From Streptomyces coryli (GTDB lineage: Bacteria; Actinomycetota; Actinomycetes; Streptomycetales; Streptomycetaceae), in the NCBI RefSeq assembly GCF_011044975.1, contig NZ_JAAKZV010000037.1, positions 1 through 47,165 on the forward strand: DNA of 47,165 nucleotides. The letters are read 5' to 3'. The translations under genes were made by a program, and so were the position numbers. The first letter of the stretch is position 1; every line of letters starts with the position of its first letter. Below are positions 1 to 47,165 of this stretch, one piece after another. A model generated the notes under the pieces. That model was not told the DNA's origin, made no database searches, and saw nothing but the letters and a program-made list of their open reading frames with translations.

Positions 1-97
1 CTATGGGGGTGGGCATGTGGGGTGGTCTCCTTGCGGGTTGGTGCGGGTTGGTGCGGTTGGCCCTGGGGGCCGGGTGGGTCGGTGTGGCTAGGTGTGG
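1..97. other. Non-coding left edge, G-rich short repeats
   Basis: No gene is supported here. The plus strand carries three GGTTGG blocks at 36-41, 46-51 and 55-60, and further on repeats of GTGTGGCTAG around 82-102 that run into the stop of the LacI gene. The stretch lies downstream of the regulator; what follows is outside the window. Confidence 0.5.
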
Positions 98-1240
98 CTA
101 GGTCTGGCTGGTTGCGCTGCCGGGTGGTGGGCCCGCCGTGCCGCCTGGTCGGAAGGTGCAGGCGACCAGTGGCTCGGCGGTCTGGCGGCCGGCTAGCTGG
201 GCGGTGAGCATGCGGACGGCGGCGGCGCCTAGTTCGGCGCGGGGGATGTCGAAGCCCGTGGGTACGGGGCGGTCGCCGAGGTCGGCGGGCGGGGAGCCGA
301 GGAGGGCGAGGGAGAGGTCGCGGGGCGCCTGGAGGCCGGCGGCCTCGGTGGCGGCGAGCAGCGCTCGCCAGGCGGCGCCGGTGTCGGTCTCCTCGGCGAC
401 GAAGGCGGTGACGCCCTCGGCTTGGCGGGCCCGGAGCCAGTCGGCGGTGATGTCGGTGGCGGGGTCGGCGGTGCGGATGACCGCCGCTGCGGCGTCGGGG
501 GCGTGCAGACCCGTCGCGTCGCCGCCGGGCAGGCGCATCGTGTCGCCGCCGCCAGGTAGTCCCGCCTCCCCGAGCGCGGTCCGGAAGCCTTGCTCGCGGT
601 CGGTCGACGCGGGCGCGTCGTCGTCCTCGCGGACCAGGACGATGTGGTCGTGGCCGAGGGCGGTCAGGTGGCGGACGACCGCGGCGCTGGCGGCGACGTA
701 GTCCGCGCCGACCCAGGCCAGGCCCTCGAGTTCGTCGCGGCGGCCGATGTGGACGGCCGGGTAGCCGTGGTCGACGAGGCGGTGGAGTTCGTCGGCGGGT
801 ATGTGGCGGCCTATGAAGAGGCAGCCGTCGGCGAGCCGAACCCGCTCCAGCGCGCCGGCCGCGCCCGCCTGCGCGCCGCCGGGGCTGGAGGCGGTGAAGA
901 GGACGAGGTCGTAGCCCTGGGCCGCGGCTTCCTGCTCGACGCCGACCAGGATCGGGTAGTACGAGTGCTCCACCGCGGTGGGGAAGGTGGCCGTGAAGCT
1001 GAAGACGCCGAGCAGGTTGTTGCGGGCGGCGGCCAGCCGGCGCGCGGCCGGATCCGGTACGTAGCCGAGCTCGCGGGCGGCGTCGAGGACCCGCTGCCGG
1101 GTGTCCTCGTGCAGCGCGATGCCCTGCTTGTTCCCGCCGAGCACCAGCGACACCGTCGTCTGCGACACCCCGGCGAGGCGCGCGACCTCCGCCTGTCGCG
1201 GCCGCCCCCGACGGGAGCGCACCGGTCCCTTTTCAGCCAT
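98..1240 (-). CDS. LacI-family transcriptional regulator
   Basis: A 380-residue DNA-binding repressor. Residues about 13-70 form the LacI helix-turn-helix and hinge (AEVARLAGVSQTTVSLVLGG, then the hinge helix near PDPAARRLA), followed by a periplasmic-binding-protein-like effector domain to the end. That is near the usual 330-360 residues plus a basic N-terminal tail. The ATG at 1240 is preceded 7 bases away by a strong ribosome binding site, GGAGGGG. A perfect 14-base palindrome lies directly upstream of that site and a second 42 bases further, so it probably represses itself. The effector is unknown; LacI members usually sense sugars. Its targets are probably itself and genes left of the window, although an MFS pair lies upstream on the same strand. 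The family is certain, the ligand is not. Confidence 0.93.
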   Translation of the reverse strand: MAEKGPVRSRRGRPRQAEVARLAGVSQTTVSLVLGGNKQGIALHEDTRQRVLDAARELGYVPDPAARRLAAARNNLLGVFSFTATFPTAVEHSYYPILVGVEQEAAAQGYDLVLFTASSPGGAQAGAAGALERVRLADGCLFIGRHIPADELHRLVDHGYPAVHIGRRDELEGLAWVGADYVAASAAVVRHLTALGHDHIVLVREDDDAPASTDREQGFRTALGEAGLPGGGDTMRLPGGDATGLHAPDAAAAVIRTADPATDITADWLRARQAEGVTAFVAEETDTGAAWRALLAATEAAGLQAPRDLSLALLGSPPADLGDRPVPTGFDIPRAELGAAAVRMLTAQLAGRQTAEPLVACTFRPGGTAGPPPGSATSQT

Positions 1241-1256
1241 TCGTCAGCCCCTCCAG

Positions 1257-1270
1257 CTAATGCGCATTAG
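1257..1270. promoter_or_regulatory. LacI operator O1, perfect palindrome
   Basis: CTAATGCGCATTAG is identical to its reverse complement. It sits immediately upstream of the ribosome binding site of the LacI gene, where a bound repressor would block transcription. The central CG flanked by inverted arms is the usual LacI-operator architecture. Confidence 0.75.
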
Positions 1271-1298
1271 TCACGGATCCGGGCACTGCCCTCGTTGA

Positions 1299-1312
1299 CT
1301 AATGCGGATTAG
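1299..1312. promoter_or_regulatory. LacI operator O2, near-palindrome
   Basis: CTAATGCGGATTAG differs from O1 by one base. Its centre is 42 bases from the centre of O1, four turns of B-DNA, so two repressor dimers would lie on the same face of the helix. Confidence 0.68.
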
Positions 1313-1359
1313 CGAGAACTCTGCCGCCGGGCCGTGAGCAGGGTCAAGAGATCCGGGGT

Positions 1360-1379
1360 GACTAATATTCGACTAATAT
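1360..1379. promoter_or_regulatory. Direct repeat of the LacI half-site
   Basis: GACTAATAT occurs at 1360-1368 and again at 1371-1379, an 11-base period. The GACTAAT core also occurs at the left arm of O2, so these are probably extra half-sites. The second copy contains the stop codon of the truncated MFS gene. Function is inferred from the match alone. Confidence 0.45.
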
Positions 1380-1810
1380 CCGGCGGCTCCCGTCGCGGCT
1401 GCCGTTCTCGTCGCCACCGGCTCGGCGGGCACCTTCGCCCGGCGGACGGCCCAGGGGGCGGCCAGGCCCGTAACGGCGAAGAGGGCACCCACGACGTACC
1501 AGCCGGGGCGGCCCCAGCCGATGCACAGCGAGATCAGCAGCGCCGGGCCGAGGGCCTCGGCGAGTCCCGCGCCGAGGCCGAAGACGCCCAGGTACTGGCC
1601 GGTCGCGTGGCGCGGCGCCAGCGCGAAGGACACCTCGAAGCCGGCGGCGGCATGCCACAGTTCGCCGACGGTGTGCACCATCGCGCCGGTGAGCAGCAGC
1701 GTGGCCGCCGCCCAGGCGGGACCGTCCGCGGCCAGCGAGATCAGCGAGCAGGAGACGAGGAAGGCGGCCAGGACGCGCTGTGGGCCGGTCTCCGGGAGGA
1801 GGCGGGGCAT
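1373..1810 (-). pseudogene. MFS transporter, C-terminal half only
   Basis: This 145-codon reading frame matches only the last four to five membrane segments of an MFS drug-exporter-type protein, including a TVGELWHAAAGFEVSFALAP stretch and a closing GWYVVGALFAVTGLA segment. A full MFS protein needs about 12 segments and 400 residues. The ATG overlaps the stop of the complete MFS gene upstream as TGATG, so it could still be translated by coupling. The frame upstream of the ATG is a shadow of that neighbour. I read it as the remnant of a second MFS gene whose front half was deleted. A functional half-transporter is possible but less likely. Confidence 0.65.
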
Positions 1811-3051
1811 CAGGACCGCCTCCGTGCCGTGGCCAGCAGAGCGGTCAGGGTCATGGCGATCAGCAGTCCCCACGCCGGGGTGAAGCTGCCGCTCGTGTCG
1901 ATGAGGAGGCCCAGCAGGGGTGGGATGAGGATGATCGCTATCTGGTTGGCGGACATGGCCAGGCCCAGCGCGAAGCCGGTGCGGTCCGGTGGGGCCGCCT
2001 CCGCTACGGCGGCGACCCAGGGGCCGTACCAGCCGTAGCCGAAGAAGCCGAGCCAGATCAGGACCGCGGCGGCCGTCGCGGGTGAGCGGCCGGCGGGGGT
2101 GAGCAGCACTGTCATGCCGGCGATGACGGCGATCATGCAGGCGGCGACGGTGGCGTAACGCCCGGATGCGATGCGGTCGCTGAGAGCCGCCAGGACGATG
2201 CGGCCGGCGGCGCCGGCCAGTTGGGCGGCGACCAGGATGAGGGCGGCGGGGCCGACGGCGAGGGCGGCCGTTTTGTGCAGGTACAGCACGGTCAGCACGC
2301 CGACGCCGTATTGCGTGGCGATCAGGCTCGTGCCGGAGAGCATGATCCGCACCATGGCCGGGGAGCGGAGGAGTTGGCGCCGGGAGTAGCCCTCCGGTGC
2401 GGGCCGCCGCGCCGCGCCCCCGCTCCGCACCGGCGGCCGCCGGTAGCAGGCCATGAAGACGGCCGCCCCCAGTAGCGCCATCGCCCCGCCCGCGACCAGC
2501 GTCGCCCGCCAGCCGTACGCCTCCGCCAGGAACGGCAGCGCGGCCGACGCCAGCGCGGCGCCCAGCGGCAGGCCCGCCTGCCGGATTCCCATCGCGAGCC
2601 CCCGCCGCGAGGTGTCGAACCACGCCGCCACCGACTTGCTGCCGCCCGGCTGCACCGCGCTGTAGCCGATCCCGGCGACGAACAGGACGGCGAGCAGGGC
2701 GGGATAGCCGGGCGCGAGCCCGCCCGCCGCGAGGCACAGGGCGACGACGACGGCGCCGATGCCCACCACCCAGCGCTCGTTGACCCGGTCCAGCAGCTCG
2801 CCGGCGGCCAGCAGACCGGCCAGCGGGGCCAGTTGGGCCGCCGATACAAGCAGGCCCAGCTGTGTCGTGCTCAACTCCAGGCCCTGCTGCAGGTGGACGC
2901 CGATGGACCCGATGCCCTGCACGAAGAAACCGGCCGCCGCCTGCGTGAAGGTGGCGACGCCGAGGACGACCCAGCGGTAGCGCCACGGGTCGCGCGGCTC
3001 GGCGGCGAGCGTCATCGGGTGGCCGGGCCTGCTGCGGATGCGTTGCCTCAT
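1810..3051 (-). CDS. MFS transporter
   Basis: A complete major facilitator superfamily permease of about 413 residues with roughly 12 hydrophobic segments. It starts at the conserved RYRWVVLGVATFTQ helix and ends in a short basic tail (TARRRS). The loop after segment 2 has a degenerate motif A (GELLDRVNERW) and the second half has the matching LSDRIASGR. No substrate can be named; the overall look is of an oxalate/formate or nitrate-type MFS member. I prefer the ATG at 3051, which follows AGGGTGG. A GTG at 3060 and an ATG at 3015 are alternatives, and the latter leaves more room for a promoter against the divergent gene at 3078. Its stop overlaps the start of the MFS remnant. Confidence 0.85.
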   Translation of the reverse strand: MRQRIRSRPGHPMTLAAEPRDPWRYRWVVLGVATFTQAAAGFFVQGIGSIGVHLQQGLELSTTQLGLLVSAAQLAPLAGLLAAGELLDRVNERWVVGIGAVVVALCLAAGGLAPGYPALLAVLFVAGIGYSAVQPGGSKSVAAWFDTSRRGLAMGIRQAGLPLGAALASAALPFLAEAYGWRATLVAGGAMALLGAAVFMACYRRPPVRSGGAARRPAPEGYSRRQLLRSPAMVRIMLSGTSLIATQYGVGVLTVLYLHKTAALAVGPAALILVAAQLAGAAGRIVLAALSDRIASGRYATVAACMIAVIAGMTVLLTPAGRSPATAAAVLIWLGFFGYGWYGPWVAAVAEAAPPDRTGFALGLAMSANQIAIILIPPLLGLLIDTSGSFTPAWGLLIAMTLTALLATARRRS

Positions 3052-3077
3052 GCGGCCCACCCTGCTGTAATGGTCTT

Positions 3078-3605
3078 ATGCATCTCAACCCTTACGGCGA
3101 GGACGTCGTCAACCTGGCCGCCGACCTCGCCAACCGGCGCCCGGGCGACCCCGCCGAGCTCACGGCCCGCTGCCGCGCCGCCGGGCTGGCGCTGGACGAT
3201 GCGACGCCCGCCGATCTCGTACGGACCATGGCGGCCCTCGACGCCTGGGAGAAGATCGTCGACGCCGACGCCGAACACGACCGCGCGGCGCTGCTCAACG
3301 AGATGCTGGCGACGGCCTCAGCCCACCCCCGGCTCACCAACCACACCGGCACCGGCTGGCACGTGCACTACCGCGACGACCACCAGCCGGCCGGCGCCGT
3401 CCTGCACACCCTGATCGCGGTCGGCACCGCCTTCCACCTCTCCGGCCGCGGCATGCACCGCCTCCACCGCTGCGCGGTGACGGAGTGCCTCACGATCTTC
3501 GCCGACACCTCCCGCACGGGCCGCCAGCGCTACTGCTCCCAACGCTGCGCCAACCGCGACGCGGTCCGCCGCCACCGGGCGCAGGCGGCGAAGACTGCCG
3601 GCTAG
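3078..3605 (+). CDS. CGNR zinc-finger protein with ABATE domain
   Basis: A 175-residue probable transcriptional regulator. The N-terminal 120 residues fit the ABATE (putative stress-induced ligand-sensing) domain. The C-terminus is a CGNR zinc finger with Cys132, Cys137, Cys153 and Cys157, followed by the signature variant CANR (157-160), in which the usual Gly is Ala, and a basic tail. It is divergent from the MFS gene 26 bases away and may regulate it. No ribosome binding site is visible, and TGTAAT ends 7 bases before the ATG, so the mRNA may be leaderless. The stop codon is shared on the opposite strand with mrpG as a CTAG palindrome. Confidence 0.88.
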   Translation: MHLNPYGEDVVNLAADLANRRPGDPAELTARCRAAGLALDDATPADLVRTMAALDAWEKIVDADAEHDRAALLNEMLATASAHPRLTNHTGTGWHVHYRDDHQPAGAVLHTLIAVGTAFHLSGRGMHRLHRCAVTECLTIFADTSRTGRQRYCSQRCANRDAVRRHRAQAAKTAG

Positions 3606-3946
3606 TGCTCGGTGTCCTCCCCCAGTTCGTCGTACAGCAGCGCCGACGCGTCCGCCGCTCCCGTGCGGTACGCGACCCGGGCCACCAGGTGGGCGGCGAC
3701 CGCGCTCGTCAGCAGCTGGAAGAAGGCGACCAGGACGAGGGTGCCCGCGTCCACGCCGGTGCGCAGGCGCAGGGCGAGGCCCGCCAGGAGCAGCATCATG
3801 CCGAAGGTCTGCGGGTTGGTGGCCGCCGAGCTGCGGGTGAGGACGTCGCGCAGGCGCAGCATGCCGATGACGCCGGTGAGGCAGGTCGCGGCGCCCAGCA
3901 GGAGCAGGACGGCGCCGGCGAGGTCGGCGGCGGCGGTCCAGTTCAT
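3602..3946 (-). CDS. mrpG: Na+/H+ antiporter subunit G
   Basis: A 114-residue MnhG/PhaG-type subunit of the multisubunit Mrp cation/proton antiporter in the cytoplasmic membrane. It has three hydrophobic helices (about 8-28, 44-60 and 66-92) and the family pattern GMLRLRDVLTRSSAATNPQTFGMMLLL. It is the last gene of the mrp operon and its ATG overlaps the mrpF stop by 4 bases. Mrp subunits work only as a complex, so it should act with the five upstream products in sodium/proton exchange and pH or salt tolerance. Confidence 0.95.
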   Translation of the reverse strand: MNWTAAADLAGAVLLLLGAATCLTGVIGMLRLRDVLTRSSAATNPQTFGMMLLLAGLALRLRTGVDAGTLVLVAFFQLLTSAVAAHLVARVAYRTGAADASALLYDELGEDTEH

Positions 3947-4236
3947 CGGCGCTCCTTGCGCGTGACGCGGTCGCGGGTGGCGATGAAGCGGGCGATGCCG
4001 ACCGAGCTGGTGAAGCCGAGGAAGGCCAGCACCAGCATGATCGAGAGGTAGTAGCGGGTCCTTGTCATCGCCGCGTCCACCGCGATGCCGGCGATGATGA
4101 GGACCGCGGCGACGTCGACGGAGACGGCGCGGTCCAGCATCGACGGGCCGCGCCAGATGCGGACCAGCAGCAGCACCCCGGCAAGGACGATCAGCGCCAG
4201 CGCGGCGTTGAGCAGGATGTCGTCGGCTGTGGTCAT
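3943..4236 (-). CDS. mrpF: Na+/H+ antiporter subunit F
   Basis: A 97-residue, three-helix membrane subunit of the Mrp antiporter. The diagnostic segment is VRIWRGPSMLDRAVSVDVAA, with the conserved R-GP-DR-D core of MnhF. It begins MTTADDILLN at an ATG that overlaps the stop of mrpE as ATGA, and it ends overlapping mrpG in the same way, so translation is coupled. The basic tail (RDRVTRKERR) is probably cytoplasmic. Confidence 0.95.
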   Translation of the reverse strand: MTTADDILLNAALALIVLAGVLLLVRIWRGPSMLDRAVSVDVAAVLIIAGIAVDAAMTRTRYYLSIMLVLAFLGFTSSVGIARFIATRDRVTRKERR

Positions 4237-4778
4237 GGTTGCGGTGCCTTTCCGTCTACGGGAGCGGCCTGGACCCGCTCGATCTCCTCGCGGGTGCCGA
4301 AGGCCCGTACCGCCAGCGCCTCCAGCTGCCAGACGTCGCGGCGGGCGCGCGCCACCACCGCGGGGTCGTCGGCGCCCGACAGGTGCAGATACAGCGTGGC
4401 CGTACCGGCGTTGACCTCGACCAGCGCGCCGCCCGGCACGCTGGAGACGGCGACCGCGGTCGCGGCGATCATCAGGTCGGTGCGGCAGCGCAGCGGCACC
4501 CGCACCACCGCGGCCGGCCGCCGCTTCCCGCGCAGCGCCAGCCGGGTCACCTCGACGCTGGAGGCGACCATGTCGTAGACCAGATAGCCGGCAAGCCGCA
4601 GGATGCCCAGCGGGCGCAGCCGCAGCTCCATGGCCACCGGCGGGAGCGGGAAGACCAGGCACAGGATGACCGCGACGACCACGCCGCTGATGAGATTGCC
4701 CCAGGTCACGCCGGACCACAGCAACATCCAGATGATGGTGAGCCAGGCGATCAGCGGCAGGTCCAGGCGCTTGTTCAT
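4233..4778 (-). CDS. mrpE: Na+/H+ antiporter subunit E
   Basis: A 181-residue MnhE-type subunit. Two or three hydrophobic segments occupy residues about 9-45, then comes an amphipathic soluble region with the family signature SSVPGGALVEVN preceding TATLYLHLSG. The start, MNKRLDLPL, overlaps the mrpD stop as ATGA. In other Mrp complexes E supports assembly with F and G. The length is at the upper end for the family because of a short C-terminal extension. Confidence 0.95.
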   Translation of the reverse strand: MNKRLDLPLIAWLTIIWMLLWSGVTWGNLISGVVVAVILCLVFPLPPVAMELRLRPLGILRLAGYLVYDMVASSVEVTRLALRGKRRPAAVVRVPLRCRTDLMIAATAVAVSSVPGGALVEVNAGTATLYLHLSGADDPAVVARARRDVWQLEALAVRAFGTREEIERVQAAPVDGKAPQP

Positions 4779-6322
4779 GGCTTGAGCACCGCCTCGATGT
4801 AGGGGGCTCTGTCGAGGAGTTCGGCCGCCGAGCGGTCGGCCAGGCCGGTGAGCGGGGTGGCCAGGACCGTATACGTGAGGCCGAGGCCGACGAGCGCGGC
4901 GGTCGCGGCGGTCATCAGGCCGGGGATCTTCGCTGGGGCGCGCACGGCCACGGCGGTCGCGACTCCCCCGCCTCCCTCTTCTCCGTCCTCCGGTCCGTGC
5001 ACCGGCGCCGCCCGCCAGAAGGCCAGATTCCACACCTTCGCCATCGCGTACAGCGTCAGCAGGCTGGTCACCGCCGCGGCGGCGAGGAGCAGATACGCCC
5101 AGTCCCCGCCATCCGCCGCCCCCGCCCGCATCACGCCCAGCTTCCCGATGAAGCCGGACAGCGGCGGGATTCCGGCGAGGTTCATCGCCGGCACGAACCA
5201 CAGCGCCGCCAGCCACGGCGCGGACCGCGCCGTCCCGCCCAGCCGCGTCAGCTCCGTCGTCCCGTAGCGCCGCTCCAGCATGCCCGCCGCCAGGAACAGC
5301 GTGGTCTGCACGGTGATGTGGTGCGCCGTATAGACGATCGCGCCGCCGATCCCGGCGCGGGTGCCGAGCGCCACCCCGAAGAGCATGAACCCGATATGGC
5401 TGACCAGGCAGAACGACAGCAGCCGCTTCAGGTCGGTCTGCGCGACCGCGCCGAGGATGCCGATCACCATCGACGCGCAGGCGATCGCCATCAGCACGGC
5501 GGACAGCCGGTTTCCGGGGAAGAGCAGCGTCTCGGCGCGGATCACGCAATACACGCCGACCTTGGTGAGCAGGCCCGCGAAGACGGCCGTCACCGGCGCG
5601 GGCGCCGTCGGATACGAGTCCGGCAGCCAGGCGGAAACGGGGAACGCGGCGGCCTTCACGCCGAAGACGGTGAGCAGCAGCACCTCGCTGAAGGTCCGTA
5701 CGCCCAGCGGGACATCGGGCAGCCGGACGGCGAGCTGCGCGAAGTTCACGGTGCCCGCGGCCGCGTATGTCGCGGCGATGCCGGCGAGGAAGACGATGGA
5801 CGAGACGAGGGAGACGATGACGTATGTGGACCCGGCCCGCAGCCGCGCCTGGGTGCCGCCGACGGTGAGCAGCACGAAGCTGGCCATCAGCATGATCTCG
5901 AAGCCGACGTAGAGGTTGACGAGATCGCCGGCGAGGAAGCACAGCGAGACCCCGGCGACGAGGATCTGGTAGGCGGGGTGGAAGAAGGAGAACGGCGCGC
6001 TGCCGCCGCCCTCGGCGGTGTCCTGCCCGAAGGCGTAGAGCAGCACGATGAGGGTGACCACCCCGGACACGGTCAGCATCAGCCCGGCCAGCCGGTCGGC
6101 GACCAGGGAGACGCCGAGCGGTGGGGCGTAGTCGCCGAGGTGGACGGCGAGCGGCCCGTGCCGGTCGGCCTCGATGAGCAGGATCAGGTCGATGGCGACG
6201 ACCGCGGCGAGCATCGCGACGGACAGCACCCGGTGCAGCCGGGTCACCCGCGGCCCGAGGACCACGGACCAGCCGCACACCGCGAGCGGCAGCAGGACGG
6301 GGAGCGGGACGAGGTAGTTCAC
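4775..6322 (-). CDS. mrpD: Na+/H+ antiporter subunit D
   Basis: A 515-residue proton-translocating subunit homologous to the complex I NuoM/NuoN proteins, with about 14 membrane helices. The proton_antipo_M core is clear: a broken-helix region near LKRLLSFCLVSHIGFM, the VFGVKAAAFPVSAWLPDSYPTAP lysine helix, and the TAHHITVQTTLFLAAG helix. The GTG start (VNYLVPLPVLLPL) overlaps the mrpC stop as GTGA. An in-frame acidic, glycine-rich loop (HGPEDGEEGGGG) precedes the last helices. Together with the A subunit it forms one of the two proton-pumping units. Confidence 0.96.
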   Translation of the reverse strand: MNYLVPLPVLLPLAVCGWSVVLGPRVTRLHRVLSVAMLAAVVAIDLILLIEADRHGPLAVHLGDYAPPLGVSLVADRLAGLMLTVSGVVTLIVLLYAFGQDTAEGGGSAPFSFFHPAYQILVAGVSLCFLAGDLVNLYVGFEIMLMASFVLLTVGGTQARLRAGSTYVIVSLVSSIVFLAGIAATYAAAGTVNFAQLAVRLPDVPLGVRTFSEVLLLTVFGVKAAAFPVSAWLPDSYPTAPAPVTAVFAGLLTKVGVYCVIRAETLLFPGNRLSAVLMAIACASMVIGILGAVAQTDLKRLLSFCLVSHIGFMLFGVALGTRAGIGGAIVYTAHHITVQTTLFLAAGMLERRYGTTELTRLGGTARSAPWLAALWFVPAMNLAGIPPLSGFIGKLGVMRAGAADGGDWAYLLLAAAAVTSLLTLYAMAKVWNLAFWRAAPVHGPEDGEEGGGGVATAVAVRAPAKIPGLMTAATAALVGLGLTYTVLATPLTGLADRSAAELLDRAPYIEAVLKP

Positions 6323-6870
6323 TGGGGCTCCTCCGGGGGGTCCGCGCCGAGCACGTCGTCCCACAGGTCGTCGGAGGCGTCCGCCTCGCGCGCCTGGTAG
6401 GCGCGGGCGTCGCGGATCCGGCGGCGCAGCTCGCGGCGCAGGTCGCGCCGTTCCTTCGGGCGCTCCTCGCGCTCCCGCTCCTCCCGCAGCCGCGCCCGCT
6501 CGGCGGTCAGCTGCGCGCGCAGCGCCACCTGATGGTCCGCCAGGTCGTCCGGTACGAAGTCGGAGCCGGTCAGCTGCGTGCTGCGGTACGCCATGGCCAG
6601 CACGAAGGCCGTGGTGCCGAGGGTGATGACGACCGCGGTCAGCACGATGGCCTGCGGCAGCGGGTCGCTCATCGCCGACTTGGAGGTCCCGGGGTAGAGC
6701 AGCGGCGGCGCGCCAGCGGGGCCGCTGGCGGCGAGGAGGAAGAGGTTGACGCCGTTGCCGCACACGATGATGCCCATCAGCACCCGGGTGAGGCTGCGGG
6801 TGATGATGAGGTTGCCGCCGACGAACCACAGCACGGCGGCGCAGGTCAGCAGGGTCGCACTGACGGTCAC
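6319..6870 (-). CDS. mrpC: Na+/H+ antiporter subunit C with charged tail
   Basis: A 183-residue NuoK-like subunit. Three helices occupy the first 105 or so residues, with the family pattern NLIITRSLTRVLMGIIVCGNGVNL and the PLPQAIVLTAVVITLG segment. Classical MrpC ends soon after. Here a 70-80-residue, highly charged tail rich in Arg and Glu follows, probably an alpha-helical or coiled-coil cytoplasmic extension that ends acidic. The GTG start overlaps the stop of the A/B gene as GTGA. The tail's role is unknown; it could dock a regulator or another subunit. Confidence 0.94.
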   Translation of the reverse strand: MTVSATLLTCAAVLWFVGGNLIITRSLTRVLMGIIVCGNGVNLFLLAASGPAGAPPLLYPGTSKSAMSDPLPQAIVLTAVVITLGTTAFVLAMAYRSTQLTGSDFVPDDLADHQVALRAQLTAERARLREEREREERPKERRDLRRELRRRIRDARAYQAREADASDDLWDDVLGADPPEEPQ

Positions 6871-9755
6871 GGCGCCCCCTTCCTGGCGAGCTGGTAGCGC
6901 GCCCGCTCCTCGGTCTGCATGTCGATCTCGCCGCCGAGCGCCCGCACCATGTCCAGCACCACCCCGACCACCAGCAGATAGACCCCCAGGTCGAAGATGA
7001 CGGCGGTGCCCGCGTGCCAGTCGCCGATCAGCGGCAGGTGCCCGTGCCAGGTCCAGGCGTGCAGGACGGTGCCGCTCGCGAGGCCGGCGAGCGCGACGGT
7101 GGTGGACAGCGCCAGGCCGAGGCCGACGAAGAAGCCGGAGCGCACCGGGATCGCCGCCCGCAATTCGTGCCGCCCGCCCGCCAGATAACGGATCATCAGC
7201 CCCACGCCCGCGACCAGCCCGCCGACGAATCCGCCGCCGGGGAGGTTCTCGGCGCACAGCAGCAGATACACCGACAGCATCAGGATCGGGTGGAAGACGA
7301 TCCGGGCGATGACCTCGAAGACCACCGAGCGGTGCTCGGGCGCGAGGGTGTCCCCGGCCGCCAGCCAGCTGCCCTCCGGGGCGGCCTCCCGGTATCCGCC
7401 GCCCGGGCTGATCCGGCGCCCGATCAGCGACCAGGCGGTCAGCCCGCGGGGCAGCTGCTGCGCCTCTCCGGCGGGGCGCTGCCGGGGATATACGTACAGC
7501 AGGCTGGCCACGCCGAGCACGGCGGCCGCCAGCACGGCGGACTCCCCCATCGTGTCCCAGGCGCGGAAGTCCACCAGGATCGTCGCGACCACGTCCTTCA
7601 GCCCGTGGTGCTCCGTCTCCTCGGTCATCGCGGGCCCGGCCGGCGTCACCTGCCGCGCGGCCGCGGCCAGCCACAGCACCCACGCCAGCACCAGGCCGCT
7701 GACCGCCGCGAACACCATGCCCGCGGCCCGCCGGTTGCGGTGCCGCGCGTCGCCGAAGAAGAGCGGCAGCCGGCGCAGCACGAGCACCAGCACGACGGTC
7801 GACACGGTCTCGACCCCGAACTGGGTCAGCGCCAGATCGGGCGCACCGTGCACGACGTACAGCAGCGCCGTCCCGTAACCGGTCAGGCCGACCAGCACGG
7901 CCGCCTTCATCCGCCGCTGCACCACGAGGCACATCAGCGCGCACGCGCAGGTCAGCGCGCCGGCGGCGGCCTGCCACGCGGAGTCCCACACGCGTGGCGC
8001 GGGCGCGCCCTGCCAGGGCCGGTCGGCGGCGAGGACGGCGACGAGGCCGCTGACCATGACGGCGAGCAGCGTGACGACGTAGCTGGGCAGCGACCCCTTC
8101 TGCACGGTGCCGGTCACCTGGAGGGCGGCGCGTTCGAGCCCCAGCACGCTCCGCCCGAAGGCCTCGTCGGCCGTCGGCCAGGCGATCCGCCGCCCGATCC
8201 GCGCGACCTGCCGGCGCGCCGCGAACAGCGCCGCGCCGCCCGCCCAGGCCAGCACCGAAAGCCCGAGCGCGATCCCGAGGCCGTGCCACAGCGCGAGGTG
8301 GTACGGGTGCGCGGGCGCCGGGAACTGCGCCGCGTAACGCTCGAAGAGGCCGGTGAGCCACCCGACGCCGGGCCCGAACACCGCGCAGCCCACGGCGAGC
8401 ACCGCGGGCGGCGCCAGGAAGGCGGGCCCGGCCCGCCGCACCCGGGTGTCCTCGACCCCGGGCTTACGGGCGAACGCGCCCCACAGGAACCGCAGCGTGT
8501 ACGCGGTGGTCAGCGCCGACCCCGCGGTGGTCAGCGCCAGCACCCACCGCTCGGCCGTCCCGCCGTCCAGCAGCGCCGCGAACGCCGCCTCCTTCGCCGC
8601 GAACCCGAGCAGCGGCGGCAGCGCCGCCATCGACGCCCCGGCCACGACCGCGGTCGCGGCCACCCACGGCAGCGCCCGCCCCACCCCCGAGAGCCGCCGC
8701 AGATCCCGGGTCCCGGCGGCCCGGTCGACGATCCCGGTCACCAGGAACAGCGGCGCCTTGAACAGCCCGTGCGCCAGGATCATCGCGATCGCCGCGAGCG
8801 CGGTGTTGTACGTGCCCGCGCCCGCGAGCGCGATGAGAAAGCCGAGCTGGCTGACGGTCCCGTAGGCGAGGACGAGCTTGAGGTCGTTCAGCCGCAGCGC
8901 CCGCCAGCCGCCGAGCAGCATCGTCGCCGTCCCCAGCGTCAGCAGCAGCGGCCGCCACGCCGGCACGTCCGCGAAGGCGGGCGCCAGCCGCGCCACCAGA
9001 TACACCCCGGCCTTCACCATGGCCGCCGCGTGCAGATAGGCGCTGACCGGCGTCGGCGCGGCCATCGCGTTGGGCAGCCACAGACTCAGCGGCCAGATCG
9101 CCGACTTGGCGAGCGCCCCGCACAACACCAGCACCACGGCGGCCGAGACGGTGTTGGTGGCGGCGGGCGGGTCCTCGATGATCCGCGAGATCCGGTACGT
9201 CCCCGCCGCGTGCCCGAGCATCAGGAACCCGACGAACATGGCGAGCCCGCCGACCGTGGTGACGGTCAGCGCCTGCAGCGCGGACCTGCGGCCGGCGCGC
9301 TTCTCGCTGTCGTATCCGATCAGCAGGAAGGAGAGGACGGTGGTGAGCTCCCAGAAGAGATAGAGGGTGATCAGGTCGTCCGCCAGCACCAGCCCGAGCA
9401 TCGCCCCCGCGAACCCGAGCAGCGTGCCCGCGAACTGCCCCAGCCGGCGCGTCCCGCCGGCGAAGTAGCTGCCGCAGTAGAGCAGCACCAGGGCCCCGAC
9501 GCCGGCGGCCAGCAGCACCATGACCAACGCGAGCGCGTCCAGCCGGAAGGCGACATCGACCCCGTAGGGACCGATCCACGACCACGCCTCGGTGCGCGCC
9601 CCGCCCACCGCCACGCTCCCCCACTGCGCCACCGCCCAGCCGCACGCCACCGCGGGCGGCAGCGCCAGCACCACGAAACCGCGCGGCCCCGACCGCCGGA
9701 TCAGCGGGGCGGCGCAGAGCGCGACGGCGAAGTGGGCGAGGACCAGCCAGGTCAT
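6867..9755 (-). CDS. mrpA: Na+/H+ antiporter subunit A, fused to MrpB domain
   Basis: A 962-residue, 20-plus-helix subunit. Residues about 1-500 are the NuoL-like proton_antipo core (WLPNAMAAPTPVSAYLHAAAMVKAG and the later LVLAYGTVSQLGF). Residues 600-780 are the MbhD/MbhE-like extension (VQRRMKAAVLVGLTGYG, DLALTQFGVETVSTVVLVLVL). Residues about 815-945 form an MnhB domain (IARIVFHPILMLSVYLLLC, LPGGGFVGGLVAG). The fusion explains why no separate mrpB exists. It is the first gene of the operon. The ATG at 9755 has a weak AGGT just upstream and the AT-rich TATGCA at -12 to -7, so the message may be short-leadered or leaderless. It is divergent from the SRPBCC gene. Confidence 0.96.
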   Translation of the reverse strand: MTWLVLAHFAVALCAAPLIRRSGPRGFVVLALPPAVACGWAVAQWGSVAVGGARTEAWSWIGPYGVDVAFRLDALALVMVLLAAGVGALVLLYCGSYFAGGTRRLGQFAGTLLGFAGAMLGLVLADDLITLYLFWELTTVLSFLLIGYDSEKRAGRRSALQALTVTTVGGLAMFVGFLMLGHAAGTYRISRIIEDPPAATNTVSAAVVLVLCGALAKSAIWPLSLWLPNAMAAPTPVSAYLHAAAMVKAGVYLVARLAPAFADVPAWRPLLLTLGTATMLLGGWRALRLNDLKLVLAYGTVSQLGFLIALAGAGTYNTALAAIAMILAHGLFKAPLFLVTGIVDRAAGTRDLRRLSGVGRALPWVAATAVVAGASMAALPPLLGFAAKEAAFAALLDGGTAERWVLALTTAGSALTTAYTLRFLWGAFARKPGVEDTRVRRAGPAFLAPPAVLAVGCAVFGPGVGWLTGLFERYAAQFPAPAHPYHLALWHGLGIALGLSVLAWAGGAALFAARRQVARIGRRIAWPTADEAFGRSVLGLERAALQVTGTVQKGSLPSYVVTLLAVMVSGLVAVLAADRPWQGAPAPRVWDSAWQAAAGALTCACALMCLVVQRRMKAAVLVGLTGYGTALLYVVHGAPDLALTQFGVETVSTVVLVLVLRRLPLFFGDARHRNRRAAGMVFAAVSGLVLAWVLWLAAAARQVTPAGPAMTEETEHHGLKDVVATILVDFRAWDTMGESAVLAAAVLGVASLLYVYPRQRPAGEAQQLPRGLTAWSLIGRRISPGGGYREAAPEGSWLAAGDTLAPEHRSVVFEVIARIVFHPILMLSVYLLLCAENLPGGGFVGGLVAGVGLMIRYLAGGRHELRAAIPVRSGFFVGLGLALSTTVALAGLASGTVLHAWTWHGHLPLIGDWHAGTAVIFDLGVYLLVVGVVLDMVRALGGEIDMQTEERARYQLARKGAP

Positions 9756-9832
9756 TACCTATGCATATCCGTACATCAGGGACACGGTGAACGGGCCACG
9801 CCGAGAGCCGCCGACCGCGTAGCCTCGGCGCG
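9756..9832. promoter_or_regulatory. Divergent promoter region, mrp operon and SRPBCC gene
   Basis: These 77 bases separate the two start codons. On the plus side TAGCCT (9820-9825), a TANNNT -10 match, ends 8 bases before the ATG at 9833. On the minus side the sequence before the mrpA ATG is AT-rich with TATGCA. Clear -35 elements are not recognisable, so the promoters are inferred. Confidence 0.4.
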
Positions 9833-10267
9833 ATGGCGTATTTCCACCTCGAGCGGCACGTCCCGCTGCCCGCCGCGGAGGCCTGGCGGCGGGCCACCGA
9901 CTTCGCCCGGCACGCGGACGGCATCCCGGCCACGCGCATCGTGCGGTCCGGCGACATCGCCGCCGTGGGCGGACGGTTCACCGCGCGTACTGGATGGCGG
10001 CGGGTGGGCTTCGACGACCCGATGGAGATCGTGCGCTGGCAGCCCCCGGGCGACGGCGGTACGCCGGGCCGCTGCCGGCTGGAGAAGCGCGGCCGACTGG
10101 TGCGCGGATGGGCCGAGATCGAGGTGTACGGCGAAGGGGCGGGCACCCGCGTCGGATGGCGGGAGGAGCTGCGGCCGCTCGGCATGCCGCGGGTTTTCGA
10201 CCCCCTGCTGGCCCGCGCCGCGCGGGCGGTCTTCGGCCGGGCTCTCGACCGGCTGCTGCGGGGATAG
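9833..10267 (+). CDS. SRPBCC-family protein
   Basis: A 144-residue protein of the START/Bet v1-like (SRPBCC, polyketide cyclase/dehydrase) fold. It opens with the typical first strand and helix, FHLERHVPLPAAEAWRRATDFARHADGIP, and closes in an amphipathic helix rich in Arg and Ala (ARAAVFGRALDRLLR-like). Family members bind small hydrophobic ligands; no ligand or catalytic residue can be named here. No clear ribosome binding site precedes the ATG, and TAGCCT ends 8 bases upstream, which suggests a leaderless or nearly leaderless mRNA. It converges on the cholesterol oxidase gene. Confidence 0.82.
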   Translation: MAYFHLERHVPLPAAEAWRRATDFARHADGIPATRIVRSGDIAAVGGRFTARTGWRRVGFDDPMEIVRWQPPGDGGTPGRCRLEKRGRLVRGWAEIEVYGEGAGTRVGWREELRPLGMPRVFDPLLARAARAVFGRALDRLLRG

Positions 10268-10276
10268 GGCGATCTG

Positions 10277-10341
10277 CGGGTCGTCCGGAGCGCCGGGTGC
10301 GGACCCGCGGTGCGGGCGGGGGCGGCGCTGCGCAGCCGCGC
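10277..10341. terminator. Convergent hairpin region
   Basis: Between two convergent stop codons lie two GC-rich inverted repeats: CGGGTC (10277-10282) with GACCCG (10302-10307), and GCGGC (10322-10326) with GCCGC (10335-10339). There is no T tract, which is usual for GC-rich actinomycete terminators. It could serve both strands. Confidence 0.4.
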
Positions 10342-10344
10342 TGA

Positions 10345-12170
<1,826 letters not shown>

Positions 12171-12205
12171 CAATGGAGCTGTAACGCGAGCCGAGGAGTT
12201 CCGGC

Positions 12206-13069
12206 ATGGTCACCACCCGCTTGCTCGAATCGTCCGCGATGCTGTCGTACGACCCGGCGGTGGAAGTCGACTGGGACACCCCGCTGGACAAGGACTTCCA
12301 CGGCGCCAGCCCGGAGTGGTCCACGCTCTACGGCACCAAGTACTGGGACGAGATGACCGAGGCCCAGCAGAAGGAACTGACCCGCCAGGAGGCGGCGTCG
12401 GTCGCCTGCACCGGCATCTGGTTCGAGATGATCCTGCAGCAGATGATCCTGCGCGACGTCTACGCCAAGGACGCCTCCTCCGACGACGTCCAGTGGGCGC
12501 TGACGGAGATCGCCGACGAGTGCCGGCACTCCATCATGTTCGCCCGCGGCGCCCGCAAGCTGAACGCGCCCCCGTACAAGCCGCACCGCGTCGCCATCGA
12601 GCTCGGCCGCGCCTTCAAGACGATCGCCTTCGGCGAGGCCGCCTACGCCGCGATCCTCGTCGCCGAGGAGGTCCTCGACGTCATGCAGCGCGACTGGATG
12701 CGCGACGAGCGGGTGGTGCCCTTCGTCCGCACCATCAACAACATCCATGTCGTCGAGGAATCCCGGCACATGAAGTTCGCCCGGGACGAGACCAAGAAGC
12801 GGCTGGCGAAGGCCGGTTGGGTCCGCCGCCAGATCCACGCCCTCGTCATCTCGATCGCCTCGTACGTGATCGTCACCAGCATGGTGAACAAGAAGGTCTA
12901 CCAGCGCGCGGGCCTGGACAGCGAACGCGCCATCGCCGAGGCGCAGGCCAACGAGCACCACAAGTCGATGATGCGCTCGAGCTGCGCCGGGCTGATGGAA
13001 TTCCTCGCCTCCGCCAAGCTGCTCACGAAGCCCGCGCTCGTGTTCTACCGACGCGCCCACCTGATCTGA
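12206..13069 (+). CDS. AurF-like di-iron oxygenase
   Basis: A 287-residue, all-helical protein of the ferritin-like di-iron oxygenase family that includes the p-aminobenzoate N-oxygenase AurF. The metal ligands are visible: Glu105-x-x-His108, Glu154, His181-x-x-x-Glu185-x-x-His188, with Glu74 as the probable first ligand. The 105-to-188 spacing reproduces Glu136/His139, Glu196, His223, Glu227 and His230 of AurF. A ribosome binding site (GAGGAG) precedes the ATG. It is followed after 38 bases by the FprB-type reductase, which could deliver electrons to the di-iron centre. It is divergent from choA across a 220-base region. The substrate is unknown; amine N-oxidation or another O2-dependent step are both possible. 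Confidence 0.88.
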   Translation: MVTTRLLESSAMLSYDPAVEVDWDTPLDKDFHGASPEWSTLYGTKYWDEMTEAQQKELTRQEAASVACTGIWFEMILQQMILRDVYAKDASSDDVQWALTEIADECRHSIMFARGARKLNAPPYKPHRVAIELGRAFKTIAFGEAAYAAILVAEEVLDVMQRDWMRDERVVPFVRTINNIHVVEESRHMKFARDETKKRLAKAGWVRRQIHALVISIASYVIVTSMVNKKVYQRAGLDSERAIAEAQANEHHKSMMRSSCAGLMEFLASAKLLTKPALVFYRRAHLI

Positions 13070-13107
13070 CGCCTCCGTTACGAGCCCCAGGGACCCGAGC
13101 CGCACCC

Positions 13108-14817
13108 ATGACGTACGCCATCACCCAGACCTGCTGCAACGACGCCACCTGCATAGCCGTCTGCCCGGTCAACTGCATCCACCCCACCCCCGAGGAACGC
13201 GCCTTCGGCAGCACCGAGATGCTGCACATCGACCCCAAGGCCTGCATCGACTGCGGCGCCTGCGCCGACGCCTGCCCGGTCGACGCGATCTTCCCGGTGG
13301 AGGAGCTGACCGGTCCGCAGCGCCAGTACGCGGCCATGAACGCGGCGTACTACGCGGACGCCGATCAGCAGGAGCCCCCCGCCGGCAGCCCGAACTTCCA
13401 CGCCTGGGGCCCGCCCGTCTTCGACCGCGTCCTGCCCTCGGACTTCCGCCCGCTGCGGGTCGCGGTGATCGGCACCGGTCCGGCCGGCATGTACGCGGCC
13501 GAGGACCTGCTCCTCCACACCAGCGCCGAGGTCACCCTGATCGACCGGCTCCCGGTGGCGGGCGGCCTGGTCCGCTACGGGGTGGCGCCCGACCACCCCG
13601 GCACCAAGGGCATCGGCGGCACCTTCGCCCGCTTCCACAACCACCCCCGGGTGCGCCTGCTCCTCGGGCTGCACGTCGGCGACGACGTATCGACGGCCGA
13701 AGTAGCCGCCCACCACGACGCGGTCATCTACGCGGTCGGCGCCTCCACCGGCCGCCGCCTGGACATCCCCGGCGAGGACCTGACCGGCAGCATCACCGCG
13801 ACGGACTTCGTCGCCTGGTACAACGCCCACCCAGACATCGCCCCGGACGCGATCGACTTGTCGTCGACAGAGCGCGTGGTCGTCGTCGGCAACGGCAACG
13901 TCGCCCTGGACGTGGCCCGCATCCTGGTCGCGGACCCGGCGGAGCTGGCCGGCACGGACATCGCGGACCACGCGCTCGCGGCACTGCGCGCGTCGAAGGT
14001 GCGCGAGGTGGTGCTGCTGGGCCGCCGCGGGCCGGAACATCTGGCGTGCACGCGGCCGGAGTTGCTGGCGCTGAAGCACCTGCGGGGTGTCGAGGTCACG
14101 GTCGACGCGCACGATCCGCGTACCGCGGACGCGATCGACGCGGCGGGGCCCGACGACACGGCGGCGCTGCTGACGGGGCTGCCGCGGACAGCGGTCGACT
14201 GGTCGGCACCGCCTGCGGAGGGCCGCCGGATCGTCTTCCGGTTCCACTCGGCGCCGGTGGCGGCGGATGGTGCGGAGGGGGTGGGGGCGGTACGCGTGAC
14301 GGGGCGCGCGGCTTCGGCGGACGGCTCCGACGGCTCGGAAGGTCGCGGCGGCTCCGACGGCTCCGACGGCTCCGAGGCGGCGATCCCCGCCGGCCTCCTC
14401 GTCCGTGCCATCGGCTATCGCGGTGCCCCCGTCACCGGCCTCCCCTTCGACGACGAGACCGGCACCGTCCCGCACACCGCCGGCCGCGTGACCGGTCACC
14501 CCGGCACCTACGTCGTCGGCTGGATCAAGCGCGGACCCTCCGGCGGCATCGGCGCCAATCGCGCCTGCGCCGCCGAGACGATCAGCACCCTCCTCGCCGA
14601 CGCCGTCGACGGCTCGCTCACCGAACCCGCCCGCTCCACCCGCGAGTTCCGCCGCCTGGCCCGCCGCCGCACCCGCCACCTGGTGGACGCCCGCGGACTG
14701 GCCGCGATCGAGCGCACCGAGCGGGCCCGCGGCGCCCGCGAGGGCCGCACCCGGGTCAAGCTGGCGACGGTCCCGGAGCTGGTCGCGGCGGCGCGCAGCC
14801 GCCGGCTGGTGCGCTGA
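13108..14817 (+). CDS. fprB: Ferredoxin--NADP+ reductase, FprB type (ferredoxin fusion)
   Basis: A 569-residue fusion. The first 60 or so residues are a bacterial ferredoxin with Cys9, Cys15, Cys19 and Cys23 (motif resembling the 3Fe-4S half of 7Fe ferredoxins) and a standard CxxCxxCxxxCP (46, 49, 52, 56). From about residue 113 it is an adrenodoxin-reductase-like flavoprotein with the FAD motif GTGPAG, the GGLVRYGVAPDHPGTK segment, an NADP motif VVVGNGNVALDVAR and the closing GWIKRGPSGGIGANR. It should pass electrons from NAD(P)H through FAD to its own clusters. A Ser-Asp-Gly-rich insertion near residues 405-423 is encoded by tandem repeats. The ATG is 38 bases after the oxygenase gene, so I infer a working pair. 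Confidence 0.95.
   Translation: MTYAITQTCCNDATCIAVCPVNCIHPTPEERAFGSTEMLHIDPKACIDCGACADACPVDAIFPVEELTGPQRQYAAMNAAYYADADQQEPPAGSPNFHAWGPPVFDRVLPSDFRPLRVAVIGTGPAGMYAAEDLLLHTSAEVTLIDRLPVAGGLVRYGVAPDHPGTKGIGGTFARFHNHPRVRLLLGLHVGDDVSTAEVAAHHDAVIYAVGASTGRRLDIPGEDLTGSITATDFVAWYNAHPDIAPDAIDLSSTERVVVVGNGNVALDVARILVADPAELAGTDIADHALAALRASKVREVVLLGRRGPEHLACTRPELLALKHLRGVEVTVDAHDPRTADAIDAAGPDDTAALLTGLPRTAVDWSAPPAEGRRIVFRFHSAPVAADGAEGVGAVRVTGRAASADGSDGSEGRGGSDGSDGSEAAIPAGLLVRAIGYRGAPVTGLPFDDETGTVPHTAGRVTGHPGTYVVGWIKRGPSGGIGANRACAAETISTLLADAVDGSLTEPARSTREFRRLARRRTRHLVDARGLAAIERTERARGAREGRTRVKLATVPELVAAARSRRLVR
14320..14376 (+). repeat. Tandem GACGGCTCC repeats inside fprB
   Basis: Copies and near-copies of the 9-base unit GACGGCTCC occupy this stretch, interrupted once by GAAGGTCGCGGC. 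They encode a Ser-Asp-Gly-Ser-type loop between two beta-strand regions of the reductase. Being in-frame multiples of nine, the copy number could vary without frameshift. Confidence 0.75.
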
Positions 14818-14821
14818 CCTC

Positions 14822-15046
14822 TCAGCCCCAAGTGCACTGCGGGCAGCGGCACGACCATTCGTCCGGGACCGGTCGCCGGTCCGGCGGGTCGTCCCGCTCG
14901 CGCGGCCGCACGATGTCACGGGCGCGGCGCATGCCGGTCAGCTGTTGCTTGAGGACGGGGTCGGCGGTGGGCTGGAGGCGGGCTATCGCGCGGTCGATCT
15001 CTTCGCACAGCCGATGGCGGATCGCGTGCTCCATGTCTTCTGCCAC
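14822..15046 (-). CDS. Small protein with C-terminal CxCxxC motif
   Basis: A 74-codon gene directly behind the decarboxylase. The GTG at 15046 has a perfect AGGAGG 5 bases upstream, the best ribosome binding site in the area. The gap to the decarboxylase stop is only 13 bases, so the two form an operon. The protein starts VAEDMEHAIRHRL, is predicted helical and charged (CEEIDRAIARLQP), then has a Pro/Arg-rich linker and ends DEWSCRCPQCTWG. The Cys-x-Cys-x-x-Cys ending could bind zinc or an Fe-S cluster. I recognise no family. It may be a partner of the decarboxylase; that is inferred from position only. Confidence 0.72.
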   Translation of the reverse strand: MAEDMEHAIRHRLCEEIDRAIARLQPTADPVLKQQLTGMRRARDIVRPRERDDPPDRRPVPDEWSCRCPQCTWG

Positions 15047-15059
15047 GATGCCCTCCTGT

Positions 15060-16496
15060 TCAGGCGCTGTTGGTGTCGTACGCGTCCGGCGCGGCCATCG
15101 CTTCCAGGAAGCTGTCGATGGTCTCGTCGGTGACGTGCGGCATGACGTAGAGATGCGCCTCATCGCGCAACCGGCCGTCCGGTCCCGGCGTCTGCTGGCC
15201 CACCAGACCGAAGGCCCGCATGATGTGCTCCGCGGGCCGAAGGAAGCGGATGGCCAGTGCGTTCCGGGCGCGTTCCGCCGCGATATGCGGGCCCAGTTCA
15301 CCGAGGCGCTCATGGGTGTGCGCGGCCAGCCGCAGGCAGCGCTCCACCGCCTCGATCTGCCGGTCGTGGGTGCGCTGGGAGATCGCCGCCCACAGCAGCA
15401 GCGGGGCCAGTCCGTCCCGCGCTCCACCGATCGTCGTGTCCGGGGAGCCGACGTAGCCCGGCTTGGAGGGGGGAGCGACACGCAGCTCGTTGCGGGTGAG
15501 GTACACGCCCGTCGGGTACGGGGTGCCGAACCACTTGTGCCCGCTGGTCACGATCGAGCACACGTAGGGCAGCCGGAAGTCGAAGACCGGCGCGTTGCCG
15601 TATCCCCCGGCCATTTCGAGAAAGGGGAGATAGCCGGCGCCCAGCGCCCCGTCGACATGAATCCAGTAGCCCCGCCGCTGGGTTTCCGAACCGAGGAGGC
15701 CGTGCCGCTCCAGGACCGGCTGCACACAGTCCCAGATTGCCCGGGGGTCATCGATCGCACCCTTGAAGGTGGATCCGACATTGCACACGACGATGGGGGC
15801 GTACCCACGGGCCGCGAAGAAGTCGATCAGCTGGGCGAGAGCCGCGGCGTCGACCAGACCGTCGTTCTTTCCGCACGCCTCCGTGGGCACGGAAAGCGGC
15901 CAGGTGCCGTCGTCGGTGATGGGGCATTGTCCGGGAAAGTCACGGCTGCCGACGTCGCCCATCATGTCGAGCTGCAGCATCTGGGCGGCCTTGGCGAAGC
16001 TGTAATGCACCTCCCGGGATGCGAACAGCAGCGGTTTGCGGGCCGCGGATTCCTGCCCTCCCGGTACAGTGCCGCACAGGTCTCGGCCGGCCAGATAGTC
16101 GCGCGCATTCCACAGGCAGTACAGCGTCCCTTCCGTGGACCCCATCGACAGCACATACCCCCACGACGCCGCACGCGTTGCCGGATCCGCGGTCGAGTCC
16201 TCACCTGCCAGCGGCGGCGCGTGCCAGAGGTGAGCGAAGTATTTCAGCACCTCCTGTTCCAGGAATTTGGTGTTGAGCTTGGTGAGCGAATTCGCCATCG
16301 GGTCACCGATGTTGTCGAGGTGCAGGTCGAGGAAATCGGTGATGGGCTTGGGCATGTCGATGTCCTGCGACCACTGATAGCCAAGCATCTTCCGCTGTGC
16401 GCTACGGAAGTAGTGCGCCAATTCGCGAAGGTCTTCCGTATTGGCCCGGGTACGCCCATCGGGCGCCAACTTGAAAGCACGCAGCATTGATTCCAT
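15060..16496 (-). CDS. PLP-dependent decarboxylase, histidine-decarboxylase-like
   Basis: A 478-residue group II amino-acid decarboxylase. PLP binds at Lys321 in SIVTSGHKWFGTPYPTG. His164 (SREVHYSF) should stack on the cofactor ring and Asp282 (WIHVDGALGAG) should pair with the pyridine nitrogen. The early GDPMANSLTKLNTKFLEQEVL stretch resembles bacterial histidine and tyrosine decarboxylases more than glutamate decarboxylase. I therefore favour histidine to histamine, but the substrate is not proven. The ATG at 16496 has AAGGGA 7 bases upstream; a TTG two codons earlier is less likely. It is preceded by a 248-base structured leader and followed by the small Cys-motif protein. Confidence 0.88.
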   Translation of the reverse strand: MESMLRAFKLAPDGRTRANTEDLRELAHYFRSAQRKMLGYQWSQDIDMPKPITDFLDLHLDNIGDPMANSLTKLNTKFLEQEVLKYFAHLWHAPPLAGEDSTADPATRAASWGYVLSMGSTEGTLYCLWNARDYLAGRDLCGTVPGGQESAARKPLLFASREVHYSFAKAAQMLQLDMMGDVGSRDFPGQCPITDDGTWPLSVPTEACGKNDGLVDAAALAQLIDFFAARGYAPIVVCNVGSTFKGAIDDPRAIWDCVQPVLERHGLLGSETQRRGYWIHVDGALGAGYLPFLEMAGGYGNAPVFDFRLPYVCSIVTSGHKWFGTPYPTGVYLTRNELRVAPPSKPGYVGSPDTTIGGARDGLAPLLLWAAISQRTHDRQIEAVERCLRLAAHTHERLGELGPHIAAERARNALAIRFLRPAEHIMRAFGLVGQQTPGPDGRLRDEAHLYVMPHVTDETIDSFLEAMAAPDAYDTNSA

Positions 16497-16744
16497 GCAC
16501 AAATCCCTTCTTCGCGGCTCTGCCCTGAGACTGACTCAGGGATTCCGGGAGGCCTGTCACTCAACTCCCGGCCGGCGGCCGGCGGCGTTTCCGCACTCGC
16601 TTCGGCCCTTACCCGAGCCTCCGGGATGAATGTTGCCGGGTCAACATAGCCAGGGGGGCGCGCGAAGCATGCCGGAACTCCCGACTGCGTCGAGCGCGGG
16701 GCGATCCCCGTATTCACCCACGAAGTTGGTTACTCCGATAATCG
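16497..16744 (-). promoter_or_regulatory. Structured leader of the decarboxylase gene
   Basis: There is no gene in these 248 bases. Three perfect hairpins stand out: CCCTGAG/CTCAGGG (16523-16529 with 16535-16541), CCGGGAG/CTCCCGG (16545-16551 with 16565-16571), and TGTTG/CAACA (16631-16645). On the minus strand a TTGACC (16639-16644) could be a -35 box, giving a transcript with a long leader. The fold does not match any riboswitch class I can recognise, so regulation by attenuation is only a possibility. Confidence 0.4.
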
Positions 16745-17317
16745 TCAGCCCAGCACCACGAACCGCCCGCGCAGCTCCGTGCCGTCCGGCAGCTTCCATC
16801 CGGCGGTGACGTCGCCGCGCGCCGGGGCGTCGGCGGGGGTGGGGTGCAGGACGCGGCAGACGGTGATCGTGCCCTCGGCGGCAGCCCCGTCGAGGCGGGC
16901 GGTCACCGTCGGGTCCGGGGTGTCGTTGACGCTCTGCATCTGCGGCACGGTGCCACCCGAGAAGAGCGCCCGCAGCTCGGCGTCGAACACCGGGTCAGCG
17001 GTGGCGTCGTACAGCCGCCGCAGCCCGAGCACGCCGTGCTCGGACGTCCCGACGAGAGCGTCCTCGGCGCCCGGCAGCGGATCGCTCCGATACGTCATCG
17101 GCACGTGATACGAAACCGGGCTCGCGCCCGCCGTGTCATTGACGACCATGAACTCGATCCCGACCTCCCCCTCCGGATCATCGAGCCGGAACCCCCCGGC
17201 CTTGGCCAGCTCCGGCCGCACCCCCGCCTCACCGACATACCACGGCTGCTTCGGCAGCCATGCGGTGAGCAGCTCCAGCTTGGTCGGCTTCATCGTCGTG
17301 TGGTGAATGATCGCCAT
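16745..17317 (-). CDS. Maltokinase N-terminal-cap-like protein
   Basis: A 190-residue protein that resembles only the N-terminal cap domain of actinobacterial maltokinase (Mak): MAIIHHTTMKPTKLELLTAWLPKQPWY and GVEFMVVND-like strands, then TYRSDPLPGAEDALVGTSEHGVLG. The kinase lobes that should follow are absent, so it cannot phosphorylate maltose itself. Similar stand-alone caps exist in Streptomyces; their role is unknown. The length agrees with an intact gene, not a break, since the sequence ends cleanly after a beta strand (RGRFVVLG). The ATG at 17317 follows a GGGGCAGGGG purine run. It is divergent from the GNAT gene. Confidence 0.82.
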   Translation of the reverse strand: MAIIHHTTMKPTKLELLTAWLPKQPWYVGEAGVRPELAKAGGFRLDDPEGEVGIEFMVVNDTAGASPVSYHVPMTYRSDPLPGAEDALVGTSEHGVLGLRRLYDATADPVFDAELRALFSGGTVPQMQSVNDTPDPTVTARLDGAAAEGTITVCRVLHPTPADAPARGDVTAGWKLPDGTELRGRFVVLG

Positions 17318-17406
17318 GCCCCTGCCCCAACCCTTCCTCGATCGCCGAGCCGATCATGCCACCGGCCCCCGCCCACCCGCGCGTCCTTTCCGCGGCGGTG
17401 GCCCGG

Positions 17407-17412
17407 CATACT
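17407..17412 (+). promoter_or_regulatory. -10 box of a probable leaderless GNAT transcript
   Basis: CATACT occupies exactly -12 to -7 relative to the ATG at 17419, so transcription should begin at the A of the start codon. No ribosome binding site is present between them. Confidence 0.5.
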
Positions 17413-17418
17413 CGCGGT

Positions 17419-17865
17419 ATGAACGACATCACGATCCGGCGGGCCGAGCCGCGGGACGCACGGCGGCTGACCGCGATCATGCGGGCCTCCCGGGCGTACG
17501 AGGGCCGCTACGCGTCGATCATCGAGGGCTACCGGGTCAGCACGGAGTACATCCACCGCCACGAGGTCTACGTGGCCGCCGACGACACCCGCGTCCTCGG
17601 CTTCTACAGCATCGTCCTCGACCCCCCGGAGCTGGACCTGCTCTTCGTCTCGGACGCGGCCCAGGGCCGCGGCGTCGGCCGCCGACTGCTGGCCCACGCC
17701 CGCGACCGGGCCCGCGCAGCGGGCCTCGACGGCCTCCGCATCGTCGCCCACCCGCCCGCGGAGGACTTCTACCTCAGCCAGGGCGCCCGCCGCACCGGCA
17801 CGGTGCTGGCAAAGCCCCCGGCCGTCCAGTGGGACCGCCCGGACCTCTGGCTGGACGCGGCGTAG
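17419..17865 (+). CDS. GNAT-family N-acetyltransferase
   Basis: A 148-residue acetyltransferase that would move an acetyl group from acetyl-CoA to an amine. The acetyl-CoA pyrophosphate loop QGRGVG (motif A, within LLFVSDAAQGRGVGRRLLA) is intact. Strand beta-4 is LDLLFVSDAA, and the later AHPPAEDFYLSQGARRTGTV contains the family's usual Phe-Tyr before the last strands. The substrate is unknown. The start is the ATG at 17419; an upstream in-frame ATG would read through a promoter-like sequence. It is followed by the LAL regulator after 37 bases. Confidence 0.9.
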   Translation: MNDITIRRAEPRDARRLTAIMRASRAYEGRYASIIEGYRVSTEYIHRHEVYVAADDTRVLGFYSIVLDPPELDLLFVSDAAQGRGVGRRLLAHARDRARAAGLDGLRIVAHPPAEDFYLSQGARRTGTVLAKPPAVQWDRPDLWLDAA

Positions 17866-17890
17866 CGGCTCAAAACAGCCCACCCCCTGC

Positions 17891-17896
17891 CACAAT
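17891..17896 (+). promoter_or_regulatory. -10 box of a probable leaderless LAL regulator transcript
   Basis: CACAAT lies at -12 to -7 before the GTG at 17903. There is no Shine-Dalgarno sequence, so the regulator may start translation at the 5' end of its mRNA. Confidence 0.42.
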
Positions 17897-17902
17897 CCCT
17901 TC

Positions 17903-20605
17903 GTGGAGCGGGGGATCCTCGAGCGCGACCAAGAACTCGGGCAGCTCGTGACGGCCGCGAGGGAAGCGGCGGCGGGAGCCGGCTCCGTGGCGCTCGTTTT
18001 CGGCGAGGCCGGCATCGGCAAGTCCAGCCTGGTCAGAGCGCTGCCGCCGACCCTCCCGGACGGGTCCCGCACCCTCGTCGGCCAGTGCGACGACCTCACC
18101 ACCCGCCGCCCCCTCGGCCCGTTCACCGACCTCGTCGGCACCGTCGGCCCCGACCTGACCAAGGCGCTGGCGGACGCCGGCGACCGCCAGAGGGTGTACG
18201 ACGCCCTGCGTACCGAGCTGAGCGCGCCTCCGCACCCGGCCGTACTGGTCGTCGAGGACGTGCACTGGGCCGACGAGGCCACCCTCGACGCCCTTCGCTA
18301 CCTGGTCCGCCGCATGGCGCAGCTCCCCGCCCTCCTCGTCCTCACCTACCGCGACGACGAGCTCGACCGCGAACACCCCCTCCGCCACCTCCTCGGCCAA
18401 GTCCCGCGCTCGGACCGGCTGCACCGGCTGCCGCTCCCCCGCCTCAGCGAGGCGGCGGTACGCACCCTGGGCGCGGGCAGCCGCCTGGACCCGGCGGAGG
18501 TGTACGCGGTGACCTCGGGCAACCCCTTCTTCGTCACCGAGGTACTCGCCAACGGGCAGGAGGGCGGCGTCCCGCCGACCGTCGTGGACGCCGTCCTCGG
18601 CCGCCTGCGCGGCCTGCCCCCGGCCACCGTCGACGCCCTGGAACAGCTCGCCGTGGTGCCGACGGCGCTGGAGCGGTGGCTCGTCGACACCCTCGTGCCC
18701 GGCGGCATCCAGGCGCTCGCCGCCGCCGAGCAGCGCGGCCTGCTCGTCGTCACCCCTGACCGGGCCGGCTTCCGGCACGAACTGATCCGCCGCGCACTCG
18801 CCGACTCCCTCCCCGCCGCCCGCCGCATCGCGCTCAACCGCGAGGTGCTCACCGCCCTGCTGGCGTACCCCGAGTCCGCGTCCTGCGACGGCGGCGGCGC
18901 CTGCGATCTGTCGCGGATCATGCACCATGCCGCCGAGGCGGGCGACCTCGACGCCCTCGCCCGGCACGGCCCCGCCGCCGCCGCGGACGCCGCCCGCGCG
19001 GGCGCGCACCGCGAGGCGGCCGCGCACCTCGCGCTCGTGCTGCGGCAGCGCGGGCGCTACGAGCCGCCCGAACTGGCCACGCTGCTGGAGCAGTACGCCA
19101 TCGAGTGCTACACCCTCGGCGACTCCGGGACCGCCGTCGCCGCCCAGCACGACGCGGTGGCGCTGCGCCGCGCCCTCGGCGACAACCGCAAGCTCGGCGC
19201 CGACCTGCGCTGGCTGTCCCGCATCCACTGGTGGGCGGGCGATGTGCCGCTCGCCGCCGAGGCCGCGCGCGAGGCCATCGCCGTACTCGAACGCGAAGGC
19301 GACCCCGAGCTCCTGGCCCTCGCCCTCAGCAACCAGGCGCAGCTCCACATGCTCGGCGACCGGCACGCCACCGCGATCGACATCGGCGAGCGCGCGGTGG
19401 CGCTCGCGCGCGAACTCGGCGATCCCGCGCTGCTGTCGCACGCCCTCAACAACGTCGGCTGCGCCCGCTGGCGGAGCGGCGACGCGGCCGCGGGACGGCC
19501 GGTGCTCGAGGAGAGCCTCCGGGTGGCCCTGGCCGCCGGCGAGGTGGAGCACGCCTGCCGGGCGTACGTGAATATCGTCTGGAGCCTGCTGGAGAACCTC
19601 AAGTACGCCGACGCCGACCGCTTCCTCACCGCCGCGATGGACCTCGCCGACCACGCCGAACACCTCGGCTTCCTGGGCTATATGTACGCGGAACGCGCCA
19701 TGCGCGAACTCGCCGCCGCCCGCTGGGACGCCGCCGCCCGCGCCGCGGGCCTCGCCGCCGACCTGCACGTCCCGGCCCGCTGCCCGGCGCTCACCGTGCT
19801 CGGGCGGATCCGCGTGCGCACCGGCAGCCCCGGCGGCGAGGAGCTGCTGGCGCAGGCGTGGGAGCTGGCCGTACGGACCGGGGAGCTGCAGCGGACCGGA
19901 CCGGTGGCGGCGGCGATGGCCGAGGCGGCGGCGTTACGCGGCGACGATCCCGCGGTGGTCGCGGCGGCGCTGCCGGTGTACGAGCAGGCGCAGCGGCTGG
20001 GTGTGGAGCACCTGCGGGCGGAGCTGGGGTACTGGCTGTGGTGGGCGGGGGCGCCGGAGCTCGGTGCCGGTGACGCCGCCGCGTGCGGTCCGGCTTTCGG
20101 TGGGACGGGATCCGCCCCGCGGAACGCCCGCCCACAGCCTCTTAGCCACCCGTACGACCTGCAAGCCGCCGGACTCTGGCGCGAAGCGGCCGCCGCCTGG
20201 CAGGAAGCCGGCTGCCCGTACGAGCGTGCCGCCGCCCTCGCCGGATCGCCGCTCCCCGAGGACCGGTTCGCCGCCCTCTCCCAGCTCGACGCCCTCGGCG
20301 CGCGGCCGCTCGCGCGGGTCGTCCGGGCGGGGCTGAAGGCCGAGGGCGTGCGGCACATTCCGCGCGGCCCGGCGCCCGCCACCCGTAGCAACGCCGCCGG
20401 GCTGACCGGCCGCCAGCTGGAGGTGATGCGGCTGCTGGCGCAGGGGCTGACGAATGCCGAGATCGCCGCGCGTCTGGTGGTGTCCGTACGCACCGTGGAC
20501 AACCACGTCGCCGCCGTCCTGGAGAAGCTCGGCGCCCAGTCCCGCCGCGACGTCCTGTCCCGTGCCGCTGCCCTGGGCCTGCTCCCGGCGCGGCGCCCGG
20601 TCTAG
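17903..20605 (+). CDS. LAL-type LuxR-family transcriptional regulator
   Basis: A 900-residue large ATP-binding regulator. The Walker A motif GEAGIGKSS lies at residues 34-42 and Walker B (VLVVEDVHWAD) near 113-123. A tetratricopeptide-like helical region fills the centre, and a LuxR helix-turn-helix ends the protein (LTGRQLEVMRLLAQGLTNAEIA, then VSVRTVDNHVAAVLEKLG). Such proteins usually activate a neighbouring metabolic or secondary-metabolite operon; the nearest candidate is the flavoenzyme gene 98 bases downstream. Leu678 is a TTA codon (19934-19936), one of only two I found in the window, so expression should depend on bldA. The GTG at 17903 is chosen because it begins at the conserved LERDQELGQL segment. 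Confidence 0.95.
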   Translation: MERGILERDQELGQLVTAAREAAAGAGSVALVFGEAGIGKSSLVRALPPTLPDGSRTLVGQCDDLTTRRPLGPFTDLVGTVGPDLTKALADAGDRQRVYDALRTELSAPPHPAVLVVEDVHWADEATLDALRYLVRRMAQLPALLVLTYRDDELDREHPLRHLLGQVPRSDRLHRLPLPRLSEAAVRTLGAGSRLDPAEVYAVTSGNPFFVTEVLANGQEGGVPPTVVDAVLGRLRGLPPATVDALEQLAVVPTALERWLVDTLVPGGIQALAAAEQRGLLVVTPDRAGFRHELIRRALADSLPAARRIALNREVLTALLAYPESASCDGGGACDLSRIMHHAAEAGDLDALARHGPAAAADAARAGAHREAAAHLALVLRQRGRYEPPELATLLEQYAIECYTLGDSGTAVAAQHDAVALRRALGDNRKLGADLRWLSRIHWWAGDVPLAAEAAREAIAVLEREGDPELLALALSNQAQLHMLGDRHATAIDIGERAVALARELGDPALLSHALNNVGCARWRSGDAAAGRPVLEESLRVALAAGEVEHACRAYVNIVWSLLENLKYADADRFLTAAMDLADHAEHLGFLGYMYAERAMRELAAARWDAAARAAGLAADLHVPARCPALTVLGRIRVRTGSPGGEELLAQAWELAVRTGELQRTGPVAAAMAEAAALRGDDPAVVAAALPVYEQAQRLGVEHLRAELGYWLWWAGAPELGAGDAAACGPAFGGTGSAPRNARPQPLSHPYDLQAAGLWREAAAAWQEAGCPYERAAALAGSPLPEDRFAALSQLDALGARPLARVVRAGLKAEGVRHIPRGPAPATRSNAAGLTGRQLEVMRLLAQGLTNAEIAARLVVSVRTVDNHVAAVLEKLGAQSRRDVLSRAAALGLLPARRPV

Positions 20606-20703
20606 GTAGGTCACCTCGCGGGATAGGCAATCGCCCCCCATACGCGCGCCGTTCTCCCCGCGTAGAACTGCCCCATCGACATCGCCCGAGGGGGAGCACA
20701 CTC
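20606..20703 (+). promoter_or_regulatory. Spacer before the flavoenzyme gene
   Basis: A 98-base gap. It contains a perfect palindrome AGGTCACCT at 20608-20616, right after the regulator's stop, and a TAGAAC sequence near 20663 that could be a -10 box. GGGGGAG lies 8 bases before the ATG as a ribosome binding site. The palindrome may be a regulator site; this is weak evidence. Confidence 0.35.
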
Positions 20704-22101
20704 ATGACGACCACACCCGCCCAGGCCGCCCGCCGCGAGCTCACCGGCTTCCGCGGCCGGATCACCGGCCCCGGCGACGCCGGCTACGACGAGGCCCGCG
20801 CCATCTACAACGCCATGCACGACAAGCGCCCGGCCGTGGTGGCCAGTTGCACCGACGCCGCCGACGCCGCCCGCGTCATCCGCTTCGCCCGCTCGCAGCA
20901 GCTCCCGCTGGCCGTCCGCGGCGGCGGCCACCACGGCGCCGGGCTCGGCTCCGTCGACGACGGGATCGTCCTCGACCTGTCGCCGATGAACGAGATCAGC
21001 GTCGACCCCGAGCGCCGCACCGTCCGCGTCGGCGGCGGCGCCGTCTGGGGCGACGTGGACCGGGCCACGTACGAGCACGGCCTCGCGGTCCCCTCGGGGA
21101 TCATCTCCACCACCGGCGTCGGCGGCCTCACGCTCGGCGGCGGCGTCGGGCACCTGACCCGGCGCGGCGGCCTGACCATCGACAACCTCCTCGAGGCGGA
21201 CGTCGTGCTGGCCTCCGGCGAGAGCGTGCGGGCGAACTCGACCACGAACCCGGAGCTGTTCTGGGCGCTGCGCGGCGGCGGCGGGAACTTCGGCGTCGTC
21301 ACCTCGTTCGTCTTCCGGGCGCACCCGGTCGGCGACGTCATCGCCGGGCCGACCTTCTGGCCGGTCGAGCAGACGGCTGAAGTCCTCGTCGCCTACCGCG
21401 ACTTCATCGGCACCGCACCGCGCGACCTCAACGGCTTCTTCCTGATCGGCGCGGTGCCGCCCGCCGAGCCGTTCCCCGAGGACCTCTGGGGCCACAAGAT
21501 CTGCGGCGTGGTCTGGCACTACGCCAAGCCCGACCTGGAGGCGGCGCAGACGGCGATGAAGCCGTTCCTCGACGTGCTCCCCGAGCCGCTGCTGCACGGA
21601 CCGCACGAGGTCCCGCACCCCGGCATCCAGGCCGCCTTCGACGGCCTCTACCCGCCGGGCCAGCAGTGGTACTGGCGCGCCGACTTCGTCCGCGACATCC
21701 CGGACGACGCGGCCGCGCTGCACGCCAAGTTCGCCGCGGAGCTGCCCACTGGCCAGTCGACGATGCACCTCTACCCGGTCAGCGGCGCGGCCCACGACCT
21801 GGCCTCCGAGGACACCGCCTGGTCCTTCCGCGACGCGAACTTCGCCTCGGTCTACGCGGGCGTGGACGCCGACGCGGCGAACGCGGATCTCGTCAGCCGC
21901 TGGACCGTCGACTACTTCGACGCCCTGCACCCGTACTCGATGGGCGGCGCCTACGTGAACATGATGATGGACGAGGGCCAGGAGCGGGTCCGCGCCAGCT
22001 ATCGCGACAACTACGCCCGGCTGGCGCGTATCAAGGCCGAGTACGACCCGGAGAACGTCTTCCGGATCAACCAGAACATCGAGCCGGCGGCGTCCGTCTA
22101 G
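20704..22101 (+). CDS. FAD-linked oxidase, berberine-bridge-enzyme type
   Basis: A 465-residue flavoprotein oxidase of the VAO/BBE fold. The PCMH FAD domain spans roughly 40-210: VRGGGHHGAG with His76 as the expected 8-alpha-histidyl FAD link, and GVGGLTLGGGVGHLTRR. The BBE-type C-terminus YRDNYARLARIKAEYDPENVFRINQNI closes the fold. The Cys that many family members use for a second covalent bond to FAD, just before the GGG loop, is replaced by Thr/Ser (ISTTGVGG), so I expect a single covalent link. The substrate is unknown; relatives oxidise sugars, alkaloids and aromatic polyketides. There is no signal peptide. Its stop codon shares a CTAG with the convergent lactonase gene. Confidence 0.92.
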   Translation: MTTTPAQAARRELTGFRGRITGPGDAGYDEARAIYNAMHDKRPAVVASCTDAADAARVIRFARSQQLPLAVRGGGHHGAGLGSVDDGIVLDLSPMNEISVDPERRTVRVGGGAVWGDVDRATYEHGLAVPSGIISTTGVGGLTLGGGVGHLTRRGGLTIDNLLEADVVLASGESVRANSTTNPELFWALRGGGGNFGVVTSFVFRAHPVGDVIAGPTFWPVEQTAEVLVAYRDFIGTAPRDLNGFFLIGAVPPAEPFPEDLWGHKICGVVWHYAKPDLEAAQTAMKPFLDVLPEPLLHGPHEVPHPGIQAAFDGLYPPGQQWYWRADFVRDIPDDAAALHAKFAAELPTGQSTMHLYPVSGAAHDLASEDTAWSFRDANFASVYAGVDADAANADLVSRWTVDYFDALHPYSMGGAYVNMMMDEGQERVRASYRDNYARLARIKAEYDPENVFRINQNIEPAASV

Positions 22102-22949
22102 CGCCCGTCCAGCCCGTACACCCGCCTCGCCGTGCCCGACCGGAACAGGTCGCGCTCGGCGGGGCTGAGTGCGTCCGTCAGCGCCTCGGCCGCCTCCACC
22201 ACCTCGGCGTACGACGCCGCCAGCCGGCACACCGGCCAGTCCGAGCCGAACATCAGCCGGTCGGGGCCGAAGGCGTCCAGGGCCGTATCCGCGTACGGGC
22301 GCAGGTCCTTGACCGACCAATGCCGCCAGTCGGCCTCCGTGACCAGGCCGGAGAGCTTGGCGGCGACGTTCGGGAGGGCGGCCAGCCGGCGGAGGTCGGC
22401 GGCCCAGGGCTCCAGGGCGCCGGCGGCGATCGGCGGCTTGGCGAGGTGGTTCAGGACGAAGCTGAGGCCCGGCACGGCGCGAGCCGCGGTCACCGCGGCG
22501 GGGAGCTGGTGCGGCAGCACCAGCAGGTCGTACGTCAGCCCCGCCGCCTCGACCGCGCGCAGCCCGCGCAGCACGTCCTCGCGCTCCAGCCAGCGCGGAT
22601 CCGGCTCGCCCTGCACCTGGTGGCGGATGCCCACCAGGTGCTCGCCGCCGGGGAGTTCGCGCAGCCGCGCCAGCTCCTCGGCCACCGAAGGGGCCGTCAG
22701 GTCCGTCCAGCCGACCACCCCGGCCACCAGGTCGTGCGCCGCCGCCAGCGCCAGGAACTCCGGGGTCTCGGCCGCCACCGTGACCGTCTGCACGAGCACG
22801 GTGCGCGTCACCCCGGCCGCCCGTGCCTCCGGCTCCAGGTCGGCCATCGCGAAGTCGCGGCGGATCGGGGCCATGGCGGCGCCCGTGATCCACTCCTGGT
22901 CGCGTACGGACAGATCCCAGACATGGTGGTGGGCGTCGGTGAAGGCCAC
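22098..22949 (-). CDS. Amidohydrolase, probable L-fuconolactonase
   Basis: A 283-residue TIM-barrel metal hydrolase of the amidohydrolase-2 family, the family of L-fuconolactonase and L-rhamnono-lactonase. Metal ligands are visible as DAHHHVW (His7, His9), a later FVLNHLAKPP histidine, and the FGSDWPV aspartate near the end. In the fucose route it would open L-fucono-lactone to L-fuconate. It is the last gene of the operon: the GTG at 22949 is 9 bases past the lutC stop with GGGAG between. A different lactone is possible, but the neighbours make fucose the best reading. Confidence 0.86.
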   Translation of the reverse strand: MAFTDAHHHVWDLSVRDQEWITGAAMAPIRRDFAMADLEPEARAAGVTRTVLVQTVTVAAETPEFLALAAAHDLVAGVVGWTDLTAPSVAEELARLRELPGGEHLVGIRHQVQGEPDPRWLEREDVLRGLRAVEAAGLTYDLLVLPHQLPAAVTAARAVPGLSFVLNHLAKPPIAAGALEPWAADLRRLAALPNVAAKLSGLVTEADWRHWSVKDLRPYADTALDAFGPDRLMFGSDWPVCRLAASYAEVVEAAEALTDALSPAERDLFRSGTARRVYGLDGR

Positions 22950-22958
22950 GGCGGCTCC

Positions 22959-23657
22959 CTACGGCTCCTCGATGATCACTACGTCCAGCGTGCGCGGCCC
23001 GTGCACGCCCTCGACCCGGTCGAGCTCGATGTCGCTGGTGGCGGAAGGCCCAGAGATGAAGGTGAGCGGCCGGGTCGGCTCCAGCCGCTCCAGCGCCTCC
23101 GGCACGTCCTCGGCGATCTGCGACGAGCGCACGATGCACAGGTGATAGTCCGGCAGCAGCGTCAGCGCCCGCCGCCCCTGCCCCGGGCCCGCGTCCAGCA
23201 CGATGGTGCCGGTGACGGCGATCCCGACGGCGCAGGTGGTGAGCACGCCGCCGGCGGCGTCCAGGGTCCGTACGGACAGCGGCGGTTCGTCGGTGAGCAC
23301 CGCGAGCCCGTTCTCGTCCGGCAGCAGGTCGGCGGGGAAGCCGTCCGGCACCACGAGGCTCTTCACCCCGCGCGCGGACAGCGACCCCGCGATCACCTTC
23401 CGGGCCTCCCGGGCCCTGGCACGGGTGACCGTCGCCCGGTAGTCCGCGACCCGCTCGGCGAAGAGCGCCACGTGGTCGGAGCCGGCGTGCGAACGCGCGT
23501 AATCGCGCGGGACTTCGACGTCGTCGGGCTGCTCGCTCGCCGGCACGTCGGCAAGGGCGGTCCTGATCCGCCCGAGGATCGTCGCGCGGGCCGCGGGCGC
23601 GCCGCCCGCGGTCACCGGGGCACTCGTCCCCGCCTTGTCGTTCGCATGCTCCGTCAC
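22959..23657 (-). CDS. lutC: L-lactate utilization protein C (LutC/YkgG family)
   Basis: A 232-residue LutC. LutA, LutB and LutC together form an iron-sulfur L-lactate dehydrogenase that yields pyruvate. The LUD domain fills most of the protein: KSLVVPDGFPADLL, VLTDEPPLSVRTLDAAGGVLTTC, and the ending LTFISGPSATSDIELDRVEGVHGP. The latter is highly characteristic of the family. The GTG at 23657 overlaps the lutB stop by 4 bases (GTGA). The first 30 or so residues are a low-complexity Ala/Gly/Thr tail. Confidence 0.95.
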   Translation of the reverse strand: MTEHANDKAGTSAPVTAGGAPAARATILGRIRTALADVPASEQPDDVEVPRDYARSHAGSDHVALFAERVADYRATVTRARAREARKVIAGSLSARGVKSLVVPDGFPADLLPDENGLAVLTDEPPLSVRTLDAAGGVLTTCAVGIAVTGTIVLDAGPGQGRRALTLLPDYHLCIVRSSQIAEDVPEALERLEPTRPLTFISGPSATSDIELDRVEGVHGPRTLDVVIIEEP

Positions 23658-25111
23658 GAGCGCCCCTCTCCGCGCGTCCGCTGCCACCAAGCGCGGAAGC
23701 TCTCCCTCGCCGGTACGGGCGTATCCCGCGTATCCGACCAGCGCTTCAGCGGACCCGGCAGCCGCCCGATCCGCCCGCCGCGCGAGACCAGCCGCCCGCC
23801 GATGGCGCCGAACCGCTGCGCCCAGCCCAGCCGCCGGGGCGAACTCAGCGTCATCGCCGCCGCCTTCATCACCAGCGTCTCCGGCGACGGCACCGGGCCG
23901 CGCTTCTCGTCCACCGCCCGCGCCCGCAGATGCACCAGCACCTCCGGGATATTGATCTTCACCGGGCACGCGTCGTAGCACGCCCCGCACAGCGTCGAGG
24001 CGAACGGCAGCGAAGCCGCCTGCTTGTCCGCCACCCCCACCAGCTGCGGCGTCAGCACGGCGCCGATCGGCCCGGGGTACACGGACCCGTAGGCGTGCCC
24101 GCCGGTCCGCTCGTACACCGGGCAGACGTTGAGGCAGGCCGAGCAGCGGATGCAGCCGAGCGCCTGCCGCCCGACCTCGTCGCCCAGCGTCGCCGTGCGG
24201 CCGTTGTCGAGCAGCACCAGGTGGAAGTCCGACGGGCCGTCGCCCTCCGTCGTGCCGGTCCACATGCTCGTGTACGGGTTCATCCGCTCGCCGGTCGAGG
24301 AGCGCGGCAGCAGCTGCAGGAAGACCTCCAGGTCGGCGAAGGACGGCAGCACCTTCTCGATGCCCATGACGGTGATCAGCGTCTCGGGGAGGGTCAGGCA
24401 CATCCGGCCGTTCCCCTCGGACTCGACGACCCCCACCGTCCCGGTGTCCGCCGCCGCGAAGTTGGCGCCGGAGACGGCGACCTTCGCGCGCAGGAACTTC
24501 TCCCGCAGATGCAGCCGCGCCGCCTCCGCCAGGTCCCGCGGCTCGTCGGTGAGGTCGTCGGGCGCCGCCCGCCCCCACTCCCCCATCGCGCCGCGGAAGA
24601 TCTCCCGGATCTCGGCGCGGTTGCGGTGGATGGCGGGGACCAGGATGTGCGAGGGCCGGTCGTCGCCGAGCTGCACGATCAGCTCGGCGAGGTCGGTCTC
24701 GTACGCGCTGATGCCGGACTCCGCGAGGGCCTCGTTGAGGCCGATCTCCGCGGTCGCCATCGACTTGACCTTGACCACCTCGGTCTGGCCGGTGGCGCGC
24801 ACCAGCTCGGTCACGATCCGGTTCGCCTCGGCGGCGTCCGCGGCCCAGTGGACCGTGCCGCCGGCCTTGGTGACCGCCTCTTCCAGCCGTACGAGATGGG
24901 AGTCCAGATGCCGCAGCGTGCGGAGCTTCAGGGCCGCGCCCGCGTCCCGCAGCTGCTCCCAGTCCGCCAGCTCGCCGGTCACCGCGAGCCGCTTGTCGCG
25001 GATGGTGCCGGTGGCCTTGCGGAGGTTGGTGCGCAGCTGGTTGTTGCCGAGGGCCGTACGGGCCGCCTCGGGGAAGGCGGGGGTGCCCAGCCAGGTCACG
25101 TTGTCGGGCAT
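23654..25111 (-). CDS. lutB: L-lactate utilization protein B, Fe-S subunit
   Basis: A 485-residue LutB with an N-terminal LUD domain (VKVKSMATAEIGLNEAL, SHILVPAIHRNRAEIREIF, VAVSGANFAAADTGTVGVVESEGNGR) and two ferredoxin-type cluster motifs: Cys320, 323, 326, 330 (CIRCSACLNVCP) and Cys375, 378, 382 (CGACYDACPV). It acts in electron transfer from L-lactate to the quinone pool or another acceptor. The ATG overlaps the lutA stop as TGATG. Confidence 0.96.
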   Translation of the reverse strand: MPDNVTWLGTPAFPEAARTALGNNQLRTNLRKATGTIRDKRLAVTGELADWEQLRDAGAALKLRTLRHLDSHLVRLEEAVTKAGGTVHWAADAAEANRIVTELVRATGQTEVVKVKSMATAEIGLNEALAESGISAYETDLAELIVQLGDDRPSHILVPAIHRNRAEIREIFRGAMGEWGRAAPDDLTDEPRDLAEAARLHLREKFLRAKVAVSGANFAAADTGTVGVVESEGNGRMCLTLPETLITVMGIEKVLPSFADLEVFLQLLPRSSTGERMNPYTSMWTGTTEGDGPSDFHLVLLDNGRTATLGDEVGRQALGCIRCSACLNVCPVYERTGGHAYGSVYPGPIGAVLTPQLVGVADKQAASLPFASTLCGACYDACPVKINIPEVLVHLRARAVDEKRGPVPSPETLVMKAAAMTLSSPRRLGWAQRFGAIGGRLVSRGGRIGRLPGPLKRWSDTRDTPVPARESFRAWWQRTRGEGRS

Positions 25112-25815
25112 CACGCGTCTCCTTCCTGCGCGGCCAGGATCTCGGCGAGGTGCCGGGTGCCCACGCCCGTACGCAGCCGGGACAGGCCGCCGCCGATGTG
25201 CATCAGACACGAGTTGTCGCCCGCCGTCAGCACCTCGGCGCCGGTCGACTGCACATGGCGCATCTTGTCGGCGAGCATCGCGTCCGACGTGTCGGCGTTC
25301 TTCAGCGCGAAGGTGCCGCCGAAGCCGCAGCAGGACTCGGCGGCGGGCAGCTCCACGAGGTCGATGCCGCGCACCGCCCGCAGCAGCTTCAGCGGTTTGT
25401 CGCCGACCCGCAGCATCCTCAGCGAATGGCAGGTCGGGTGGTACGTGACCCGGTGCGGGAAATATGCGCCGACGTCCGTCACGCCGAGGACGTCGACCAG
25501 CAGCTCGGACAGCTCGTACACGGGCGGCGGATCGACCTCCGGATCCAGCACCTTGTGGTAGTCGCGCACCATCCCGGCGCAGGACCCGGACGGCGTCACC
25601 ACGGCCTCGTAACCGGCGAAGGCCTCGGCGAAGCGGCCCACCATCGGCTTCGCCTCGCGGCGGTAGCCGGTGTTGAAGTGCATCTGCCCGCAGCACGCCT
25701 GGCCCGCCGGGAAGTCCACGGTGTGGCCGAGCCGTTCCAGCAGCCGGACGACCGCCTTGCCGGTGTCCGGGAACATCGTGTCGTTGAAGCACGTGATGAA
25801 GAGCGCTATCCGCAT
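25111..25815 (-). CDS. lutA: L-lactate utilization protein A, CCG-domain subunit
   Basis: A 234-residue LutA with two cysteine-rich CCG domains of the kind found in heterodisulfide reductase and GlpC. The first is QACCGQMHFNTGYRREA with a later SGSCAGM; the second is HPTCHSLR with ESCCGFGGTFALKN. The start is the ATG at 25815, where MRIALFITCFNDTMFP begins; the preceding in-frame codons overlap the stop of the aldo-keto reductase gene. In this operon it should oxidise the L-lactate released by the fucose pathway. Confidence 0.95.
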   Translation of the reverse strand: MRIALFITCFNDTMFPDTGKAVVRLLERLGHTVDFPAGQACCGQMHFNTGYRREAKPMVGRFAEAFAGYEAVVTPSGSCAGMVRDYHKVLDPEVDPPPVYELSELLVDVLGVTDVGAYFPHRVTYHPTCHSLRMLRVGDKPLKLLRAVRGIDLVELPAAESCCGFGGTFALKNADTSDAMLADKMRHVQSTGAEVLTAGDNSCLMHIGGGLSRLRTGVGTRHLAEILAAQEGDA

Positions 25816-25819
25816 GGGC

Positions 25820-26845
25820 TCAATACTCTCCCGGGACCGGCACATCCGTCCCCATCAGTCCCTCGTCCCGCAGCTGCCGCCACATGGCCGCCGGAATGGG
25901 GTGCCGCATCGCCGCCGCGGCGTCCGCGGCCTCGGCGGTCGACCTGGCGCCGGCCAGCACGCTCGCGACCGCAGGGTGCCCGAAGGGGAAGTTCAGCGCG
26001 GCGGTGCGCAGCTGGACCCCGTACGACTCGGTGATCACCTGCATGCGGCGGGCGCGCTCGCGGACCTCATCGCCGGCGGGCGCGTAGTTGTACGTGGCGC
26101 CGGGGGCCGCGGGGTCGGCCAGCAGGCCGGAGTTGAAGACGCCGCCGATGATGACCGACTTGCCGCGGGCCGCCGCCGCGGGCAGCAGCTCGGCGAGGGC
26201 GGGCTGTTCGAGGAGGGTGTAGCGGCCGGCGCACAGCACCGCGTCGACGTCGGTGTCCGTCATGAACCGGGACAGCATCTCCGCCTGGTTCATGCCCGCG
26301 CCGATCGCGCCGACGACGCCTTCTGCGCGCAGCCGCTCCAGCGCCGGGTAGGCCTCGCGGAAGGCGGCTTCCTCGTGCCGGTCGGGGTCGTGGATCAGCG
26401 CCACGTCGATCCGGTCGAGGCCGAGCCGCTCCAGGCTCTGCTCGATCGAGCGGCGCACCCCGTCGGCGGAGAAGTCCCAGCGGCGGGTGTACGTACCGGG
26501 GACGGCGAAGCCGTGCCCGAGGTCGTCGCCCGCCCCGGCCCCTTCCTCCCGGGGCACCAGCAGCCGGCCGACCTTGGTGGAGAGGGCGTATTCCGCACGC
26601 GGCTTCGCGCGCAGCGCCTCGCCGAGCCGCCGCTCGGAGAGGCCCACGCCGTAGTGCGGCGCGGTGTCGAAATACCGGACGCCCTGGTGCCAGGCGGCCT
26701 CGATGGTCCGCGCGGCCGTGTCCGCGTCGACCGGCGTGTACAGGCCCGCGATGGAGGCGCCGCCGAAGCCGAGCGCGGTGACCGGGACGGCGCTGCGGCC
26801 GAGCGTGCGGACACGCAGCGGCGCCGGGGGTTCGGTGGTCGCCAT
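25820..26845 (-). CDS. Aldo-keto reductase, probable L-fucose dehydrogenase
   Basis: A 341-residue NAD(P)-dependent oxidoreductase with a TIM-barrel aldo-keto reductase fold. The catalytic tetrad is present: Asp60, Tyr65, Lys91 and His152 (RYFDTAPHYG, STKVG, ALIHDPDRH). The N-terminus (LGFGGASIAGLY) and the insertion around 96-125 resemble the galactose/fucose/D-threo-aldose 1-dehydrogenase group rather than xylose reductases. In this operon it would oxidise L-fucose to L-fucono-lactone. It follows the SDR gene after 2 bases and precedes lutA by 4. Assignment of the sugar rests on the neighbours. Confidence 0.86.
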   Translation of the reverse strand: MATTEPPAPLRVRTLGRSAVPVTALGFGGASIAGLYTPVDADTAARTIEAAWHQGVRYFDTAPHYGVGLSERRLGEALRAKPRAEYALSTKVGRLLVPREEGAGAGDDLGHGFAVPGTYTRRWDFSADGVRRSIEQSLERLGLDRIDVALIHDPDRHEEAAFREAYPALERLRAEGVVGAIGAGMNQAEMLSRFMTDTDVDAVLCAGRYTLLEQPALAELLPAAAARGKSVIIGGVFNSGLLADPAAPGATYNYAPAGDEVRERARRMQVITESYGVQLRTAALNFPFGHPAVASVLAGARSTAEAADAAAAMRHPIPAAMWRQLRDEGLMGTDVPVPGEY

Positions 26846-26847
26846 CC

Positions 26848-27606
26848 TCACTGCCCCGCGGGACGCAGCCGCAGCCCCTGCATGCCACCGTCGACCGCGA
26901 GGGCGGTGCCGGTGACGGACGCGGCCGCCGGACTGGCGAGATACGCGACCGCCGCCGCCACCTCGTCCGCGCTGACGAGGCGGCCCATCGGCTGCCGGGC
27001 CTCCAGCGCGGCCCGCTCGGCGGCCGGGTCGGCGGCGGCGTCCAGCAGCCGCCCGACCCACGGGGTGTCGGCGGTGCCGGGGTTGACGCAGTTGACCCGG
27101 ATCCCCTCGCGTACGTGGTCGGCGGCCATGGCGAGGGTCAGCGACAGCACGGCGCCCTTGCTGGCGCTGTAGAGGGCGCGCTGCGGCAGTCCTGCGGTGG
27201 CGGCGATGGAGCAGGTGTTGACGATGGCGGCGTGCGCGGAGCGGCGCAGATGGCGCAGCGCGGCGCGGCTGGTGCGCACCATCCCCAGCACGTTGACGTC
27301 CAGGACCCGCTGCCACTCGGCGTCGTCGTTGTCCTCGACCGTCCCCGCCGCGCCGATGCCGGCGTTGTTGACGAGGATGTCCAGGCCGCGCAGGTCCCCG
27401 GCCGCCGCGCTGACGGCCGCCTGCACGGAGGCGTCGTCGGCGACGTCGGCGGCGTAGGCCCGTATCGGCGGCTCGACCGCGTCCGGCTTCAGATCGAGTA
27501 CGGCCACCTCCGCCCCGCGCTCCGCGAGCAGCCGCGCGGTGGCCAGCCCGATCCCGCTGCCACCGCCGGTGACCAGCGCTTTCAGCCCTTCGAATTCGCC
27601 GCTCAT
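26848..27606 (-). CDS. SDR, probable 2-keto-3-deoxy-L-fuconate dehydrogenase
   Basis: A 252-residue classical short-chain dehydrogenase. The cofactor motif TGGGSGIG lies at 13-20, Asp38 after the second strand (VLDLK) suggests NAD, NNAG lies at 80-83, and the catalytic Ser133, Tyr146 and Lys150 (YSASK) are intact. The fit is to dehydrogenases that oxidise 2-keto-3-deoxy-L-fuconate to the 2,4-diketo acid. Its ATG overlaps the stop of the dehydratase gene as ATGA. The general SDR call is certain; the substrate is inferred from the operon. Confidence 0.88.
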
Positions 27607-28964
27607 ACGGCCGCCTCCTCGCCTTCTGCCGCCCAGTACGTCCCGCCGGGATAACGGTAGGCCGCGATCGATTCCGCCTTGAGCTGACCGGAGAACCCCG
27701 GTGCGGTGGGCGGCAGATAGGCCCCGCGCTCGATCCGTACCGGATCCTCGAAGTGCTCGTGGAGATGGTCGACGTACTCGATGGCGCGCTGGTCGGTCGT
27801 CCCGGTCAGCGCCACGTAGTCGAACATCGACAGATGCTGCACCAGCTCGCACAGCCCCACCCCGCCCGCGTGCGGGCACACCGGCACGCCGAACTTGGCG
27901 GCGAGCAGCAGGATCGCCAGGTTCTCGTTGACGCCGGCGACGCGGGTGGCGTCGAGCTGCAGGATGTCGATGGCGCCGGCCTGCAGCAACTGCTTGAAGA
28001 CGATCCGGTTCTGGCAGTGCTCGCCGGTGGCGACCTTCACCGGGGCGACGCCCGCGCGGATCGCCGCGTGCCCGAGGACGTCGTCCGGGCTGGTGGGCTC
28101 CTCGATCCAGTACGGGTCGTACGGGGCAAGGGCCTTGACCCACTCGACCGCCGGGCCGACGTCCCAGCGCTGGTTGGCGTCGATGGCGATACGGACGTCC
28201 GGGCCGACGGCGGCGCGGGCGGCGCGCATCCGGCGGCGGTCGTCGTCGAGGTCGGCGCCGACCTTGAGCTTGATCTGGGTGAAGCCGTCGGCGACGGCCT
28301 GCTTGGCGAGGCGGGTGAGCTTCTCGTCGCTGTAGCCGAGCCAGCCGGGGGCGGTGGTGTACGCGGGATAGCCGCGCTCGCCGAGCGTGGCGGCCCGCTC
28401 CGCGGCGCCTTCGCGCCCTGCGCGCAGCAGTTGGAGCGCGTCCTCGGGCGTCAGCGCGTCGCTGAGGTAGCGGAAGTCGATCTGCCGGACCAGCCACTCG
28501 GGGTCGGCGTCGGCGAGCAGCCGCCACAGCGGCTTGCCCTGCCGCTTCGCGGCCAGGTCCCAGGCGGCGTTGACGGCGGCCCCGATCGCCATGTGCATCA
28601 CGCCCTTCTCCGGACCGAGCCAGCGCAGCTGGCTGTCGCCGGTGAGGTCGCGGGCGAGCGAGCCGGGGTCGGCGCAGAGCTCCGCCACGGATCTGCCGAT
28701 CAGGTACGGCCGCAGCGCGTCGATGGCGGCGACCTGGATGTCGTTGCCGCGGCCGATGGTGAAGGTGAAGCCGTGCCCCTCGAGCCCGTCCCCCGCGTCG
28801 GTGCGCAGCACCGCGTAGGCGGCCGAGTAGTCGGGGTCGGGGTTCATGGCGTCGGAGCCGTCGAGTTCGCGGGAGGTGGGGAAGCGGACGTCGTACGTGT
28901 CGACGGCGGTGACGACGGCGGACGCGGGCTCAGAGTCGGACACGGTACCGGGGATCGCTGCCAT
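27603..28964 (-). CDS. L-fuconate dehydratase (enolase superfamily)
   Basis: A 453-residue mandelate-racemase-group enolase that should convert L-fuconate to 2-keto-3-deoxy-L-fuconate. Lys232 and Lys234 (IKLKVGADL), Asp262 (AIDANQRWD), Glu288 (WIEEPT), Glu315 (ATGEHCQN) and His365 ([10 protein letters not shown]) all stand exactly 14 residues after the Lys218/Lys220, Asp248, Glu274, Glu301 and His351 that I recall for the Xanthomonas enzyme, so the identification is strong. It is the first gene of the seven-gene operon. The ATG at 28964 has no ribosome binding site and lies just behind a good promoter, so the mRNA is probably leaderless or nearly so. Confidence 0.94.
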
Positions 28965-28969
28965 AGCCG

Positions 28970-29001
28970 TGAATATTCATCAGACCAATCACCCACGTCA
29001 A
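28970..29001 (-). promoter_or_regulatory. Promoter and palindrome of the fucose operon
   Basis: On the minus strand TTGACG (complement of 28996-29001) and AATATT (28972-28977) are separated by 18 bases and the -10 box ends 8 bases before the dehydratase ATG. The perfect palindrome TGAATATTCA (28970-28979) covers the -10 box and would suit a repressor. No regulator gene is adjacent. Confidence 0.6.
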
Positions 29002-29346
29002 CAGGCACAGTGCAAGAGAATTGGCACCGACGGGCCGCATTGCTCCGATGACTGGCCGCTGAGCTTCGGATGGGGCCATTCGGCCCCATGCGGCCGCCCA
29101 TGACGCGGCGCAATCATTACGTCACGCCTCGTCCCGCCGATCCGTGATGTCGGGGGAGGCACGTTGGGGGGAAGGAAGGCCGGCCCGGTTCTTTGAGCGG
29201 CGCCGGGCCGGCCCGAAACACCCAGCCGCGGCGACCGGCGGCACCCCGGCATTTGACCTGGCTGCCGGGCCACCGCATCCCGAACGGTCGTCGCGGACCC
29301 CTAACGGGGGCGCCGAGCCCACCAGGACCCACCCCGCCGGAAGGCG
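29002..29346 (-). other. Intergenic region with two strong hairpins
   Basis: I see no gene in this stretch. It holds the palindrome ATGGGGCC-ATTC-GGCCCCAT at 29070-29089 and, nearer the upstream gene, the long hairpin described separately. The short open frames here lack ribosome binding sites and coding bias. Confidence 0.5.
29178..29213 (-). terminator. Probable terminator after the Rv1733c-family gene
   Basis: GGCCGGCCCGG (29178-29188) and CCGGGCCGGCC (29203-29213) form a perfect 11-base-pair stem with a 14-base loop. On the minus strand it is followed by TTCCTTCCCC, a pyrimidine run. It lies about 130 bases after the stop of the upstream gene and before the fucose promoter, so it insulates the two. 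Confidence 0.65.
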
Positions 29347-29928
29347 TTACGCGTCGTTCCGCCGCCACTCGGGTCCCACCCGGGCCCACTCCGCCGCCCA
29401 CCACCGCTCGCGCGCCCGGTCGATGCGCCGCTGCCCGAGCCGGCAGCCGACCGCCACCAGCGCCACCACACCCAGCGCCGCCGACGCGCCGGTGAAGGCG
29501 CTCTGCACCGCGGCCTGACCGCCCGACGCCGGGGCCGGCAGAATCCGGCGGCCCGACGTGTCCGTCCACACCTGCGTGGTCTGGCCGACCTTGAGGTCCG
29601 ACGCGACCCGCGTCATCGCCCGGTGCGGCCGGCCGTCGCCGTCCAGCCACCGCACCTTGGCCCGCGTCCGCTCCCCGTGCACCTCGCTCGTGCCGTCCAC
29701 CCGCGGTGGCTGCTTGGGGTTCTGCAGCAGGACGGCGGGGGTGCGCTGGCGCTCCACCCGCTGCCGGTCGAGGTAGTCGTCGACGGCACCCGCCGTGCGC
29801 ACGCCCGCGAGCAGTCCGCCGACCGCCGCCAGCGTCACGGCGGCAAGGATCAGCCACCCCTCCGCCACATCAACCCCGCGCCGCAGCGGACTCTCCCGCC
29901 AGCGCCACGACCACAGCCTCTGCTTCAT
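29347..29928 (-). CDS. Rv1733c-family two-helix membrane protein
   Basis: A 193-residue membrane protein with two hydrophobic segments, about 24-46 (AEGWLILAAVTLAAVGGLLAGV) and 143-165 (FTGASAALGVVALVAVGCRL). Between them is an extracytoplasmic domain of about 95 residues that includes AKVRWLDGDGRPHRAMTRV and GQTTQVWTDTSGRR. This is the Rv1733c-family layout, named for an M. tuberculosis dormancy antigen. The function is unknown. The ATG at 29928 has GAGGGGCG upstream. Its neighbour is a DosS-like sensor, and Rv1733c itself belongs to the DosR regulon, so the pairing may be more than chance. Confidence 0.83.
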   Translation of the reverse strand: MKQRLWSWRWRESPLRRGVDVAEGWLILAAVTLAAVGGLLAGVRTAGAVDDYLDRQRVERQRTPAVLLQNPKQPPRVDGTSEVHGERTRAKVRWLDGDGRPHRAMTRVASDLKVGQTTQVWTDTSGRRILPAPASGGQAAVQSAFTGASAALGVVALVAVGCRLGQRRIDRARERWWAAEWARVGPEWRRNDA

Positions 29929-29992
29929 CGATCGCGCCCCTCAATGCCCCCCGGCCTTTCCAGTGTCGCACCGGGTACCCATCGAGGAGGGG

Positions 29993-31690
29993 TCAGCTAA
30001 CGGACAGTGGCGTCCGCCACAACACCCGTGCCCCGCCGCCCTCCTGGGGCCGCACCGCGAGCTCCCCGCCCGTCTCACGCACCTGTTCCGCCAGCCCGTC
30101 CAGGCCCAGCGAGACGGCCGCGCCCCGCTCGCCGTCCACCGCGACGGTCAGCGCCAGCTCCCCGTCCGCCGCCATCAGTGCGACCCCCGCGGACCCGGCG
30201 CCGGCCTCGGCGACCGCCGTCAGCAGTGCGCCGAGGACGCCGAGCGCCTGGTCCGCGAGCCGCGGCTCCACGTTCGTATCGACCAGGCCCTCCACCCGCA
30301 GCGACGGCGTGAACCCCAGCGTGGGCACGGCCTCTTCGAGCGCCTCGACCACCCGTATCCGCAGGCCCCGTACCGCGGGTCCGGACTCGTGCACCCGCAG
30401 CCCGAAGATGGTGGTCCGAATGATCTTGATGGTCTCGTCCAGATCGTCGACCGCCCGGGCCAGCCGCTCCTGCCCCTCCTTCGCCTTGACGAAGCGGGTC
30501 GCCGACTGCAGCGTGATCCCGGTGGCGAACAGCCGCTGGATCGCCAGGTCGTGCAGGTCGCGGGCGATCCGGTCGCGGTCCGCGTACAGCCGCACCTGCT
30601 CGGCGTCGCGCCGCCGCCCGGCCAGCTCGAGCGCCAGGGCGGCCTGCCCGGCGAAGGTGTGCAGCGGCGCCGTCTCCTCCGGGGTGAACGCGGGCTTGCC
30701 GCGGACCCGGGCCAGCAGCACCACGCCGCGCACGCCCTCGCCGGTGCCGATCGGCGCGGCCACCGCGGGGCCGATGCCGGAGTCGAGCAGCAGACTCGCG
30801 GTCACCCGCGGATCGGTGTCGACGTCGTCGGTGAGGGCGGTCTCGCCGGTGCGGTAGGCGGCGCCGGTCAGGGTGCCGTGCAGCGGTACGTCCCGGCCCA
30901 GCTGCCGCTCGGCGCCGGCACCGCTGACCAGCTCCACCCGCAGCCCGCCGTCGGGTGCCGTGGGCAGCGACACGCTCCCCCGGTCGGCACTGAGGATGGC
31001 GCAGGCCCGCTCGGTGATCAGCTCCAGCACCTCGTGCTCGTCGGAGCCGGAGAGCAGCGAGTTGGTCACCTCGGCCGCCGCCTCCAGCCAGCGCTGCCGG
31101 CTGCGCGCCTCCTCGTAGAGCCGGGCGTTCTCGATCGCCACGCCGGCGGCGACGGCGAGGGTGGCCAGCACGGCCTCGTCCTCGACGTCGAACTCCTTCG
31201 CCGCGCGCTTCTGCGTCAGATACAGATTGCCGAACACCTCGTCCCGCACCCGGATCGGGACGCCCAGGAAGGAGTGCATCGGCGGATGCCCCGGCGGAAA
31301 GCCGTAGGACGCCGGATGCTGGGAGATCTCCTCGAGCCGCAGCGGCTCCGGATGGCGGATCAACTCGCCGAGAATGCCGTGCCCTTCGGGCAGCGGTCCG
31401 ATCTCCGCCTGCTCCCGCTCGTCCACGCCCACCGTCAGGAACTGCGCCAGCCGCTGCCCCTCGCCGATCACGCCCAGCGCCCCGTACTCGGCATCGACAA
31501 GCACCACGGCCGCCTCGACGATGCTGTGCAGCACCTGCCGCAGATCCAGCTCGCGACCGACGGTGAGCACCGCTTCCAGCAGCCCCTGCACCCGGTCCCG
31601 GGTGCCGCGCACGCCGTCGATACGCACCTGGAGCTCGTCGAGCAGCTCATCCAACTGCAGCCGCGCCACGGCCTTGTCACTGTCCGCCAT
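29993..31690 (-). CDS. DosS/DevS-like GAF sensor histidine kinase, ATPase domain degenerate
   Basis: A 565-residue sensor with two GAF domains (about 50-195 and 215-355) and a HisKA_3 dimerisation domain with phospho-acceptor His380 (DRDRIARDLHDLAIQRLF). In the first GAF domain His135 (GFPPGHPPM) aligns with the heme ligand His149 of mycobacterial DosS, so it may bind heme and sense oxygen or NO. The ATPase domain looks damaged: the N-box reads LLTAVAEAG in place of a SNAVRHA-type motif and the G1 box reads VDGERGAA in place of TDNGRG. No response regulator is adjacent. TAACGT lies at -12 to -7 before the ATG, with no ribosome binding site, which suggests a leaderless mRNA. Confidence 0.9.
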   Translation of the reverse strand: MADSDKAVARLQLDELLDELQVRIDGVRGTRDRVQGLLEAVLTVGRELDLRQVLHSIVEAAVVLVDAEYGALGVIGEGQRLAQFLTVGVDEREQAEIGPLPEGHGILGELIRHPEPLRLEEISQHPASYGFPPGHPPMHSFLGVPIRVRDEVFGNLYLTQKRAAKEFDVEDEAVLATLAVAAGVAIENARLYEEARSRQRWLEAAAEVTNSLLSGSDEHEVLELITERACAILSADRGSVSLPTAPDGGLRVELVSGAGAERQLGRDVPLHGTLTGAAYRTGETALTDDVDTDPRVTASLLLDSGIGPAVAAPIGTGEGVRGVVLLARVRGKPAFTPEETAPLHTFAGQAALALELAGRRRDAEQVRLYADRDRIARDLHDLAIQRLFATGITLQSATRFVKAKEGQERLARAVDDLDETIKIIRTTIFGLRVHESGPAVRGLRIRVVEALEEAVPTLGFTPSLRVEGLVDTNVEPRLADQALGVLGALLTAVAEAGAGSAGVALMAADGELALTVAVDGERGAAVSLGLDGLAEQVRETGGELAVRPQEGGGARVLWRTPLSVS

Positions 31691-31696
31691 TACCCC

Positions 31697-31702
31697 ACGT
31701 TA
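31697..31702 (-). promoter_or_regulatory. -10 box of a probable leaderless sensor transcript
   Basis: On the minus strand TAACGT, a full TANNNT match, occupies -12 to -7 before the ATG at 31690. Transcription would start at the A of the start codon. Confidence 0.55.
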
Positions 31703-31735
31703 TCGACCACCCACGCATCGCGGGACGAACTCGGC

Positions 31736-31758
31736 AGGGGGTCTGGGGCGGAGCCCCC
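31736..31758 (-). terminator. Terminator after the HATPase gene
   Basis: On the minus strand the stem GGGGC-TCC-GCCCC (31745-31757) is nested in a larger GGGGG/CCCCC repeat. This GGGGCTCCGCCCC element is a common Streptomyces terminator sequence. It falls 28-49 bases past the stop of the ATP-binding protein and before the sensor promoter. Confidence 0.65.
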
Positions 31759-31784
31759 GGATTCTTCTCTTGCGACGGTGCCAC

Positions 31785-32369
31785 CTAGCGGTCAGCGACG
31801 CGCATCTCGAACCAGGTGGACTTGCCGCGCGGCAGCAGATCCACGCCCCAGCGGTCCGCGAGCTTGTCAACCAGGAACAAGCCGCGGCCGCTGGTGTCCA
31901 TTTCGCGGACCGGCATCAGGCAGGGCAGACCGCGGGAGGGGTCACGGACCTCGATCCGGATCCAGCCCCTGCGGCGCAGCATGCGCAGCCCGAAGGTACG
32001 GGCCCCGGTGTGCCGGACGGCATTGCCGACCAGTTCCGAGACAAGCAGCACGGCATGCTCGGCGAGCTGGGCCGACAGGCCCCAGGTGCCGAGGCAGACC
32101 GACTCGGTGAGCCGCCGGGCGGTCGCCGCCGACTCCGGCCGGGAGGGCAGCCGCACCTCGTCCACCGACGGATTGCCGCACAGGTCAAGGGCCTTGAGCG
32201 CGGCCTCGTCCAGCGGCCCGGGGCGCGCGGCGGGTGCCCGCCGCTGCGACTGCTGCATTCCCTCGAGGCCCGCCATGCCCACCATCATGGCGCCGACGGC
32301 GCTTATTTGGAGGGGATCTGCCGGAATCAATCCACCGGAACTGACCGTTCCGGTGGTGGACGTTGTCAT
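31785..32369 (-). CDS. Stand-alone HATPase (RsbW-like) ATP-binding protein
   Basis: A 194-residue protein with an N-terminal segment rich in Ser, Gly and Met (LIPADPLQISAVGAMMVGMAGLEGM) and a C-terminal HATPase domain of the anti-sigma-factor/serine-kinase type. The N-box ELVGNAVRHTG is intact, the G1 box is VRDPSRGLP, and the G2 box is SGRGLFLVDKLADRWG. Such proteins are abundant in Streptomyces and bind or phosphorylate anti-anti-sigma partners; no partner gene is here. I take the ATG at 32369 (MTTSTTGTV). An ATG at 32438 would add 23 residues from the upstream region, which has promoter-like features instead. A terminator follows. Confidence 0.86.
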   Translation of the reverse strand: MTTSTTGTVSSGGLIPADPLQISAVGAMMVGMAGLEGMQQSQRRAPAARPGPLDEAALKALDLCGNPSVDEVRLPSRPESAATARRLTESVCLGTWGLSAQLAEHAVLLVSELVGNAVRHTGARTFGLRMLRRRGWIRIEVRDPSRGLPCLMPVREMDTSGRGLFLVDKLADRWGVDLLPRGKSTWFEMRVADR

Positions 32370-32455
32370 ATGCCAGAAGCACTTAAGGCTGAACAGGACG
32401 CCTTGGCCTGCGGCGTTACGGCGTATCCAGTTGATCACGCACCGTATCGCCCCGG

Positions 32456-32488
32456 ATTCGCTTAAGGTTCACTTAAGGTCGGCCTAAT
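32456..32488. promoter_or_regulatory. Three 11-base direct repeats, PHO-box-like
   Basis: ATTCGCTTAAG, GTTCACTTAAG and GTCGGCCTAAT follow one another without a gap (32456-32466, 32467-32477, 32478-32488). An 11-base period with a GTTCAC core is the arrangement of Streptomyces PhoP sites. A further CACTTAAG lies at 32380-32387, next to the start of the HATPase gene. The sites are upstream of that gene and downstream of the enoyl-CoA hydratase. Confidence 0.45.
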
Positions 32489-32518
32489 CCCCGCCGCAGG
32501 CTCCCACCACGCCGCGCA

Positions 32519-33292
32519 TCAGCGGAACTTGGCCTTGCCCGGGCCCTGTTCCACGAAGCTGCGCATCCCGGTCTCCCGGTCCTCCGTGGCGAACAGGCCC
32601 GCGAACCAGCTCCGCTCCAGGGCGAGTCCGGTGTCCAGATCCGTCTCGATGCCGCCGTCGACGCACTCCTTCGCGGCGCGGAGCGCGATCGCCGGGCCCT
32701 GCGCCAGGCGTGCGGCCCAGGCGTGCGCCTGCTCGTACACTTCCGCGTCCGGGACCACCTTCTCGACGAGGCCGATCTCGAGCGCCTCGGCGGCCTTGAC
32801 CATCCGCCCGGTGAAGATCAGGTCCTTGGCCCGGCCCGGGCCCACCAGCCGCGCCAGCCGCTGGGTGCCGCCGGCCCCCGGGATCAGCCCGAGCAGGATC
32901 TCCGGCTGGCCGAGCTTCGCGGACTCCCCGGCGATCCGGATGTCCGCGCACAGCGCCAGTTCGCAGCCGCCGCCCAGCGCGTAGCCCGTAACGGCCGCGA
33001 CCACCGGCTTCGGGATCCGCGCGACCGCGGTGAAGGCGTCCTGCAGCCCGCGGGCCCGCGCCACCATCGCGGCGTGGTCCATGGCCTGCATTTCCTTGAT
33101 GTCCGCGCCGGCCGCGAAGACCTTCTCGCCGCCGTAGACCACCACGGCGCGCACGTCATCGCGCCGGGCCGCCTCGTCGGCGAGATCGCGGATCAGGTCC
33201 TGGAGGGCGACGTCCAGGGCGTTCATGGGCGGACGGTCGAGCCGGAGGGTGCCGACGCCGTCGGCCACGTCGAGGGTTGCAGCAGCAGTCAT
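32519..33292 (-). CDS. Enoyl-CoA hydratase/isomerase
   Basis: A 257-residue crotonase-fold protein that would hydrate trans-2-enoyl-CoA in beta-oxidation. The oxyanion-hole segments are AAGADIKEMQ and GYALGGGCELAL. The two catalytic glutamates are in place, one in GGGCELAL and one in GQPEILLGLIPGAGGTQRL. The C-terminus (RETGMRSFVEQGPGKAKFR) matches short-chain enoyl-CoA hydratases. The size is normal and the start is the ATG at 33292. It stands alone between the lipoprotein gene and the HATPase gene, so its specific acyl-CoA cannot be told from context. Confidence 0.92.
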   Translation of the reverse strand: MTAAATLDVADGVGTLRLDRPPMNALDVALQDLIRDLADEAARRDDVRAVVVYGGEKVFAAGADIKEMQAMDHAAMVARARGLQDAFTAVARIPKPVVAAVTGYALGGGCELALCADIRIAGESAKLGQPEILLGLIPGAGGTQRLARLVGPGRAKDLIFTGRMVKAAEALEIGLVEKVVPDAEVYEQAHAWAARLAQGPAIALRAAKECVDGGIETDLDTGLALERSWFAGLFATEDRETGMRSFVEQGPGKAKFR

Positions 33293-33337
33293 GGGGGCGA
33301 GGCTAGCCGCCCGCCCCCATGACCTGCCATAACGCGG

Positions 33338-34603
33338 TCAGTCCTGTGGCGCGGTCCACTCGTCCCAGGACATGTTCCAGCCGTTCAGGCCGTTGTCCGG
33401 GGCGACCGTCTTCTCGTTGGAGTTCTTCACGATGACGACGTCGCCGATCATCGAATTGTTGAAGAACCACGCGCCCGGCGTCGTCTTGCTGCGCCCGCCG
33501 CGCTGGTCGAAGAGGCCGACGCAGCCGTGACTGCCGTTGACCTGGCCGAAGGACGACTTGGCCAGCCAGTAGTTGCCGTGTATGAACGTGCCCGACGTGG
33601 ACAGCCGCATCGCGTTCGGCACGTCCTTGATGTCGTACTCGCCCTCGCCGTCGTCGTCCGTGAACCCGACCGTGGCGCCGTTCATGCGGGTGACCTTGAG
33701 CTTCTCGCTGATCACCATCTGACCGTTCCAGGTCGGGTTGGACGGCGCCCCGGAGGTGATCGGGATGGTCTTGATGACCTTGCCGTCCCGCTCGACCGTC
33801 ATCTTCTTCGTCTTGGCGTCGACGGTGGAGACCTGGCTGCGGCCGACGGTGAACTTCACGTCCTTGGACTGCTTGCCGTAGACGCCATCGGCGCCCTGCA
33901 CGCCGTCAAGGCGGAGACTCAGACTGACCTTGGTGCCGGAGACCCAGTAGGTCTTCGGGCGGAAGTCCAGGCGCTGGTTGCCGAACCAGTGGCCCTCGAC
34001 CTCGACGCCCGGGTCCGCGGTCACCTTGACCGCGTCCTCGACCGCCTGACGGTCCTCGATCGGCCGGTTGAAGTTGATCGAGACCGGCATGCCCGCGCCG
34101 ACGGTCTCGCCGTTCTCCGGGGTGAAGTAGCCGACGAAGGTGTTCTTCGGCACGACGGTGGTGAAGGTGGCGTGCTTGGCGGCCTTCAGGCCTTCCTCGT
34201 CCTCGGCGACGGCGTTCACCGTGTACTTGGTCTGAGTGGCCAGGTGGTCAGCCGGCTTCCACTCGGTCCGGTCCTTGGATATATCGCCCTTGACCGCATT
34301 GCCCTTGGCGTCCGCGACCTTGACAGAGGTCAGCTTGCCCTTGCTCGCGGTCACCTTCAGCGCGTCCTCGGTGGCGACACCGTCCGCGCCGTTCTTCGGG
34401 GCGATCTCGACGACGGCCTGCGAGGCCTTCTTGTCGTCCTTGCCCTTTTCGCCGGACTTGCCCTTGTCGTCGTCCCCGTCGCCGCCACCGCACGCCGCGA
34501 CTAGCACCATTACGGCGCCGGCGAGCACCGCCATCAGGCTTCGTCCCGTACGCTTCCCCGGCCGGTCGGTCCGGGCTGTCCCTGCCCGCGTCGGCTCCAC
34601 CAT
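33338..34603 (-). CDS. L,D-transpeptidase lipoprotein
   Basis: A 421-residue cell-wall cross-linking enzyme. A basic N-terminus and hydrophobic stretch lead to the lipobox LVAAC with lipidated Cys38. A Gly/Asp/Lys-rich linker follows, then two Ig-like domains (about 60-260), then the YkuD catalytic domain with HGNYWLAKSSFGQVNGSHGCVGL, whose His359 and Cys361 are the catalytic pair. This layout is that of actinobacterial Ldt proteins that form 3-3 peptidoglycan links. I take the ATG at 34603; a GTG at 34627 is an alternative. A GAGGGGAG run lies about 12 bases upstream. Confidence 0.95.
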   Translation of the reverse strand: MVEPTRAGTARTDRPGKRTGRSLMAVLAGAVMVLVAACGGGDGDDDKGKSGEKGKDDKKASQAVVEIAPKNGADGVATEDALKVTASKGKLTSVKVADAKGNAVKGDISKDRTEWKPADHLATQTKYTVNAVAEDEEGLKAAKHATFTTVVPKNTFVGYFTPENGETVGAGMPVSINFNRPIEDRQAVEDAVKVTADPGVEVEGHWFGNQRLDFRPKTYWVSGTKVSLSLRLDGVQGADGVYGKQSKDVKFTVGRSQVSTVDAKTKKMTVERDGKVIKTIPITSGAPSNPTWNGQMVISEKLKVTRMNGATVGFTDDDGEGEYDIKDVPNAMRLSTSGTFIHGNYWLAKSSFGQVNGSHGCVGLFDQRGGRSKTTPGAWFFNNSMIGDVVIVKNSNEKTVAPDNGLNGWNMSWDEWTAPQD

Positions 34604-34739
34604 CAAGACCGAGATCTCCCCTCGCACGCCCCGTTATGCATACCCCCGAGCGCGATACGCGCACCTCAGATAGATAACCACACCATCGGTCGGGCCACCT
34701 CTGGCGAATGTCACCGTTCAGTTCCAATCGCTTTCCGCC

Positions 34740-36635
34740 TCACACGACGCTCTCGCGCCACGCCTGATGCAGTTCCGCGAACCGGCCCCGGCCCGCGATC
34801 AGTTCCTCGGGAGAGCCGTCCTCGACGACCTTTCCTTCGGCCATCACGAGTACCCGGTCGGCGATTTCCACCGTCGACAGCCGATGCGCGATCACCACGG
34901 CGGTACGGCCCCGCAGCACCGTGTGCATGGCGGCCTGTACGGCCCGTTCGCCCGGAATGTCCAGTGACGAGGTGGCCTCGTCGAGGATCAGCACCGCCGG
35001 GTCGGCGAGCAGCGCGCGGGCGAAGGCGACCAGCTGCCGCTGCCCGGCCGAGATGCGGCCGCCGCGCTTGCGCACATCGGTGTCGTACCCCTCGGGAAGG
35101 CGCGTGATGAAGTCGTGCGCGCCGATGGCCTTGGCGGCCTGCTCGATCTCCTCGCGGCCGGCGTCCGGCCTGCCGATGGCGATGTTCTCGGCGACCGTGC
35201 CGGAGAACAGGAACGCCTCCTGCGTCACCATCACCACCCCGCGGCGCAGCTCGGCGGTGGCCAGCTCGCGCAGGTCGACCCCGTCGAGGCGGACCTCGCC
35301 GACCGTCGGGTCGTAGAAGCGGGCCAGCAGCTTGGCGAGGGTGGACTTCCCGGCCCCGGTCGCGCCGACCACCGCGACCGTCTGCCCGGCCGGGAAGGTC
35401 AGGTCGAAGCGCGGCAGCACCTCGCCGCCGGTCCGGTAGCCGAAGCTGACGCCGTCGAAGACCACCTCGCGCCCCGGCGCGCCCGCGGCCCGCTCGGGCA
35501 GCGTCTTCGGCTCGGCCGGCTCCGGTACGGACGGGGCCTGGGCCAGCAGCCCGGAGATCTTCTCCAGCGAAGCGGCCGCGGACTGATAGGAGTTGAGGAA
35601 CATGGCGAGCCGGTCGATCGGGTCGTAGAGCCGCCGCAGATAGAGCACCGCGGCCGCCAGCACGCCCAGCGCCAGCTCGCCCTCGGCCACCCGGTACGCG
35701 CCCCAGACCACCACCGCGGCGACGAAGAAGTTGGCGGTCAGCCGGGAGCCGACGACGTACCGCGCCATCTCCAGGATCGAGTCGCCGTTGATCCGCTCGT
35801 GGTGGCGGTTCAGGCGGTGGAAGTCGCCGTCGTTGGCGGGCTCGCGGCGGAAGGCCTGCACCGGGCGGATGCCGTTCATGGTCTCGACGAACTTCACGAT
35901 CACGGCGGCGATGGCCGTCGACCGCTTCTTGTACAGCCGGTGCGAGCGCCGCTGGAAGAACCGCACCCAGGCGAAGAGCGGCACGAACGACAGCAGCGCC
36001 GCGCCGCCGAGGCCGAGGTCCAGCCACAGCAGCATCGCGGCGATGTAGACGGTGGACAGGGCGACGACGATGAGCTCCTGCAGCCCCTCGTTGAGCAGCT
36101 CGCGCAGCGCCTCGACGTCGTTGGTGGAGCGGGAGATGAGCCGTCCCGAGGTGTACCGGTCGTGGAAGTCCACGCTGAGCGCCTGCGCGTGCCGGAAAAT
36201 CCGCCCGCGCAGATCGACCAGCACGTCCTGGTTGACGCGCGCGGCGGACCGTACGAACAGGAGCTGCAGCACGCCGCCCGCGAGGGCGCACACCGCATAC
36301 CCGGCGGCTACGGCGGCCAGCGGCCCGGTCCAGGACCAGCCGTCGCGGCGGAAGCCGGGCACGGCGTGGTCGATGGCGTACGCGACGAGCAGCGGCCCCG
36401 CCTGCACGGCGGCCTGCTGCAGCAGGATGAGTACCGCAGTCAGCCACACCCGCGCCTTGCGCGGCCCGAGCAGCGAGGCGAGCAGGCGGCGGGGGGCGCC
36501 CTTGGGGGCGGGGAGGACGTCCTGGTCGAAGGGGTCGCCGGGCCCGGCCTTCTGGCCCTGGCCCGCGGGCAGTTCGGGATCGTCGGCGCGCTTCCCGGAC
36601 TTCTCCTGCTCCGGGTGCGATGCGGTGGTGGTCAT
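34740..36635 (-). CDS. ABC exporter half, catalytically competent subunit
   Basis: A 631-residue fused permease/ATPase. A hydrophilic N-terminal tail of about 60 residues precedes six membrane helices (about 62-350). The ATPase domain has Walker A GATGAGKS (424-431), signature ISAGQ (528-532) and Walker B LILDE with catalytic Glu553, then the IAHRLST H-loop. The signature deviates from LSGGQ (Gly to Ala). It overlaps the upstream ABC gene by 4 bases (ATGA), so the two should form one heterodimer. Relatives export drugs, lipids or peptides; the substrate is unknown. Confidence 0.94.
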   Translation of the reverse strand: MTTTASHPEQEKSGKRADDPELPAGQGQKAGPGDPFDQDVLPAPKGAPRRLLASLLGPRKARVWLTAVLILLQQAAVQAGPLLVAYAIDHAVPGFRRDGWSWTGPLAAVAAGYAVCALAGGVLQLLFVRSAARVNQDVLVDLRGRIFRHAQALSVDFHDRYTSGRLISRSTNDVEALRELLNEGLQELIVVALSTVYIAAMLLWLDLGLGGAALLSFVPLFAWVRFFQRRSHRLYKKRSTAIAAVIVKFVETMNGIRPVQAFRREPANDGDFHRLNRHHERINGDSILEMARYVVGSRLTANFFVAAVVVWGAYRVAEGELALGVLAAAVLYLRRLYDPIDRLAMFLNSYQSAAASLEKISGLLAQAPSVPEPAEPKTLPERAAGAPGREVVFDGVSFGYRTGGEVLPRFDLTFPAGQTVAVVGATGAGKSTLAKLLARFYDPTVGEVRLDGVDLRELATAELRRGVVMVTQEAFLFSGTVAENIAIGRPDAGREEIEQAAKAIGAHDFITRLPEGYDTDVRKRGGRISAGQRQLVAFARALLADPAVLILDEATSSLDIPGERAVQAAMHTVLRGRTAVVIAHRLSTVEIADRVLVMAEGKVVEDGSPEELIAGRGRFAELHQAWRESVV

Positions 36636-38425
36636 CGGCTGATCGCCTCCTGCTCCTGTGCCTCGGCGCCCGACATCAGCTCGCGGTACTCCGCATTGCC
36701 GTGCAGCAACTCGTCGTGCGTGCCCACCGCCGCGATCCGCCCGCCGGACAGCAGCGCGACCCGGTCGGCGAGCAGCACCGTGGACGGCCGGTGCGCCACC
36801 ACGAGCGCGGTGGTCTCCGCCAGTACGCGCCGGAGCGCCGCCTCGACCAGCGCCTCGGTGTGCACGTCCAGCGCCGACAGCGGGTCGTCGAGCACCAGGA
36901 AGCGCGGCCGCCCGACGATGGCCCGCGCCAGCGCGAGGCGCTGCCGCTGCCCGCCGGACAGGCTCAGCCCTTGCTCGCCGACCTGGGTGGCGTGCCCGTC
37001 GGGCAGGTCGTGCACGAAGGAGGCCTGCGCCACGTCCAACGCCCGCAGCAGATCGTGCTCTTCGGCGCTCGCCGCGCCCATGAGCACGTTCTCCCCCGCA
37101 CTGGCGGAGAACAGCGTCGGCTCCTCGAACGCCACCGCCACCAGCTCGCGCAGCTCCTCGCGCGGCATGGCGGTGATGTCGCGCCCGTCGAGGGTGATCC
37201 GCCCGGACGTCGGCTCGTACAGCCGCGGCACCAGCGCGGTGAGCGTGGTCTTGCCGGACCCGGTGGCGCCGACGAGCGCCATCGTCTCGCCGTGCCGGAT
37301 GTGCAGATCGACGCCTTCGATGGTGGCGGGGGTGTCGGGCGGGGCATCGGGATAGCGGAAGACCACGCCGTCGAAGCTCATGCCGGCCTGCTGGGCCGGC
37401 AGGCTCTTCGTCCGCTGCCGTGGAGCCGCGTCGCCGGCCGCCGCCGGCTTTTCGTCCATCACCTCGAAGAAGCGGTCCGCGGCCGATGCCGCGTCATTGC
37501 TGATCGCCAGCAGGAAGCCGATCGACTCCACCGGCCAGCGCAGCGCCAGCGCGGTCGACAGGAAGGCCACCAGCGTCCCGGCCGACAGGTCGCCGTCCGC
37601 CACCTGCACCGAGCCGAGCACCAGCGCGATGCCGATCGCCAGCTCCGGCAGTGTGGTGATCAGCGCCATGATCGCGCTGAGCAGCCGCGCCTTGTTCAGC
37701 TCCGTCCCGCGCAGCGTGCGGGTCAGCTCGCGGAAGGCGCGGGCCTGGCTGCGATGCCGTCCGAAGCCCTTGATGATACGGATCCCGAGCACCGACTCCT
37801 CGACGACCGTGGTGAGATCGCCGACCTGGTCCTGCGCCCGCCGGGCCACCTTGAAGTACTTCTTCTCGAAGAGGAAGCAGCCGGCCACCAGCGGCAGCAC
37901 CGGCGCCAGCAGCACCAGCCCGAGCGACCACCGCTGCGACAGCAGAATGCCGAACCCGGCAATGATCGTGACCCCGTTGACCAGCAGAAAGGTCATCGGA
38001 AAGGCGAGGAACATGCGCAGCAGCATCAGATCCGTGGTGCCGCGCGAGAGCAGCTGCCCGGACGCCCACCGGTCGTGGAACGACACCGGCAGCCGCTGCA
38101 GATGCCGGTACAGATCGGCCCGCATCGCCGCCTCCACGCCGGCCAGCGGCCGCGCCACCAGCCACCGCCGCAGCCCGAACAGCAGCGCCTCCGCCACCCC
38201 GAGCGCCAGCAGCATCCCGCCGCCCAGCCACACGCCGGCCGGATCACGGTCGGCCACCGGCCCGTCCACGATCCACTTCAGCACCAGCGGAATGACGAGC
38301 CCCAGACAGGAGGCGACGACGGCGACCGCGGCGGCACCGAACACCCGCGTTCGCACGGGAAGCACATAGGGCCACAGACGGAGTAGGGAGCGGACGGCAG
38401 AGCGGCGTTTGTTTGCAGGAGGCAT
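36632..38425 (-). CDS. ABC exporter half, subunit with degenerate ATP site
   Basis: A 597-residue half-exporter with six membrane helices (about 28-310) and an ATPase domain. Walker A is GATGSGKT (386-393) and the signature is the canonical LSGGQ (489-493). Walker B is FLVLDD, so the catalytic Glu is Asp514, and the Q-loop reads AFEEP in place of a Gln. The Walker B/Q-loop defects combine with the partner's ISAGQ signature in the same ATP site, the pattern of asymmetric heterodimeric exporters such as BmrC/BmrD. I take the ATG at 38425; a TTG one codon earlier is less likely. It is the first gene of the pair. Confidence 0.94.
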   Translation of the reverse strand: MPPANKRRSAVRSLLRLWPYVLPVRTRVFGAAAVAVVASCLGLVIPLVLKWIVDGPVADRDPAGVWLGGGMLLALGVAEALLFGLRRWLVARPLAGVEAAMRADLYRHLQRLPVSFHDRWASGQLLSRGTTDLMLLRMFLAFPMTFLLVNGVTIIAGFGILLSQRWSLGLVLLAPVLPLVAGCFLFEKKYFKVARRAQDQVGDLTTVVEESVLGIRIIKGFGRHRSQARAFRELTRTLRGTELNKARLLSAIMALITTLPELAIGIALVLGSVQVADGDLSAGTLVAFLSTALALRWPVESIGFLLAISNDAASAADRFFEVMDEKPAAAGDAAPRQRTKSLPAQQAGMSFDGVVFRYPDAPPDTPATIEGVDLHIRHGETMALVGATGSGKTTLTALVPRLYEPTSGRITLDGRDITAMPREELRELVAVAFEEPTLFSASAGENVLMGAASAEEHDLLRALDVAQASFVHDLPDGHATQVGEQGLSLSGGQRQRLALARAIVGRPRFLVLDDPLSALDVHTEALVEAALRRVLAETTALVVAHRPSTVLLADRVALLSGGRIAAVGTHDELLHGNAEYRELMSGAEAQEQEAISR

Positions 38426-38460
38426 CAACTCACGAGACTACGTTCCGCTACTGACAGACC

Positions 38461-40701
38461 TCATCCCGTTTTCCTCAGCAAGATCACCGAGCGGGGCGCC
38501 ACCGGCAGCCGCTCCCCGCCCGGCACCCGCTTCTCCGCCCCCGTCTCCTCCGCGGCGGTGTCGACCACGACCTCGTACTCCCTGGCCCACGGCGCCCCCG
38601 GCAGCACGAAGTCCGTCTCCGCGCCGCCCGCGTGCAGCACCACCAGGAAGCTGTCGTCCAGCACCGCCTCGCCCTGCGGCCCGCGCTGCGCGATGTCCGT
38701 ACCCGACAGGAACATCCCGAAGGTGTCGCGCGGCGCGTACCAGTCCGCCTCGCTCATCTCGGTCCCGCGCGCCGTGAACCACGCCAGATCCCGCAGCCCG
38801 CCGTCCCCGTGCGGCCGCCCGGCGAAGAAGGCGCGCCGCCGCAGCACCGGGTGGGTGCGGCGCAGCTCGATCAGCCGCCGCGCGAGGCGGTGCACGGAGC
38901 CCCACCCCGGGTCGTCGAGCAGCGACCAGTCGACCCAGCTCACCTCGTTGTCCTGGCAGTACGCGTTGTTGTTGCCGCGCTGCGTACGGCCCATCTCGTC
39001 CCCGGCCACCAGCATCGGGACGCCGGTGGAGAGCAGCAGGGTGGCGAGCAGATTCTTCACCTGCTTGCGGCGCAGTTCGTTGATGCCGGCGTCGTCGGTC
39101 TCCCCCTCATGCCCGCAGTTCCAGGACCGGTTGTCGTCCGTCCCGTCCCGATTCCCTTCCCCATTGGCCTCGTTGTGCTTCCGCTCGTACGACACGAGGT
39201 CCCGGAGCGTGAACCCGTCGTGCGCGGTCACGAAGTTCACCGAGGCGTACGGCCGGCGCCCGCCCCACCCGTACAGATCGCTCGACCCGGACAGCCGGTA
39301 CCCCAGGTCCCGCACATCCGGCAGCGCCCCCCGCCAGAAGTCCCGCACCGCGTCCCGGTAGCGGTCGTTCCACTCCGACCACAGCGGCGGAAAGCCCCCC
39401 ACCTGATAGCCCCCCGCCGTGGCATCCCACGGCTCGGCGATCAGCTTCACCCGCCGCAGCACCGGATCCTGCGAGATCACGGCGAGAAACGGATGCAGCA
39501 TGTCGAACCCGTCGTCCCCGCCCCGCGCCACCCGCGCCAGCGCCGACGCCAGGTCGAACCGGAAGCCGTCCACGCCCATCTCGGTCACCCAGTACCGCAG
39601 GCTGTCCGTGATCAGCCGCAGCACCTGCGGCTGCACGACGCCCAGGGTGTTCCCGCACCCCGTGTAGTCGGCGTAGTGCCGCGGATCGGGCCCCAGCCGG
39701 TAGTAGCCGCGGTTGTCGATCCCGCGCAGCGAAAAGGTGGGCCCGAGCTCGCTGCCCTCGGCGGTGTGGTTGTAGACGACGTCGAGGATCACCTCGATCC
39801 CCGCGGCATGCAACGCCCGCACCATCTGCCGGAACTCCCCGACCTGTTCACCCCGGGTCCCGGTGGCGGCGTACCCGGCGTGCGGGGCGAAGTAGCCGAT
39901 GGAGTTGTACCCCCAGTAATTGCGCAGCCCCCGCCGCCCGAGCGCGTCCTCGTGCGCGAACTGATGCACCGGCAGCAGCTCGACGGCCGTCACACCCAAG
40001 CCGGCGAGATGCTCCACGGCGGCCCGATGCCCGAGCCCCGCATACGTGCCCCGCAGCCGCTCCGGCACCCCCGGGTGCCTCATGGTGAAGCCGCGCACAT
40101 GCAGCTCGTAGACGACCGAGTCGGGCCAGGGCGTCTTGGGCCGGCGATCGTCGAGCCACTCATCGGCCCCTACGTCCCCGCCCACCACGACGCCCTTGGG
40201 TACGTACGGCGCGGAGTCCCGCTCATCGCGCACCGTGTCCGCGAGATGCCGGTCGGGCCAGTCCCGCACATGCGCGTAGACCTCGGCGGGCGTGCCGCTG
40301 AATCCATCAGCGGCTCCGCCGCGGGCCCCGTCCACGGCCCGCGCATACGGATCGAGCAGCAGCTTCGCCGGATTGAACCGGTGCCCGGTCCACGGATCCC
40401 ACCGCCCGTGCACGCGATACCCGTACCGCATGCCGGGCCGGACGCCCGGCACGAAGCCGTGCCAGATCTCATGCGTCAGCTCGGTGAGCGGCAGCCGCCG
40501 CTCGCCACCGCCCTCGTCGAAGAGACACAGCTCGACCGCCTCCGCACCGCCCGCCCACAGGGCGAAGTTGGTGCCCTCGACGGCCCCGTTACCCGGCGCC
40601 CGATAGCGCGCCCCCAGCGGCTGTGGTGCACCCGGCCACACAGCCGCGGCCGGGCGTATGTCGTTCTCGGGCAGTGCCTCCTGGTCGGCAGCGCTCGACA
40701 C
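38461..40701 (-). CDS. glgX: Glycogen debranching enzyme
   Basis: A 746-residue GH13 isoamylase-type enzyme that hydrolyses alpha-1,6 branches of glycogen limit dextrin. It has an N-terminal CBM48-like domain (PLGARYRAPGNGAVEGTNFALW) and then the TIM barrel with DVVYNHT, nucleophile Asp383 (GFRFDLAS), acid/base Glu423 (IAEPWDA) and Asp495 (VTAHDGF). The GTG at 40701 has GGAGG 6 bases upstream. The in-frame codons before it are Arg/Cys-rich and not conserved. It follows the glycogen phosphorylase gene after 100 bases and acts on what phosphorylase leaves behind. Confidence 0.96.
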   Translation of the reverse strand: MSSAADQEALPENDIRPAAAVWPGAPQPLGARYRAPGNGAVEGTNFALWAGGAEAVELCLFDEGGGERRLPLTELTHEIWHGFVPGVRPGMRYGYRVHGRWDPWTGHRFNPAKLLLDPYARAVDGARGGAADGFSGTPAEVYAHVRDWPDRHLADTVRDERDSAPYVPKGVVVGGDVGADEWLDDRRPKTPWPDSVVYELHVRGFTMRHPGVPERLRGTYAGLGHRAAVEHLAGLGVTAVELLPVHQFAHEDALGRRGLRNYWGYNSIGYFAPHAGYAATGTRGEQVGEFRQMVRALHAAGIEVILDVVYNHTAEGSELGPTFSLRGIDNRGYYRLGPDPRHYADYTGCGNTLGVVQPQVLRLITDSLRYWVTEMGVDGFRFDLASALARVARGGDDGFDMLHPFLAVISQDPVLRRVKLIAEPWDATAGGYQVGGFPPLWSEWNDRYRDAVRDFWRGALPDVRDLGYRLSGSSDLYGWGGRRPYASVNFVTAHDGFTLRDLVSYERKHNEANGEGNRDGTDDNRSWNCGHEGETDDAGINELRRKQVKNLLATLLLSTGVPMLVAGDEMGRTQRGNNNAYCQDNEVSWVDWSLLDDPGWGSVHRLARRLIELRRTHPVLRRRAFFAGRPHGDGGLRDLAWFTARGTEMSEADWYAPRDTFGMFLSGTDIAQRGPQGEAVLDDSFLVVLHAGGAETDFVLPGAPWAREYEVVVDTAAEETGAEKRVPGGERLPVAPRSVILLRKTG

Positions 40702-40801
40702 GTATGGCCTCCAGCGGCTCGCGGCAAATGGTGAGGAGTCCCGTCCTCGAAACAGTTGTTCCCGCGCGACCACCACGCAACGCGGACCAGGGGCCGCCCG
40801 G

Positions 40802-43456
40802 TCAGCGCAGCAGCACACCTGCCTCCTGCTCGGCCCCGCCCTCGGTAGGCACCGCCACGAGTCCCAACTCCGCCGGCGACGCCAGCAGCCGATGCCCCGG
40901 AAGAATCCGCACCGTATACCCGAAGGCCCCCGTCCGGTCCAGCGACAGCGGCCCCTCGAACACCCACCGGCCCTCCAAGTCCGGCCCTGCCGACGGCTTC
41001 AGCGACACCACCGTCGCCTCCGAGATGCGGTCACCGGCATCCACCCGCCCCGCGACCGCCTGCACCTCCACGTCGTCCGGCGCCAGCTCGCCGAGCGTCA
41101 CCCGCACCCGCAGGTTCAGCGTCGACCCCAGCTCCGCGGCCGCCGGCTGCGCGCTCGCCTCGACGTGCTCCACGGCGACCCGCGGCCACGCGGCCCGCAC
41201 CCGGGCCTTCCACGCCGCCAGTTCGGAGGCGATGTCGGACGTCAGCGTCCGGTGCGCCCGCGCGGCCGGCGCGTACAGCCGCTCCACGTACTCCCGCACC
41301 ATCCGCCCGGCCAGCACCTTCGGCCCCAGGTGCACCAGCGTCTGCCGCACCATGTCGATCCACCGGCGCGGCAGCCCGCCGCCGTCCGTGTCGTAGAACC
41401 GCGGCGTCACCCGCTCCTCCAGCAGCGTGTAGATCGCCGCCGCCTCCAGCTCGTCCCGCCGCTCGTCATCGGTCGCGGAGCCGTCGGCGGTCGGGATCGC
41501 CCAGCCGAAGTCGGGCTCGTACCACTCGTCCCACCAGCCGTCCCGGATCGACAGGTTGAGGCAGCCGTTCAGGGCGGCCTTCATTCCCGAGGTCCCGCAC
41601 GCCTCCAGCGGCCGCAGCGGGTTGTTCAGCCAGACGTCGCAGCCCGTGTAGAGCTTCTGCGCCATCGTCATCCCGTAGTCCGGCAGGAAGACGATCCGGT
41701 GCCGCACCCGCGGATCGTCCGCGAACCGCACCAGCTCCTGGATCAGCGCCTTGCCGCCGTCATCGGCCGGATGCGCCTTCCCCGCGACCACGATCTGCAC
41801 CGGCCGCTCCGGATGCAGCAGCAGCTCCATCAGCCGGTCGCGGTCGCGCAGCATCAGCGTCAGCCGCTTGTACGACGGCACCCGGCGCGCGAACCCGATC
41901 GTCAGCACGTCGGGGTCCAGCACCCCGTCGATCCAGCCGAGCTCGGCCGCGCCCGCGCCGCGCTCCCGCCACGAGGCGCGCAGCCGGTTCCGTACCTCCT
42001 CGACCAGCTGCTCGCGCAGCGACCTGCGCAGCTCCCACACATCGCCGTCCGGGATCTGCGCGACCGCGTCCCACCGCTCGGAGGCCCCGACGGAGAGCGC
42101 GTCCTCGGTACGCTGCGCCCCGATCTGCCGCGCCCCGAGCCGGAACACCTCGGGCGCCACCCAGGTCGGCGCGTGCACCCCGTTCGTCACGGACGCGATC
42201 GGCACCTCCTCCGGGTCGAAGCCCGGCCACAGCCCGGCGAACATCGCCCGGCTGACGCTCCCGTGCAGCGTGGACACGCCGTTGGCGCGCTGTGCCAGCC
42301 GCAGCCCCATCACCGCCATGTTGAAGCAGTTCGGCTCGCCGCCCGGATACGACTCCAGGCCGAGCCGCAGCACCTGCTCGACGTCGATCCCGGGCAGCTC
42401 CGCGTCGTCGCCGAGATGCCGGGCGACGAGCTCGCGGTCGAAGCGGTCGATGCCGGCCGGCACCGGCGTATGGGTGGTGAAGACGGTGCCGGCGCGGACG
42501 GATTCGAGCGCGGCCTGGAAGTCGAGGCCGTCCTTGTCGTCGCCCTGCCCCGCCGCCGCGATCAACTCGCGGATCCGCTCCAGGCCGAGGAACCCGGCGT
42601 GCCCCTCGTTGGTGTGGAAGACCTCAGGCCCGGGGTGCCCGGTGATCCGGCAGTACGCCCGTACCGCCCGCACCCCGCCGATGCCCAGCAGCATCTCCTG
42701 CAGCAGCCGGTGCTCGGAACCGCCGCCGTAGAGCCGGTCGGTGACGTCCCGCTCGCCCGGGTCGTTCTCGTCCACATCGGAGTCGAGCAGCAGCAGCGGC
42801 ACCCGCCCGACCTTCGCCACCCACACCGCGGCGCGCAGCGAGCGCCCGTGCGGCAGGGCGAGGCGGATCTGCACCGCGCGTCCGTCGTCCTCGGCGAGGC
42901 GGGCGAGCGGCAGCTCGTTGGGGTCGAGCACCGGGTAGTGCTCCTGCTGCCAGCCCTCGCGGGAGAGCGACTGCCGGAAGTACCCGTGCCGGTAGAGCAG
43001 GCCGACGCCGATCAGCGGCACGCCGAGGTCGCTGGCCGCCTTGAGGTGGTCGCCGGCGAGGATGCCGAGACCGCCGGAGTACTGCGGCAGCGCTCCGGTG
43101 ATGCCGAACTCCGGCGAGAAGTACGCGATGGCGGCGGGCAGGTCGCCCCCGCCGGCTTGCGTCTGCTGGTACCAGCGCTGCCCGGTGACGTAGTCGCGCA
43201 GATCCTCCCGTACGGCCTCGAGCCGGCGCAGGAAGCGGCGGTCGTCGGCGAGCGCGGTGAGGCGGTCAGTGGCGACGGAGCCGAGCAGGCGCACCGGGTC
43301 GCCCCCGGTCTCGCGCCATCGGTCGGGGTCTACGGACTCGAACAGCTCGCGGGTCTCGGGGTGCCAGGACCACCGCAGATTCCGGCTCAGCTCGCTGAGC
43401 GGGCGCAGCGGTTCGGGGAGGACGGGGCGGACGGTGAACCTACGAATCGCCTTCAC
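40802..43456 (-). CDS. glgP: Alpha-glucan (glycogen) phosphorylase
   Basis: An 884-residue GT35 enzyme that releases glucose-1-phosphate from glycogen or maltodextrin. PLP is held by Lys626 in EACGTSGMKAALNGCLN. The N-terminus RNLRWSWHPETRELFESVD, the SPEFGITGALPQYSGGLGILAGDHLKAASDLG region (seen in pieces at about 110-145) and HTNEGHAGF are typical of the long actinobacterial phosphorylases with an extra C-terminal beta domain. I take the GTG at 43456 (MKAIRRFTVRP). A GTG two codons earlier is possible. TACCTT ends 8 bases before this GTG, so a leaderless transcript is likely. It is divergent from the beta-helix gene. Confidence 0.95.
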   Translation of the reverse strand: MKAIRRFTVRPVLPEPLRPLSELSRNLRWSWHPETRELFESVDPDRWRETGGDPVRLLGSVATDRLTALADDRRFLRRLEAVREDLRDYVTGQRWYQQTQAGGGDLPAAIAYFSPEFGITGALPQYSGGLGILAGDHLKAASDLGVPLIGVGLLYRHGYFRQSLSREGWQQEHYPVLDPNELPLARLAEDDGRAVQIRLALPHGRSLRAAVWVAKVGRVPLLLLDSDVDENDPGERDVTDRLYGGGSEHRLLQEMLLGIGGVRAVRAYCRITGHPGPEVFHTNEGHAGFLGLERIRELIAAAGQGDDKDGLDFQAALESVRAGTVFTTHTPVPAGIDRFDRELVARHLGDDAELPGIDVEQVLRLGLESYPGGEPNCFNMAVMGLRLAQRANGVSTLHGSVSRAMFAGLWPGFDPEEVPIASVTNGVHAPTWVAPEVFRLGARQIGAQRTEDALSVGASERWDAVAQIPDGDVWELRRSLREQLVEEVRNRLRASWRERGAGAAELGWIDGVLDPDVLTIGFARRVPSYKRLTLMLRDRDRLMELLLHPERPVQIVVAGKAHPADDGGKALIQELVRFADDPRVRHRIVFLPDYGMTMAQKLYTGCDVWLNNPLRPLEACGTSGMKAALNGCLNLSIRDGWWDEWYEPDFGWAIPTADGSATDDERRDELEAAAIYTLLEERVTPRFYDTDGGGLPRRWIDMVRQTLVHLGPKVLAGRMVREYVERLYAPAARAHRTLTSDIASELAAWKARVRAAWPRVAVEHVEASAQPAAAELGSTLNLRVRVTLGELAPDDVEVQAVAGRVDAGDRISEATVVSLKPSAGPDLEGRWVFEGPLSLDRTGAFGYTVRILPGHRLLASPAELGLVAVPTEGGAEQEAGVLLR

Positions 43457-43551
43457 GTACACGAAGGTAGCCGCGCGATGGCCGATTTGCCCAGAATGAT
43501 CGTACGCCGATAGGGCTCACAAAAGATGAGAGTTGTTCTACTCTTCCGCGC
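43457..43551. promoter_or_regulatory. Divergent promoter region, glgP and beta-helix gene
   Basis: On the plus side TACTCT (43539-43544), a TANNNT match, ends 8 bases before the ATG at 43552. It is overlapped by the inverted repeat AGAGT (43529-43533) with ACTCT (43540-43544), a possible operator. On the minus side TACCTT plays the same role for glgP. No ribosome binding site precedes either start. Confidence 0.5.
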
Positions 43552-45624
43552 ATGTCGTGGACGCGTAAGGCCCTGGCCGCTGTAGCGGCGCTGCTCGTGG
43601 TGCTGGTGGGTGCGGCTCCCGCGGGGGCGCACGAGGAGCGGCCGGTGTCCTTCCCGGACGGCTCCGGGAGCGTGCCGAAGTACCGCGAGGGCGCGCCGGA
43701 TCTGCTGGTGTGCAAGACCGACCGCGCGGACTTCGAGCGGCGCATCGCCGACTATCCGCGCCCGCTGCGGGAGCGCAACGAGCGGTACTTCGAGCGCTGC
43801 CTGCGCGACGGCTACCGGCATCTGCAGGCCGCGGTCGACGCCGTCGACCGCCCGGACATGAACATCGCCATCCTGCCCGGCGTCTACCAGGAGCAGCCGA
43901 CCCAGCCGAAGCCCTCGGGCGCCTGCGCCCGGCTGAAGGCCCGCAAGTCGTCGTTCGGCTACCAGATCCTGTCGTACGCGCAGCAGAAGCGCTGCCCGTC
44001 CAATCAGAACCTGGTCGCCATCCTCGGCAAGAAGAACCTGCAGATCGAGGGCACGGGCCAGTCCCGCTCGGACGTCATCATCGACGGCCAGTACAAGAAG
44101 CTGAACGTGATCCGCGCGGACGGCTCGGACGGGGTCTACTTCCGGAATTTCACGGCCCAGCGGTCCACCTTCAACTCGCTGTACGTGCTGGCCGGCGACG
44201 GCTTCGTCATCGACGACATGCTGACCCGCTGGAACGACGAGTACGGCTTCCTGACCTTCGCTTCGGATCACGGCCTGTACAAGAACTGCGAGTCGTACGG
44301 GAACGGCGACTCGGGGATCTACCCGGGCAGCGCGTCGGACATCAACAACGGCCGGGGCTACGACGTCCCGCGCTACTCGATCGAGATCACGGGCTGCCGC
44401 AGCCACCACAACATGGTCGGCTACTCCGGCACCGCGGGCGACTCCGTCCACGTCCACGACAACGAGTTCGACCACAACATGGGCGGCGCCTCGATGGACA
44501 GCGCCTTCCCCGGCCACCCGGGCCTGCCGCAGAACCACGCCCGCTTCGAGCGCAACGACATCCACGACAACAACGCGAACTACTACCGGTACGTACGCGA
44601 CGGCACCTGCGCCAAGCCGCCTGCCGAGCGGGGATACGAGCGCGGCGTGGTGTGCCCGCAGATCTCCATGCCGCCGGGGACGGGGATCATCACGGCGGGC
44701 GGAAACTGGAACATCTACGAGAACAACTGGATCCACGGCCATCAGCGGGCCGGGATCTTCCTGAGCGCCGTCCCCGCCTTCATCCGGGGCGAGGGCGCGC
44801 TGGGCAAGCAATTCGACACGTCGCACCACAACCGGTACGCGGGGAACCGCTTCGGGACGGACCGCGCGGGCCGCTCGCACCCGAACGACATGGACGTGTG
44901 GTGGGACGGCCAGGGCGGCGGCAACTGCTGGCAGGCGAGCGCGGGCGCCTCCAACCCGCGATCGCTCCCGTCCTGCGGCGACAGGCGGGGCGATGTCTCC
45001 GGGGATACGGACCGGGTGGCCGGCGAGCCGGGGAAGCTGGCGCAGCTGATGGTGTGCGCGGAGTACGACGCGGGCGCGCGGAAACTGCCGGCGGGGTGCG
45101 ACTGGTACGGCGCGCGGGGTGTTGAACGGGTCGAGGTGCAGCTCGCGCTCGGGGTGGCCGGGGTGCTGGCGCTGGTCGGCGGCGTGCTGTGGTGGCGCCT
45201 GCGGTCCAGCCGCGTGGCCGGGGCTGCGGCGCTGGCAGGGGCGGCGGGTCTGGTGCTCGACGTGGTCGGGTCTGCCGGGTCGTACGCGGACACGCTGATC
45301 CCGGTCGTGGCGCTGGTGCTGCTCGGCGGCTGGTGGGCGGCGACCGGGTGGGTGCTGCGGGAGGAACGGCGGGCGTTCGCCTGGGTGACGATGGCGATGG
45401 GGGCGCTGACGCTGCTCGACGCCTTCGACAAGGCGGTGTTCATGCTCCCGTGGATCCCGCTGAGCCCGGCCTGGGCGCGGATGCTGCTCGGTGTGGTGTG
45501 GGTCGTCTGGGCGGTGGTGGCCGCGGCCCGCCTGCGGACGCCCTCGCGGTCGGCAGAGGCGGATGCGATGGAATCCGGCCCCGCGGACACTCCACCCGCC
45601 GCGGCGGCGGGGGCGGTGTCGTGA
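43552..45624 (+). CDS. Secreted right-handed beta-helix protein with membrane tail (NosD-like)
   Basis: A 690-residue protein. Residues 1-26 are a signal peptide ending APAGA, so the mature protein should begin at His27. A Cys-containing N-terminal region (30-115) follows. Residues about 120-420 are parallel beta-helix repeats rich in His, Asn and Asp (SHHNMVGYSGTAGDSVHVHD, EFDHNMGG, NDIHDNNANYYRY), resembling the NosD/CASH fold of copper-site maturation proteins and polysaccharide-binding enzymes. A C-terminal part (about 525-665) has four to five membrane helices. Substrate and metal are not proven. Its stop overlaps the start of the lipoprotein gene as GTGA. I know no named family with this exact layout. 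Confidence 0.82.
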   Translation: MSWTRKALAAVAALLVVLVGAAPAGAHEERPVSFPDGSGSVPKYREGAPDLLVCKTDRADFERRIADYPRPLRERNERYFERCLRDGYRHLQAAVDAVDRPDMNIAILPGVYQEQPTQPKPSGACARLKARKSSFGYQILSYAQQKRCPSNQNLVAILGKKNLQIEGTGQSRSDVIIDGQYKKLNVIRADGSDGVYFRNFTAQRSTFNSLYVLAGDGFVIDDMLTRWNDEYGFLTFASDHGLYKNCESYGNGDSGIYPGSASDINNGRGYDVPRYSIEITGCRSHHNMVGYSGTAGDSVHVHDNEFDHNMGGASMDSAFPGHPGLPQNHARFERNDIHDNNANYYRYVRDGTCAKPPAERGYERGVVCPQISMPPGTGIITAGGNWNIYENNWIHGHQRAGIFLSAVPAFIRGEGALGKQFDTSHHNRYAGNRFGTDRAGRSHPNDMDVWWDGQGGGNCWQASAGASNPRSLPSCGDRRGDVSGDTDRVAGEPGKLAQLMVCAEYDAGARKLPAGCDWYGARGVERVEVQLALGVAGVLALVGGVLWWRLRSSRVAGAAALAGAAGLVLDVVGSAGSYADTLIPVVALVLLGGWWAATGWVLREERRAFAWVTMAMGALTLLDAFDKAVFMLPWIPLSPAWARMLLGVVWVVWAVVAAARLRTPSRSAEADAMESGPADTPPAAAAGAVS

Positions 45625-46040
45625 CGCCCGCGGTTCGGGGTGCGTGCACCACGCTGCTCGCCGCGGTTCTTCTGGCCGTGAGCGGCTGCTCGTTGCCGAC
45701 CACTCATCACCGGCCCGGAACCAGCCACGAGGAGGCCACCGGGTCCGTGGCACCGGCGACCCAGCCCGCGCCCGGGGAGCGGCGTGAGGTCGTCATCCGT
45801 ATCGCCGGCGGCAAAGTCAGCCCGAAGCCAGGCCGCGTCGAGGTCGAGCGTGGCGCGCGCGTAGAGCTTCGCGTCACCAGCGATGTCGCCGACGAGCTGC
45901 ACGTCCACGGCTACGACAAGTCCGCCCAACTCAAGCCGGGCAAGGCCGCGACCGTGGCATTCACCGCGGACCGGAGCGGACTGTTCCAGGTGGAGACGCA
46001 CTCCGCGCATCTCGTGCTGACCCAGCTGCTCGTACGGTGA
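45621..46040 (+). CDS. Cupredoxin-like lipoprotein, cysteine-free site
   Basis: A 139-residue lipoprotein with lipobox VSGC (Cys23). After a His/Thr/Ala-rich linker (27-52) comes a small beta-sandwich of about 85 residues that fits the cupredoxin-1 family (VVIRIAGGKVSPKPGRVEVERGA, then a GLFQVETHSAHLVLTQLLVR ending). The only cysteines are at 9 and 23, both in the signal region. The blue-copper Cys is therefore absent; His94, His96, His127 and His130 could form a type-2-like or storage site. It is coupled to the beta-helix gene before it (GTGA) and the membrane gene after it (TGATG). It sits on the outer face of the membrane. Confidence 0.82.
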   Translation: MTPAVRGACTTLLAAVLLAVSGCSLPTTHHRPGTSHEEATGSVAPATQPAPGERREVVIRIAGGKVSPKPGRVEVERGARVELRVTSDVADELHVHGYDKSAQLKPGKAATVAFTADRSGLFQVETHSAHLVLTQLLVR

Positions 46041-47165
46041 TGCTCGCGCACGGCGTCGGTGACCGGCAGGACCTGCCGATCTCGGTCTTCTATGCGTATG
46101 CGGGCGCGTTCGCCGCGCTCTTCGTCTCCTTTCTGGCGCTGGGGCTGCTCTGGCCCGAGTCGCGGTTCTCCGCCGCCGCCGGACGGCCGCTCCCCGCCTG
46201 GTTGCGGCGAGTTGTCGACGGCCGCGTGCTGCGTCGGAGCCTGCGGGTGGCCGGACTCGCCGGTGCCGCCCTCGTCCTCGGGCATCTGCTGCTCGGCCCC
46301 GACGACCCCGATCGCAACCCGGCGCCGGGCGCGATCTACGTCGTCCTCTGGGTCGGGCTCGTGCCCGCCTCGCTCCTCTTCGGTCCCGTATGGCGACTCC
46401 TCAATCCACTCCGCACCCTCCATCTCCTCCTGTGCCGCGCCCTGCGGCGCGACCCCGACGCCGGCGGCCGGCCGCTGCCGTCGCGACTCGGCTTCTGGCC
46501 CGCCGCGGCCGGGCTCACCGCCTTCACCTGGCTTGAACTCGCCTCGCCCGAACCCGCCTCCCGCACCACCCTCCTCACCTTCATCACCGGCTACGCCATC
46601 GCGCACCTCCTCGCCGCCGCCCGCTACGGCAGCGCCTGGTTCGCCCGCGGCGACGCCTTCGAGGTCTACTCCGCCCTGCTCGGGCACCTCTCACCGCTGG
46701 GCCGCGGACCCCAAGGCCGCCTCGTGCTGCGGCACCCCTTCCACAGCCTCGACGCCGTCCCGCAGCTCCCCGGCCTCGCCGCCACCGCCTGTGTGCTGCT
46801 CGGCTCCACCGCCTACGACGGCTTCTCCGCCACCCCCTCCTGGATCGACACCCTCCAGACCTCCCCCCTCGGCCGCACCGGCGCAGCCACCCTCGGACTG
46901 CTCGCCGCCATCGCCGCCGCGGCCGCCCTCTTCACCCTCTGCACCTCCGCCGCCCGCCTCATCTCAGGCGCCCGCCTCAACTCCGACGGCCTCAACTCCG
47001 ACGCCCTCATCTCCACCCGGAAAGCCGGCTCACGCGCCTTCGCCCACTCCCTCCTCCCCATCGCCACCGGCTATCTCATCGCCCACTACTTCTCACTCTT
47101 CGCCACCGAAGCCCCACGCACAGTCACCCTCGCATACGGCACTGACAACCCGCCCCCGGCCGCCC
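46040..47165 (+). CDS. Polytopic membrane protein, partial (cut by window end)
   Basis: An open frame of 375 codons with no stop before the window ends. It begins MLAHGVGDRQDLPISVFYAY at an ATG that overlaps the cupredoxin stop as TGATG. It has at least eight hydrophobic helices, at about 18-38, 68-86, 98-121, 150-170, 177-195, 243-260, 281-302 and 335-354. Recognisable stretches are GPVWRLLNPLRTLHLL, YGSAWFARGDAFEVYS, LGSTAYDGF and TGYLIAHYFSLFA. I know similar proteins as uncharacterised actinobacterial membrane proteins and can give no function. The coupling to a cupredoxin and a beta-helix protein suggests a metal-linked transport or assembly role. The C-terminus is missing. Confidence 0.78.
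   Translation, partial: MLAHGVGDRQDLPISVFYAYAGAFAALFVSFLALGLLWPESRFSAAAGRPLPAWLRRVVDGRVLRRSLRVAGLAGAALVLGHLLLGPDDPDRNPAPGAIYVVLWVGLVPASLLFGPVWRLLNPLRTLHLLLCRALRRDPDAGGRPLPSRLGFWPAAAGLTAFTWLELASPEPASRTTLLTFITGYAIAHLLAAARYGSAWFARGDAFEVYSALLGHLSPLGRGPQGRLVLRHPFHSLDAVPQLPGLAATACVLLGSTAYDGFSATPSWIDTLQTSPLGRTGAATLGLLAAIAAAAALFTLCTSAARLISGARLNSDGLNSDALISTRKAGSRAFAHSLLPIATGYLIAHYFSLFATEAPRTVTLAYGTDNPPPAA

Follow-up and report, generated by a model that had tools for sequence, protein, structure and literature searches.

What might a secreted protein, a lipoprotein and a membrane protein, encoded by three overlapping genes of Streptomyces coryli, do together at the cell surface? The genes, here called A, B and C, lie at the end of the stretch of DNA that we analysed (contig NZ_JAAKZV010000037.1, 47,165 nucleotides, hereafter the window; Table 1). 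A preliminary description had seen in them a system handling copper or another metal outside the membrane and had likened it to nitrous oxide reductase maturation. Bacterial copper uptake and the delivery of copper to extracytoplasmic copper enzymes are poorly understood. As judged from sequence features, the parts of this system do suggest that it handles a metal, with copper as the likeliest candidate; the likeness to the reductase pathway fares less well.

Table 1. Positions in the window of genes A, B and C and of the elements discussed in the text.
Feature	Position	Strand	Length	Remarks
Conserved promoter-like box	43521..43544	+		Ends 7 bases 5' of the A start codon
Gene A	43552..45624	+	690 aa	Secreted right-handed beta-helix protein with a hydrophobic C-terminal tail
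His27 codon of A	43630..43632	+		Mature A is predicted to begin here
Hydrophobic C-terminal region of A	45139..45531	+		About residues 530-660, about four segments, by eye
Gene B	45621..46040	+	139 aa	Short-form lipoprotein; cupredoxin domain free of Cys
THHxPGTSH tail of B	45702..45728	+		Behind the lipid-anchored Cys
H-x-H pair of the B cupredoxin domain	45900..45908	+		
Gene C	46037..47165	+		Multi-helix membrane protein, cut off at the window end
Near-C-terminal invariant His codon of C	47084..47086	+		His350, equivalent to His337 of the L003 protein; the only one inside the window

The three genes do exist, they overlap, and together they make up one unit. The GTGA and TGATG junctions described earlier are present in the window, where C starts with GTG at 46037 or ATG at 46040 and its frame is still open at the end. 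The co-occurrence of the three families in other genomes, on which the earlier interpretation depended, holds as well: A, B and C occur in this order in 69 of 80 related loci that were fetched. Of the other 11, nine stop at contig ends and one comes from a broken assembly, which leaves a single genuine exception (L077), the Catelliglobosispora locus with only A. Among the loci with all three genes, the 4-base overlap of A and B is kept in 65/69 and that of B and C in 60/69, a recurrence beyond chance. The unit also occurs in Nonomuraea, and its settings differ, with hmgA and a GntR gene to one side in most Streptomyces loci and glycogen-type genes in the window (both by eye).

The operon is preceded by a promoter-like box, and its position before the start codon of A suggests a leaderless transcript. 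The 24-base consensus is found with 0-2 mismatches 5' of A in 76 of the 80 loci, while the copy in the window has four. Among 1,921 random 170-base control segments of the loci, three had no mismatch and all others 8-15; the three are probably the boxes of three loci in which A does not lie at position 10001. We rejected the box as a regulon signal: a genome scan gave a single match in each of seven out of ten genomes, about 3 kb before C, so that only one place was matched per genome, namely the operon itself. The reversed pattern, scanned as a control, had no match in the genomes.

Beyond these loci, the widespread core is the B-C pair and A is an addition, so that the trio proposed earlier does co-occur in relatives but is not the core of the system. 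C was present in 51 of the 296 Actinomycetota genomes that were sampled, and a homologue of B lies directly upstream of C in 23/29 loci of other genomes of this phylum. A has joined the pair in Streptomyces, Nonomuraea and Nocardioides. Among A-bearing genomes, 8 of 13 also have C, compared with 51/296 overall. Outside the operon, however, A and C are not adjacent in these genomes, with the exception of G001, and shared ancestry may therefore explain their joint occurrence. A-like genes elsewhere do not adjoin C, and their neighbourhoods have no metal theme.

The secreted beta-helix protein and the membrane tail attributed to A were both recovered. Its sequence has an AxA-type signal peptide and matches the right-handed beta-helix family PF13229 at 38.1 bits (cut-off 25.9), and the hydrophobic C-terminal region was seen by eye; wider relatives, G001 apart, align no further than position 520 of 681. 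Its supposed likeness to NosD is weak (PF05048, 11.6 bits, cut-off 23.6), and we rejected this identity by score. The predicted cleavage site reads [AS]-x-A followed by H-[ED]-E-R in 80/80 loci, and H-x-E-R occupies the predicted mature start in 14/14 sampled members of the wider A family. An invariant His at the mature N-terminus, the position of which rests on predicted cleavage at the AxA site, would resemble that of histidine-brace copper proteins; candidate second ligands are His322 (14/14 wider family members) and His302 (13/14). The same His would suit a secreted enzyme, active on polysaccharides and perhaps akin to LPMOs, for which B and C were only the copper supply. Beta-helix folds are common among carbohydrate-active proteins, and A is the component that varies between lineages. 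However, A matched no CAZyme or lyase family in Pfam or NCBIfam and no hint of a substrate was seen in the neighbourhood of the loci, so we regard an enzymatic A as improbable.

B has the lipobox VSGC, with Cys at positions 9 and 23 only. The Cys-free domain with four His reported before stands (His94, His96, His127 and His130), and three further His (29, 30 and 36) lie in the tail. The cupredoxin-like assignment is borne out by a fold search, in which the predicted model of a B relative matches the cupredoxin fold of the CuA/nitrosocyanin type, although B itself scores only 23.7 bits against Cupredoxin_1 (PF13473; sequence cut-off 27). The sequence also resembles COX2, and the top NCBIfam match is to the cupredoxin end of NosZ (23.8 bits, cut-off 625). 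The absence of Cys from this fold makes blue-copper electron transfer an improbable role for B. The tail pattern THHxPGTSH was matched in 67 of 70 B sequences, the misses being two truncated starts (L051 and L076) and one protein that reads GTRH (L056). Most Streptomyces B proteins are of a long form with an extra domain, for which a sequence search of the PDB retrieved no relative. The H-x-H pair is present in 69/70 close B sequences and in all 24 B homologues beside C in a further set of loci (L083-L112). It has been lost in one Nocardioides locus (L043), yet the A and C frames remain open there. Such persistence would fit a metal-free envelope or cell-wall scaffold in which the histidines are structural, a reading that we consider highly improbable given the conserved His of A, B and C and the copper genes that accompany them across phyla.

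C belongs to a family without a name. No Pfam or NCBIfam family, CopD and CtaG included, exceeded its cut-off in the C proteins scanned, and the 20 of 23 plasmid records in which C is annotated all label it hypothetical. Its relatives have about 420-450 residues and therefore some 50 residues are absent from the C of the window, which had been described as an eight-helix protein; the model of a full-length relative has about nine long helices. The fold of C had no convincing match in the PDB, and comparison with one CtaG gave a probability of 1.3, that is, no similarity. Fenitrothion hydrolase, a name from older annotations, was rejected for C; it is absent from the annotations that we examined, and in the open-licence PMC literature the term occurs in three insect-microbiome papers and never together with cupredoxin. 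Across 22 diverse C proteins from actinobacteria, haloarchaea and proteobacteria, His337, His383 and Met414 are invariant and His391 is found in 21 (L003 numbering).

The neighbours of C in other organisms bear on the metal. They include CopC, CtaG (in some loci directly adjoining C) and oxidase genes, and SCO, TlpA and CcdA occur near C in some loci. A C homologue of Sulfitobacter (312 bits) has as its direct neighbour a fusion protein in which a PCu(A)C chaperone, scoring 36.5 bits (cut-off 29.4), is joined to the extra domain seen in long Streptomyces B proteins. A screen of 72,556 plasmid records detected a copper membrane monooxygenase on four actinobacterial plasmids, all of which carry C with the nearest monooxygenase subunit about 10 kb or less away. 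Neighbourhoods are not independent of one another, and these four plasmids may stem from about two events. The chromosomal link is weak, as one of three monooxygenase genomes among the 296 has C. None of 12 C-bearing genomes encodes this enzyme, and no such client was found for Streptomyces. Several C loci have no metal gene at all, and proteobacterial C genes often lie inside nicotinate-catabolism clusters with molybdenum enzymes. Together with the three conserved His near the C-terminus, this last setting could indicate that C is a redox membrane protein, its His binding heme or copper, which passes electrons between an enzyme and the respiratory chain with B as donor or acceptor. B, however, has none of the Cys ligands found in blue or CuA sites, and the Sulfitobacter gene adjoins a copper chaperone rather than a redox carrier; a redox role is unlikely, if slightly less so than an enzymatic A. 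Cobalt or nickel could also replace copper in the same module. Leisingera and Pontibrevibacter encode the extra domain of B beside the cobalt-transporter genes CbtA/CbtB, and two mycobacterial plasmids, of M. rufum (checked against Pfam) and M. vanbaalenii, have CbtA in the vicinity of C. Proteins of the anglerase study, moreover, bind Cu2+ or Ni2+ through an N-terminal His (PMC12537917). Since copper genes prevail among the identified metal-related neighbours of C (PCu(A)C, CopC, CtaG, SCO and the copper monooxygenase), we find another metal unlikely too, while giving it somewhat more credence than the other alternatives.

We slightly favour the view that A, B and C constitute a membrane-tethered module for extracytoplasmic copper capture and relay. 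Our searches directly support the operon, the A family, the fold of the B relative, the conserved candidate ligands, the B-C core and the company of copper genes elsewhere; from these we infer copper as the metal, the direction of its flow, the contacts among A, B and C, and a client. A, held by its hydrophobic tail, would bind Cu(II) through its mature N-terminal His, in a histidine-brace-like site on the beta-helix scaffold. B would receive the copper at its THHxPGTSH tail, at the H-x-H pair of its cupredoxin domain or at both. C, through the three-His and Met site close to its C-terminus, would then move the metal into or across the membrane, where it would be taken up or supplied to a copper enzyme that is membrane-bound or secreted. 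It is tempting, if more speculative, to suggest that A founds a new histidine-brace class on a right-handed beta-helix, and C an unnamed family of copper-relay membrane proteins of actinobacteria, haloarchaea and proteobacteria, which can have either PCu(A)C or an H-x-H cupredoxin as partner. If true, A would be a new scaffold among histidine-brace proteins, and recognising C as a partner in copper handling would open a widespread gene pair to experimental tests, also where it lies near alkane-type copper monooxygenases. Among the matches listed, no paper in the open-licence PMC literature dealt with the trio or with C.

How does this module compare with known systems? Nos maturation (NosD-NosL-NosF-NosY), which combines a beta-helix protein, a copper lipoprotein and a membrane protein, shares with A-B-C the beta-helix, copper-lipoprotein-like and membrane parts. 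It differs in that no NosD, NosL or ATPase match over cut-off was obtained for A, B or C. The absence of a reductase, noted before, extends to the 12 C-bearing genomes, none of which has NosZ over the TIGR04246 cut-off (11 have short matches below it). Likewise, A, B and C follow one another in the window without an intervening gene, and hence without a NosF-type ATPase; an ABC ATPase is encoded about 5-7 kb upstream on the opposite strand, beyond hmgA and GntR, in 38 of 67 loci longer than 20 kb, and a permease in 36 (both by eye). The genes, their junctions and the idea of an unnamed extracytoplasmic system without a reductase have thus survived from the preliminary description, whereas NosD, the eight helices of C and the trio as core have not.

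Other systems share single features. CuA/nitrosocyanin-type cupredoxins have the fold of B, which carries an H-x-H pair and no Cys ligands. The Sulfitobacter fusion has a C homologue as neighbour and the extra domain of long B in common with Streptomyces, but PCu(A)C in place of the H-x-H cupredoxin, and no A was seen in that stretch. YcnI/YcnJ of Bacillus subtilis is a copper-uptake system of DUF1775 and CopC-CopD domains, in which, as proposed for A-B-C, extracellular domains of histidine-brace type hand Cu(II) to a putative membrane importer (PMC8424229, PMC12362106); in contrast, A is a beta-helix protein rather than DUF1775, B is a separate lipoprotein and A, B and C have no CopC or CopD match in Pfam. 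The anglerase study proposes the mature N-terminal His domain of Ang-1 and Ang-2 as a metal fetcher for a membrane permease, much like A, albeit fused to a HupE/UreJ-2 permease and with other folds; its main text contains no word beginning with helix (PMC12537917). In this comparison, the histidine-brace copper-uptake systems, YcnI/YcnJ and the anglerases, rather than Nos maturation, appear as the nearest parallels of A-B-C.

The three genes lie on the same strand and close the window. The overlaps claimed in the preliminary description are present, GTGA between A and B and TGATG between B and C, and the cysteine-free domain that it ascribed to B is also there. Its comparison of A with NosD did not hold up: the Pfam score is 11.6 bits against a cut-off of 23.6, and the family found above cut-off is PF13229 (right-handed beta-helix). 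The top NCBIfam match of B is the cupredoxin end of NosZ, with 23.8 bits against 625.

Features at the 3' end of the window
Feature	Position	Strand	Remarks
24-base box	43521-43544	+	ends 7 bases ahead of the A start
Gene A	43552-45624	+	signal peptide, right-handed beta-helix, hydrophobic tail
Gene B	45621-46040	+	lipoprotein, Cys confined to signal and lipobox
Gene C	start 46037/46040, open at window end	+	no match in Pfam or NCBIfam

A, B and C form a unit. Conserved A peptides, scanned against one genome per species, identified 80 loci: Streptomyces accounts for 78, and Nocardioides (L043) and Catelliglobosispora (L077) for one each. Co-occurrence of the three families, the check proposed earlier, is observed: the order A-B-C is found in 69 of the 80 loci, with the 4-base overlap kept in 65 (A/B) and 60 (B/C) of them. 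The A/B spacing deviates in four of the 69, including L076, whose A match ends at residue 393, 3.8 kb short of B. Nine of the 11 loci without the full trio are on contigs ending at most 525 bases past A; L040 retains part of B. B is on the opposite strand in L032 (L032:11978-12656), a scaffold with N gaps, which probably reflects an assembly error and not a loss. L077 has A with neither B nor C, and a genome-wide search for C was also empty. A Nonomuraea trio shows 61, 53 and 55% identity. In the 67 loci that exceed 20 kb, A is preceded by an hmgA-type gene (55/67) and a GntR-type gene (57/67), and a TetR-type gene (52/67) mainly follows C, all named by eye with no family scan; in 38, the opposite strand has an ABC ATPase gene ~5-7 kb upstream. 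Glycogen-type genes (by eye) replace the hmgA/GntR side in the window, and the trio thus stays together across different settings.

The 24-base box is conserved with 0-2 mismatches in 76 of the 80 loci, with 7-10 in L043, L049, L052 and L077, and with four in the window. It occurs once per genome in seven of ten genomes, ~3 kb ahead of C and nowhere else, and the reversed box gave no match in the ten. One genome, G390, has a close C, yet no match to the box. We read the box as a putative promoter or operator dedicated to the A-B-C operon, whose transcript would probably be leaderless. A second conserved inverted repeat, of the type GGAATCCTATG..CGTAGGATTCC, was noticed by eye ~60-120 bases before A in many of the 80 loci, perhaps belonging to the divergent hmgA-type gene; it was not seen by eye in the window.

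C was found in 51 of 296 Actinomycetota genomes and A (E <=1e-20) in 13. Within the family of genome G001, C is patchy (12/150 genomes, one with a 58-residue fragment). A B homologue lies directly upstream of C, on the same strand, in 23 of 29 new C loci (L084-L112), with none in L085, L101, L104, L106, L110 and L111, and no A adjoins C in these 29 stretches of ~4 kb. Among 20 longer regions, eight (L117, L119-L125) have a protein of ~630 residues before B, in the position of the Streptomyces A; it appears membrane-like by eye, and the three of the eight scanned have no Pfam family. B and C therefore form the core, to which A is a lineage-specific addition.

B itself exists in two forms. An extra domain separates the tail from the cupredoxin in 59 of 70 B proteins, by a strict pattern that misses some; most Streptomyces B proteins are long, and those of the window, L023, L025 and L043 are short. 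This domain has no relative in Pfam or the PDB, and is present in 80 alphaproteobacterial plasmid records, six of which were examined for context. Two Sulfitobacter plasmids encode it as a fusion with PCu(A)C in front (Pfam check on one); it adjoins YHYH-protein genes in Loktanella, and in Phaeobacter (L191:4194-5300) the protein carrying it adjoins a vanadium-dependent haloperoxidase gene. On Leisingera and Pontibrevibacter plasmids (L190:4809-5309, L192:4812-5309) it stands alone beside CbtA/CbtB, perhaps as a metal-uptake part with cobalt links. DUF1636 genes also occur near these two.

Relatives of C occur in 23 of 72,556 plasmid records; we examined 17 of these stretches, two (L149, L153) being without annotation. 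Copper monooxygenase subunits are neighbours of C in four plasmids (M. dioxanotrophicus, M. chubuense NBB4, two from Rhodococcus), and the NBB4 A subunit as query retrieved five plasmid records, those same four and a methanotroph. On chromosomes this tie is weak, with C in one of the three copper-monooxygenase genomes among the 296. Other neighbours of C are CopC, a CtaG and oxidase genes (M. gallinarum), CopC (8 kb off) and CbtA (M. rufum), SCO, TlpA and CcdA (Natrononativus), a galactose-oxidase-like gene (Pseudonocardia) and a ZIP gene (Haladaptatus halobius, whose second C relative adjoins an Iron_transport-domain gene). M. vanbaalenii has CbtA near C and no clear copper gene, and no clear metal gene surrounds C in Variovorax, Salarchaeum and Haladaptatus YSMS36. 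The A-B-C module may handle cobalt or nickel in place of copper, a less likely reading. C lies within nicotinate-catabolism clusters in Fuscovulum and Neorhizobium, as it does in two Sulfitobacter mediterraneus plasmids, whose PCu(A)C fusion is adjoined by an unnamed gene that scores 312 and 298 bits as a C relative. The loci with C relatives in such alphaproteobacterial clusters are L146, L147, L188 and L193.

Candidate metal ligands are found in all three proteins. Of the close B sequences, 69 of 70 keep H-x-H, as do all 24 homologues from L083-L112; the tail motif (THHxPGTSH) is found in 67 of 70. The Nocardioides B (L043:12016-12432) has lost both H-x-H and the later ETH and kept the tail; A and C look intact, and the same genome has a second B-C pair (L083) that keeps H-x-H. 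All 22 of the diverse C proteins compared have His337, His383 and Met414 (L003 numbering), and 21 have His391; His337 alone falls inside the window. In A, a His directly follows the [AS]-x-A site, within H-[ED]-E-R, in 80/80 loci (an earlier pattern with a length limit caught 79). A set of 14 A proteins was compared, made up of the window's own, four nearer relatives and nine wider ones (trimmed at the motif, omitting matches in G029, G159 and G261 and the second ones in G058 and G123). In all 14, H-x-E-R keeps its His, Glu and Arg, and His322 is likewise present; His302 is found in 13. The copper monooxygenase B subunit likewise begins A|HGER in three fetched genomes, a resemblance only.

The absence of a reductase, remarked on from the window, extends to the genomes searched: no NosZ over cut-off (0/12) and no copper monooxygenase was found in 12 genomes that carry C (Nocardioides and 11 of the 12 in the family of G001; A itself seen in two, the box in seven), and the same family search did give monooxygenase matches elsewhere. 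In histidine-brace proteins, copper is bound through an N-terminal His like the one predicted for A (PMC10952591). The evidence from the candidate ligands, the cupredoxin without Cys and the neighbouring copper genes leads us, taken as a whole, to prefer a putative module for copper capture and relay to either an electron-transfer chain or a Nos system.
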